A DNA stretch of 64,000 nucleotides. It comes from Marasmius tenuissimus (taxonomy: Eukaryota; Basidiomycota; Agaricomycetes; Agaricales; Marasmiaceae). The stretch covers positions 1 through 64,000 of the forward strand of contig JAQOTA010000033.1 in the NCBI GenBank assembly GCA_029532415.1. Reading direction: 5' to 3'. Positions within the stretch are counted from its first letter, which is position 1. Every line of letters begins with the position of its first letter. The notes under the pieces were generated by a model. That model was not told the DNA's origin. It worked only from the letters and a program-made list of their open reading frames with translations, and made no database searches. The position numbers and the translations under genes were made by a program. Below, in pieces: positions 1 through 64,000 of the stretch.

Positions 1-2035
1 AACAACTTCTATAACATCAATCTTCAATACCTACTACAATCAATCAATCAACAATACAATAATCCCTTCTAACAATCCTGATACTATGCATACTGCTATT
101 GGGCTTACAATACTCATCATTGCATCTACACACTCAAAATCATACAAATATCACCTACAAACTGCGAAAAAATCACCTACAAAATCATACATATCTACTT
201 ACCCACCTCAACACAATCACCCGCAAAATCATTCAAAATATCCAGCTTCTACACTACACTGCTGCCTGAACATCCCTCATAACTGTGGGTCTCATTCCTA
301 TATCAACTTGTAGACTACTGCTGCGCTTTTTCTGTATTAATTTTTGTAGACTTTCCTACTACGCTTTTTGTACACTCTGTAAGTAATTGTACTGGTCAGT
401 ACAGCTTCAGTTGCCGCCCGCCATTTCACTTCACCGCCGCCTCCGAAAATGATAAACACGCTTTTCCGGCTCATGGGACGTGTTTTTCCGGATTGTCACA
501 ATGCAGTCACACTTCTTTCCAAAAAAGACACGAGAATCACGTCTCGCATATCGTGGGAAAATCACGTGACTTACGCGTCGCAGGTCTGCCTTGCCTCAAT
601 TCCTTGTTCCATCACACACCCAAATCTTGTCCGACTGTCATACATTATATATCATTGGAAAGCCCTATTCAATGCCATCATTTCCGCATAAAATACATTA
701 TGTAATAATAGCTCGGTTCTTGTATTCTGTGACAACACTCTTACACCCCCAATTTCTCACTATTTTGTCTGATCCCTCATCGCGGGAAGTTTGTCGGACA
801 ATCGCACATCAGAATATGATTGTTTGGGCTACTAGCTGTCGGAAAAAAAAAGAATCAGCCTTATCTGATCACTCCTTGTCTCTATACTTGCTTATCAGTC
901 CCAAAAATCACACTTTGATCTATCATGCTTGATATAGACCGCGGGAGCCTGATAAGAGGATCAGACCAAAGAATACCATACTAGACCTTCCCACCTGTCC
1001 AGGAAAAAAAGAATTGGCCCAATCCCATGGCTGGTTCCTCACATCCTTTGGTATTTTTTCGGGGTACCTAAACTGGGATGGATGGGGTATCCAGCCAGCG
1101 GTATATGAGTAGCATCGAGAGCGGTTTTAGTGCCAATGCTCACCGCTACCAAAGTGACTGTCGGGAAGAAGGCTATGTAGGTAGCTACCTTGCCCTGGTT
1201 CTGGCTCTGGACGGCATGAACAACATATACATAGCAAAGGGTAAACCACGCGAGGTTGAACACGAGCTCAAGTTAGCCTTGGAGTGAGTGATGACCATCA
1301 CGCGAGCGCTTGTCTCTGATGGAAGTACATGATGCATATGAATCTTCGATAGAACCATTATGATTGTATGGACCTCTTGCTTTCCTAGTGATCCTTCATA
1401 TTCTAGCCGCTGGATAGCACTTCAGTTTACACTATCAGAGCATGGTCTTTGTTAAACCGACCCGTAAGTAATGCAACCAATAGGTTAATCGCTGCACTCC
1501 CGCCGTAATCCATCAGCCGGAGATAAACTTTGATAAATAAGGCATACTCGGCGCGCGCTCTAGGAGCTCCCTACTCGCGGTGGCGGGTAGGGACAAGACC
1601 GGATCAGCGAGTCTGAAGAGTTCGGCATCTAGACTCGAGAGAAGAACTCAAAGGCACGGGAATAGGTGAGGGTACGGACTCCGCGTTTATGGTCAGAGAA
1701 GCTGATGGAAGAGAAGTATATCCCGCGCAATCTCGTAGCTTCCAGAAGGAACGGCAAGCCTTTTTATGAATTTGGTAACATGATATGCGCGTTTGCACTG
1801 CAAGATATGCGTGAAAGGCTATGTCGAGTCGGGTGGTATCCTTGGTTAAAATCATGAAGTGTTCGGGTGGCGATACTAGACTCTACCTGCTCCCGAAAAA
1901 ATTGTGGCTTTAATTGGTTATGTTTTCAGTAACCAACGGGAAGAGCCACAAAGGAAAGCGTCGAGCTAGCTGCCAATATCTGATGCACAGAATCGTCACG
2001 GACACGTAGCTCCCAGCAGCTCCACGAGTTCAGAG
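1..2035. other. Gene-poor left flank
   Basis: I see no gene I can support here. The first 300 bases are AT-rich and low in complexity, and the rest holds only short unconnected open frames. A hydrophobic 74-residue frame on the minus strand at 1039-1263 has no recognisable family signature or splice-site context. Confidence 0.5.
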
Positions 2036-5000
2036 CCTTGAGATTACTGGCATTGATGACTGCTGTCCACTGGTGGTATCAATGTTGGACGGTGGAGTTG
2101 GGCTCCGGTTTAGCGAAAGTAAAAGCAATTAAAATGCGTACGTACCCATTCAGCATTTTGATTAGGTGTATCCTCAGCACTGGGATGAATGACAAACTTA
2201 GCAGCGCAGCGAAAAGGATCGGAAGGTACCAGCGTGATGCTAGAGACGAAGATGTTTACTAGAGGGTTATCTCAAGCCCACTCACGATCTCAAACAGGGT
2301 CTCAAAGGTTGTGGTTCCGTGTATGAACGATGAACCCTGCGAGTACGAATCCTTGGGTAAGTCCAATTTTTCCAGTAGTGAATGGAATATGAACGAGAAC
2401 CTAGCCGACTCTCGAAAAAACCGCCAGTACAGTGGAGTCGGATATACTCGAGTGGGGGTCAGACGTTGTCCGAGATTACTAGCGTCTAACATAACAAAAA
2501 AACATGGCAAGGCCCAGCGTATGCTGAATTCAGCAAGCTCGTGGAAGTCGTGTGCAACATTGAAACTCGGACTACGCCGACTGTAATGGCCGGTGATATG
2601 AGCTACGAAAGCACAATCAAAAGTCAAAAGAAGAAGCGAAGGAATGCACAATCGTTGTCCCAAATTCTTCTGAGGAATTCGTAGGTTCTACCAGGAGTCG
2701 AAGTATAAGAGCCGTCCGCCGCATGGTTTGTGTATATTAACATGGCGCTTCCCCAACAACCGAGATGTAGTAGTCGAGTTCAGTATCACTGAGTGCAGAC
2801 GCTATATGTCCTGAGCCTGAGCAGTAGAATCCCAAAGCAATGCGGGAGAGAAGACTAGAAGAACGGATAAAGACGTGGTCGACAAAGGGGGACAGTCCAT
2901 TTAAGATGCTCTACGTCGGACGGTACTATCGACCTCGATTGACTACGGTTGTGCTTGCACCAGGCCACTAGTGACCCTCATAGGGCAACGAAAGCCAGTA
3001 CAATTCCGGGTTCGAACGTTTAACGTTTAACTGCCATTGCATTGAAAGTTCCTGATTGTTAGGCCGCTAGGCGTGAATTGGCGAGCTCGGAAGCGTGTCC
3101 AGCAGCGAGTAGACGAGAACGAGGGAATTTGTAATATTTTCTTCAGATTCTGAGTGCTGAAAACTCTGGAAACTGTGTCGTTTTGCCATCGTTTTGGCTG
3201 AGGATATGAGGGTAAAGGAAGAAAAAAAGCCATGTGACAATTTTGCTTGAGCCATGGACACGTAACGGTACGGTTTGTCCATTGACATTTATCTCCGGAG
3301 GCAACGGACTTGATCGATTGATCGATTGCACGGCCCAAGCTTTCACCTCCATCGGATAAACCGTGATTCAGCTTCAGGAGCATATTCCACATATAGAGAA
3401 CTTACTCGATGCCGCCAAACATACCTCTTATCTTCCGGCACCTCATCACGACGTCGCAAATCTCACCTGAATGATTTCTCTTCTACCACAGCCTCTATTT
3501 AGTTCCATCCGCGGTACCCAAGCTCTCCGGCACAAAACTTGGCCTCTCGAGGCTTTCGTGCCGCGGTTCTCCAGTGGGCCTCGTCCGAGCTCTCTTTGAA
3601 TGGGAGGCAGAGACGACAGCCGGTTGCTTGAAAGTTGAGGAATGGATGTGGGTATCAGAATTGGGGATCGGACTTCGCCGCGATGAACTTTTCAACTACT
3701 GATTAGGTACCCAATGTTCTTTCCCGAAGCAGTGGCTAAACGATAGACAGCTCGCGATCAAACATTTCACTTAGAATACCAGGAGCCCCAAAATGAAAGA
3801 ATCAGGTGACAACAGGACCGCACCCTAGCTCCGATAAAGAACAAAACGTTCAATTGAGGGCTCGGACGACCGGAACGCTGAATAGAATCAGCTATAGTAG
3901 TCGAGAAGGGGTGGGAGTAGGAGTATGTTGATACTATTTTCAAGTCGGACCGAGAACAGTACCTATATATTACGAACTTCCAACTCTTCGCCAAAGTAGA
4001 AGATTTCAGATTGTTCATGGGATGTCTCGAGTTAGCCTCTGAATCCGGAGATCGCGAACTGAAAGCCAAGGCTTCAAATGTTTCATTGACGACGAGAATG
4101 AGCCGTTGCTCGTTCTCAGTCAGCCCTCAGAATCATGAGAAATCAACGCATTGATGAAGAAAGGAACTCAAGTCGTCTCGAAAACAGAGAACGCCAAGCA
4201 AGAAATCCACCTCTTGTAGAACCTTGGTGTCCAACGCGAGCCTCTTGGGATACCTCGCTATATCCTCGTCTACTAACGTCAAGAAGCCCCCTTTCAAGAA
4301 AAAGCTAAACGTTGATGGACCCCAAGTGCGAATCCCAGGCTCCGAGTCCGAATACGAGAGTGGAGTGAGGTTCCGACGTAGCAAAAGCGATAAGAATACG
4401 TACAGTACCCACCCAGCGCAGCTTTGATTAGGTGGATTTTCGGCAGCAAGATAAGTAACCTGGCGGCGCAGCGCTATATAGGATCGGAGGGTGCAGTGTG
4501 CGTGCGTTCAACTCAGCGGCGGAAACATTTCGTCGGGGGGATATCCTTAGCCCCCCTCGGACTTGGTGAAACAGCAGGAACGATCGTTCGCACACGGAAC
4601 TACCATGGTCCTAGTATAATCCAAGTCGAGCCCCCTGTTTGAGGTTGTGGGTCCAATTTTCCAGTAGTGAAGGGAAAGTCCCACGAAAGAGAGGAGAACC
4701 CTAGCGGCAAGCCTTTACAGTGTGCGAGAACCAAAAACTTGCGATTCGTCAAGCAAAGAATTCGAGAAGTTAGGATCGATGGGTACGAGAAACAACTTCT
4801 AGATGCGGTAAACGGTTCAACAGGACTCATACATCAAACCTCCCGACATCCACGGATACGCTTGAATGGAGGGCCACAAATTGTCCGGAATTACGAGGTC
4901 CAACGTAACAGTAGACTCTGAATAAGACCAGGCGCCGTTTGTTGAAGAATCCATTACCACTAGACGTAACGGGAAAAACATAGCACGACTCAAAGCGTAG

Positions 5001-6560
5001 TGAACGCTGAGGGTCAAATAGCTCGTAAAAGTCGTGCGCAAAACGTAGGCATCAATGAAAATCAAACCTGACGGGTGGTGAGGATGACACGTAAAAGCGA
5101 GAATTCTCGAAAACAGTCCCGGCTATCGTCGACTCTGAGCTCGTGGCTCAAGGTCAGAAGTGGAGAGAGTTGAGCCCAGCGGGGCCTTGATCTTGTGAGC
5201 GTGGAGGTCGTCTATCCCGAGCAGGTAGTAGATCGTTCAACCACGTCGACAGGATTATGTATTCGGATATCAGGCTCAAATACCCCGAGTGAGGCAGAGA
5301 CTCAAATTTTCGTGAAAAAACTCCGAGACGTTGAGAACCCAAGCTATAGTCGGGGAAGGGTTGGGAGTGGGAATCGGACCGATAGCACCAGAGAGCTTCC
5401 AAAGGACGACTAGCTCTATCAGAAAATCCACAGATTCTGAAAACCGGGAGCGACAGAAAGGTACCGCAGAGTTTCTACCGAGAAGGCAGAGAGAAAGATA
5501 CCGACAATCAACGGCGCTGCGGAAGAAAAGAGGGACGTCGAGCAAGCAGATATCAATCCCTTCAGGGGGACTTGGCTCCACAATCCAACAAGGACAGGTG
5601 GAGCGTAGCCAAAGTGATAAGAGCGAATACATAGTTAGCGCCAGTGCTTTGATTCTTCGATAACGAGATAAGAAACTAGCCCGGCGCAGCTAGGACAGGA
5701 GACTCGGAGGAACCCACTGATACGAAACGTTGTGTTTGTCGGGTATGAAATACAGAGGTAAGCCTGTAAACGGGGGGAGGCTGAGCCCGCGTGTGAAGCC
5801 AAGCTGTTCGCGTGTTTGTAATTGTAGGTCCAACGTACAACACAAGCAGAAGACCCTGAGTAAGCCCGAGTTATGAGCGACTACCGGAACCACGACTTCG
5901 GGATGTCTGAGCCCATTTGACAGTCGTAGATAAAGCGTCGAGAGTTCTAGTCGTAAAGGATCAGACATTTCGGAGGTAGATGGAAGGAAACGAGAAGCCG
6001 AATCGAAACCTCCCGGCGCCCACGGTAATGGTACAGTGGAGTTGGGGGGGCCAGAGATTGTCCGAGATTACGAGTCTCCAACGTGACGGAAAAGCGTAGT
6101 ACGAAACTAGCCAGGCCTGGGCAGTCACGGTAAAAACATACACCAAGCGTAGTGCGCAGACCGTCTTGGAACCTTGTAAAGTGGAGTCCGACGGTAAGAG
6201 TAATAAGACGTAAAAGCTCCCGACGTTGAACGACTCTGAACTCGTGGCTCGTGAGACGCCGAAGCTCCAAAGCGGAAAGGTAACGAAAGGATTTGGTCTC
6301 GTGAGCGTCTATTCCGAGAGCTTCATATCGGGAGTTCCCAACGATTGTCCATAGTGTGCCAGCTCATGATTCGGATATCGGTTGAAATACCCCGAGTGAG
6401 GTAGGGACTCGGATATCCGTTCAAAGCTGTACTTTGTGTGGAAGTGTGGAGTAGCATTTTTGAGTTGGACCTCGGGTGGGGTACGTCCTCCCGGGTGTTT
6501 GATTAGGTGTAATTTCGGTACAAGCATGTAGGGTGTTCAATCGACGCGCAGGGCTAAGGC
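2036..6560. repeat. Field of diverged direct repeats, no intact gene
   Basis: Several sequence blocks recur in the same orientation. A GATTAGGTG block followed by a GGCGCAGCG-like stretch occurs near 2160 and 4428, with a partial copy near 6500. A CCAGTAGTGAA block is at about 2370 and 4660. TTGTCCGAGATTAC or a close variant is at about 2468, 4879 and 6057. ATACCCCGAGTGAGG is at about 5279 and 6385. AGCTATAGT followed by a G-rich GGGAGT run is at about 3890 and 5343. The spacing suggests units of about 1.1 and 2.2 kb. No reading frame survives across units, so this looks like an old tandem or transposon-derived array rather than a gene. Confidence 0.6.
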
Positions 6561-7182
6561 CGGATCTAGTGGGGATCGTGGGCGCTGGAATGATGATATC
6601 CATGTTGAGGATGGCCGAAGAAGGCAGGTAGGAAAGCCACCAATGGGAAAAGACTGTTGCCGATAGACTTTTGTTCATAACGGACCGAGAGCGAGGCAGG
6701 GTCTAGAGCCTCGTGAGGCACGGTCGCAAGTTGCCGAAGCCTGCCAGATATGGCGTCATAGGGTTATACGCGGGAGAAGGTGAAACGTACAACCGAAAAC
6801 GATCTGAAGCAAGAAGTAAAACGCTACGTTTTTTTTTTTTCAAACGTAGAGGAGTCGTTGTCGCTCGGAGAGTTCTCCACCTCGGAACTGACAGACGTCG
6901 AACACGAGGGAACGTGGAGGCGGCGTAGTTGGAGCTTCTTGGATCGACGGAAATGGAAAATTGAATTCGTGTGAATTTTGTGACCAGCTGATCAAACGTT
7001 TTACGTAAAGAAAGCAGTGCCTATTCTTTTTCGCCTGGACGGGTCCATCATCGTTGTGTGTTTTTTCCCTTCTGCCCTTCTTGTCGCCGCCGGTCAACCG
7101 AGGTCGTCTGGTTGCTGTCGTCTCTCTTACTCTCTTCTGTCGGCCAACAAAACTAGCTGTGGTTGGGCTTTCCGTTGGCTAG

Positions 7183-10100
7183 ATGAGCACGGTAACGACG
7201 CCCAGCGATAGCACAGTCAGTTGGGTCACAGCGCAGGACCGCGAATTCGACCAAGATACTTTCGATTTCGACGGTACACCCACCATGTCTTCCAACAACA
7301 CTTCACCCAACGAAACCTCGCCTTCCCTCAACACGTTCGTCGACAATCTCGACCTGCTGATCTCGTATTATGAATCGCCGCCGCACATTCCTCTCGGGTT
7401 CTCCGAGCGGTTGAACCGGGCGTTGGTCGAGTTTGAGGATGGGGACTGGAGAAAGACGAGTATTCTGAGGACGTTGGGCAGGATAGTCGGCAGAATGAGA
7501 AGAGCCGAGGGAGTTTTGCGGGATAATGGGATCGTTCTGCCGCCTTACGAGGACGGCGATTTCGGGCAGTCACAGGAGAAATTGCACGGGAAGGATATGG
7601 GCGATTGGCCGTCGGATTGGTCGAGGAAGACTGCAGCTGCCGCGACCTCTCATTCTCGCCGAATCTCTCCGGCACTCAACCTCGGCGACCTCCCCAACTT
7701 CCCTCACAGAAACGCCAGCTCTCGAAGCGCATCTGCCAGGACTAGCGCGTTCGGCAGGACTCCCTTCAGTGCTGGCCACGTCGTCCAAACGAAAGACGAG
7801 ATCGATTATCTGAATCATCATCACGCTCATCCTTATCCCAGCCCTCCCTCTTACCCGCCCAATCCGTACCCAGCCATTCACTCCGCAACACATCCTTCAT
7901 CTAACGCCCACGACACACAGAACCAGATCGAGCAGCGTGAAAAGTACTTTATCCGGAATACCACCAATTCCGGTCCCTCCGTCTCAGCTCCCCCAACTTC
8001 CCATATCGACTACGGCATCTGTCCACGTTGTCTGAACAGAGTCACAGACGTTATGGCCGCCAGTCGAATCCTCGATTTCTCAATGGGTTCAGAAGCAGGT
8101 ACTCCTGGTTCTCCTCTCGTCGTGGCCAGTGGTGGCGCTCTCGCGACAGCTGCCATGGAGTCCGGTCTTAGTGCGGTGGAGGAACTTCGCTTGCTCAAAG
8201 CACAGGTGCAGGATGTGGCTAGGGTTTGCAAAGCTGTTGCGGATGGAGATTTGAGTCAGAAGATTACCGTTCCCGTGCAGGGGATGGTCATGGTCACGCT
8301 CAAGGATGTTATCAATACTATGGTTAGTCTTCTGTCTCTCGTTTTGGACTGTACTAATCGTTCTCTCGTTGTAGGTCGACAAACTCGGACAATTCGCAAA
8401 GGAAGTCACTCGTGTCTCCCAAGAGGTCGGTACGGAAGGCAAACTCGGCGGTCAAGCTCTCGTTCTCGACGTCGAAGGGACATGGAGAGAGTTGACCGGT
8501 GTCGTCAACAAACTAGCTGCCAATTTGACTAGCCAGGTAAGTCAACTTTATTCCTCTTCTCATATTCGCTTTACTAATTATTCCTTCTCATAGGTCCGCT
8601 CCATCGCCAAAGTAACCAAAGCCGTCGCTCTCGGAGACTTGTCCAAACAGATCGAAGTCGACGCTCGAGGTGAAATCCTGGATTTGAAGAACACTGTACG
8701 TCTCCTCCCTTACATCCCCTTCCTTCCTCTCACTAATGCTCTCGTAGGTCAACGGAATGGTCGTCCGACTCCGAGCTCTCGCCGCAGAAGTCACCCGTGT
8801 CACCCTCGAAGTCGGTTCCCAAGGAAAACTAGGTGGTCAAGCCAACGTCCCCGACGTCGAAGGCGTCTGGTTCGAATTAGTCCGAAACGTCAACCGCATG
8901 TGTTCGTCCATCACCGACCAAGTCAGATCCATCGCTATCGTCACCACCGCCGTAGCTGGTGGAGATTTGACCCAGAAGATTGAGATGCAGGTCGAGGGAG
9001 AGGTGGCTACGTTGAAGAAGACGGTCAATAACATGGTGAGTGTTCCCTTTCTCTTTTTCCTGTTTCGAGCTCGTTCTGACACCCCCGATAGGTTGACCAA
9101 TTAGGAGCATTCGCATCAGAAGTAACTCGTGTGGCTCTCGAAGTCGGAACGCAAGGTATCCTTGGAGGTCAAGCACGAGTTGAAGGTGTTCAAGGTACCT
9201 GGGCCGATTTGACTAGGAACGTCAACGTTAGTCTTTCTCTCTTCGTCTCTCCCTTCCTTCTCTTACGGTTTTTGCCTCGTAGAAAATGGCCTCAAACTTG
9301 ACAAATCAAGTCCGTTCCATCTCGGAAGTCACCAAAGCCGTCGCACAGGGGAATTTGAGCAAGTTTGTAGAGGTGGATGTGCAGGGGGAGATGCTGGATT
9401 TGAAGGAGACTGTGAGTGTCTATTTCGTTTGTTTTTCGTTCTTCGCTATGGTCTGGTTATGGGTGATGGCCTACTGGTGTTTGTGCTAGCACCGGCACTG
9501 GTGTTGACGACGTTGACGGTGGTCAGTCCTGACCAGGAGCCGATACCATTCACGCTACAGCTGGCTCTTGGCTTCTTGGAAGACCTCGAGCTGAACGTGT
9601 CGACGTTCGTGTTGCGACCGTAGCTGGTACTCGTGCTGACGCTGGTGGCCTACCCATTCTCTTCCTCGTTTCTCACTTCTTGCATACCTTTCGCTTCCCT
9701 ACGCTTGATGACGAGCGATACTAACCTCTCCTACAGGTCAACTCCATGGTCGTCCAACTCTCCACGTTCTCCAACGAAGTCACCCGAGTGTCCCTCGAAG
9801 TCGGAACGGAGGGTATCCTCGGAGGTCAAGCCTTCGTACCCGACGTCCAAGGAGAATGGAAGGTACGTCCAACCGTTGGGTAGTAGGGACAGAGAACGAG
9901 CACTCATACTTCCCCATAGTCCCTCACCGACAACGTCAACCTGATGGCCATGAACTTGACCAACCAAGTCCGTTCCATCGCCGAAGTCACCAAAGCCGTC
10001 GCTTCAGGTGACTTGACCAAGAAGATCGTCGTTGATGTCAAGGGAGAAATCGCCGATTTGAAGGAGACGGTCAACGAGATGACGGAGAGTTTGAGTGTTT

Positions 10101-13045
10101 TCGCTGATGAGGTACGGATGTTTTGTTTTGATTTCGTAGCGGTTGATACTGATTTTCTATGCCTGTTTGTAGGTCACTCGGGTGGCTCGTGAAGTCGGCA
10201 CGGAAGGTAAATTGGGAGGTCAAGCCAGAGTTGCCAATGTTGCTGGAACGTGGAAGGCCTTGACGGACAATGTGAACGTTATGGCCAACAACGTACGTTC
10301 TTCCATCTTTCGTTTCCTTGTAGCTTACACTAACGACTTATCCTTCCCTAGTTGACGCTCCAAGTCCGAACGATCGCTGTAGCGACTACCGCTGTCGCTC
10401 GAGGAGATTTGACACAGAAGATCGTAGGGGTCTCCGTCAGCGGAGAGATGCTGAACTTGGTCAACACGATCAACGATATGATTGACCAGTTGTCGTGAGT
10501 ACAACCTGCTCCCCCTCCTCTCCTCGTCTGTATTCACTTTCACTCCGTGCAGAATCTTCGCCGTCGAAGTCAAGAAGGTCGCTCGAGAAGTCGGAACAGA
10601 GGGTAAACTCGGTGTCCAAGCCGAAGTCGGGAACGTCCAAGGAATTTGGCAGGAAATCACGTTCGTCCCCAATCTCCCTCTCCTCAATTCCTCGTAACTA
10701 AGTCTTTCTCGTTGGGTTAGCCTCTCCGTCAACACTATGGCAGGCAACTTGACCACCCAAGTTCGTGGTTTCGCCCAAATCTCTGCAGCGGCTATGGACG
10801 GCGACTTCACTCGGTTCATCACCGTCGAAGCTAGTGGAGAGATGGATAGTTTGAAGACGCAGATCAACAATATGGTCTTCAACTTGCGGGATAGGTAAAG
10901 CCCCCCTTGTTACTTCGTTGGGGAGTATGAACGAGTTGCTGACCTTCTCTCGCCGTTTACAGCATCCAGAAGAACACTGCGGCCAGGGAAGCTGCCGAGT
11001 TGGCGAACAGGAGTAAGAGCGAGTTTTTGGCGAACATGAGTCATGAGATTCGGTGAGTTTTTGGTTCTCCCTTTGCTCGAGGCTGGCGGGGTCTTCGTTT
11101 TGGCTTCCTCAAGCCCGTACTGGTGGGCAAGGGCGGTTTTGCTTTCGGATTGCCAGTGCCTCCTTCGCTATCCCTTTTTCAAGCCCTACAAACGACGAAG
11201 TGTACTGATGCGATGTTGTTACCCTCCAGAACCCCCATGAACGGAATCATCGGAATGACAGAACTCACCCTGGACAGTGACTTGAACAGGTCACAGAGGG
11301 AGAGCTTGCTCCTCGTGCACTCGTTGGCCCGGTCGCTGCTGTTGATCATTGACGATATTTTGGATATCTCGAAGAGTGAGCTGGTGATCCTCGCTTGCGC
11401 GTATGCAACTTTTTTGTTAACTATACCTCACCACAGTCGAAGCTGGTCGTATGACGATGGAAGCCGTCTCCTACTCCCTCCGTCAAACCGTTTTCGGTAT
11501 CCTCAAAACTCTCGTCGTCCGAGCCTCCCAAAACAACCTCGATCTCACATACGACGTCGAACCCGACATCCCTGACCAGCTCATCGGTGACTCTCTTCGT
11601 CTACGACAAGTCATCACCAACTTGGTCGGGAATGCCATCAAATTCACCCCGAGCAAGGTTACACGCAAGGGCCACGTCGCATTGAGCTGTCGGTTATTGG
11701 CTAGTGACGACCAGAGCGTAACGTTGGAGTTCTGCGTGCTGGATACGGGTATCGGTATTGCGAAGGACAAGTTGAACCTGATCTTCGATACGTTCTGTCA
11801 GGCTGATGGGAGTACGACGAGGGTGCGTTGTTTTCTTTTTTGTTTCGAAATGAACTTGACCTAACCTATTGGTTTCTTTAGGAATATGGAGGTACCGGTC
11901 TTGGTCTCTCCATCTCGAAACGGCTCGTTTCCCTCATGCAAGGCAACATGTGGGTTGAGTCTGAAGTTCAGAAAGGATCTCGGTTCTTCTTCACCATCAC
12001 CTCCCAAATCTCGCAACCTTCTCTCGAGAACACCTTACAGAAGATGGCACCGTTCGCGAAGAGGACTATACTCTTCGTGGATACGCTGTACGACAAGACG
12101 GGTGTCGTAGACCGAATTACAGAGTTGGGTCTGAAGCCATTCGTGGTACACGAGGTCGGAACGTTGGCGGATAAGGAGCAATGCCCTCATATTGATACGA
12201 TTGTGGTTGATTCATTAGCTGTGGTATGTCGTGCTCACTCTTTTTACCCCCTCTTCTGGTTGCTGAATATTCTTTTTCGTAGACGGAAACGATTAGGGAA
12301 ATCGAACACCTACGGTATATCCCCATTGTCCTCCTTGCACCTTCGATGCCGCGCCTCAACCTGAAATGGTGCCTCGACAACTCTATCACCTCGCAAGTGA
12401 CCACACCGGTGACTGCGCAGGACTTGTCTTCTGCTCTGGTCTCTGCACTGGAATCGTCTACGGTGTCGCCGGTATCTGCCCCCAACGATGTCACGTATGA
12501 TATCCTACTGGCGGAGGACAACTTGGTCAACCAGAAACTCGCAGTGAAGATACTAGAGAAGTACGGGCATAGCGTTGAGATCGCGGAGAATGGTTCGCTG
12601 GCGGTGGAGGCGTACAAGGCCAGGATTCTGCAAGGCAGACCGTTCGATATCATTCTTGTAAGTTGGCCCTTCCTTTGACCTTGGCTTGTGTTCACCTTTT
12701 ACGATATAGATGGATGTATCGATGCCGTTCATGGGGGGTATGGAGGCTACGGAGCTGATTAGGTCGTATGAGATGCATAAGGGATTGCAGCCCACGCCGA
12801 TTATTGCGCTTACGGCTCATGCTAGTGCGTATCTCCTTCGTCTTTTTACTCGATGCCTATGCTTACTGTTACGTCCTCTCTTTCCAGTGATTGGTGACCG
12901 TGAGCGTTGCCTCCAGGCCGGAATGGACGACCACATCACGAAGCCTCTGAGAAGAGCGGACTTATTGAATGCGATCAACAAGCTCGCTGGGGAGAGGAGT
13001 GTTGGCAACAAGCACATGAGAAGACCGGCGATTACCGCTTCATGA
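7183..13045 (+). CDS. NIK1: Group III hybrid histidine kinase (NIK1/OS-1 type)
   Basis: Cytosolic hybrid histidine kinase. In other fungi this class feeds the Ypd1-Ssk1 phosphorelay that controls the HOG MAP kinase and is the target of fludioxonil-type fungicides. I count 19 exons: 7183-8322, 8375-8536, 8594-8695, 8748-9035, 9092-9226, 9283-9411, 9737-9862, 9920-10111, 10173-10292, 10352-10494, 10553-10660, 10721-10894, 10963-11052, 11230-11375, 11437-11822, 11882-12223, 12283-12657, 12710-12824 and 12888-13045. They sum to 4431 nt (1476 aa). The low-complexity N terminus is followed by seven visible HAMP-type repeats with the core QVRSIAxVTKAVAxGDL. Then come the H-box [17 protein letters not shown], the N-box [31 protein letters not shown], and a C-terminal receiver with the acceptor aspartate in DIILMDVSMP and lysine in ITKPL. 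There are no membrane segments. All key residues are present, so the gene looks functional. Confidence 0.96.
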
Positions 13046-15250
13046 TCGTGAAGGCGCTCAGTGCCAGGACTCCGGGTGCTGGGAATCTGGAGTTGGAGTT
13101 TCCGTTTTTGCATTCCCCTTCCTTCCCTGTCTCCCTGCTTGCGCATGTCGTTCATCTCCCTTCTCTCCTCGTCCGTCTTCACCCTTTTCCATACGCCTTC
13201 CCTCCTTACCTTCCATAATCCTCTACCGACCTCATTATCGCTCGCTCATCTGCTTTCGAGTTGGATACCCTCCACGACCTCCCCCCATCCATAATGTCCC
13301 CTGTACATACCACTGTTTACATCTTTTACCCTTACTAGTCTCTCGCTTCGTCATCATGCATCATCTCCATTAACGTTACTAGTTTTTACGACGACGTACT
13401 GTGTACTACCTCCACCTTGCTTGACTCGTCTACATTTTTTACATACATACGCTGCCCTCGTTGTTACTTGTCATTGTCATTTTGTACTACCAACCCTACC
13501 AAGTTTGCATGTTTCGTTCTCGTATAATATTAATCCCTTTGCATACGTATGTGAACAAAGATTTACAGCTGCAACCCGTCTGGTGTGGTAGGACTTAGCT
13601 TCGGGGGCACGGAGGTCAGGTGTGCACCGCCTCTACCGCGTGGTAAGGTCCGTAACCCGTTAGGGGTGGTGACGTCGGAACTTCTTATCTTCAAACCACC
13701 ATCTCTACTCCGAAAAAGTTACTTTCGACGATCATCGCTTTTCAGGACTCGAAATGTAGTGATAGCCTCATTTTCTGTATCAAAGGCCTTACGAGTTGAC
13801 TCGGGATTGGAGGCACGACCAGGAGACTTCCTCAAAATGCCGATCTGGCTGCCAAATGACAATGATTGGTCTTGTAGCCTCTGTAACTAAACTCGTGGGT
13901 AAGGACATATACGGTCTCCGGGTAAGTCTCGAACTCCTTTTCTTCCTTTTCTAAACGTTCCCAAACCCTTTTGTGGGTTCTCTCTCGTCGTAATACCGAA
14001 GGTGGGGAACGAGAATCAAAACGTACATTCCAGTTGCTCGAGTTTTCGTGGGTTTCTTGAACGCTAAAGCACCTCGCCTTGATGATACCGAAAATTACTA
14101 GTACCAAAATTCCAGGCGGACAGGCCTCAGTAGCCGCTGGCGAGGTAAAACCAGGTGGCGAAGATATCGATACGAACGTCGTTCCCTCGCAGACCTCACC
14201 AGGATCTCAGCATACCTTCTTCCTGTTCCTAATAATCTTTTGCACGCGAAAGATAGATGCAAGACCGTATCATCCAATCCCGCTTGGATCTTCCGACATC
14301 GACTGGTATCCTTTTGCTATACGTTATCTCCGCTGCTACTTGAGCATGGATAGAGTTGAGGTGGGAAGCTAGAGGTAGTCGTTAGGTTGAACCAAATAAT
14401 AGTTTCGCTGGCTGAGGGTGTCCTAAGTCATAGCTAAGAGTGGGTCACCGGTCATTCTGTCCTCTTCATACTTTTCGTGACTCAACTCGCACTTACCAGG
14501 GCTTCGCGATGGTTCCCCCAATGATTCGCCTTCAGGAGATCAATTCGTTACCAAATGTTTTGTGTACGGCATTCGGGAAACACATACGGGTGATATACTT
14601 ACATAGATCTCTACATATCATCGTTGATGATTTCTTTTTCGCTGAGAGTCTCTACAGCAGTCGGGTGTCTATACCAAGGAGTGGGCGAGGTTGGTGGCAC
14701 AGAAAAGTAAAATATTTTTGGCTGTACCTCGGGAGCTGAGTCTTGGTTCTAATTGATAGTGGGTTGAAAGTAACAAAAGACTTTTGTCTCGACTAATATA
14801 CCTCGAAATAGCGCGCAATTCGAACGAATGCTGTACAAGGCGGCGTGAATATGGTGTTCATCACCTGGGTTAGCAGCGAGCTATTCTCTACCCGTTACTA
14901 GCAACGCCCATCAACGACATCCCGCTGCTGAAGCGCCCTTGATTGAATTCACTTACTGGGTTTATAAGCCCGCGAGAGGACGGTGATTGCATACCTATTC
15001 CCCATTCTAACTGCTGTAAATGCCCTTCGATCTTGTGACCGGGAGGGTGAGTTATTGTTTTTAGCTCCATAAAGCCTCGCTGATACGAGCACACTGCGAT
15101 TCAGTTGATCTCTCTTGTTCTACAAATTCTTTTACATGGTTCGTAAAATGGTTACGCACGAAGTCGATTGAACCAACCTCAACCTTACAGGCGCTTTCTG
15201 TCTCCTTCTCACCACGGTCTGGTCGAAGCGCCGTTCATTCGAGAAAAAAT
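13046..15250. other. Histidine kinase 3' region and gene-free stretch
   Basis: The first 500 bases are pyrimidine-rich and probably hold the 3' UTR of the kinase gene. Beyond that there are only unconnected frames of up to 100 codons without recognisable domains or convincing splice sites. Confidence 0.45.
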
Positions 15251-16378
15251 CCCTGATAGTTGTGGGGATTATGGGGATCTTGACCACAGCTGTAGGTCGT
15301 CAAAGCCGGCAAAGTTTTTCCGATTCTCAACGTTCACGTATCTTTACAGCATCTCATACATTTTGCTCGGATTGCCATGAACGAGTTCGTGGAACAGAAA
15401 CAGTTTCGATACTATGGGTATGGTGCCGTGACGGAGATGTCTCTCCCGGCGTTTGGTGTTAAGCATGTGCTGTACACGCTGATCAATCTAGTGGGCCATG
15501 GGTTCTTGGTGCGTAGAATATCTGGACACCATTCACACTACTGACTCCTGAGGTTTGTTTACATCCACCTAGGCCTATCGGTGTACTGCCCCACGAAGCC
15601 GGCCTCGTATTGTTTTGGCCCAAATGGTGTTGGCAATGGGAGGTGATGGTTCAGTTTATCTTTTGTGTCGAGAAGAGAATGTTGATGGATACCTCCAAAT
15701 CAAGCTTCTGCGCTCAGCTACCTTTATTTCTACATTCAACAGAAGACGTTATTTACTCAGATTCGACCCGACAGTGGGGTCGAATTAGCAGTGGCACTCA
15801 TTCGAAGTAACAACTTTAGGGACCTCTCGATGTTGAGTTTCTACATCTGGCAATCCACGACGAGTCTTACTTGCACAGGTAAAGGCAATCCCACCGACTG
15901 CCGAAGCTCACGAGCTTAATTTTCCTCCCCACAGGGCTCATTGTTGAAAAAGCTCGTTTCACTCGGGAGATCACAGAAGTAACGAAAGAGAGTACATCTC
16001 TGCAACAACCTCATCGCAAGATTACGATGGAATGTGCCCCGTTCATCCTCGCGTCGTCCATGTTTCTCATGATTTTGATACTCCATTTGTTGGGGTACAA
16101 CACTCACAAGTTGATAGTCTCGTCTTCGGTGAGCCCACCTTTGTTTGAGTGCAGGAGGATTATCATTTAGACAATCTGCTATGATTAGACTTGTCCGGTA
16201 CTTGGAATCCTCGTGGCTCTGGTCATTCTTCGGGAGAATGAAGCCCTCGATCCGAACGGGGGACGAATTGCATTGGAGGATAATGCAGAGCTAGGCTTGA
16301 ATAAGGGAGTCTCCGCAAATGTCGATCGTAACCTGGGGGAAGAGTCCAAGGTGTCCCTCATCGAGAATCGGGATTAGA
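15251..16378 (+). CDS. Possible spliced membrane protein, unrecognised
   Basis: Several hydrophobic stretches lie in a row on the plus strand and could be joined by short GT-AG introns. Examples are frames reading LIVVGIMGILTTA near 15255, a segment with YTLINLVGHGFL near 15480, FILASSMFLMILILHLLGY near 16040, and TCPVLGILVALVILRENEA near 16195, ending in a polar tail with stop at 16376-16378. A donor (GTGAGC, about 16129) and an acceptor (TTAG, about 16189) connect the last two. I could not build an uninterrupted model for the 5' part, so this may be a degenerate gene. I do not recognise the family. Confidence 0.3.
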
Positions 16379-18240
16379 AAGCGATGTTTACAGTCTACAG
16401 TCCACAAGAACCGTCACCAACCGGAACTTGCAATGGCTGAAATATACATACACATTCGATAACAGTCGCGTATATTGACATACAGATTCACGAAACCAAA
16501 CCTTGCACGCCTCACTACCAGAACAGACCCTGCCGCTGTTTAAATTTTGACTGGAACTCTGAGCTCTTACGCTTTTCCTGCTCGGCCCGAGAGATGCTTC
16601 CAGTCCGAGACAAGGGCTTTGCAAGTCGAAGCCAAACATAGTCAAAACAATGTCTTGAGTCTTAGACCTGAACATCTCCTGAAAGCCGACGGTAAGTCAC
16701 CCTTACTTGGCTTGGTCAGTGCTCGAAGCGTATCCAGTCCTTCATATCCACCACAAAAAACACAAACACAAGGCATAATACCGCTCTGTCAGGGCACATC
16801 GTGCTCCACGTGACACGTCATGTACTACTCGCCTTCAAGCAAGTTGCCTTTGTGTAGCGTTCAAGAGGGAGGGACTTACGAATCCCGGGGTCTAGGACTC
16901 TGCCGAAGATTGAGGAGGACACATGTTTTGTGACCATTATCTATGCTATCCTGTCCTCGAAAAAAATTCGGTGGATCTCTCTGCCTGTCAAGCCAAATTG
17001 GAGCGGTCCTCTTCAATTCGTGCGAACGGGTTCGCAGACGAATGATAAAAGAACCTTCATAGGCTACTTGCGGTGACGGAAAACTGGGCCTTTGTCAGGT
17101 CCTGGGTCGGTAACATGGTCAAGGGCTTTATTTCTTTGGAGGGAGAGGATGGGCTGAACGTCGGAGGTATGTATATCTCGTAGCTATCTCGAAAAACCAT
17201 CTTTCCAACCTGAAATATTATCTTCAGGACCTGGCTACAGACCCTTGTTTTGCGCATGGGGTGTGACTGTGCATTCCTCTTTCGAAATGACCCGGACCTT
17301 TCCTTCTCCTCGAATCCTATAGACAATAGTTATCGGCACGACTACATCCGGTGCGAAGACTTGAACCAGTGGGCAATACTCCAGCAATTACCAAACCGGA
17401 GAGGTCCATGGTTTCACCAAGGGTGAATACTATGTACACATTCTAGGCCCAAATTCTTCCATCCATTAGCTATTGTATGTGGTGGCACAAAGGGGCAGCT
17501 GTTACTAGTGGCGGGACCGTAGCAGGTACCCGGTAGCCCTCAAAAGGCCGGCTATATAATCTATGTCACTGTACAGGCACATTAACTTCCAAAGACCCTG
17601 ACAACCTGGCCGCTGACTCTCGAAAGGACCAATTTCGATTCATAGTTTTATATTGCGCAGGGAGACATGAACCAATCGCGAGACAGGAGACGAAGAGGAC
17701 TGTAAACTTTTAGGCTGTTGGCTACATGCCGTGCTTCCCTGCAAACATATTGTACACATACGCCATTCGCTACTCAGCGGCAACCCCACGGCTTCAGGGG
17801 TAGTCGCTACCAAGCCTACTTGGGGACTGAAGCAAAGGGGCGAACCTTCGGGATATGCGGGAACTCCCACCGAGCTCCCACACCAATTTCACTCCCCAAT
17901 TCATCCAGCCCTAGAGCGCCCCATTTCTCATACCAAAGATTGGACAGTTGAGTATTATGATCCCACCTCAGTTCAAGCCGTCTACGATTCTGTTCACGTC
18001 AAATTGTGTACCAAGGATCAGACAGTCATTATCATTCCATCTCAATTCAGAACGTCTCAAGTTTCTGTTCACATCTCATCTTGACCTCGTGCTGTGGCTT
18101 GATCGGGTTCTGGATAATATAACGCTCCTGCCAATTTTCGGAGACGAATACGGTGTTTATGCACCGAATGAATCCCTGAGAAGGTATAGCCATCTCACCT
18201 CCCAGCCTACTTAATGACTTATTCTTCATACCTACTCTTT
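16379..18240. other. Gene-free stretch
   Basis: I see no supportable gene. Scattered frames of 60-117 codons on both strands lack family signatures. Part of 17.9-18.2 kb may hold 5' exons of the membrane-protein gene that follows, but I could not join them. Confidence 0.4.
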
Positions 18241-18244
18241 GGCA

Positions 18245-19695
18245 CCTTCGCGCATATCACCGATTTACTCAAAGGATTGGTCCATCATTTCGCTTTCGTG
18301 TAATGGCTGTCGTTTTTCCGGGCGTCGGGTTTCAGATACTGAGCTCGTTGATATACTTCCTCGGTAAGTTCACTACTTTGGTTCACCCGTCGAGCTTCAA
18401 TCATATTTTCCTTCAGGCCTATCGGTCCTAGCTCACTGTCTATCCCGGCGCGTTCAAACCTCCTGGTCAACACAATGGCCAAAATTAGTAGTGTTGATTA
18501 TCTTCTTGGACTCGTGGCTGTTCCTTTTCTCGGGTGAGTGCTGAGTGGCCCGATAGAGTATGCACGGATCTGACTATAGTAGGTGGGGTCCTCATTTTCG
18601 GGATCGGACTGGAAAGCAACACGGCCGCCTGCACTGGTGCTATTGCTGTCTGTATTGCGTTTTACACAAGCTCCAAGGTCCTAATTTACCTCTTCCTGAG
18701 TATGTGACTGGCCCCAGCTACGTCTTGGACATATCTGACTTCGGTTTGCACTATACAGGCGAGAAGGTCCTCGTGATTTGGTCTTCAACATCTGAAGTTG
18801 GCAGCCGGTTCCGCTCCCCAGTTTACCTCATATGTTTGGGGACCATGTTAGGATACGTGGTTGTGCTCACTCTCATGATCCGCGGCAAGTTTTTTTCCAA
18901 CCGCAATGATATTGTCTCTGAAACCTTCCTGCAGGTGCGATTCACTTCTGGCGTGAGGATGGTGCATGCATTATCGGGCTCAAACTCTTCTCCTCGATCC
19001 CACTGTTGGCATACGATCTGTCCGTGATACTCTTTTTACGATCTACCCGACACTTTCCTTAACGAGAAGCTCACAGTTATATCACTATCTTTCTGAACGG
19101 TCTTTTTCTGTGGCCCCTCTGTCGCTCCAACATCGCGAACCCCAGGATTAGGCGCGTTGCTATCCGTACCTTAGTGTGAGTGAACGGTTTCCTCGAGGTT
19201 GACGCCGCGTCTGACTTTGTTGCTTTGATTACAGTGCATCAGTTGCTGCTCTGTTGACGTCTACGGTGAGTTTGTCTCACACCAGAACGTAACTTGAACC
19301 TCCTTAAAAGTTTCCTTTCGTTCTAGATCAATATCGGTGTCCTCACGTTACAACACGGTCGCCAACTTGGCTGGGTCTGCCTGGGGTCTTGCGGAACAGA
19401 CGTGATTCTTAATGCGATAGCTATCTTTTGGGTGACGAATACAAACTCGGAAACTACAGCTCTTCTCGATGAGTATCCATCTGCTGCTCGAGGGGAATCT
19501 CAGAACCTGGGACGTCGAGGTGGTCGTCCTGGTTTAATTCTGCAGTCACATCCCGGACCAGACGCGTTTGGAATGCAGGCCACGTCTCACAAATCCTTGT
19601 GCAGCGGAAAACAGCGAATCTCAAGGATGAGTAATGATTCGCATATGCTTCAGGTGAAACTTTCTCCAGTCTCCGCTGTCCGTGGTAGGCGCTAA
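18245..19695 (+). CDS. Agaricomycete multi-pass membrane protein (function unknown)
   Basis: Spliced gene for a protein with about five or more predicted membrane spans. The first exon I can read ends at 18363 (FRFRVMAVVFPG, with an ILSSLIYFLG span). It is followed by an exon with VLIIFLDSWLFLF, then GGVLIFGIGLE and IAFYTSSKVLIYLFL. Later exons have a CIIGLKLFSSIPLLAYDL core, VASAVAALL, and an ending with LGWVCLGSCGTDVILNAIA, a span with IFWVT, and a long polar Ser/Arg-rich cytosolic tail. The core matches a membrane-protein family that I recall from many mushroom genomes but for which no function is established. The true start and 5' exons are not resolved. The family normally has further N-terminal spans, so the model is incomplete or the gene is 5'-truncated. 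Confidence 0.65.
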
Positions 19696-20110
19696 AAGCT
19701 GATCACCCATGATTTTGTATAGGTCGTGGTCACTACTCATACTAGCACAGAAACAGATCCAGACGCCAGCAGCGGGCACGTGTCTTCTCGAATAAAGGAT
19801 ACCAGCTCATCAGCTCGAGATATATAATTTACAAAACCCCCAGGAGACGCACGGAAGGAGGGTCAAATTTGTTGATACAAAATCAATGTCAGTATGTAAG
19901 AAAGCTTCAAAGATATGGTGCCGCGTCATTTCTATTGCGATCATGAAGTTTTTGATGTACTTTGGTGACACACTTGAAGTCGGTTTGTGCACGGACGCTT
20001 TGAATTGGCATGACGCGACGACCACGTGGTGGGAATAATGCGTGGTAATTGCCGTCAAAGCGAAAACAGGCAGGCAAAGACGCGAACTTTTGCCTTCTTC
20101 CACCACTACC

Positions 20111-21714
20111 ATGTCTACGCTGGCCCGGTTCATTCAAATACTACTCTTTTTTCTGAATAGGACATCTGCAGTTGCTACATCAATGGCTTCGAGTCCTCGC
20201 CCAATCCCAACAGAACTCTATTCGCCGCTGATTCCAACCAAACTACTCCACACATTCAACAACCTACCAAATCCTATCGAATACCCTCACTATACCAGTC
20301 AGTACCACGGTAATGAATGGAATTACTTCGCTCCTCAAGATGTATGGACTTCTGGGTTCTTTCCTGCGACGCTATACGAGATGAACAAACGGCGAGAATT
20401 ATGCCGAAACGGCAATGCCAGCGGAACAGTAGACTGGGTAGAGTTAGGACGAAGAGCGAGTACAGGACTGGCGAAACTTCCTGGGACGAATAGGCGAAGT
20501 CATGACGTTGGATATTTGAGCTATCCTTTCTTGGAAGAGGTCGAGGTGTACGTTCTTCTATTTCTGCTATTTCGGTGGTCCTTCATACGCGTTATCTTCG
20601 GCAGCAATCCTAGTAACGAAATCGCAGTATCAATTGTGAACGCCTTTGCTCGAGATCTCGCCAACCTTTATGTTCCCGCCGCTGGCGTAACACGAAGCTG
20701 GGATCGCGGAAAGCCTTCAGTCGTAAAAGTTATCATCGACAATATAATGAATATCGACCTCCTATTCACATCAGCGGAGTTGACTGGGAACCAAACCTTG
20801 TCTACTCTCGCGCAGACACATGCGGATGCGACCATGAAGAATCATATCAGACCAGACGGTAGGCGTTATTCTTTTTCACTTCCTTGATATTAATCCTCAT
20901 CCAAAACGCCCTTCTGGGATCTACTTGGCACGTTGTTGAGTACGACGCGAATACGGGAGCGGTTCTAAAGAAACGAACAGGTCAAGGATACTCAGATGAT
21001 AGGTGCGTCATTATCTTTTTGCAAATCATATCCACCATTCATTGACTTGGGTTCCCCTCCGACAGTACTTGGGCTAGAGGTCAAACGTGGGGTATCTACG
21101 GTTTCGCCAACAGTAAGTCTTTCAGAGTGTATCTTACGCTCTCCCCATCCATAAGCCTCCTTTGTTATCCTTACAAGTGTTCGAAAGAACTTTAAAACCA
21201 GCCTATCTCGACACTTCCCGCCGGCTCGCAAGCTACATGCTCTCCAACATTCCCGAGGACGGCATCATTCCTTGGGATTTTAGTGCTCCTCCCGTTGATA
21301 CTAAAGTTCCCGGATGTTTGCGACCTGCGGACTCTAGCGCAGCGATGATTAGTGCTATGGGATTGTTACGGCTTTCTGAAATGGGAACAAATGCCGAATT
21401 GGCTCGGAAGTGGCTTGATGGAGCTGTAATGGTCAGTGCCTTTCTTCGAATAATGACGAGGTCGATCTGACGACTATCATCGTCTAGATTCTCGATAATA
21501 TGACCAAAGTGGCTTGGAGTCCGCGATGGGACAGCCTACTCTCCAATGGAACGGTAAACCGGCGGGCTGATAACTATTTGACTGGGACTGTCTATGGTGA
21601 GTGTGATACTTCGTGAGTTTGTACACGTTTTACTTACATCGTGTTTTTGCAGGTGACTATTACTTTGTCAAACTAGGAAATGAGCTCGTTCGGCTCCGTT
21701 ACGCAAGATGTTGA
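20111..21714 (+). CDS. Secreted glycoside hydrolase family 88 (unsaturated glucuronyl hydrolase-like)
   Basis: Predicted to remove unsaturated uronic acid residues left by polysaccharide lyases. The exons are 20111-20547, 20605-20858, 20918-21002, 21066-21112, 21178-21431, 21488-21596 and 21653-21714, giving 415 aa. The N terminus has a hydrophobic run (FIQILLFFL) fitting a signal peptide. The two aspartates expected for GH88 catalysis are in place: SHDVGYLSYP and IDNIMNIDLLF. Other family landmarks are GYSDDSTWARGQTWGIYGF, RPADSSAAMI and a terminal GTVYGDYYFVKLGN. The start is the first ATG before the hydrophobic run. One oddity is that the second intron (20859-20917) ends in TGG instead of the expected TAG. 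Every other junction is canonical, so either a rare GT-GG intron or a splice-site mutation is present. Confidence 0.88.
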
Positions 21715-22170
21715 AGTATACACCTTTCGTTTATACCCTGTGCATGTAACACGGTACTCACAGCGCAAATTTTAACGAATTCCCTTCAGCATATTCCTGT
21801 GCCGCGTGTCACGTACCTAGGAACGGGTCGCTTCGCGCTGACCTTGATTGACAACAACAATCGATCGTAAACATTCAAGACGCTGCGGTGCAGTGCACGC
21901 AGCGCCTCGTTTTGAACGCGGGCGTCCCTTTCCTTGGGCGCTTGGGAAACTAAATGAATGGAATGCGCCATTTATGAATGGCATGTCATGGGGCCCCCCT
22001 AATAAGGGATTCTGTGGGCACGACACGGCATGTCGACCTCGCCTTGTACATGTGAGTGACAGTTTACGGGGGCCTTTACAGCTTGTACGATCGGTACTTA
22101 ACCTCGTTCCACCACGACCTGAGGTTGCTCTTACCAACCTTCCTTTCTTTTTGGCCTCTTTTCTGGAAGA

Positions 22171-23474
22171 ATGGCTTTCGCCTTCCATGGCCATTTGCAT
22201 ACGTCGAGCGTGGATTCCTTAGATATGACAAGGGCTCGACTTGGGTACCACCTGAAAGCTCAGAGCTACGATAGTCTTCCCAACGATAATTTCACGAACA
22301 GCAACCTTTCCATCTCCGATCTTTCAACACGAGATTCTCTCGAACTTTCAAGAGTCCGACTTGGATATCCCCATATCCCCGAATTCGAGTTTCAGACACC
22401 AAAGAGAAGAAACCGGGAAGCCTTCATTCATCGACAATCGAGTCCTCATACGAATCTAGAGGATCGGCTCAACACCTTCGAAGATTGGACGGAGATCATT
22501 CATAGCATGGAAGGGCAGAGATCAGAATTGGAAACCCGACGTATCGCTCGATCGCAAAAACCAGTAGTTGGTCGGAGACGAACTGAGGCGGTTGAAGCAA
22601 ATTTGTGAGTTTCGCTGTGAGATCTTTACCGCTCACGTTTCTCAGACCTACACGTAGATCCTTTCCTCTGGTACTCATGGATCACACCGAATGCATGGGT
22701 TGCACGGACCTCATTCCCAAATCTCTATCGGTCGAAACCGCCTGCAGTCACGTATACTGCTACACCTGCGTTGAAAATCTCATATCTCAGTCTCTCGCTG
22801 GCCAGGAATCTAACTTCCCGCCACGTTGTTGTCCCGATAGCACACCCATTGCTCTCGATCGTATCGAGAACCGAATCGATGCGCAGTTGATATCCAGGAT
22901 ACGCGATAAGACGGAGGAATACTCGATACCACTGGCGAAACGCGTGTACTGTCCCAATGGAGGATGCTCAGTCTTCCTCGGATCGCGTAAAGCACTGAGA
23001 CGGAAGAACAAGACTTCCAAACCGACCCCCACTTCATCCTCAGTTCGAACCCTCGGATTTGGGATGCGAGCTACACCCTGCCCTTCCTGTTCGACTCAGA
23101 TCTGTCTTCGATGCTACCAAAACCTCGATATTCATCCTTTCCTCAGTGACCGCGGATCCAAACGCAAATGGAGATCGTGGAAACCGAGTCCGTGCTCACT
23201 ACCGCTACCTCGTACCACAGAGCGGAAAGTTAGACGTCAAAGTTCGGGTACGTTTCAGTTGCGCCTCCTAGCTGCCAAAGAAAAGTGGCAGAAATGCCCT
23301 GGATGTGCACGTCTGGTCGAGCGGAACGAAGGGTGTTACCACATGACGTGTCGTTGCGGCACCAACTTCTGCTACAAATGTGGTGGGTTGTGGAACAAGA
23401 GAAGCTGGTGTCATTATTACGTCGTCGGAAGGCCATGGCCTGGCGTTGGAATGTTAAAGAAGTTGTTGGGTTGA
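22171..23474 (+). CDS. RBR (RING-IBR-RING) E3 ubiquitin ligase
   Basis: RING-between-RING ligases accept ubiquitin from an E2 on a cysteine in the second RING. Exon 1 runs from 22171 to the GTGAGT donor at about 22607. The second exon starts after TAG at 22658 and reads through to the stop at 23474. The first part (about 145 aa) is polar and unrecognised. RING1 follows: CMGC, then CSHVYCYTCV, then CCPD. The IBR has VYCPNGGCSVFLGS and CPSCSTQICLRCY. RING2 has KCPGCARLVERNEGCYHMTC and CGTNFCYKCGGLW. The cysteine of NEGCYHM sits where the catalytic cysteine of RBR ligases lies. The protein ends soon after RING2, so it is short for the class. No transmembrane anchor is evident. Confidence 0.88.
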
Positions 23475-23664
23475 AAGGCCTAGTGTGTGCGTCGGGATTG
23501 GCAGGAATGTCTTATGTATCATTGCTTGATTATCCCCTGTATTGATATTCTTACATCACGGATAGGACAGAATCGACATACGATGTACGACGAGCATGCT
23601 GGCAGAGCTCGTTTTTCTCTAGACCTGATGCAATAAAAATATGGGGAAATCTATCACCCACAAC

Positions 23665-23763
23665 TGCTCACGCCCGGGATTGAACCGGAGACCCTTGCAT
23701 TCTCTGCTTGGTATGATTAAGGCAACCCATAAGTACAATGCTCTACCACTGAGCTACGCGAGC
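23665..23763 (-). tRNA. tRNA-Ile(UAU) with a 27-nt intron
   Basis: On the minus strand a complete cloverleaf can be drawn. The acceptor stem GCTCGCG pairs with CGTGAGC (one G-U), the D arm is GCTC-AGTGGTA-GAGC, and the anticodon stem TTGTA pairs with TGCAA. The T arm is TCCGG-TTCAATC-CCGGG, with discriminator A. The anticodon TAT is at 23729-23731, and a 27-nt intron (23702-23728) directly follows it. Removing the intron gives a 72-nt tRNA with loop CTTATAA. An intron in tRNA-Ile(UAU) is also known from yeast. Confidence 0.9.
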
Positions 23764-24075
23764 GCTGTAAACTATTAACACAGGCACCGTGACCATGTGT
23801 GAGGTCAGGCCAAATTGCACCCATCGCGCATTTCCTCCACGCTTCTCTCATATGGATTTGACGTACAATAATGGGCCTCTGGGTATCCTTTCTAATGGTA
23901 GGCTATCAGCTGACAGAAACGGAGCGTAGGATGGCTCGTCAGAAAAAAACCTTGGGCGGCAGTGGTTGGGCTTACTGAGCTAGCTCGAAGGACAGGCGGA
24001 GACGAAACGAAAGCAAACGAATAAGATACTATTACTACGATTGCTACTTAAGACCCCAGATACTGTCCGATCAAT

Positions 24076-26103
24076 CTAAAACTTGAGGTCGGCAGTACCT
24101 ACCATGTCGAAAACCATCGTTCCAGAAGCATCCAGCGTCCACTGAGCCTCCTGCCCGACGTGCCTCGGAAACAGCCCAAGCACCAAAATCTCGTCTTCAC
24201 GAACTCGGGAGCTTCGCCATAACTCGATGTAAGCCTCTCTCGACGCGGCGCTCATATCCAACCTCCTGTCCGTCTTTATCTTCTCCGTCGTGAGGACACT
24301 GATACAATCGACCGGCTTGAGCCCGGGTTGATTAAAATCGAAGACCAGGATGGGATTTTTCTTGTCTTCGTCCACTAAGCGTTCGTCCTCAGTCTTGTTT
24401 TTCTTCGGGCGATTTTGGAGACGGTGAAGTTGAATCTTCAATCGAATCACTTCCTTGTTCGCGCTCTTAAAGTCAAAAATCCAAAAGGAAAAGAACAAGC
24501 GATCATAATCGCTCCATCGGGGTTGATTTGCTGGAGGGACAAAGATTTTCCTTGAGCGACGAGCCCCGCGAATAATCATGGGGCAAAACCATACCTTTAC
24601 GAAGCTGGGTTAACTGCTTGCATACGTGCTGATGGATTGCTTTCCAGTGCAGCCGTTGACACTCGACGGAGCAGTACATCGCTTGGTAGCAAGACGAGCA
24701 CCGAAGGTATCTCTTGATTGCCTGGTCCTTCCGTTCACGTGAACGATTTCGACACTGAATGCTTGTGGTTAGGGAAGTGCCAGTAAAACGAGAGATGGAC
24801 GGCTTACCCCTACTTCCCCGTTGCTACACAGCAACGATGGGATCGTCTCTTTCGCCACACGTCGAAAGTCCCGGATATTATCCGCTTTCTTGACCAGTCG
24901 ATCCCAGGAAGCCCACATAACCTCTGAAGACGATCTAATCCTGCCCTCTAGGATCTCCAAGTCCTTGATACCCTTCACAGACCGCCAGAACTCGTGAAGA
25001 ATGGATGGGTACACTATAAAGCACGCTATCCGATCCACAACTTCGCATATCTGCTCCCGTAAAGTCGACCGAGCCTCCATCTCTCGTGCCTGCTCATAAC
25101 AAGTGACGGCTCTGAGCAGCGCTTTCAAAGCTCCAGCCTCCAGCGCCACCAGAAGCGAGATAGCATCTTTCATGAGGCATTGCAGATGCATCAAGGTGTA
25201 GCAAACGATTCTACACACGATCGTACACTCATCCACGGGGTCACGAGGGTCCGAAGTCGGCTTTCGCTTCGATAAAAGAATATCGACCCATTTAACGAGA
25301 GCGGGTATCATAAGCTCTCTCCCAGCTCTGAGCAGCATCGGGGATGGTACGGGAAAGCAAGAAGCGATGTGGCATTCGAGGAAGAACTCCAAGGAACACA
25401 ATTCGGCTGTGGCCATCGAGGGAATATGACACGATATGAGGTTCATGTGCCGAACGAATATAAGTCCAAGATCGAGATTCGGAAAGTACGGTCCTTCCTT
25501 TCGCAACTCGATCGGTCTATCCTTCGATACCCGAGCTGAAACACAGCACCACATCCCCCAAGAACAGTGACGCTCATCGATGGCCCTACACCATGCTTGG
25601 TTGATGCAGGACAACAGACCAGGGGGCGATGAGCCACCAAATGAGTCCCTGCGCGAGTCGGCCTCTATGAAGGTGAACAAGATGGAAGCGATATAACCAA
25701 GGCAATGATCGAAAAGATCTTTTCCCTCGGCGGTGGTAGGTAATGAAATGGCAAGAACGACTTGGTCAAGAAGAAAATGAATCCAGACTCCGAGGGATGG
25801 CCAGTGACTCTCCATCTCGAATACCAGAGTTGGGGAGGCTGACGCAGGGTCTGCACTGGCGCGATGAGTCTGGCTATCAGCGGCTACTAGGGCAGCGAGC
25901 GTTTCCACAGCGGTTTTGACCCTGGAGGAAGGATATGACGGATTGAAGTCTGACGATCGAGGTGGATTTCCGATTCGCTGAAGACGTTCGAGCGCGATTT
26001 TTGGTGTTTTGAATTGCTCCCCACAACGAAGAATAAAGAGTCGATCTGGGAGGCCATTGTCTAGAGAAGGGACGGTTGTCGTGGCTTTTGTGAAAATGAA
26101 CAA
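24076..26103 (-). CDS. MYND zinc-finger protein, paralogue A
   Basis: One of five related genes in this window. The exons are 26103-24814, 24754-24595 and 24530-24076, giving 634 aa, the same architecture and intron positions as copies D and E. The layout is about 430 residues of predicted helical sequence, then a MYND-type zinc finger, then a C-terminal region of about 150 residues. The finger is encoded mainly by the middle exon: RYLRCSSCYQAMYCSVEC and HWKAIHQHVC. It gives C-x2-C-x5-C-x3-C-x8-H-x3-C, preceded by a C-x4-C pair split by intron 1. MYND fingers usually bind peptides. The C-terminal part carries the family signature NPILVFDFNQPG. It is the most diverged intact copy and lacks a clear version of the CACGTGCTG promoter box. 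Function unknown. Confidence 0.88.
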
Positions 26104-28005
26104 AGGGAGAACGGGAATTATTGGGAAATGAGGGTGTTTAATGATGATGGACGTCTGCGAAAGACTCTCAACTGCAACTGTGTAATTATAATAGAGGCTT
26201 CTTGAGCCGAACCGAACAACCCGACCTCGTTTTATGATTCGGGGAGTCTAGATTCTGCGAATCACGTAAACCTTTGACACGAGGTTCTGTTGCACCTTAT
26301 CTGGATTTCAGACGCCACCTCGCAGCAAAAGTACCTGGAGACCATCTCCTGACATATTCCAGCCAGCGTTAGCTCTCAACACCTTGCACTCGAATAATAA
26401 ACACTCACTAACACTAGACACAGTCCCTTTCCAGAATCTAACCTTTATCTATACCCGCTATGAGTTTAGGGCTGAGCAAAGTTACCGCCGTACGGGTTGT
26501 TCATACTTTCGAAAGCCGGCTAACCTCGAATGATGGCGGGAGCAGAGATGATGTCAACAGAGAGAGGAGCTCAGACACCCCCAGTAGTGCTGACCGTCGC
26601 GAGGGAGTCGCAACGTCCATAACATGATACATTCACCCTCTGCACTCGAAATGGGTTTCCATTGTGAGCGGTGTAAATTCATCTGGGTAAATTGGTTGTT
26701 GGTTTTCGATCACCTTCGAAAGATGTGCTGGGCGTGCAACGCTGAGAGCCTCCTGTATTATGGATTCGGAAGTGCTCGTTAGGTCGCTGGAGCTGTCCGA
26801 GGGAATCAAAAGTATTGGTTGCGGAAATAAATTCGGAAAGCTATGGACAGAACACATCAGTAACTATTCCGTCGGCTTCAGGATGTGGTCGGTGACTCCA
26901 TACAACATTGGAATCCTCAAATAAAACAACTACATGTGTAACCTACAGGGCTTGGCATTCATCAAAACCTCGGAAATGAGCATCCCGAATGAGATGAAGA
27001 AAAAAAACGGCAGGAAGTAACCCTAAGGCCTTGGCTCCATGAGCTCGTAGCATCTAATAGGGATTCCTCTTAAGCCAGTAAACGGCGAAGGGGCGGTTAA
27101 AGAGTCATACGATAAAAGATCATTTATAAAATCTCTCAAAGCTGAGAGAAAAAGCAAAACAAACTTCTTTGGACGAGCGTCTAGTGTTGAGTTCTCATAC
27201 GGGCGGTCCAGCCTATCGATTTCCCCCGTTCAACGATCAAAATAATACAAACGGTGGGATGCAAATATGGCGTCTAATACCCATCTCGCTTCGAGAAAGT
27301 AGAGCGCCCGGATAGCCGCTGCGTCGGTAATGTTAATGAGATTCGGAGTGAATCCATCGGAGTGGGAAGCCATGGGTCTAAAGCAAGGTGCCAGGCTCCA
27401 GCAACGGTGACGGACGATCAGAATTGAGAGAGGTCTAATTCCCTCGGGATTAATAATAGAACTGAGAAGGAGATATAGGTACTTGTCCCGATCACCTACA
27501 ACAAACCAACGGGCGAGTTTTTGGTTCAATCACCCAGTAAGTCGAACCTCGACAATGGGCTGAATTCTCCTCGACCACCGTCCTAATATTTAAAATGGAT
27601 TGATGAGCTAGCCTGCATTATGACAAAGCTTCACGTCGCTTTCGTATCCACAGACGTCTGAACTCCTTTTCGGACTGAAAACCCGAGCACTCAGATTGGC
27701 GTACCGAATCCGGACAACAATGCTGATCACTGGAAGGGGAAGGTCACTGCATGCGTTCACGGCGCGATAACTTCGAGTAGTGTATAGTAACGTTATATGG
27801 TGAAAAGATAGGCCCCACTTACTGTCATCCTGATCATGAGGTGATGGTTACAGTAACATTAGACGGTTGTGCTTCTCGGTCAGCTCATTTCATGGCCCAG
27901 TGTAATGACCGAAAGGTATACTAACACGATGCTGACCCGAGCACGCGATCGTCTTATACAGCCATATTCCGGAGTAATATTCAATACGTCCCTTCAATAA
28001 CTCTG
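26104..28005. other. Intergenic, no supportable gene
   Basis: Only isolated frames occur here. A 99-residue minus-strand frame at 27230-27529 and a 74-residue one at 26633-26857 could be exons of an unrecognised gene, but I see no splice pair or family match that joins them. Confidence 0.4.
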
Positions 28006-28009
28006 TAAC

Positions 28010-28645
28010 ATGATTACTCTCTACGACCCAGGTCCCTCCCTGCTCCCTTCTAGTCGAGCCCATCGAGCTCACCGCCAAATCTCTCGGTGCGCCTCCATCG
28101 TCCGCCCAAGCCGACGGAAAGCCCAAATATACAGTCCCCTGCATTCACGACCACAACAACAAGGCCGTATCCGATTCCCTCAAAATCGTAAAGTACCTTA
28201 AAGCCTATCCCGATACTCCCTAGCTTTTGCCAAAAGATTCGGAGAAGGCACAGGAAGACCTCATCAACACTTGGATGCAGGCAATCAGTCCAATATTTCC
28301 AGTTCTCATGTTCAGGCTATAGGATACATCTCACGAGACGATTAAGGAAGATAGAACTAGGCGTGGAGAGGCGCTGCCTGCACGTCTACAAAGTTCACGA
28401 AGGAGCAGGAGAACGAGGCGTTGGAAAAGGCGAAGCAGGCGTTCAAGGAGATGAAGGGAGTGGATGGAGGCGAGGACGAACCCGTGTTGGCTAACATAGT
28501 TTTGGCGGTGCTAGCCACGGTGGTACAAGCGTGTTTCGGAGAAGAGAGTGACGAAACGAAGGATATGAAGACTTGGCTAGGTGGATATCTGGGAAGGGTA
28601 ACCGATGCCGCGATAGGATACAAGAGCCAGATGGTGTCGGAGTAG
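28010..28645 (+). pseudogene. Broken glutathione S-transferase-like gene
   Basis: The start MITLYD is typical of fungal GST-like proteins. The sequence then jumps, after an apparent deletion of the glutathione-site region, to a frame reading KYTVPCIHDHNNKAVSDSLK and KYLKAYPDTP, the end of the thioredoxin-fold domain. An in-frame TAG follows PDTP. A further stop occurs after FPVLMFRL, and the helical C-terminal domain is only recovered in another frame (KAKQAFKEMKGV to GYKSQMVSE, stop about 28645). With an internal deletion, two stops and a frame change it cannot encode an active enzyme. Confidence 0.7.
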
Positions 28646-28649
28646 CACA

Positions 28650-29475
28650 ATCCGGGAGAAAGTTCACGCTGAAATGAGTACACAGCATGAATGGTCTCAA
28701 GTTGATGATATCGTATAAGGAACTCCATGGTACACATATAACAGTGAATCACGAGACATACCATGTAGTCCCTCCCCAACGCGTACCCCGACATCAGTGC
28801 TCGAAGAATGCACATCTGACTTTCACCATTTGTTCACCACCACTCTTTTGAAACGCACTCCGGGCCACTTCACTCGAAGACTCCATACTCCGTAAACTCA
28901 CGACGACTTATGCACGAGAAATAAAGACCTGGAGTGTGAAACCATCGATTTCGGCTCACTTATCACTTATCACGCTTGGCGGTAGGTGTAGTGGTCAGAT
29001 CTGACTTGAGACGTGCACGAAAAATCATGGAAAACTGTAGAGGTGAATATGGTCGCAAGCAAGGCAAAGGATACGATTGCTCGCCTTGAGTTATATGAGT
29101 TTTTCTCTTTGCAATAGGGCTGGGATCGGAGAAAAAGCAGTCACATCTTGACGGAGCGGACAAGTGAGGAAGGGTGTTGAATCGAAAAAAGTCATAAATC
29201 CGTGCACACTCGTGAATCGGGCATCATTCAATCGAAGTTTTTCCGAAGTATGACGCGTTAGATCTGATGCAGATTGGACTGAAGGAAGTATACTTCCTTT
29301 GTTTACCGTTTCCTCACCACGGTCCGACTTGAAAACAACTGAGTAAATCTTTTTGCTGAGCAACGATCTACCCAAGCTCGACTTGAGCTCTGAGACTTGG
29401 TAAGCGAATGAAAGAAGTAAATACTAGGTACCATGCGCTAACGATAGGCGCCGATTTATTAGTATTAGAGCAACG
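28650..29475. other. Intergenic, no supportable gene
   Basis: I find nothing with coding or RNA signatures. The long minus-strand frame at 28357-28815 is antisense to the GST remnant and is not a gene. Confidence 0.4.
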
Positions 29476-29481
29476 CGACTC

Positions 29482-29490
29482 CAGCACGTG
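29482..29490 (+). promoter_or_regulatory. Shared MYND-family promoter box (copy B)
   Basis: CAGCACGTG within the palindrome CCAGCACGTGCTGG, 242 bp upstream of the ATG of pseudogene B. Read in the gene direction it gives CACGTGCTGGGAATT, nearly the same as the boxes before copies C, D and E. CACGTG is a classical bHLH-type E-box. Confidence 0.6.
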
Positions 29491-29850
29491 CTGGGAATTG
29501 TACAGCAGTCACTGATTTTGATCAAATTAAAAAATCAAATAAGCTACTTACTCGTTCATCGCAACCACCATCATCGTAACAACATAGACTTTTGGTAAGG
29601 TCTTAGACTCGAGCTTGTGAATCACATTTTCATCTTTTCCCGCTAGCTGCAAGTCTTCTAAATATCATGCACTGACCGCTGTGATACGATTCTGTACTCT
29701 TTGCTATCGAGTCCTGGACAATTTTCGTAGACATGGTGGGTCAGGAGTCATTTCCGGAAGACTATTTGGACCACGTCTCGAGGTCTCTCTTGCGCTTTCC
29801 AAGCCCATACAGGTTCATCAAGCATCTTTGGAAAGCTGATTCTCCTCCAA

Positions 29851-29857
29851 GTTCCAA
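29851..29857. repeat. Left target-site duplication GTTCCAA
   Basis: Seven bases identical to 31477-31483, flanking the inserted element. Confidence 0.8.
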
Positions 29858-31476
29858 GGAAATCGAGGCTAGGTTTCCTCAAAAACGGTGCAAAAAAACT
29901 TAAGTTTACTTACCTTAGCTTACTTCCCTTGTCTGATGTACGCAAGTAAAACTTGAGTAACGAGACAAGTTTCGTCCTGAGGGAATAGGAAGCAATCTCA
30001 AGTCATTCTTGAGGTTGGTCTTGAGGGAACAAGGTGGAGTGCCTCAAGGATGACTTGAGAGTAACTCAAATCCTCGCGTTGAGGGTAGCTCAAGTCGTCG
30101 TTGAGGGTAGAGCTCAAGTTGTTGTTGAGGGTGGCCGCGTCTCAACTCAAGTTGCGCATTAGATAAGTATGCGTAGAATACAATGAGATGTTGAATGATA
30201 CTGGAAGACAGAAAATGTGAGTGTGAGCAATGAGCGAGGCAAAAAGGGACAGAGTGCTCACTTGAAAGGTTCTGTGGGTGAGGCCATGAGATTGTTGACG
30301 AGACTGTGAAGAAAAGTCATTAGGGCACATACAAAGAATAAAAGAGGGAACACACCTATAGGTACCCTGTGAAGGCCCAGCGGCGAGCATGTATCCTACG
30401 TATTTTGCTTTTTTTTCTGTTGTACTCTACATTGGAGTGAGCCATGGATCGGAAGAGGAGAATACTACTTCATACATTACAATGCTTCAGAATAATACAT
30501 TTTGGGAGATTTTTGGCTTGCAAGAGCGGTGTTCCCTTGTACTCAAACCACTCCTCATGTCCTGCCTGTCCAACAATGAGAAAAGAGCAATGAGTCAAAA
30601 AGAGCCAACTTACAACAACACACCAATTGCTACCCTTGTAAACCCTGAACATTCCATCTTGAGGTGCACACACAACTCTAGAATCACAAATTAGAATGAA
30701 AAGCAGAGTTGATTGAGACATGTACCTGCTTTGTGGCAGTTCAGTGTTGGCCAAGAGCCAATTCTTGTCCATAGCATGTGCTTGCAAGTCTTCCAGTGTT
30801 GCTCAAATCGTCTGTCAGTGTTTACGGACCTCCCAATCTTCAGAAAGATCCTCACTTTACATCTCCCTTCCAGCATATACACATTTCCCACAGTGTCCTT
30901 CATGCTTGCTCTCCTGTGGCGTCGACTGCAGTATTGTGTTTCAATGGATCATGTGTCGCAAGCGTACGGGCAATGAAGGCAACAAGGAGAAAGTATCGGG
31001 GTGAGATATCAAGCAGAGGAACATGTAGCCTGGTTTTTCAATCACATATATGCTCGCCTTGAGCAATTTCTTGCCCACGTTCGCTCAAGTTCATAATTTC
31101 CCTTATTCATGTTCATACTCTCAAGTTTCTTTATCATTCACTCAAGTCCACATTTTCCTTCACTCAAGTTCATTTTCCCCTTTTCTCAAGTCCATACTTT
31201 ATGTTTGCTCAAGTCTGACTTCTTCTCTCATACTCAATTTTCACTCAAGTTCCCTACCTACATTAGTGCAGAGTAAATCTCAAGTTTTGCTCAAGCTGTT
31301 CTTAAGATTTCCTCAAGTTGTTCCTTCAGATATTTTTGAAGTTGATACTCAGGTCAAATCTGATTTTGAGTTCTACTACTTGAGCAACATACTTGAGGGT
31401 GAAAACTTAAGGTAGAGGGCCCAAGGGGCCTCAAAGGTTTTGCCCCAATTTTGAAGGGAAGGTGGCCATGGAGTAG
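29858..31476. mobile_element. 1.6 kb element with inverted ends carrying a GIY-YIG gene
   Basis: The element lies inside exon 1 of MYND copy B, between perfect GTTCCAA repeats. Its left end begins GGAAATCGAGGCTAGG and continues with TTTCCTCAAAAACGG. Read inwards, the right end has CCTTCAAAATTGGGGCAAAA at the matching distance, so the ends are imperfect inverted repeats. A truncated copy of the left-type end at 38090-38234 starts at the same base, which fixes the boundary. Both flanks are packed with CTCAAGT/ACTTGAG subterminal repeats (about ten between 31080 and 31330), and the left flank has a tandem unit containing GTTGAGGGTAG. The only recognisable gene is a GIY-YIG/T5orf172-type protein on the minus strand. 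No known transposase is visible. Confidence 0.85.
30470..30903 (-). CDS. GIY-YIG / T5orf172-type nuclease-domain protein in the element
   Basis: Read on the minus strand. The first exon starts at 30903 with MKDTVGNVYMLEG and contains FLKIGRSVNTDRRFEQH, the conserved core of the T5orf172/DUF1766 branch of the GIY-YIG superfamily (VY..., KIGRS, R, H). A GTACAT donor (about 30723) and TTCTAG acceptor lead to an exon reading ELCVHLKMECS. A second intron leads to GHEEWFEYKGT, matching the family's C-terminal HxEWFE motif, and the frame stops at 30470. Exact splice points in the middle are uncertain. In Agaricomycetes such domains occur in many copies with unknown roles. Here the gene is the sole cargo of a transposon-like element. 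Confidence 0.65.
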
Positions 31477-31483
31477 GTTCCAA
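31477..31483. repeat. Right target-site duplication GTTCCAA
   Basis: Seven bases identical to 29851-29857. The sequence following it continues MYND copy B in frame. Confidence 0.8.
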
Positions 31484-33423
31484 CAGCGCCATCGATGTTT
31501 TTAATCCAGGCTGTCAGGTCCAAGGGGTATTCGAAGCCATTTGCGCACTTTCCGAGAAGATGAAGCTGTACCCCCAAGTCATCTCGGCTCAGCTACGGTC
31601 GCGCCGGGAGGTCATATCTCCATGCATTGTTTTCTTTCTCCGCACCACACTCGTCAACGCATTAAAACAGCGGCTACCCTCCTCAATACCTCCCACAAAT
31701 TTAAACATATTCAATCACATCCTCTTCCTCGCCCCTCGTCTTCTTGCAAATCCTCTCGATGACCTGAAAGAGATCAAGCATGCCTCACCAACTCTCCAAT
31801 GCCTTGTTGCTCAGGCTTTTTTGCGTCAACACCGAGAGCCCAACTATCGGAAGGTGGTTGGCATTACTCCTCGACCTCTTTCTATGTGATCAAATATCTG
31901 TAGATGAACTCCAGATGCTAACATCCTGCAATTCTTTCCCCTTGTACAAGCTGGACAAGTAGGTCGGGAAGCTATTGCTTGCTTGGACGTCTAAACTCTC
32001 AGACTGAGCACCTCACCACGATGGATTCAATGGAACCTAAAGACTTCAAAGCCTGTTTTGAAGTCGTCATGTCGATTCCACAATGTTTCCTCGAAGTCAA
32101 AGTCCATGCCATCAGTCCGTTACACGTAGAGGAAACAAATTCACAGTGGACGCTTCGGTCGACGATTAGGGTCTTGACAGTATTACTCCACAAGTGGAAA
32201 TCACTTCAGAGCACTCTGAATGGCAGCCTCGAGGTACTTCAGGCCCATGGTCGACGCACTTTTCAGACACCAATGGTCGAGTCAGGAATCCTTCAGGCTT
32301 TGTATTACGCGCAGGAGTGCTTCTACATAATGGAGCAAAGTGAACATCGTCACGATTGGGAGGAATGTTCGTTCATCACAACGGCGGCCATGGTTTTGGA
32401 TCATATCACTAAATTCATTGTCCGTCATGAAGTGCTCCGTCCGTTTAGACGGGTTATCCGTCAACTAATGCTATCCGATTGGAAGCGCTTATTACTCGGG
32501 ATCCAAAGTTCACCACCATTGAAGAGAGCATGGACGAACCTCCACAGTAAAGGCGAGGAGATCTATGACATTTGTTGCCGTCTGAAGATTGAGGGCGCTA
32601 TGTGCAACTACAAGGAGGTGAGTGGCGCTGAAACTCTGTGTATCGCTGTTGTATTTATGCATATCACCTAGTGTACATCATCCGAGGCTAACTACCGTGA
32701 AGAGGGAGCTGTGTCTCGCTACCTAATTTGTTCTATAGGATGCTTAGCGCACACATGTTGCTCTTCCGCCTGGCGAAGGACTGATTGGAAAGACAGACAC
32801 AGGACAGAGTGCTCTAGTATCGCGCAATCTGTGCAGAGTAGGTGTCAATACCGTCTGATTCCCTAGCTCTCTAAACCACTCTTCTTTTTAGATGGACTTC
32901 TATCCCTGCCTCGCGTTAACGTGGGGATATTTGCCTCGGTGCTTGAGGACTACATTTGTGTCTACCACCAGATACTCACGTCAATGGTCAAATCATTTCG
33001 TGACTCAAACTGTGCTGCTTTTCTTGTCCGCCGAAATTCAATTCTCCGCGTGAACTTCGACCAACCTAATATCCCTTTCATCAATGACGGCCGAGTCCTT
33101 GATATTGATTCCATGATTAACGTTATCGGGTCCACCAAGACCAAATCCGAAACAGAAACTCTCGGCGATCCGGGCTTAAGATTTAACAAGAAGAGCATGG
33201 GAGAGGACAAGCTCGAACGAGATCATGTTCATAGCAATGTTCCCTCTCCGATCTGGTCATTCGTCGTACCCTCTTGAGACTGCGATGGGACTCCCATTTG
33301 TATTATAGAGCTCGAGAACTGTGATCCTGGCGAGGAGTTACTGCATGGGCAGCTAGAGAGGGAGGAGACGTGGATGAGGTCAGTTCCCCTTTACTATCAG
33401 TACTTATTACAATTATCATATCT

Positions 33424-33730
33424 CACTCGTAATCGGAGCAATCGCTCCGCGCTTGAACATCTCGGCAAGTGCCGAAGGGGCGGAAAAAGATATTCGCGCC
33501 ACAATCTTCCAACTTGATCCTAACTTCATCGTGGTCAAGCTACCGGAGTGTGGGGATTGAGGCTGTTGAAGCCCGTTTACATTGTAAGCTCCTATGACTG
33601 CGGGTCCTGGGATCAGGGAAGCATCCGAAAATTTGTGTTGATAATGTCACTATCATAGGTTCTGTAATTGTTGTCCGATAAGGCAATATTGTCGATTTCA
33701 ATTCAGAGTGAGACGTGGACGGAATTCGTC
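33424..33730. repeat. Duplicated non-coding block, copy 1
   Basis: The block is similar in sequence and order to 37703-38090. It starts with CTCACTCGTAATCGGAG and contains two small hairpins: CGGAGC-AATC-GCTCCG and TCGGCA-AG-TGCCGA. GCGCCACAATCTT follows. Further on, the GATCAGGG region and an ATTCAGAGTGAGACGT-like tail also recur in the second copy. Confidence 0.65.
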
Positions 33731-34206
33731 TCCAATCGTGGCCACTCTCGCAGTTGAGGGTGTTGATGTCAGCTCTACAGAATGTTGAACCAGATGTATT
33801 CGGACATGGACTACTCCCAGGCCCCTGCCACATCATCTACTTACATGCACGAATATTACAGTTAAAGGCACAAGTGCACCCCACTTCGGTAAGGGAATAT
33901 CCAAGAATGTTGGAGGCTTTTGACTGGGGATGATTGATATCTCGGTGAGTTTTTGCACCAGATGTTTTACGACTGTAATAACAGGGCGCCATCATCCATG
34001 CTTCATGCTTGTGCGCAGCCTGCACGGATTGATATTCCGAAACCGATGAAGTTTTACGTGTTCCCCGGAAAGTGTGACTCCGGATGCAGCGTGGTACTCA
34101 GTGCATGCTGGTCCCACTACTATAAATACAAACAATCCTATTCTATATCTTCGTCTTCATCCCATCCCTCCCCCCATCTGCTGTACATCCGAGCCACACT
34201 GCCAAT

Positions 34207-35538
34207 ATGGACGCTGATAACGCTGACCCTTTCTCGGGATTCCATTTATATGGTTATATCCCTACGCTCGGCGCATGCGTTATGTTTGTCCTGCTTTTTG
34301 GGGCGTCATTAGGTGCGTCCATTTCTAAGAAGAGCCGTTTTCTTGACTCACAAAACACCTTTCCAAAGTTCTTCACTGTTACCAAACGATCAAAAGCCGC
34401 CAATGGTTTCTTGCTTCGACCGTTCTTCCTGCTGGGGTATTAGAGATTGTGGGATGGGCTGGAAGGCTGGCGTCAAGTCGAGACGTCACTCCCCGGACTC
34501 CATACATAATACAGTACGTGGATTCAACAAACATCCATTTTGATTGGCAATGCCCACATCTTCTACGCAGATCGACCGCCCTGGTACTTGCACCGACATT
34601 CCTTCTCGCGGCCCATTTCATCGTGTTTGGACGAATTGTCACGTTGCTGGGCACCGAATACAGTCGTTTACGCCCCAAATTCTGTGAGTATTTCTTGCGA
34701 TATCCCTTGAGTCTGGTGACTGAGTATGTTGAACAGATACTATCATTTTCCTCGGAGGGGTAGGCTGAATTGGAAATGATGTCAAGGTGATTGTAGCTAA
34801 CGGACTGCTTTAAAGGACATCATCTCCCTTCTCACCCAGGGTACTGGAGGTGGCCTGGCTGCTACAGCCAAAGACGATAGTAAACTCGTGCGTGATTGTT
34901 TTCCATTTCCTTTGAATTTTACTCAGCCTGACATCCGTGTGATAGGGCGTGAACCTCCTCCTCGTTGGAATCGGTATCCAAGTCGGTCAGTCTTTTCTCC
35001 CCGTGGAGTGTAGAGACACTCTCGAACTGAAATTTGCCTCCCCAGTGATGATAGGCACATTCTCCATCCTTGCCGTCGAATATACCATGCGCCATATCCG
35101 TGATAGGCCACTCAAGACTGCAAATCCGAAGGATGAACGTGCTCCCTTGGACGCTCCTCGTAAGATCTTGCTCTGGGTTCTTGCCACTACGACGACCTTA
35201 CTGTTTATTCGGTGCGCTCGCTCTCATGATGTGTTTTCAATTGGACTCCAAAATAACATTTTTTAGTGGCATTTACCGTTTGATTGAGCTGAGCGGTGGT
35301 CTGGACAGCCCGATCGCGACCACGGAGTGGCCATTCAGTACGTCTTCTTGTCCTCACCGCCCGCGTTGAGTGTTTAACCCCTTTCACAGTTATATTCGAA
35401 GGTGCCACGATCTTTCTCGTGTTTGCTATCTGGAATATTGGCCACCCGGTCAAGTATCTTGAGGGGGGACGACCGAGATCCGACGGCTACAATGATGTTA
35501 TGCTAGCGGAGGTTGGCAGTCCTAAAACGCACTACTAG
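34207..35538 (+). CDS. RTA1-like seven-span membrane protein (lipid-translocating exporter family)
   Basis: RTA1-family proteins are fungal seven-TM proteins linked to resistance to 7-aminocholesterol and to sphingoid-base export. The exons I can follow begin at 34207 (FHLYGYIPTLGACVMFVLL). The second covers 34369-34513 (QWFLASTVLPAGVLEIVGW). The third covers 34571-34683 (LAPTFLLAAHFIVFGRIV). Later exons carry GTGGGLAATAKDD, GVNLLLVGIGIQV, GTFSILAVEYTMRHI, GIYRLIELSGGLDSP and GATIFLVFAIWNIGHPVKYL, with stop at 35536-35538. These are the expected family landmarks in order, including the E-GW-R motif after the second span. All introns I used are GT-AG and keep the frame. The gene appears intact. 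Confidence 0.85.
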
Positions 35539-35544
35539 ACATAT

Positions 35545-37695
35545 ATTGTGTCTATATTCTCAGCATGGACATTCCTACATCATATCTATTCTCTGTCTTT
35601 TCCGACTTGGGATCAACCGGGGGTCTTCTATTGACTAGTTCATATCCCTTTTCTTCCCCTCAGCCAAACTAGGCTAGAATCTCTCTATAAACATTTTGCC
35701 CGAGCTTCCTGAGGTATCAGTCAATCTGGTGCACTGGTAGAGCAAGCCTTGCTGGTTTCTCGGGAGGCGACTCACATTTTTAAGTTCAACAGAGTGGAAA
35801 CAGTCGAATTCTGGAACACAGACGCTGACTAGGAATACGCGCCAGTAATTTGAATAACCAAGTTCCCGGACCATGGACACCGTTTGAATAGTCTCGCAAT
35901 TAAATGTCTAATCGAATACACCCGCCACCTACCCCTCGCTGCAGGATGATGCTCATTGGTGGCGGGGTCCGCCCATTCTCCTACATGCCCCGCTGCACCC
36001 ACATGTACAACAATCACCATGTTACGGAAATGGACGGAGGTGTAATGAGCTACCAGGTACTCGAGTGCTCTGGTACTCAGAAATTCAAATATTTGTTTGA
36101 AGGATTTATGAAGAATTCAAGAAGGGTTGAAACAGACACACAAAAGGAATTGAAATACGCATTTGAACGACATTTAAAACGCGTAGTCGAAACAATTTGA
36201 CCAACTGTTTGAAAGTGCCATTGAAGAAGAAAAATCAAAGAGTCCAAAAAGTACCGTTCGCAACCAGCTGCATAGGTATTTGCTATTCAAGAGAGTCCAG
36301 TAGCGAAGCCGTTCGACGCACAGTGACATTGTAGTGAGCATGGATATCAGGAAGAATAGATTCGGACTTCACCTCGCAATGCCGGGCCTGTTAAGCAGCC
36401 CGTAACATCGCGTGATATTTGAACGTATCGCTGACTTGCTTCGACGACATGACCCACAACATCCGGTGTTGTTCTGTCGGATAGATTCGTCGTCGCCCTC
36501 GTTGCAGACTGCAGCCCCCGAAGCTTCATGGGTGTCAAGAGGAAAGTTGCAGAGAAAAGGGGCTAAAGTGCTTGGACCCTTAAAAAGACAAAGACGGCGT
36601 GATCAAAGTAAGTCTTGGGTCGAATCAACCCCCTATCATCCCTTGAACCCGGACCACAACCATGATTACAGTCCACTCAGCTTGCCACCCACTCCCAAGG
36701 CCCGTCTTGAACCTATGACTAATTCTACATGCTCTGTTGACTCGTTTGATGACTGGTACTCGCGTCACTCCCTGTGGTTCATCTGGTTTCAAGACATCAG
36801 TCATTGGCGAACATTCGTTGAGCTTCTCCTAGCTGTTCCTTTGCTTCAAACTCTGCTTATAGACCTCGGGAATTGAAGGTAAAAGCAGGGGTAGTACCTA
36901 GAGCGGATTAGACTGAACACCCAGGAGTCGGTAAGCACTTGAATTGTCAAAGTCCGAGTTACCAGCCCGTAGTTTCAGATTCTCTGTTCAGAAGCAATTC
37001 GAACAAGGTTCGAATGATTATTCACGTTTAACCCTTTTGCCCGAGCCGTTCGGTTCTATTCAGATTATCGTTCAAATGTAACCGCCAGTGAGGGAAAGCC
37101 TTCGCATTGTTCGAACCGAAGATCAAAGATTAGTTGTTCAATTGTCATTCAAACAGGAGATTCATTCGAACAGCAACCATGGTAAAGAACCTTTTTTATT
37201 CAAAATTTTTGTCTGCATCGCCTGACGCTGAAACGGTCGGTTCGGAGAGGGACTGGCTGAGTGCTGGAGTAGCTGTTGTATAGTATACAATAATTCTTTG
37301 CAATGGTTATCCGGTTTAGAATCCAGCTACTCCTGCAATCTTGCTAGAATACGACCGCGAACAAACGATGGTTTGAAATGGCCCTCCCTAGAACGGTCAA
37401 GATTTAGTCCAGGTTGTTCGAAGTAGTCAATGGGAAATGCCACTTGCCAACCTTTTCCGGGAGTCATCTTGAATAGTCTGGACTGTTTTCGAATGATCGA
37501 TATGGTTCCGTGCGGTCCATGAATTTCTGATTGGGCAGCCTTAGCCATGCTTCAGACCCCTCAGGTGTAGCCTGTCCCGTATAGACAGAGCGACTTGATC
37601 GCTGCCATCACCACCCCCGCCAAGGAGTAGGATGATCCTGATCACAGCAAATGCAAGCTGTGAGGGACCCGGAGGGATGCTCCGTTTACCTATTA
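35545..37695. other. Intergenic with TTGAA/TTCAA-rich stretches
   Basis: Two stretches, about 36080-36260 and 36945-37190, are dense in TTGAA/TTCAA words. They may be subterminal parts of a degenerate element, though I could not define ends. A 154-residue plus-strand frame at 36412-36876 lies between them. It has no family signature, only a hydrophobic C-terminal part (FVELLLAVPLLQTLL). Confidence 0.35.
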
Positions 37696-37702
37696 TAACC
37701 CT

Positions 37703-38090
37703 CATGCCTCACTCGTAATCGGAGTAATCTCTCCGCGCTTGGATATATCGGCAAATGCCGAACGGGTGGGCAACAACTAGTGTTGGCGCCACAATCTTTC
37801 CTCATTTATCACCATCCCAACTTGATCCCAACTCCATTGTGTGCAGGCGTACGTCGTAGCCTCCCACATAGTAATGTCTCCCATAGCTAATCTCTCCAGC
37901 CAGGTCTAAACTCTGGAAGCCAGGCTATAAAAACTGCTAGTATGATGAGGGTTCAAATGGTATGACTTCGGGATCTGCGATCAGGGGGTCTTTTGAGATA
38001 TCACACTGATGCCAGTGTCTGACTATCGTATGCTCTCTGTTGTGAGGATGATTTGTCGAATTTAATCTCAAATGTGAGATGTAGACGAGA
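37703..38090. repeat. Duplicated non-coding block, copy 2
   Basis: Second copy of the block at 33424-33730. It keeps both hairpins with changed bases (CGGAG...CTCCG; TCGGCAAATGCCGA), plus GCGCCACAATCTT, AACTTGATCC and the later GATCAGGG segment. It directly abuts the transposon-end fragment at 38090-38234. Confidence 0.6.
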
Positions 38091-38234
38091 ACCCTAACCT
38101 CCTAAGACCCGTGTATCTTGAACTGGATTTTTTGAAGTCCAAACGCTCAAGTAACCACTTGAGTCTAAGGTAAGGTAAAGGTAAGGACCTCAAGTATTTT
38201 GGCCCAATACTGAGGAAACCTGGTCTCGATCTCC
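38090..38234. mobile_element. Truncated end of the same transposon family as 29858-31476
   Basis: Read on the minus strand from 38234, it begins GGAGATCGAGACCAGG and continues TTTCCTCAGTATTGGG. This matches the left end of the full element from its first base. CTTGAGG and TTACCTT stretches follow in the same order, then a palindromic CTCAAGTAACCACTTGAG. No GIY-YIG coding remains, and the other end is missing. Confidence 0.7.
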
Positions 38235-39015
38235 TATTAGGGCAGTTATACTGAGGCAATTACTATCCAATACCATTGGACTTTGGACCCTGTGGTTACG
38301 GTCCATGCTCACTTTCCCTTCCACAATTCCTTCGGCTTCCTACTCAGTGGGATCTCTCTCCGCCCTTCGCTACAAGTATTTGACCTCAATAAACCGTCAT
38401 GATGGTCAGAGCTTCGCCAATATACCATCTGTCGGCCATATACCCGACTGCAGACTCATGCCAGCGGCCAGGAGGAAGAACGGGTGATAAATCCTTCCCA
38501 TAGACTTTTCGCAGTCAACAATTACTAATCAGCCATCCTTACCGCGAACGGTTTGCCTTCCACCCACCATACCACAAACGTTCAGCCTGTCATATGTCCT
38601 GCTGTCGTGCTTGTTGAATCGCGGAAACTTGACTCCCTCACTATCCGCGCTTGAGGCATCCTGTGATCGTCAAACCAGTGGAAGATCTCGTGGTCAGCCC
38701 AACGTCTTCCCCTGGCTCTCGAGAGTGTATGGAGAAATCCCTCCAGCTCCTCTTCGTATTGCCTTCATACCGCTGGAGGCAATACATATTGCGAGCATCG
38801 TTTCTAGGTATAAATGCAACGCAAACGTCAGCTTCTACGCGCAATATTCCAAGGCATGCTTCTCTCAATACCGGAAAGGGCGATATTATTGTTTCATTCG
38901 GACGAAAAGGTATGATTTTATCCCACACTGATATCGGATTTCATATCAGGCATACGTCAAGGCTTAGGCGTACTGTTGTCCTTTTCCCTTCGACATCCGC
39001 CCACTTTTCCTACCG
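38235..39015. other. Permease upstream region
   Basis: Contains overlapping frames on both strands around 38611-38931 without any family signature. I cannot support a gene here. Confidence 0.35.
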
Positions 39016-39021
39016 CTACCC

Positions 39022-40964
39022 ATGGCACCATCTGAGAGATCTATCCAACGCCGCGATGTCGGCGAGGGAATCCCAGACAACGATCTACTGGCAAGTTTGG
39101 GTTACAAGAGCGAATTTAAGAGGGAATTCTCCGTACGTTCCTCGCCAAGATGTCCCTATTGAATCAATACTGAGCTAGGTTTCGCTTCCAGCTCCTTGAA
39201 ACTATCGCATTCGCATTTTCTATCATGGGAGTTATCGCCGGCGTCTCGTCTACGCTGTCCTTTGGCCTCGCTGGAGGTTAGCATACCACGACTCACTTCT
39301 CGAATTGACCGATGCTCATACCTGGCATTGCTAGGAGGACATACGGGCCTGGTCTTCGGATGGCTAATACCCTGTCTTTTTACCTCCACCGTAGCCTTAT
39401 CCATGGCAGAGCTAACTTCCTCGATGCCGTACGTTCAGGTCCTTATTCTACCGTTTTATCTCCTTCGACGAATAGACCATCTCCTCCAGCACGAGCGCTG
39501 GTCTCTATTATTTCTCCGCGAAACTGGCACCTGAGGGGTACGGACCCGTCGCAAGCTGGATTACTGGTGGGCTTCCCGTCTTGCGTTCTTGAATGTGTCT
39601 GAGGTCTCATTACATTAAGGATGGGCGAATATCACCGGCCAGGTCACGCTCGTGTGCGCGATAGACTTTACTTGCGCCCAAATGATCACAACTGCGATCG
39701 CGGCCGGTAGTGATGGAACTGTCGTCCTTTCGTCAGGAGCGACGTATGGGATTCTGTTGGCAGTTCTGTTCACGCATGGAATAGTTTGTTCAGGGGCTAC
39801 AAGAGTCACTGCTCGGTTGAATGTGATTTATGTGATTATTACTGGTATGTGTCTGGTGGCTCTACTAGCGTGATTTCGGTGATTTCAACGTCTTGAACTC
39901 CTTTCTAGTCGGGACCACAGTCGCTGCAACCATTGCACTGCTAGTTGCATCCGGAGATAGGAAAGTTTCTACAAGGGATGCATTTTTGAAGTATGAGAAT
40001 CACTCTGGTTGGGAGAACGGTACGTCCGTGGGACCCCTTATTTTCATAAATCTCTCGCCAACCCTTCCCTTCTTGTTCTTCAGATGGCTGGGCATTCTTA
40101 CTCTTCTTCACTTTCCCCATGTTCGCCCTGACAGGCTGTACGTCTCTCTTTTCCGCATCAACTACACCACTAAATCCACAACCCTCGTCCTTCAGACGAT
40201 TCGGCAGCTCACATATCTGAAGAGGTTGCCGGAGCAGCTCGTGTAGCGCCCATAGCCATTCTCGTCGGCGTAGGCGCTACAGCTAGTTTGGGATGGATCC
40301 TCATCATCGCAACCTCTTTTGTAATCCCGTCAGTCAGCGATATGCTGGCATCCGATTTGCCGCTACCCATGGGTCAAGTTTTTCTTGATGTTCTCGGGAA
40401 ACGGGGTATGTTGGCAATCTGGTCGATGATCATCGTTGTTCAGGTGAATAGGTGTCCACCAACGAGGCCTTGTTCGGGCTAACTAATGAGGCCTTTCATA
40501 TGATATAGTACGTGACGGGGGCTGCGCAGGGTATTGATGCTTCTCGTACGGTGTTCGCATTCTCGAGGTGGGCGTAAGTTGGTGTCCTAGGCTCTGCAAC
40601 CTCATGGTGAATTTCAGAGATCATGCTCTGCCGGGATCTCGGTGGTGGAGAAGGGTCAATCGAACCACATTAACCCCCGTCAACGCTGCTTGGTTGGTCA
40701 TGGTGCTCGTCTTTCCGGGCGGACAAGCTGTCACGGCTGAGAATATGAGTATGTTCGACCAATCCTCGATTTTGGTCGGATTGAGCTGACGAGTAACCAA
40801 AATCAGACTACGCTATTGTCATCATTGGAGCCGTATTCATCTTTGCATCCCTCTCGTGGGTAGTCTCTGCGAGGCATTGGTTCCGTGGTCCTGTTAAGAC
40901 TGTTGGCGACGATAGTGTGGGTTCTCTCGAGAGATCGGAGATATTGCAGGGTGTCGAGGAGTGA
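39022..40964 (+). CDS. Amino-acid permease (APC superfamily, GABA/choline-type), internally shortened
   Basis: Plasma-membrane amino-acid/polyamine/choline transporter family. The exons are 39022-39132, 39192-39276, 39335-39428, 39490-39566, 39620-39844, 39909-40019, 40084-40137, 40196-40443, 40509-40567, 40618-40748 and 40807-40964. Landmarks in order are IAFAFSIMGVIAGVSSTLSF, LVFGWLIPCLFTSTVALSM, AELTSSMPTSAGLYYF, SWITGWANITGQVTL, FPMFALTGYDSAAHISEE, and VTGAAQGIDASRTVFAFSRD. After TPVNAAWLVMVLVFP it passes almost directly to ENMNYAIVIIGAVFIFAS. The family normally has roughly 80-90 further residues here (about two membrane spans). All other junctions keep the frame, so the reading frame is open but transport may be lost. 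Alternatively, a missed exon could lie in the introns, although they are too short for this. Confidence 0.82.
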
Positions 40965-41054
40965 AACTAAACAAGACTTTTGCTCAGGAAGTGGTCCCTC
41001 ATTCCAGGTATAATCCATGCAATACTACGTTGGTATCTGATGTAACATTATCGA

Positions 41055-41460
41055 TTACAGGTTGACCCATAACCTTTACCTTGTGCCTTAGACCACGGTA
41101 CAACGTATTGACCTAGTTAGCATAATCACCTCCAACGACACATAAATTGGTAATGAACGTATCGAACTATGAGAGCATTCCAAACACTGCTATTCTGCCT
41201 TCATCTTGTTGTACTAGCATATACGACAAGCCTCAAGGACAATGATGTAGGCTGATCTTTGCCCGATTCCTGCAGTCGAGTATGTTCTGATGCCCGAATG
41301 AGAGCATGAAAGCCATAATCATAGCCAACTTTACAAGAACTACGGGTACAAGTACAAACTGCATTGTTTCCGTCATCACAAAAAGACTCCTCGACGCTTG
41401 TAACCATCTCCGGCCAGAGCTTCCCTGAATCGTCTCCTTCAAAGCGAACGACATCCAATG
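41055..41460. repeat. Duplicated block flanking MYND copy C, distal copy
   Basis: About 400 bp closely similar to 43712-44078 and in the same orientation. Shared anchors are AGGTTGACCC, TCACCTCCAA, TATCGAACTATGA or TGTCGAACTATGA, CAGTCGAGTAT, GAGAGCATGAA, ATAATCATAGCCA and GTAACCATCTCC. On the minus strand both copies carry a short hydrophobic frame (LVLVKLAMIMAFMLSFG in this copy), possibly the 3' end of a lost membrane-protein gene. Confidence 0.65.
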
Positions 41461-41479
41461 AGCTACAGTTAGAGGGTCT

Positions 41480-43419
41480 CGATTCGAATTAAACTAAATC
41501 GAGCAGGAAAAACGGCCCATATCACAACCTCTTTTGCGCTAGCTCTTTCCCATTTCTCCTGAAGATCACGAGCAAGCCCAAAGTCAGTTCTCTCTATTTC
41601 TTGTGGGACTCCGTTGCAGAGTTTCGCATCTTTTGGGGAGGATTACCCGGACGTTGAAAATCTAGCCACACTAAGGGTTTCCGAGTGTGATTCCGACGCG
41701 ATGGGGGATTTGATCGGTTATATGCTTCAATCATAGCTGCGAGGCTTTGAGCCTGAGTGCGAACATAGATGCTGAGGAGTACGCTCACAAGCCTCCTGTC
41801 ATTATAGTCAAATTTGAATGGCCTGGCTACAATTGAACAAGAGATCAACGTCTTGGTCGTGATAAAAGATATTGAAAACTTACAGCGTAGCTCTTGGGAA
41901 CGTTGAGGGCACTCCTTCTTGTGACGAACCTGCCAGTCTGCCTTCCTACATGCATGCGAGCAGTATAGCATAGTTGAACACCCCATACAGCGAAGATAAC
42001 GTGTCCCCAAGTTTTTCTGTGACTGAGGTGCGAGGGGGGTGGGACGCTCGAGGGAGGTGGGGCACTGGAAGATTGTCAGAGACAATAGTAAAGTTTCAAG
42101 CATCGAAGAAACCGCATACCTTGTCATATTCGCAGAGACCCATTTGCTTGAAGTTGCAACGGATCAAATAAAACGCATCTGACTTATCAAAAAGTCTACG
42201 CCAAACAATCCCCAACGCCTTGGATTGCTTGATCCCGGGGGAGAAGTTATCCAACGCTGTACTACAAAATCCGTGAATGTCACGAATTACCGCTCGCAGT
42301 ACGCAAAGATGAGGAATGAAGATAGTGATATGATCAAGGAGATTCGCCGCTAATTCGAGAAAGCCGTCGGCCCCTGGTGAGATATCGGCCCTTCCACGAA
42401 CATAGTAAACATCTGCGGCGTAGTACAAAGATGATATGATCCCCGATTCGATGAGCTGCTCAATTTGAGACGGCGTGCTGATTTCGAGAATGTTCATGAA
42501 TGCGTAGAGGAGAATAGTCACACTCCTACTATATGCGTCCCGTTTCTCTGCTGTCGAAAGGTTGGCTATGGAGCCAGGTCCATTTGCGGAGAATAATGGC
42601 TAGGGCACAACCCATCAACTGCAACATCTTGTTGTAGTTACCTTCGCCGATGCAGATGGGGTTGTTTCCTTCAAAGCATTGATCGCCCGCACTCAAGGCG
42701 AAAACCAAGGTTCTGAGGCCCTTGATCCCGAGACCCTTCTCGTGGATAAGACACCCAATCGGAAGATAAAGCATCACAAGGATTCGTTTTCCGAGTTTCG
42801 CGTCAATTGGATATGGCCGGGGGAGGTCGGATAGTCTGCGATCGTGTGAAGGCGCCGCAAAGACAGATTACTCGGGCAAACGAGGTTTGATTTTAGCCTA
42901 AGTGAGGCTGATGAGTAAGGATGTCCATGGTGTGATGCAAGGATGCTCCATGTCCACGAGGAAAATCCAAACTTGGGATATAAGAGGTTGTAGGTACGGT
43001 GCAGCTCCTTGCTTGGCAGTCATTGAGGAAGGTACCTTGTCTTCAGTGTCGAAAATGTGAGGTATAGCGTAGACAATATGATCCAGAGGGGCATGATCTG
43101 TTTCAACTTGTGGAATATGAACAGATGCAAGAACCGCCCGAAGGAAAAACGTGACCCATCTCGCAATGTAAGGCTCCCAACGAGGCCACATTTTGAAAGA
43201 AGTACTGTGCACATCTTTCTCCGTGTGATAGGAGAGAGAAATGATGGACTGCGAAGCCTCTTGGATACGATTGTCTAGACTGAAGACATCGACAGCTGCG
43301 GCTAAAGGAGGTCCGTTTTTACGGAGCTGGTCAATGGCTCTGGACGGGTGAGGGAAGCGCGAAACAGAGTTTGACTGATAGTCCAAGAAGGCTTTGAGGC
43401 GGTTTGGAGATAAAGGCAT
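41480..43419 (-). pseudogene. MYND zinc-finger paralogue C, frameshifted
   Basis: The first frame (43419-42898) matches copies D and E (KMWPRWEPYIARWVTFFLRA; QVWIFLVDMEHPCITPW) but stops after LLISLT. Similarity then continues in other frames: RRLSDLPRPYPIDAKLG near 42800, the 42777-42529 frame, and 42521-42096 with LIESGIISSLYYAADVYY. That is at least two frameshifts. The MYND exon is intact (TRYLRCMGCSTMLYCSHACR, WQVRHKKEC). The C-terminal exon shifts again after LDFQRPGNPPQ, and the expected continuation (DLQEKWERAS, VVIWAVFPARF) lies in another frame ending about 41480. It is therefore a young pseudogene. A CACGTGCTG box is still present upstream. Confidence 0.85.
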
Positions 43420-43583
43420 CTAGATTTGTATGTAAGTATAAGTCATCCGCATAGACCTGGACACTCGCGTTTTTACTTACCTCTCTGCTAACTGTAGTTC
43501 AGATCGATGGTGGTGGTTTGATAACAACACGATAGCTTCTCACCAATCAGAGTCCAGACTGAGATAGGAAGCTTTCGGATTCC

Positions 43584-43592
43584 CAGCACGTG
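43584..43592 (-). promoter_or_regulatory. Shared MYND-family promoter box (copy C)
   Basis: In the gene direction this reads TCACGTGCTGGGAATCC, 164 bp upstream of the ATG of copy C. It is the same extended motif as before copies B, D and E. Confidence 0.65.
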
Positions 43593-43711
43593 ACCAAATA
43601 TTCATGAGAGATTGATCATGTTGTGTTCAGGTGATGTATGACTCAAGCGCTCACTCGCGACACCCAGCCTCGAATCAAAAAGCACTGAATAGCATAACCA
43701 CATTTGGAGTT

Positions 43712-44078
43712 GATCATAGGTTGACCCTTGACCATCACCCTGAGCCTGAGACCACGCTGTGTTGACCCAGTAAGCAGTCACCTCCAATGGATTATGGTAC
43801 ATAAAACGGACGTGAATGTGTCGAACTATGAAACCATCCCATACAACGCTATTTCGCCCTCATCTCATGATTCCGGTACATACGACAAAGACAACAAAGC
43901 AGGCTGATCATGAGTCGTACTGGTTGCTCGACTTTTCCAGTCGAGTATAGTCTGACGCCCGAACGAGAGCATGAACACCATAATCATAGCCAGCTTTACA
44001 AGAACTAGAGGTACAGGTACAATTACAAAAAAAAACTCCTCGACTCTCGTAACCATCTCCAGACAGAGCTTCTTGAAT
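43712..44078. repeat. Duplicated block flanking MYND copy C, proximal copy
   Basis: Partner of 41055-41460. Similarity ends abruptly after CGTCTCC at about 44078, some 25 bp before the inverted-repeat element begins. Confidence 0.65.
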
Positions 44079-44102
44079 CGTCTCCAATGCGAGTGGCGAG
44101 AG

Positions 44103-45180
44103 CTTCGACACGAGCGACAAGAAAAATCGAAATCGAAAACCGAAATTAGAAAGCGAGATCGAAAGTGAGGTCAAAAATCGAAAACGAGGAGTTTTTTCTC
44201 TCACTTTCGATTTCTGTCGGCGCTTTCGATTTCATTGATGCAGTTCTCCGTCCGCTTCGCTTGGTCTGCCGTATTCAAATAGCATTCTAAACCATATTTG
44301 GCGAACAATAAACCACCCCCTTGTATAAAGGTGTAGTTGGGACCGTTGGACAGTCCTTTTCTTCCCTACCTCCCCGTGTGTGTGGGCAGACCCCGTCAAC
44401 TTATCTACTCCACTACTGTTTTATTCATTCATTCCACTACTAGTATAGCTTAAAGCCTAGCTTGTATTGTAGTTAGAACAATGCCTTTTCCCATTTTACC
44501 CCCCACCAAACTCAAGTTAATATCAACACTGTACTAAGAACCTAATCCCAACTCGGAAGTAGGACTCTACAGCACATTGTGTGCGGCGTATGTCGCCAAT
44601 TTACCGATGACTTTACTGGTGACATGATTAGAGGGGTGTCGGTTTATAATGCCATTGAGAGGACCTTTTAGGCCATTCAAGCGTGAAAAACCTACCGAGA
44701 AAGGGCTATTCAAGGCCCTTATAAGGTGTCAAACTTGCTTATCTGTAGAGAAACATTACATTGAAAAGCCTTGTATGGCTTTTCCGGAAATTTGTGACAG
44801 TACATTTTGGAATGCTCAGCGCTCAGTTAAAGCTGAGGGAGAGATATACTGTGCCAAGCACTTGTAAGTCCACAATGGTAGGCGTATAAAGACAAAAATG
44901 GGGTATACAAGCTCGAGGGAAGAGGGTTGTTGAACTTGAATGGACTAGATTGAGAGTTCAATAATATTACCCGACTATAGACACGACGCAAGACGGAGTT
45001 GCACCTCCGTCATGATACATTATGACACATGATGGCGCAGACAAAGGTCGGGAAGGAAATCGAAAGCGGAGAGAGGAAATCGAAAGTATCGAAATTGATC
45101 CATCACTTTCGATTTTAGGCCCTGACTTTCGATTTTCGATTTCGATTTCGGTTTTCTTGGGGTCTGTCGCTGGTGTCGAA
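44103..45180. mobile_element. 1.1 kb inverted-repeat element rich in TTTCGATTT
   Basis: The left end is TTCGACACGAGCGACA, followed by AGAAAAATCGAAATCG. The right end, read inwards, is TTCGACACCAGCGACA, followed after six bases by AAGAAAACCGAAATCG. Many TCGAAA/TTTCGA words fill both subterminal zones (about 44120-44230 and 45055-45160). The interior holds a 72-residue frame at 44649-44867 with several cysteines but no recognisable domain. I could not identify a target-site duplication. Confidence 0.6.
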
Positions 45181-45184
45181 CAAC

Positions 45185-46685
45185 TGCCCAAGAGTGAGCT
45201 AGAACAAAGTGTGAGGATCCGGGCCACTCCTCTATGGTACTAGCCCCCTATCGGGTAGCTTCCCTTTATGTTCATCTCATACTTGTTCCATCTTGACTGC
45301 TATGTGTTTCCGCCTATTTCCATTATTGGTTATCCTATTAGTATATATAGTCTCATGTATCTATTTGATCCTTAGTTGGATCAACACAAGTTATATTCTA
45401 TATTCCGCACTCCTCACTTCCCTCGTCCTCAGTCCATTCTCACGCATTGCGGAAGGCTCAGGTCGGATCGCCATCCACGGTCCGGCCTGATCCTGACACA
45501 AAGCTATCACTGAATTTTTCTTGACTTCACCAAGAATCCTCCCAAATCTGACCTTCTGGTACTGTATCTACCTGGCCACTCCTGTAGGGGTGTTGTTTAA
45601 GCGAGTGTTGATTATTCTCTGCCTAGGGTGTTGCTTGGGCCAACCATGGGCTCGGTTTGACTCCCACGATGTAATTGGCAGCCTTTCAGCTCGCATCCAC
45701 TGCTTGAGAAACTGGGGACGGCTGGGTCAGTCGAAGATTTTTTCCACTCCCGGAGATGTCCGGAAAGGTACCTTAAAAAGGTAACTCCTTTCATATATAG
45801 AAATTACGTAGGTAGGTAGTCCCCCCCTTGACCCACCTTAGGAAAAAATTCGAGTACATGTCATAAATTTTATGAGTCCCTCCCCCTTGGTTACAGCTAG
45901 CACGGCCGTATAGACGGGGACACTCATGTATGCGACTAACCTTGCAGGTAAAGCTGTCTTCTTCCGTAATAACTCCAAGTCTTAGTCAAGAACACCTGGA
46001 AGTGATATAGTACCTACTTATGATATCTTTATAAAATCTCAAGGATCATTGACAAGCGGTTGAGATTAGGTGTGGTGATTACGATCTGACAGGGTCTGGA
46101 ATGGTTCAGGGACGTAAGTTATCTGGGAAATGTCCAGAGGGATCTCGCCATTGTGGCCTTAAGCCGTTGATACGGCACTTATCCGTACCGTACACAATAC
46201 CGTATGGGGTCCTCGAAGGAGGGCTTCGGGTACGGATACGGCACCTATACGACCGTCGCCGCAGTATACGATTTCATGCGTACACCCAAATGGAACTCAG
46301 TTGGCAAGGGATCGCAACAGCCGGCCGATCCAACCCATGACATCATCTTTCGCCGGTCCGCTATTGTTGAGAACTCACCCTCGTCAAGTGTTCAGAACAG
46401 TCCAGAAGAACCCTCAAAAATCATATCTGAGGGCTCCTGGTATAATATCAAGTTTAACTACCATAAACACTCCGGAATTACGTGTACAGATGAAAGAGGC
46501 GATCGTTTGTTGCCTTGATGCGCATGCTACGTGCCCGCATTAAGAGTGTTGGGCGCCGCAAACCGCCCAGTATTACTCAGATGAGCGGGTTCCGAGTTGT
46601 CGTTGAGCATCTACGATTATTATCAGCCTCACAGCCTCACACGCACCAGTTTTAAGGTCGTTTGATTTCCTCTTGCCTCCCTACC
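45185..46685. other. Gene-free stretch
   Basis: AT-rich to mixed sequence with short hydrophobic frames near 45290-45490. Near 46160-46260 the words GATACGGCAC and CGTACCGTA recur. No gene is supported. Confidence 0.4.
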
Positions 46686-46691
46686 ATCATT

Positions 46692-48311
46692 ATGACCGCA
46701 GAACTCAAGAACCTCGGCTTCGCTGGCACGATCATCACGCCCACATCCCCAGAATATGACACTGCAAACAAACGATTCTTTGAAAACGCAATTCTTGAAC
46801 CGTCTTACATCCTCCAACCTCGAGACACGCAAGATATCTCAACGGCCATCCGATGGGCTCGATCACAGAATCCTCCTCTTGAAGTCGCCGTAAAAGGAGG
46901 AGGAGCCAATCATAATTCCTCTGCCTCTACTGATGGCGGTTTGGTGATAGATTTGTCGCTAATGCAGAAAGTTGTCGTGTCGGAGGATAAACAATCTGTT
47001 TCAGTCGAGGGAGGTGCTGTGTGGGGCGATGTCTATGCCGAGACGGACAAGGCCGGTGTTGTACCCGTTGGGGGAAACGTACATTTCGTTGGCGTTGGAG
47101 GGTTTACACTCGCGGGTGGATACTCTCATTTGACGGGGACGTATGGACTAGCCATCGACAACATGATCAAGGCTACCGTCATCCTGGCAAATGGGAACGT
47201 GGTGGAGACAAGTGTGGATAGTGAGCCCGATCTCTTTTGGGCTATTCGAGGTGGGACAATACACCAACTTCCTCATGTGAAGCAGGGCTAATCTAGAAAG
47301 CTTAGGCGGAGTCAATCAGTTTGGCATTGTCGGGAAATTTGTTTTCAAGGCTTACCCATTACCTGGACCAATTACCGTAGGTGCTATTGCTTATCCTGGG
47401 ACCGAGCTTCAAAATGTCCTAGCTGCAACGCACGTAAGTCGAATCTTCAGGTTTACTTCGATAAAAAATAACGCGCTTCGAATACCAACACAGAATCACC
47501 TCGAAAACCTCCATCCGAGCCACAGAGTGATCATAATTTTTGCTCGCGCCCCGCCCGACTTTCATGTAAGTCCTTCTTTTGTATTCTCTCCGTGAATTTG
47601 TAGATGTTGAGACAGAGAACCTGGCAGCCTAGCATCTTAATTGTCCCTTACATTGAAAACGCTAAAGTATCACCCGATACTGTTCTTTCTCCTTTCCGAA
47701 AGCTTGCGAAACCCATTTTTGAGGGCCTCGAGACTGTGGAGAACTTTACTGGCGTATCCCACGCTGTCGATCAATCTTTCGCGGGACTACCACCTCGTTT
47801 GCATTTGGCCGGAGCTCTCATCACAGACCTATGGGACGACGTCGTGTCGGATGTCTTCGGAGAGTGGGTCAAGTTCACGGACCAAGAGGAGTTTAGAACG
47901 GCGACTGTGATGTGGGAGCTTATCCATAGGGACAAGGTAACGGATAAAAAGACGGAGGATATGGCGTTTTCAGAGAGGAGTCCACATTATTATATGGCCG
48001 CTTTGTCCAGGTATGAGGCAATTCATAGAATTGGGACATAAATCGAAGTCTGGGATGCTAAATGCCGACACAGAAATACCGACCCCAATCAAGACACTGC
48101 CGCCAAAGGATGGGTTTCACAGATTGCGTCATCTGTTCGCCGAGCTCAAGTTGAGAAGACCGGGAAGGCCCTTGCGACTCCAGCCAGCTTTGGTTTGAGT
48201 CCAGAGACTATCAGCGTTGAGGAGGTGTTTGGGGATAACTTACCACGATTGAGGGAGCTGAAGGAAAAGTATGATCCGGAGAGGGTTTGGAGTCGGGGAT
48301 GGGTCATTTGA
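46692..48311 (+). CDS. FAD-linked oxidase (BBE/6-hydroxynicotine-oxidase-like)
   Basis: Flavoprotein oxidoreductase of the PCMH/berberine-bridge-enzyme superfamily. The exons are 46692-47250, 47306-47433, 47494-47575, about 47604 (or 47630)-48010, and 48074-48311. The FAD-binding domain carries VAVKGGGANHNSSASTDGG and VEGGAVWGDVY, then GVGGFTLAGGYSHLTGTYG and DLFWAIRGGGVNQFGIV. The histidine in GGGANHN is near the position that holds covalent FAD in relatives. Nothing resembling the second, cysteine linkage of bicovalent enzymes is evident. The substrate-domain end has SRNTDPNQDTAAKGW and the FAD-domain C terminus YDPERVWSRGW. No signal peptide is visible, so it is probably intracellular. The acceptor of exon 4 is ambiguous between 47603 and 47629, but both keep a family-like sequence before ILIVPY. 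Confidence 0.85.
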
Positions 48312-49205
48312 ATGCAATCGTACACTTACATATGTTTCATGTTATACCGAAGGCTTGTTGGACTGTATACTGTGATGGGGGATAAGATATGAAATTAATC
48401 TAGACGGGTTTGTAATCGGCTCTTTTGTAGTGAATACACAGCACGTACTTCGCATGAGTTGCGTTCACACAAATGATTGTGAACAATGTCGAAGACACTT
48501 GAGGGCTTGCCCGGCAAGGAGAGATATGAGAACGTAAAAGCTGCTCACCGGCACCGCTTGATTATGTATGATCGGGCTGTTCACAGGTCTTCCAATGATG
48601 GGAGTGTTGGCGACCATGTTGTACTCAGCAACGTCAAGGACGTTACCTTGGAAGTTCTCAATCATCATGAGGTTGAAAGGAAGGCGGGATGCGTTGACCA
48701 TATCTGAGATTACGATCGGGGGTCTCTGTTTCCGAGAGATGAGGTTCTGAGCATTGTGGACTCGGTTTTTATATGGACAATAGTTGAGGTTGAAGCCCGC
48801 CATATTTTAACCTAACGACCTTCCTCCGTTGAATGTAGGTCATCCCAAGTCTGTGAGGCCATCACCCCAGACTGGCTTAAATGACGTAGAATCACTAAAA
48901 GTCCACCACGGCATCGGAAGGCCATATGGCGACAACCGTATTGCTTGACTGGCAATCCTCCAAGGGATATCGGCAGGTAGTACCCACGATTACCATGCTC
49001 TCTTCAGGCCTTGATCGAAGCAAGTACAGCGCAGTTTAGTACCATATGAGTCCACAATTGAACGCACTTACCTACACTTCTCAATTCACCGTACTGACTC
49101 GCAGAGCATGACTGGGGTTCTATTCGAGAGTGGTATTCAGATGATCGAAGGGGTAGTACAGATTGGTCAATACTAAACGGGATAATCCACCGAGTGGTTG
49201 ACCGC
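48312..49205. other. Intergenic between FAD oxidase and MYND copy D
   Basis: A 112-residue minus-strand frame at 48465-48803 (containing NTPIIGRPVNSPIIHN) is open but I do not recognise it. Otherwise I see nothing. Confidence 0.35.
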
Positions 49206-49211
49206 CGTCCT

Positions 49212-51255
49212 CTAAAGAGTAGTACCCAGCCCACCGAGCCACCCTTCTCCGAGTGCCATCGGTACGTCATCAGTTTCTAGGGGAAAACCAACCTCCACTA
49301 CGAGCGGATAACCAGACTCTTGTAAGTGTATAGGAAACGTAGCCCACACCACAATACAATCTGGACCTGCTGTCTCCCATTCTTGGTGTAGATATGGGAA
49401 AAAGCCAACGCGGTCAGTCGGTGTTCTTTCCGAAACACCGTCTAGAAATTTAACAGTCTTTGGCAGAGGAAGGTATGCGCGATCGAATCTAACGAAAAGG
49501 ATGGGGTTTTTCCGGGGTACCTCAGCTGGGGGGCGCGAGCGATTATGTTCTTCTATCATGTCGTTGAGGGTATGAGCATGTATCTGAAGGTAGCCGTCGA
49601 TGACCATACGTAGTAGTACGATGTCTCCACGAGTCGTCTGGGGAATGCCATCTAGGAAAGAACCGTCGTCAAAAAAGATAAATAGAGGAGCAAAATATCC
49701 TACACTGCAGCTCCTGAGCACTTCTTGAGCACTCAAGCCTGTGTCGCTGTTTCCAGTCAGCTTTTTGACAGGTACGCGAGCAATAGACCTCCACAGAGCA
49801 GCCTGAACAGCGAAAGTAGCGAGTATTATAGTTGCTCAGCGATGGTGTTTTGAGAAGATCTGGACACTAAACCGAGTACAATCAGTGAGGTAGGCCAAAG
49901 ACGTCATGGATTTGTATGCTATTCACCTGTGCGTAGTGGCAGAGGGTTGTCTGCTTCAAGCCCTTCCGAATACCGAAAATCTGATCAGCCTTTCCCAGGA
50001 CATTGATCCAGGCGTTCCTCAACACTTTCGACTGTTCGATCTTGGTCGGTAACTTTCCCAGATACGCCCTCCAAAACCCTCCCGTATTCCGAACGAAAGG
50101 TCGCAACACCGAATGGTAGACAAGAAATATGGCGATACGATCAAGAACGGCAGCTACCGCCTCAGCGAATGTCGTCTCGAATATTGTTTCTCGACTGCGG
50201 TATACGTTGTCCATCTCGTAAAAGCAATCAGCAGCGTAATATAGCGACTGCACAATCCCAGATTCGACAATTTGCTGAACCCGAGATGGCGTGTCCAGCT
50301 TGAACGACTCTGCAAAAAAGACGAGTAGAGCGATAACGATCCCATTCGTATGCATCATCTCAGGGCTATTCAGAGCTGATTTGTGGAGGGATGTCTTCTT
50401 TCGAAGAAAGATGGTAAGGATTCTCGTCATCGAACGAAGGGCGGCGTTGCGGTTCTCCTCTCCCATACATATAGGATTTGTGTCAACGTTGAGACAGTCC
50501 GAAGCTGTGTTGAGCGACATTAAGAAGTTTTTGAACTCGAATAGCTCGTCTGTACGCATATCCTTGCCCTTAAGACGGAGGAGTTTTCTATTGAGTCGTA
50601 TGAGGAGCATTTTCCCGAGGTCGGAATCGATGGAGTAAAGTTTTGGGCAGTCTAACAGATTGGCGTCCTCTCGAGGAGACAAAGATGACATGAATGATGC
50701 CGAAGGAGGGGTGCGGCTACAGATCGTGAGATCTATCAATAACATCGACCATGGATTAATGTTTGGGTGTTCCGTGTCGATAAGATAGAGCCATATCTGA
50801 CCAGAAAGAGGCTGGAGGTAAGACGAAGCGCCTTGCTTCACTGGACGTGAGGATGGTACTTTATTTTCGAAGTCGAGAAGATCGGGAAGCGAAAAAAGAA
50901 TGTGTTCAAGAACGTTCGTCCGGCCCTCGGTTTCTGATAACGTCATGGCTAATTGGAGGTTCAAGATGAGGTTGCGAAGGATGAAGACAACCCAGGGAGA
51001 GACTGAAGGCTCCCAATGAGGCCACAGTTGCGACGAGGTCGCGTCGAGCGCCAGTTGCATGTGTAATGAAAGGGAAGTGATGGCATGGCACGCTATTTCA
51101 ACCCTAGTACCCGGAGAGGAGGCATCAATTTGGCTTCTTGAAGGTGGCACAAATCTTCGGAGCTTCTCGATCGCTCCCGCTGGCGTTGGGCAGCGGGCAA
51201 GAGCTAGAGAGGAGTACTCGGAGAATGCTTGCTGGCGACTCGAGGTCCAAGGCAT
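49212..51255 (-). CDS. MYND zinc-finger protein, paralogue D
   Basis: Intact copy. The exons are 51255-49927, 49866-49704 and 49651-49212, giving 643 aa. The N-terminal helical region shows family motifs SQLWPHWEPSVSPWVVFI, KQGASSYLQPLSGQIWLYLI and QIVESGIVQSLYYAADCF. The MYND finger in exon 2 reads RYFRCSGCSVEVYCSRTCQK then DWKQRHRLEC. The leading pair C-x4-C bridges intron 1 (LCHYAQ then CPDLL). The C-terminal region has NPILFVRFDRAYLP and VVWATFPIHLQ. It is a direct-repeat neighbour of copy E, with only 504 bp between them, and has the shared CACGTGCTG box 169 bp upstream. No enzyme domain is recognised; a protein-protein adaptor role is an inference from the MYND finger. Confidence 0.9.
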
Positions 51256-51424
51256 CTAATTTAGTTGAAACAGGGAATCAGTTTGTGCGTAGAAAATCCC
51301 TTCAATCATAACAAAAACGGTACGGACCTGCAGTCCGTCGACGGTGAGTAGACTGATGGTGATGGTACAAGAGCAAAGGAGAATCTAGTCCTGACGTAAA
51401 CGGTGATGGGAAGGTACGGATTCT

Positions 51425-51433
51425 CAGCACGTG
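51425..51433 (-). promoter_or_regulatory. Shared MYND-family promoter box (copy D)
   Basis: In the gene direction this reads GCACGTGCTGAGAATCC, 169 bp upstream of the ATG of copy D. Confidence 0.65.
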
Positions 51434-51759
51434 CGAAGTCACCCTTGTTACCACGTCCCTCCGCGTCCTCAGAGAGCTACATACTATGCCGAAGGCGGAC
51501 GCGACGATGTGCATGAAGAATTTGAATTCCCAAGCGGCCGAAATTCTGAAAAGGCCCTCGCTTCGATAGCAACAAGCGTCGGGCATATCTGAAATCAGAG
51601 ATAAGGGCCAATGCCCATCCCCATCATGTATACTGAATCTGAGTACTTGAGTCGGAGAATGGAAAGACGAAACCCGTTGCACATAGAAATAAAGTCAAAC
51701 AATACCCTATAGACCCGAGCGGACATAGAGGTACACACTCCCGATTTCATCCAAGCAAC

Positions 51760-53774
51760 TCACTGCCCCTTCTCATCGGCAAATCCTTTGAGCCAACTAC
51801 GGTCGAGGAATGGTGCTCCGTCCCATCGAATCGGGAAGCTAACAACCAAAAGGAACGGATAGGCCGATACACCAGTTCGCACGGGGAAAGACGCCCACAT
51901 CAAGACCTTATCCAAGCCGATATCATTCCACTGTCCTTCTAGTTCCTCAAAAAAACCCAAGTTAGCTCCCGAAAGTCCGCCCTGATCATGAGCACCGTCA
52001 AGGAGTTTCACATCTCGGGTCGGAGGAGGATCAGGACGATTAAAATCCAGGTAGATTATGGGGTTTCGTCCCATCTCACGCAGCGAAGGGTGAGAGTTCC
52101 GATAGTTCTTGATCATCGAGGTAAGAGTCTGAGCGTTAGCATGAAGATAGCTCTTTGCCAGTAGGCCACAGAGCATTATGTCAGCCCGAGTGACTGGCAG
52201 CGTTCCATCTACGGCGCGCTTTGGTTATGAGCCGCCTGGATGGGTTGAAGTACAAGACCTTACCTCGTACGGCTTGTGCGCGTTGGGGACATTCCATCCT
52301 ATGACCTTGCCTCCAATCGCCTGCTCGACACGTGAGGGAGCAGTATATATTGGCCGAGCAGCCCATGCAACGAAGGTATTGAATCTTGCTATGTGCTTCC
52401 GACGGTTCGGCTCGAGAGATTGGACACTTCACGAAAAGAGGTCAAAATGAAATTATCAGGCCCAAAAAGTGATGCGTAACTCACCAGTGAATAGTCACAT
52501 ACACCTCTCTGCTTGATCCCCTCTCTACTTCCATACAGCTCAACTGCTTTGCTCAAAATGTTGGTCCAAGAACGCTTCAACAATCCCGAATGCTCAATTC
52601 TCGGAGGAAACCCCACAAGATAGCAATCCCAGAACTTCCTAACCCTCCTGACAAAGGGCCGCAAAATGGAATAGTGGACAAGAAAAGTAGCGATGATGTC
52701 CAGAACCCCAGAAGCTGTCTGCGCGAACGTATACTGACGTCCCGCGCTGTCTACGTAGTAATCTGCAGCATAATACAATGCCTCCACGATACCTGATTCG
52801 ACGATCTGCTGAATGCGAGACGGGGTGTCGATGGGAAGAAGATGCGTGAAAGCTATCAGAATGGACGTAACGATCTCGTGTGCCTCGAGTAACTCTAGAG
52901 TTCCAGCCGGCTTCTTGTGCAGGAAAGCCTTCTTAACGAGGAGAACGGACAAGATGCGAGTCATCAATCGAAGAGTAGTGTTGTGATTATCCTCTCCTAT
53001 GAGGATCGGGTTGAAGCCCTTGAAGCATTGAGAGCCCGTCGTGAGCACCATCAAGACGTATTTCAATTCGTTTAGTTCGTATCGTTTCAAGTCTTTGGCG
53101 TGCAGACGTGCAATCCTGTTGTTGAGTCTCTGTAAAAGCATTTCCCCGAGTTTTGCATCTAACGAGTACAGAATCGGGATATTGGAGAGTCTGGAATCGT
53201 TTGGAGGTGCCGAAAAGGCCAAACACGCGGATGGTAAAGGTGCATTAGGGCATACGACCAAGTCCAGCAGCAAGGACGACCAAGCCACAAGATGGGGATG
53301 CTCTATCTCGACCAGGAGGTACCATATCTGAGCGGTGAGAGGCTGAAGATAGAGAGACGAGCCGTGTTTTACTGCCTCAGAGAACGGGAGTTCATTCTCG
53401 TGGTCAAGTAGGTCGGGTATCGAGAAGAGAAGGTGTTCCAAGTTGTTCGTACCGTCGACGGTTCCGAGTGAAGAGTTCTGGTGAGTGAGGAGAAGCTTTC
53501 GAAGGAGAAATACGACCCATTTGGCAATCGAAGGCTCCCAATTGTTCCAAAGCTGTAATGATGTCGCTTCTATATCCAATTGCATATGGAACGCAAGAGA
53601 CGTGATAGCCTGGCAGGCAGTTTCAATCCGAGAACTGGGCCGAGAGTTATCGATCGTGTTTAATGGTGGAGACGAGAACCTCTTGAGTCGGTCGATTGCC
53701 TTTGCTGCCGTCGGGAAGCTGGAAAGAGATTGAGAGCGGTACACGGGCCACAGGTTCTCTGGAATGCCTGTCAT
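51760..53774 (-). CDS. MYND zinc-finger protein, paralogue E
   Basis: Intact copy. The exons are 53774-52485, 52426-52264 and 52208-51760, giving 633 aa. Domain order is as in D. Landmarks are LQLWNNWEPSIAKWVVFLL, YLQPLTAQIWYLLVEIEHP, NPILIGEDNHNTTLRLMTR and QIVESGIVEALYYAADYY. The finger is QYLRCMGCSANIYCSLTC then DWRQGHRMEC. The C-terminal part has NPIIYLDFNRPDPPP and VLMWASFPV. Exon 2 has exactly the same length (163 nt) and phase as in copy D, which supports tandem duplication of a complete gene. The shared promoter box lies 180 bp upstream. Function unknown. Confidence 0.9.
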
Positions 53775-53954
53775 GACAACTCGTGGCGGGAAGAAAGTCA
53801 GGATTCTCGATAATAAGACTTAAGCTTGAACTTATCCTCACCCCTTCTGCGGATATAGAGCTGGAACCTGGCAGTGGATGGTCGTGGTTCGAGACGAAGA
53901 TGGGTCTGGTAACGTAAGGCTGGGAAGGCCAACACAAGACGCATGACAGTTTCC

Positions 53955-53963
53955 CAGCACGTG
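53955..53963 (-). promoter_or_regulatory. Shared MYND-family promoter box (copy E)
   Basis: In the gene direction this reads ATCACGTGCTGGGAAAC, 180 bp upstream of the ATG of copy E. Confidence 0.65.
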
Positions 53964-54344
53964 ATCTCCTTAGATCGTGTGCAGTCGCGGCTCCGTCAAG
54001 CATGCAGCTCTGCATCGAAGTCATCAATGATTCAACGAGCAGGGAAAATAATTAGAATATTACAAAAAAACACTTTAATCGCTGGATATCGATGCGAAAG
54101 TCTGGGATATACAAGGGATAGACCATCATTGTTCCTCAGCAGCGAGCCTAAGGACTTTGAGCTTTGGACGCTTCACCGTGCACGACCCTTATTTATCCAC
54201 TTGAGCTCCGAGGAGTCCCGTCAGAGCATAATTCAGAGATCTGGGCTATCGATCATCAAGCTACTGGAACCTCGAGTTATAAGACTCGACGCCACCATTT
54301 GGAGGACAGCTAACCAAACTCGCTGGATTGGCTAGGTCGGCAAT

Positions 54345-54437
54345 AGGCAGTTTGCGTGGCTCGACAAGTGTGCGAAAACATTGCGTAATACGAACTTGTT
54401 CGAGATTTGGCCTTTTTTTGCGTTGCGTGAGACCACC
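54345..54437. repeat. Inverted repeat, left arm
   Basis: The reverse complement of this segment matches 54756-54848 at roughly nine bases in ten. A conserved stretch in the left arm is GTGCGAAAACATTGCGTAAT. The arms enclose about 320 bp without a gene, so this may be a foldback or MITE-like remnant. Confidence 0.7.
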
Positions 54438-54755
54438 TTCAAGCTCACGCGTATTTTCCTTCTGAAGGACACTCTCCTGGTACAAAATCCCTCAGAAAGA
54501 TGTGGTTGAGTCTCCGGACCATTAAAGATATCATGAGAAGCCAGTCTCTTGACCAGGAGGGGCTATAGATCAGCGAGAAATTACCTGTGACGTCACCGGC
54601 CATATTGTTCGTGTTCGAGGCCACCTCTATCATGAGATTACCGGAGGGGAATAGCCATTTTCAGTGTTACAAAGTGTTTCTGCGCCTTTCTGAATCAATT
54701 TCTGCTGTGCGAGGACAATTTCTGGTTCGGGATGTACGCAGAACTGGCCAGTGTT

Positions 54756-54848
54756 GGTGGCCTCATGCAACGTAAAAAAGGCCCAATCTCGAACAGGTTC
54801 GTATTACGCAATATTTTCGCACACTTGTCGAGCCGCGCAAACTGCCTA
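54756..54848. repeat. Inverted repeat, right arm
   Basis: Partner of 54345-54437. Its core reads ATTACGCAATATTTTCGCAC. Confidence 0.7.
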
Positions 54849-54849
54849 A

Positions 54850-56900
54850 TACCCAGCTCGATGGTAAAATCGGCGACGGTGGCAGCGAGAGCTACGATAA
54901 CAGTGGTTATGGTTTGTATAATCCAGATTGATGTTTGGTTAGTTACTTTGGGAGAAGAAGTTGTGTAAATGATGATGGGGATCTAAGTAGCTCGGGGAGC
55001 TGGTTTTGTAACTTCATGTTCAAGAGATTCGGAAGTTTTCAAGCCGTCTCTACATCATCACTCTCAAACAAAAGCTGCGTAGCACGATAGCTACAATTTC
55101 AGCTATAGTACGCACTTCAAATTGTTCTTCACGAAATGACGAAGTTGACAGCTCACCTCAGTATCCAGGTCGGACTCTCTGCCGTTGCACCATCAAAAGC
55201 TATGCGAACGCACAGTTCTACTCTCCGCCAAATGATGGACTATTAAAGCGAGGTATTTCAAGTTTTTTTCATGTACTCAGACGAGCAAGAGGTGGCGTGG
55301 CGGCTGGGTTGGAGCTTTCCGAGGGGTTTCGGGTGCCGTCGGAGTTGCAAGTAGTAACTAGTAGCTACAAGAGTGCTGAGCCACGATACCTGAGGATCAG
55401 AAGTTGGAGGAATTACCCCGAAGGCGCTCCTGTAGCTCTTGTCATATGCCACTCTCCATAGCGACGAATGCAAAGCTTCAACGGAAAGTGGGAGTGGAGG
55501 CGGTCACGGTACTTGTTTAATATTCAATATCAACGGGAAGGAGAGCAACTCAGGTAATACACGGAAAGAAGCGAGTACTCGGGAGCAAAAAAAAACTAAA
55601 CATACATCTAAAGACGAGGATATAACCAGTTATAGCCAGCAACGCGTATCTCGGGGAAGGGTTGTATATACAAAACGCATCCTATCTCATTCTGCACCCT
55701 GACGTCACAGTACACAAACCCCACTCCATGACTACAGTGGCAAAGAGTCGAGTACAGTACTATGATTTCCTACTCAGCCCGCACTTCACTTCCTAAACTA
55801 CGTCTGTATAGCTCCGGGCATCGTCGAACATCTCCTTGAGGAGTAAGGTTATCCCGGCGCTCGGGGGTTCAAAGGTAAAGTAGAGTGCATGCTATCATGA
55901 ACAATCCGAGCTTCTCTTATTGAGTTAGATGTTGAAAGTGGATTCATCGCGGAGCCCCAGGCGCTCGGTCTTTATGGATAGGGAGGAAATTGGTTACAAC
56001 GGCTAAGTGCTGATCCTCATAGGGAGGGGAGTCTGCAATGAAGTTTACGATAGGTGACCATACGGTTCATATTTTGGCGAGTGTACTCGTGTCAGCTGAT
56101 GCACACGGATGTTTTCCGGTTGTAAGTATGGCATCCAGGACCCCTGCAATCATGCAGTGTTGGACGGGCAGTGCCCCTTGGTGTCCTGCCCTTGTGCAAA
56201 GGTAGTGGCCAGGCACCGGCTCTCTAGCCGAGTCGCTGCCTGGGTGCCCTTGGCCAGCCCGGTTATTTATTAGCGCCAATAAGATTACAAGAGCGCTCAT
56301 TCAAAGTTCCCCCAGGGTTTCTCATTGCCGACTCGAAGTTTCTTCTCACCTATTTCTATGGAGTCACAGTCGTACCGTTAGTATGATATTCTAGTGTTAT
56401 TCACTATTAATACATCATCATTAAATGTGAATTTGCATGCAGAGCTTGTAATATTTGCTTCAATCATCCAGACCCCTCTTCCTCCAGACTCCAGTGAGCT
56501 GATCAGCGTGACGATCGCCGACCTATTCAATTCCCATTCAGCCGCTGGGTCGAGAAGTTTCAAACACAGGTTAATCACTTCTTTCAACAGAAAGCAGAAT
56601 TTTCGGAGCTAATTGATAGAGGTTCTCGCGGCGCGAGGTCAGACAGTGTTGTTGACCTTGACGACAATTTACAAGCATTGATTGACATGTGGTACTACTC
56701 AGATTGGCCTGTACCTAGTCTATCATACAAAGTGAAGCTCGGACTCGGAAGTCGGCGCGCTAGTCCATGATATGTCACCTGAAAATCACGTGTGGGCAGC
56801 AGACTGGGCGGTGCCCTGCCAGTGCCCTTCAATTGGGGCACTGCCCTGCTGACCTTTGACAAGGGCGGTGGAATTCTACTGCCCTCCACAACAGGGCTGC
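54850..56900. other. Gene-free stretch with GGGCAGTGCCCC words
   Basis: No gene is supported. GGGCAGTGCCCC at about 56164 recurs inverted as GGGGCACTGCCC at about 56835, and both sit in locally similar GC-rich sequence. They could be ends of an old element. Confidence 0.35.
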
Positions 56901-56906
56901 AATGTA

Positions 56907-57172
56907 CTGTACCATTTCGAGATGATCGTCAGGTCACGCGTCACAGGGGACCCAAAAATGGTGAAATGTCACACCCTGTCACACGTCCCGGGCCTGACTG
57001 TCGAAAATTTTCCGAGGTTCAGACCCAAATTTGGCCCATAAATTGCCCAAAAACGACGAATTTCGGAAAATTTCCCGGTCGGTCACGGCGGACCGACCTT
57101 CCTGTCGAAACCAAAAAGTGAAACTTTCGGTCAAAGGTCACACCCCCTGACGAATATCTCGAAATGGTACAG
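56907..57172. mobile_element. 266-bp MITE with TA target duplication
   Basis: Both ends, read inwards, begin CTGTACCATTTCGAGAT, then two differing bases, then TCGTCAGG. This is a 27-bp terminal inverted repeat with two mismatches. The element is flanked on both sides by TA (56905-56906 and 57173-57174), the target duplication of Tc1/mariner-type elements. There is no coding capacity. Confidence 0.85.
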
Positions 57173-57371
57173 TAATCCATATCGGTCGGCGGGAGGAAAA
57201 ACAGGCTATGCCCGTTCATGATGATCATTGGGTGGTGTGTCAAGATATGTGATCAACTCCCTGCAGGAGCCCTCTTCTGCACCCTCTACTCAAGTCTCAC
57301 CATTGTGACTTGGCAGGTTCACCGTTGTGCAGACTTTTGTTTTCCCCTACTACGATCGCTTCGTAGTACCG

Positions 57372-57900
57372 ATGGACGACTCGCCAACTTGGCAGAGGTC
57401 CACTGGGCGATCGGCGGAGGCCCACTGGGAGTCTCGGCCACGAGAGCGTATGGCAGCTAGCTCGAGCTACTCCGACCCGCAACTACCATTGCCCTCCCAG
57501 TCAAATTTGCTAGCTCACGGTGGACCTATATCACATCAGCAGACTTTCCCCTACTCCCACACGCCGAATCATCAGCACGCTGGGTACTTTCAGTCTTCTT
57601 CAGCTCAAGCGGCCGAGCATGGTCGATCTCCTACGGAACGTTCATCTACAAGTGTGACAGAAAACTTGGGAGATGCTAATGAGACATATACCAAATCGTC
57701 GGGTGAGTTCTCGACTTCTCTGGATGTATGACCAGTGTGGTGCCTTACATTTCCATGTAGTTTACCAAGACTGTGTGAGTCGCGAGATAATTATTTTGTC
57801 CTGGCTAGAACTCAGGGGGGCATTGCAGAACTTCAGGGTATATTACGCGCAACTGCCGAATGGAGGGTACGTAATTTATTATGCTGAGGCGGGGTCATGA
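57372..57900 (+). CDS. Hypothetical protein, low-complexity N terminus
   Basis: An open frame starts at 57372 with MDDSPTWQRS and runs through Ser/His/Gln-rich sequence (HTPNHQHAGYFQSSSAQ) to KSS near 57701. A GTGAGT donor there and a TAG acceptor near 57760 could lead to a short exon and then to a frame reading ARTQGGIAELQGILRATAEW. The 3' part is unresolved. A short frame near 58205 (PCKTCLQDC) might belong to it. I do not recognise the protein; it is possibly regulatory given its composition, but that is a guess. Confidence 0.35.
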
Positions 57901-58800
57901 TCATCTAAATCAATTGGTTCATGCTTTGAAGTCCCTCATCTCTTCCCGCTCCGATCTCTCTTTTCTTTCCGTATGAGCACATAATTCATTGCAAAATTAT
58001 GCGGTATATATATGAAAATTGTGCGTGATGTAATCAACGTTACCCGGAGTGATTGTTGGGCGTCCGGATGTTGCCTTAGGGCGTCGGGATAATGGGTCTG
58101 AGCTTCATCGCCTCAGACTTCAACTTCACCGGCTGCGCTCATTGTCTCCACTAAGTCAGTATTTACTAATAAGCCTACCCTGTCAACCATTTTAGATGTA
58201 TCCTCAGCCTTGCAAGACATGCCTTCAAGATTGCCGAAGCTTCGATATACTCGAGTGGTCTCCGAGATGCATCATCAAGGTATCGAACTATACATTGACG
58301 CTCTACTGGGGTGGTGTAACTAAAAGGATTTTACTTTGATGTTAGAAGATCGAACCTCCAATGCTCAACCTTTATGCGTGCGGTGTTCCTATGGGTCGCG
58401 TGTAGTATGCACGCTATCAGGAATCAGGATGGGTGGACTGTGGTGCATTCTTGGACTCAAAATTCAGCTGCGATGTACCAGTATGGTTCCTTACCGATAT
58501 CACTCGGCACATCCAACTTTTGGGCGTGATGACCCAGCTATACTGCATTTCCTAAATGTGTCAGGCTGGCCTGGTTTGTAGAATACGTGATTCCTTCCCT
58601 GATGAGCCAGCTTACCTATGACCAAGTCCTTCATGCCCGAATCTGGGAGTGTTGGTAAGTAACTAGTTTGGCTCATTCTGTGTAAGCTGTATAGCCACCA
58701 TTGGGTAAAAGTCCGGATATAAGTCTTTATGTTTTTGCTTCTGGACAGAGAATTTCTCGAACCCATTTTACCGCTGTGAGTGAAGGCCATCGGCATATTT

Positions 58801-61800
58801 ATGACTGATCCAACTTATTATTTGAACTCAACACAGACTATGAACTTCAATAATCTGAGCCGTGAGGCCATCGCCCAGCTCCTTACAGCCTTTCTCCAAT
58901 CAGAGCCTAATTCTACGCCGCCCGCTAATCCTTCTCATCCCACTCCTTCAGCTAATACCACCACGACGGCATTGGTCAATCCTTCCCTTATTTCTCAACC
59001 AAATGACACCCAAGGTTCTGCCGCTCCGCAGCCTCCTGCACTTTCCTTTTCTTCCACTGCATTGGAATTGATGGCCCGACTCGGTCAGACTCAGAGCGCT
59101 TCGTCGGACGCAAACAGTATTTCCAGTCAGGCGGGTCCCTCTCAAACCTCAGCCACACCTTCCTCAGTAACGTCTATAATGGCATCCACATCGGCGTCCA
59201 CGCCGGCCGATACAGCCATTCCACAAGCTCGTCCTATCGCTCCTTACTCCAGTGTCACCATGCTCAATGCTGTCGCCAATGGTAATCAGCCTCCGGAATC
59301 TCGAGACGGCCGTCCTCTCATCACGATGCAGTCGGGCTTCCCTGCCTTTGATATCATCCGTCGCACCAATCAGGCCCGGCTCGAACATTCAGCTGAGGCC
59401 AATCCAAAGAAGCGTCCGGGGCCCCGTAGTAAGGCCAAAAAGGGTCCGACTCTGCAAGTTGAACGGGAGCAGCAACTCACTCTCGCTGACTGTCTCAAGG
59501 TCGCAGACGATGGCCAGGTAACGGTTAACTTGGCCATCAATGTGTATCCTCCACAACCATCTAACCACACCCTCGTTGTACATTTCTATTTCTTCATTTC
59601 TGACACGACATTGGTCTGACTCTTGAGTTTCTAGGCTTTTGGACTCTCTCGATATCTAGTCAAGTACACACGCCACAGTGACTCTTTCAACGCCATGCTT
59701 GATCGACTTCATTTGTATCACGAATTTCACGACATCAACGTGAAGACGACGGTGATGGCTATTCTGAGCACGGTTGTGGAAGAGATTCGCGAATATGGCT
59801 ATGATTTGGACTTACCTCAAATACCTGGACCCTCAGCGTTCCAACCTCACGAGCAACTCCCCCTACAGCTATTGGCCTTTACAAACAGCGGTAGGCCCAA
59901 TGGCGCCAACAAGACATGGAAGCTGGCAACTGGCGCGTTTGCCACCGATACCACATTGGAGGATCTCCTCCGGAAGAAGGAATACGCGCATAACAAGTTG
60001 TCGGTCACCCCTCGAGGCTTCTTTGAGCTCAACACCAGTGAGTCGCAACTCCAACCCCGCGTACTGTGCTAAATTTCTCTCGATAGTTATCCGGAGATGT
60101 CATTATCCCCTTGCCATCAAGAAAAGTCTGGCAGAACTTCAGCTTATGGACGACAATACCATCCAGACTCACCGCTGTATTCCAAAGCGCGTTTACACTC
60201 TCTTCCGCGATGATGCTGAAGCAGGTAGTGGCTCTGTCATGATTACAGAGGAGGACCTGGAAATCGACTGCGGGGATGACGAGCAAAGTGATGATGAGGT
60301 GAGTCATCTACTACTTTACTCGATTGTTGCTGACAAAAATACCACAGGAGGAACAGACGGTCGCCCACACTCTGTTAACTCGACCTGCTCTCACTCTTCG
60401 AACACCATCTCAACTCCCCCCAGTCTCCGGCCCAGGTTTTAGTCGCTCGAGTTCTGCTTCCGTTCCATCAACCGCTTCCGGTAGCCGATCGTCGTCACGC
60501 AATGTTTCTTCTACTTCTTCAGCATCTGCCAGTCAGCCTGCTACTCACAGTGCTTCCTCCGCTTCATCCATATCTGCCTCGGTGAACAATGGTGCAAGTC
60601 AAGTGCCAAACAACAACAGTACTGAGGTGCGTAATTTCTGCCTTGTACTGTGATCCCCGTAGAGATTGTTCAACACTTTTCAGGCTACGCGTCGCGTCCC
60701 TACAACTCTATGGAGCGTTTCTTGGCAGGAGAAAAAGGAGCCCGGGTTAGCAACTATCTTGAAGTATGAACGAACTTCAAGGTTCTTTGAGGTGGTATCG
60801 GAGACTTACACCTCGACTCATAATGGCAATGCTCCCCCGAGCCTGGAAGTCAAAGGACGAAATTACGTAGACCTTGCATTGCAGTTGAAGTCCGTGATCA
60901 CACAGTGTCTCTTGCAGGGAGATTTCACAGTCTTGCTTTCCATGGAACGTACATTTGCTCTGTGAGTGTCACATTTCCACCTGTCTCAGACCACTCAGCT
61001 GACGTGTCGCAATGGGGCAGAATTGACGGAGAAGGTTCGCTGGTCAGTAGCGGAAATGGCGTGGAGAGAGAGACAATCTCTACTCTTTGCAATACATATC
61101 TCTCTCAGCGAGCGTCGACATTCTTCGTGCCACATGGTCCTCAGTTCTCGACGCTCGCTGCTGTGAACGTTGCATCAGCACGATGGATGTCTACCGAGCA
61201 ACGATTAGATTGGGGCATTGTCGGCACACTGGTTGCACTTTCCTTGATTCATGGAATGGGAACTGAACCCCTAAACCCTTTGCTCCTAATATTCTTCATC
61301 AACGACACTCAGATTAGTTCCCTTCAATCAAATCTGGTCTTGCGCTGGTTTCCCGACTTACACGCCATCTTGAAAGCCTGGACTGCCCTTGGACATGAGG
61401 ATGATATTCGTCAATTCGCGGGACATTTTTCGTCCTATCATGATTGCGATGTGGGTGCTCGTTTGGATTCCTTTTCGTCTTGGTGCAAATCTCAACTCGA
61501 TACCTTGCCAGATCGCCTCGCTTAGATCTCGAAGTCCTGATCAGCACCGTGCCTTAGGCTGGGAGATGCTTCACAACGCCATCATTGGGTCAAAGTCAAC
61601 CGATCATCCCGCCATAGCACTCTTCTTGAAGGGCTTCAGAATGCCTTGTGATAAAGGCTATAACTTCACACAAGTAAGTCCAATCCTTTCATTGAGCTTC
61701 AGTCTCCTCTTGACACTCACGATTTGATATAGATTGCTCGGGCTTTCCAGGGCGGATCAGTGGAGTTTGTCTCAGAGGTCTACAACAATTACATTTCTCA

Positions 61801-62495
61801 CTACTCGAATCTTCGGTTGAGTTACCAGTCTTTGATCCAGCCAGAAACCTTCGAGAAGCTCATACAGGCTCTCGAAGAGAGCTCATCCTTTGTGGTCACT
61901 TCGTTCCAAGAGCTCTTCCGAGATTTTTTAGAAGGCACGGGATGCCCTTCAATTGAGTTGATGAATAACCTGAAGGGCCGGTTGAATCCGATTGTCAACC
62001 TGGAAGATATCGACGAAGACACCTTCCGGATGCGGATGTTTTGTTGGGCTGCGACCGGGGCCCCTTTTGTGCTGGCTGATGGCTTGCCTACAAGGGTGAG
62101 GAAATCTATTCTGTAGAGTTCAACTGCGACTTACTTGCTTTGACGGATTGGTGACTTAGGTGATTCTGGTGGAGGACGATGATGAAGACTATGGCGCTGG
62201 TCTCAGTGCCGAACAACGTCTCGCGCATCTTAATGCCGGCGTTTGCAAGTTCAAGTCTTGCTTCCGGGAGATGAGAATACCTGTATCATTCCTCCTCCAT
62301 CTCCTATCCATTGATTACACCACCGCACTGTCAGATGGTGGAGAGGGTGAGGGCGAGGGGGGAGTATCCAACTCTGGAGAGTCTAACTCATCACGGGGCT
62401 CTTCCGAAGGCGTAACATTGTCAGCCAAAGATACAGTAGAACACTGGCTTTTGGCCTCCATTCTTGATAACATTGGCGAGAACAACTTGGCTTGA
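58801..62495 (+). CDS. Agaricomycete HECT-like family protein (function unknown)
   Basis: Large spliced gene. A Ser/Thr/Pro/Ala-rich N terminus (about 58840-59380) is followed by a basic patch KKRPGPRSKAKKG. Later exons read FGLSRYLVKYTRH and PGPSAFQPHEQLP, then IIRRCHYPLAIKKSLAELQL and a Ser-rich linker. The conserved C-terminal part has WGIVGTLVALSLIHGMG, PLNPLLLIFFI, FRMPCDKGYNFTQIARAFQG, MFCWAATGAPFVLADG, VCKFKSCFREMRIPVSFLLH and a final EHWLLASILDNIG. This order of motifs recalls the C lobe of HECT ubiquitin ligases and a mushroom-expanded family that I know only as uncharacterised. A catalytic HECT cysteine context (T-C) is not evident, though one cysteine lies in KFKSCF. The start could be 58801 or the ATG at 58840. 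It converges on the TET-like gene with 190 bp between them. Confidence 0.65.
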
Positions 62496-62685
62496 AGTTA
62501 ACAGTGCTTACATCCTCATATCGAACGTAAACTGGTTGCTACAAATATTTCTTGTTACTACCTTAATACATATGTCATAATCTTTTATTGCATCGCAGCG
62601 GCCAGCCTGAGCTTCAGTGAAAGGCAAACTATTGCATTGCAGACAGATTATGGGTACATATTCAATTGAAGCTTCGTCATCAAGA

Positions 62686-64000
62686 TTATGACCCCCACGC
62701 CCGGCGACGCAAGTTGTAATTGTGGCGAACATTATGGTCATCTTCGGCGCGTTTCTTGTTTTTGGACGTCACAGTTTTGTGGTTACCTTTACTGGCACCC
62801 CCTCGGAGTCTAATTATGGTTTTGACGTCATCAAGGGTTTTTTGCGATGGAAGAATTGTCCCGTGAACTTCGTTTGCATCGAAGGACCTATAGAACATTC
62901 AGGTGAAGACCAAAGTTAGACTCTTGATTAGCAGGCTACGTACCAAGCCATATTAGCTCTGGTTGCAATATAATATCCATAAGCCAAATTTGCGAAACCA
63001 TACTCATCATATTCAGTATGAACGTTCTTGACCAGCTGACAGGATAAGCTGCGCACTGCATCATCGTCACAATGTAATGGCGCAGCGTAGTCGTCACAAG
63101 TGTAAAGGTTGGCACCGGATACTCCAACATGGTCGCAGAGGGCGCCTGCTTCATCCAAGTCGGCAGCAAATTTATTGTCAACCAACCTGGCCACCTCAGA
63201 TAGCATCAATGAGGACTAGACAAGCCAGATCAGCGAGAGCGAATCTCCAGTCGAGATATAATGCATTCAAACCTCGGCTTGGTTGAACAAAACCTCAATT
63301 CCGTCCACTGTTTCAGCCGTGATTCCTGCGTACTCTACATATCCATCTGCTTCGTTCCCTCCGGTAGCCATCCTCGATCCAAAAGGAAACATGGCACCAC
63401 TCGACCAAAACTTGAACTGGCTGCCCCGTGTAAGAGGGCGAACGCCGGAGGAGGTGTTGTGATGGCTAATCAACATCTCTAGGTCTGACGGAGGAAATGC
63501 GTTGTAGAAGACAAAATCAATCTAGAAATAAGAAAAGCAGTCGTCGCTTGCACAGGCATGAAAATGTGATAGTGTACTCACGATTTGGCCAGGACAACTT
63601 TCCTCTTCGATGTGAATGATCTGTCTTTCACACCGTTCCAAGATCTCGTCTTGTGCGGCAATTCTCTGGAGTCTGTTCGCAGACATGATAATTGGGCCTT
63701 TGCCATTCTCTGAGTCTCCAACCTACAGCGCCTGTCAATCACACGAGATCGAAGGAAATATCAAGACACACCCCAGTAGGTAGCATACGCTCGCCTTCAG
63801 GTACAAGTGTCACGCCTACTCCCCGCATGCTTGCAAGGTAATGTTCATCAGGCTCCCGCACTACTTGTATTGTGGAACGGCATTGTTGACCTGCAGGTAG
63901 GTCCCGACAGCGGTCACAACTATCTTTCTGCCTTCCTCGCCTCAACCTTGAACGATTGTTCTTCTTCAGTTTCTTGAACTTGAGCGTTCAACGAATAATA
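62686..64000 (-). CDS. TET/JBP-type 2OG-Fe(II) dioxygenase, 5' end beyond the window
   Basis: Family whose members oxidise 5-methylcytosine in DNA. Fungal members were described as expanded and associated with KDZ transposons. Exons on the minus strand are upstream to 63772, then 63722-63582, 63521-63273, 63215-62944 and 62887-62686. A basic region with CDRCRDLPAGQQC precedes the catalytic core. The core has WSSGAMFPFGSR, VSGANLYTCDDYAAPLHCDD with the HxD iron motif (H-C-D), and GFANLAYGYYIATRANMAW. Then, across a GT-AG intron that restores W, comes SFDANEVHGTILPS with the distal histidine. The tail is Lys/Arg-rich (KNKKRAEDDH). Iron-binding residues are all present and the frame is open throughout, so it looks functional. 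The N terminus lies to the right of the window. Confidence 0.8.

Follow-up and report, generated by a model that had tools for sequence, protein, structure and literature searches.

A short KDZ-type transposon with a decaying, putative GIY-YIG nuclease gene in Marasmius tenuissimus, and GIY-YIG genes near other KDZ and Plavaka transposases

Introduction

What moves a transposon-like element whose only recognisable gene encodes a nuclease? Such an element lies in the window analysed here, a 64,000-nucleotide stretch of the Marasmius tenuissimus genome (assembly GCA_029532415.1, contig JAQOTA010000033.1, positions 1 to 64,000), and a preliminary description of that stretch had suggested that the encoded GIY-YIG protein might itself be the mobilising enzyme. 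We searched the host genome (71,056,785 bases in 70 contigs, each labelled here with C and a number; the window is C63:1-64000) for the ends of the element, for its gene and for the genes of transposases that might act on it.

Boundaries and ends of the element

The preliminary description had placed a clean insertion inside a perfect 7-bp GTTCCAA duplication, and this is correct to the base: the element begins at 29858 with the left tip GGAAATCGAGGC and ends at 31476 with the right tip GGAGTAG, between the two repeats. The host exon reads in frame when the element and one repeat are left out, as had also been claimed, and a 192-aa open frame spans the rejoined flanks. The features are as follows:

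29851..29857, unstranded: left target site duplication GTTCCAA, perfect 7-bp
29858..31476, + strand: non-autonomous KDZ-type transposon, 1619 bp, whose ends recur in the 33 further paired copies (34 in all; in one the right tip is altered) and whose right ~520 bp are 84% identical to the 15.4-kb KDZ copies
29858..29930, + strand: left terminal block, ~72 bp, family-wide, with tip GGAAATCGAGGC
29952-30151, 31058-31397 and one at 30658, unstranded: CTCAAG/CTTGAG subterminal hexamers (n = 23), candidate transposase-binding repeats
30473..30598, - strand: piece of GIY-YIG exon c (HEEWFE...), which has five bases fewer near its acceptor than in relatives
30625..30678, - strand: piece of GIY-YIG exon b, with one base more than the relatives compared, which disrupts the frame
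30726..30903, - strand: GIY-YIG/T5orf172 exon a (MKDTVGNVYML...FLKIGRSVNTDRRFEQH...NCHKA), open
30957..31476, + strand: right terminal region, common with the long KDZ copies, with tip GGAGTAG
31477..31483, unstranded: right target site duplication GTTCCAA, perfect 7-bp
38214..38234, - strand: a further left terminus of this family, standing alone, with 2 mismatches over the 21-bp tip

The ends had been called imperfect inverted repeats, and this stands only in part: imperfect inverted similarity is present further in, but the outermost ~16 bp of the two tips have no inverted-repeat match (judged by eye). The hexamer CTCAAG/CTTGAG occurs 23 times in the 1,619-bp element; 1000 mononucleotide shuffles gave 0.75 on average and at most 5. 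Of the 23, 22 lie no more than ~420 bp from an element end, an arrangement that resembles a terminal array of protein-binding repeats. The second, truncated end that had been noticed at 38234 was recovered, since 38214-38234 on the minus strand fits the 21-bp tip pattern; it is a truncated end only, and no complete second element was seen there. With up to 3 mismatches allowed, this pattern is found at 45 places in the host genome, some of which are probably due to chance (the reversed pattern is found at 4). The proposal that the interrupted host gene encodes a MYND protein was not borne out, in that six host-side Pfam queries gave no MYND match at E up to 1; a MYND-like string (C..C...W..RHRTEC) was seen on the host side at about 32725-32815, by eye only.

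Related copies in the host genome

Searches with the left 350 bp and the right 157 bp of the element gave 41 and 37 matches, respectively, and when these ends were paired, 34 copies between 806 bp and 34 kb long resulted. Five of them belong to the window element's own group, 20 measure 0.8-2.0 kb and 9 measure 7.9-34 kb. A sixth member of the window element's group, C7:920188, has no right end that we could find. The target site duplication is exactly 7 bp in 30 of the 34 paired copies and 8 bp or longer in none; the other four have duplications with 1, 1, 2 and 6 mismatches, the last being C28:945391-979366, whose right tip is altered. Counting shared ones once, 29 of the exact 7-bp duplications are distinct, and no target consensus can be seen in them; the same tips with exact 7-bp duplications are found across the copies in which GIY-YIG is the only gene recognised (below, the GIY-only copies), the 0.8-2.0-kb copies and the 15-32-kb copies. 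The preliminary description had proposed such a search, and its outcome supports a real mobile family: the ends are shared, the duplications are 7 bp long and a GIY-YIG gene can be recognised. Among themselves the 15.4-kb copies on C14, C28 and C32 show 98-99.5% identity along almost all of their length, so the family has been recently active. Two of the largest copies, C49:41345-69561 (28.2 kb) and C41:155523-187961 (32.4 kb), both have exact 7-bp duplications. Two copies at C54:547422-548806 and C54:551805-553189, which have opposite orientations and share the same duplication and flanks, are probably a local inverted duplication and not two insertions.

The long copies encode a KDZ transposase

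KDZ elements are the Kyakuja-Dileera-Zisupton DNA transposons. The 15.4-kb C14 copy has Pfam matches to CxC2 (PF18803, E=2.4e-29) and KDZ (PF18758, E=5.5e-13) on the same strand as its GIY-YIG gene. Matches to KDZ/CxC2 mark 12 copies of the family, namely 8 of the 9 long paired copies and 4 with one end not found; the 10.5-kb copy C41:393295-403825 has none. We scanned 22 segments of the C14 copy that are free of stops and unspliced, a set in which a domain cut by an intron could be missed: beyond KDZ, CxC and T5orf172 there were only non-significant matches (E above 0.02), and no hAT or reverse transcriptase domain was found. The family as a whole therefore has the transposase domain, the CxC cluster and a duplication within the 7-8 bp range, and because the long copies carry KDZ/CxC2 genes and the duplications are 7 bp, it is assigned to the KDZ DNA transposons. 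Its tips are GG..AG, unlike the 5'-CA..TG-3' of published Kyakuja. The window copy is not an autonomous KDZ element: among the matches listed it encodes no transposase, and no KDZ, CxC2 or Plavaka match lies within 12 kb of the GIY-YIG exon in any of the six GIY-only copies.

The long copies vary in content. At element positions of about 8100-14900 the C14 copy has long open frames, several of them opposite to the KDZ strand, for which neither Pfam nor NCBIfam gave a convincing match. Most of the right half of the long copies is missing from the 7.9-kb C19 copy, and the C34 copy has at about 8776-11490 an extra 2.7-kb segment with a 213-aa frame that is not in the C14, C28 and C32 copies.

The GIY-YIG gene and its state in the different copies

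The C14 gene has three exons (element positions 924-1089, 812-874 and 661-761), and its stop codon lies ~660 bp from the left terminus. Its spliced 109-aa protein matches T5orf172 with E=3.5e-11 (residues 10-88) and MUG113 with 1.1e-5, and window exon a is 62% identical to it, so the recognition of a GIY-YIG gene in the window was sound. By this profile match over the domain the product is a putative GIY-YIG/T5orf172 nuclease. By sequence the protein had no PDB relative at E up to 10, and outside the host genome it had one candidate relative and none at E of 1e-3 or better.

Exon a is present in 11 of the 12 KDZ-bearing copies, the C18 copy having only an exon c remnant with a stop. The three-exon matches are stop-free in 10 of these 11; in the C41 copy a match that crosses an intron contains one TGA. 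The state of the gene is different in the GIY-only group. That GIY-YIG is the sole recognisable gene had been observed for the window copy, and it is likewise so in all six members of the group, window copy included; in five of these six the gene is disrupted. The lesions are a premature stop in exon a and 16 nt lost from exon c (C23), a premature stop in exon a and 2.26 kb between exons a and b (C63:123672-128064), loss of one exon a base (C30), an altered start region followed by an in-frame stop (C19:2696595-2698729), and one base added to exon b with five removed from exon c (window); the aligned exons of C7:920188 have no lesion. The 20 other short copies show only pieces of the gene, none of which reaches upstream of residue 25 in the 109-residue protein; the GIY-YIG motif (residues 4-21) is thus absent from them, and many of their exon c pieces carry stops. 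Exact 7-bp duplications flank 19 of these 20, so that, unless the gene was lost after insertion, movement does not require an intact copy of it in cis.

Comparison of exon a between C14 and the six GIY-only copies gave dN/dS values of 0.08-0.19 over 50-53 codons, which indicates that the gene was under purifying selection during the separation of these lineages. Among the GIY-only copies themselves dN/dS ranges from 0.04 to 0.87 (10 of 15 pairs reported), and pooling them gives a divergence of 0.077, 0.054 and 0.115 for the first, second and third codon positions and of 0.087 for non-coding sequence. The slight excess at third positions and the lesion-free C7:920188 gene may weakly suggest some constraint after truncation. 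Among the KDZ-bearing copies on C14, C50 and C41, the exon a differences (3-7 per pair) are all non-synonymous and do not support constraint there.

GIY-YIG genes beside other transposases

All distances and counts that follow for KDZ/CxC2 and Plavaka are among the matches listed (for KDZ, part of 165 matches). With the 109-aa protein as query, 40 exon a loci reach E of 1e-3 or better. Of these, 11 belong to KDZ-bearing copies of the present family and 6 to the GIY-only copies, 7 lie by a second KDZ family, and 16 have no listed transposase within 12 kb. In the second KDZ family (on C9 at around 330-341 kb, and on C12, C30, C33, C36, C44 and C10) the GIY-YIG gene lies 7.5-7.8 kb from KDZ/CxC2 on the same strand at all seven loci and is 55-63% identical to the query protein; the C9 locus is also 6.7 kb from a Plavaka match. 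We considered whether this second family shares its tip with the present one and rejected the idea, as the tip pattern was not found near any of the seven loci.

A Pfam T5orf172 search of the host genome found 23 loci, only two of which (C7:5600040 and C3:4350255) are shared with the exon a list. One of the 23, C7:5870795, is 2.5 kb from a third KDZ/CxC2 gene, six are 3.1-3.6 kb from Plavaka, and 16 have neither within 12 kb among the matches listed. The Plavaka-linked loci form two groups of three; Plavaka-linked units lie, for example, around 1263-1271 kb and 362-370 kb on C27 and 5340-5349 kb on C7. At three dispersed places a Plavaka-linked stretch of 2.8 kb is 99% identical, each with Plavaka 3.1-3.6 kb from GIY-YIG, so that the two genes seem to have been dispersed together. 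In two comparisons, each of 23 loci, uniform placement by chance would put 0.48 and 0.44 loci beside a transposase of these superfamilies, against 7 and 7 observed; as the copies are interdependent, the evidence is better counted by lineage, of which there are five. Viewed from the transposase side, 20 of 95 listed KDZ/CxC2 loci have GIY-YIG within 12 kb (12 in the present family, 7 in the second and 1 in the third), and at the sensitivity of this exon-by-exon search, which could miss diverged genes, none was detected at the other 75.

Two of these places have features of their own. In the region C7:5868000-5876500, which contains C7:5870795, the KDZ/CxC2 locus is a different one, and the GIY-YIG gene convergent with it belongs to another subtype. 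At C27:1268500-1271300, one of the places of the 99% identical stretch, a Plavaka-linked GIY-YIG gene has a long repetitive N-terminal frame.

Proposed origin of the short element

Taken together, these observations lead us to the following reading, to which we give a probability of about 0.9: the window element is an internally deleted, non-autonomous KDZ copy that was moved in trans, and its GIY-YIG gene is an accessory that is now decaying in the short group. The KDZ transposase of the long copies would recognise the common ends, excise the element and insert it by a 7-bp staggered cut, which would give the GTTCCAA duplication. The ancestor of the six-member group would have lost the stretch from just upstream of the GIY-YIG gene to the right end, and the shortened ancestor would then have spread in trans. 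GIY-YIG may have been retained as the gene nearest the left terminus, in or next to sequence that is probably required in cis, because it is located about 660-1,090 bp from one terminus; in the short group it would simply be carried along with the left terminal region, once functional and now decaying. In the long copies the protein is likely to be a conserved accessory, plausibly a nuclease that acts on transposon or donor-site DNA. Because this genome also has long relatives in which a transposase accompanies the same GIY-YIG gene, the latter is probably a companion gene in these copies and not the engine of transposition.

The strongest point against this simple account is that no KDZ-bearing copy was found for the window copy's own left-end subfamily. 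The left 350 bp of the window copy have a near-full-length match in just six copies (window included), none of them near a listed KDZ match, so a source acting in trans would be a relative that shares the ~72-bp left end and 84% of the right end.

Alternative explanations

Could the GIY-YIG protein nevertheless be the mobilising enzyme, a new kind of transposase for which KDZ is only cargo in the long copies? The six copies in which it is the sole recognised gene, the presence of exon a in nearly all KDZ-bearing copies and the purifying selection between lineages are all in agreement with such a role. Against it, KDZ transposases form an established family whose target duplications are equal or almost equal in length to those seen here (PMC12730594), the 20 two-ended short copies lack the GIY-YIG motif while 19 of them have exact duplications, the gene is broken in five of the six GIY-only copies, and most listed KDZ/CxC2 loci (75 of 95) have no GIY-YIG match within 12 kb. 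We consider this explanation very improbable, and the mobilising role suggested in the preliminary description is rejected: long copies with the same ends encode KDZ and CxC2, short copies with a broken or partial GIY-YIG gene have exact duplications, and the observations can be explained without GIY-YIG as sole mobiliser. Of the two findings that the description had set against its own idea, longer relatives with a transposase do exist, but absence of the GIY-YIG gene from most copies does not hold for the transposase-bearing ones (exon a, 11 of 12). To assignment of the family to hAT, Polinton or Penelope-like elements we give next to no credence. Families of hAT7 also give 7-bp duplications (PMC12730594) and GIY-YIG is known in Penelope-like elements (PMC5718144), but the C14 segments described above, where a domain interrupted by an intron might escape detection, have no hAT or reverse transcriptase match.

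Two further explanations concern only the role of GIY-YIG and are compatible with KDZ as the transposase. If the protein were an essential second subunit, for example with one nuclease for each dissimilar tip or strand, its linkage in 11 of the 12 KDZ-bearing copies, its constant position on the same strand in the second KDZ family, the additional cases beside KDZ and Plavaka and the fact that the two tips are not mutual inverted repeats would all be accounted for. The many KDZ/CxC2 loci at which it was not detected within 12 kb, at the sensitivity given above, argue otherwise, as do published Kyakuja, which also are without inverted repeats and for which the term "GIY" is absent from the main text of the paper (PMC12730594); we think an essential subunit improbable. 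That GIY-YIG is pure cargo or a captured gene with no role for the element is rather unlikely in our view. No role of the protein has been demonstrated, it was not detected near those 75 listed loci, 16 of the 40 exon a loci have no listed transposase within 12 kb, and the three close KDZ-bearing copies differ in exon a by non-synonymous changes only. These points are to be weighed against the low dN/dS between two diverged lineages, the occurrence of the same protein at 55-63% identity beside the second KDZ family, and its recurrence by two transposase superfamilies above uniform chance (7 of 23 in each of the two comparisons, with the copies not independent).

Within the KDZ reading we also suggest, tentatively and with somewhat less than even confidence, a more specific role, by analogy with the TnpB-like nucleases beside bacterial transposases: GIY-YIG may be a recurrently recruited and selected second enzyme of KDZ and Plavaka transposons. 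It would cut DNA during or after transposition (at donor or empty sites, or on the second strand at dissimilar tips) and so raise copy number, and at one time the GIY-only copies may have been a source of it in trans. Should the linkage prove general, it would point to a nuclease step in the KDZ/Plavaka life cycle, which is directly testable.

Relation to known systems

Fungal KDZ and Plavaka transposons are known to carry TET/JBP genes, and the present GIY-YIG gene, an accessory unlike TET/JBP, recurs beside transposases of both groups. A single sub-threshold TET/JBP match was found in the host genome. In the literature searched, whose scope did not include the original KDZ paper (Iyer et al. 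2014), we found no published report of GIY-YIG in KDZ or Plavaka elements; among the papers listed for GIY-YIG in Agaricomycetes, all dealt with mitochondrial genomes, judged by title or abstract. A close comparison is with Kyakuja of Agaricomycotina, which have a KDZ transposase, 7-bp duplications (in two families), tips without true terminal inverted repeats and accessory genes, and which differ from the present family in having 5'-CA..TG-3' termini and TET/JBP accessory genes in place of GG..AG and GIY-YIG (PMC12730594). Zisupton and a Dileera, members of the same transposase superfamily, have 8-bp duplications according to the same source, whereas those of the present family are exactly 7 bp. 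Penelope-like elements and Terminons are likewise mobile elements that encode a GIY-YIG nuclease (PMC5718144 and PMC6431247); unlike them, the present family has no reverse transcriptase in the scanned C14 segments and has ends of the cut-and-paste type.

With its 29 distinct exact 7-bp duplications and copies of 0.8 to over 30 kb, the family offers clean material for the study of KDZ end recognition. Its short copies are like MITE-like internal deletion derivatives, which are short copies with both ends and target duplications and without a transposase, but the GIY-only group differs from these in that it retains one recognisable, decaying accessory gene. As a separate observation, when the six GIY-only copies are compared, transitions make up 106 of the 130 variable columns in non-coding sequence, which is compatible with methylation or RIP-like decay.
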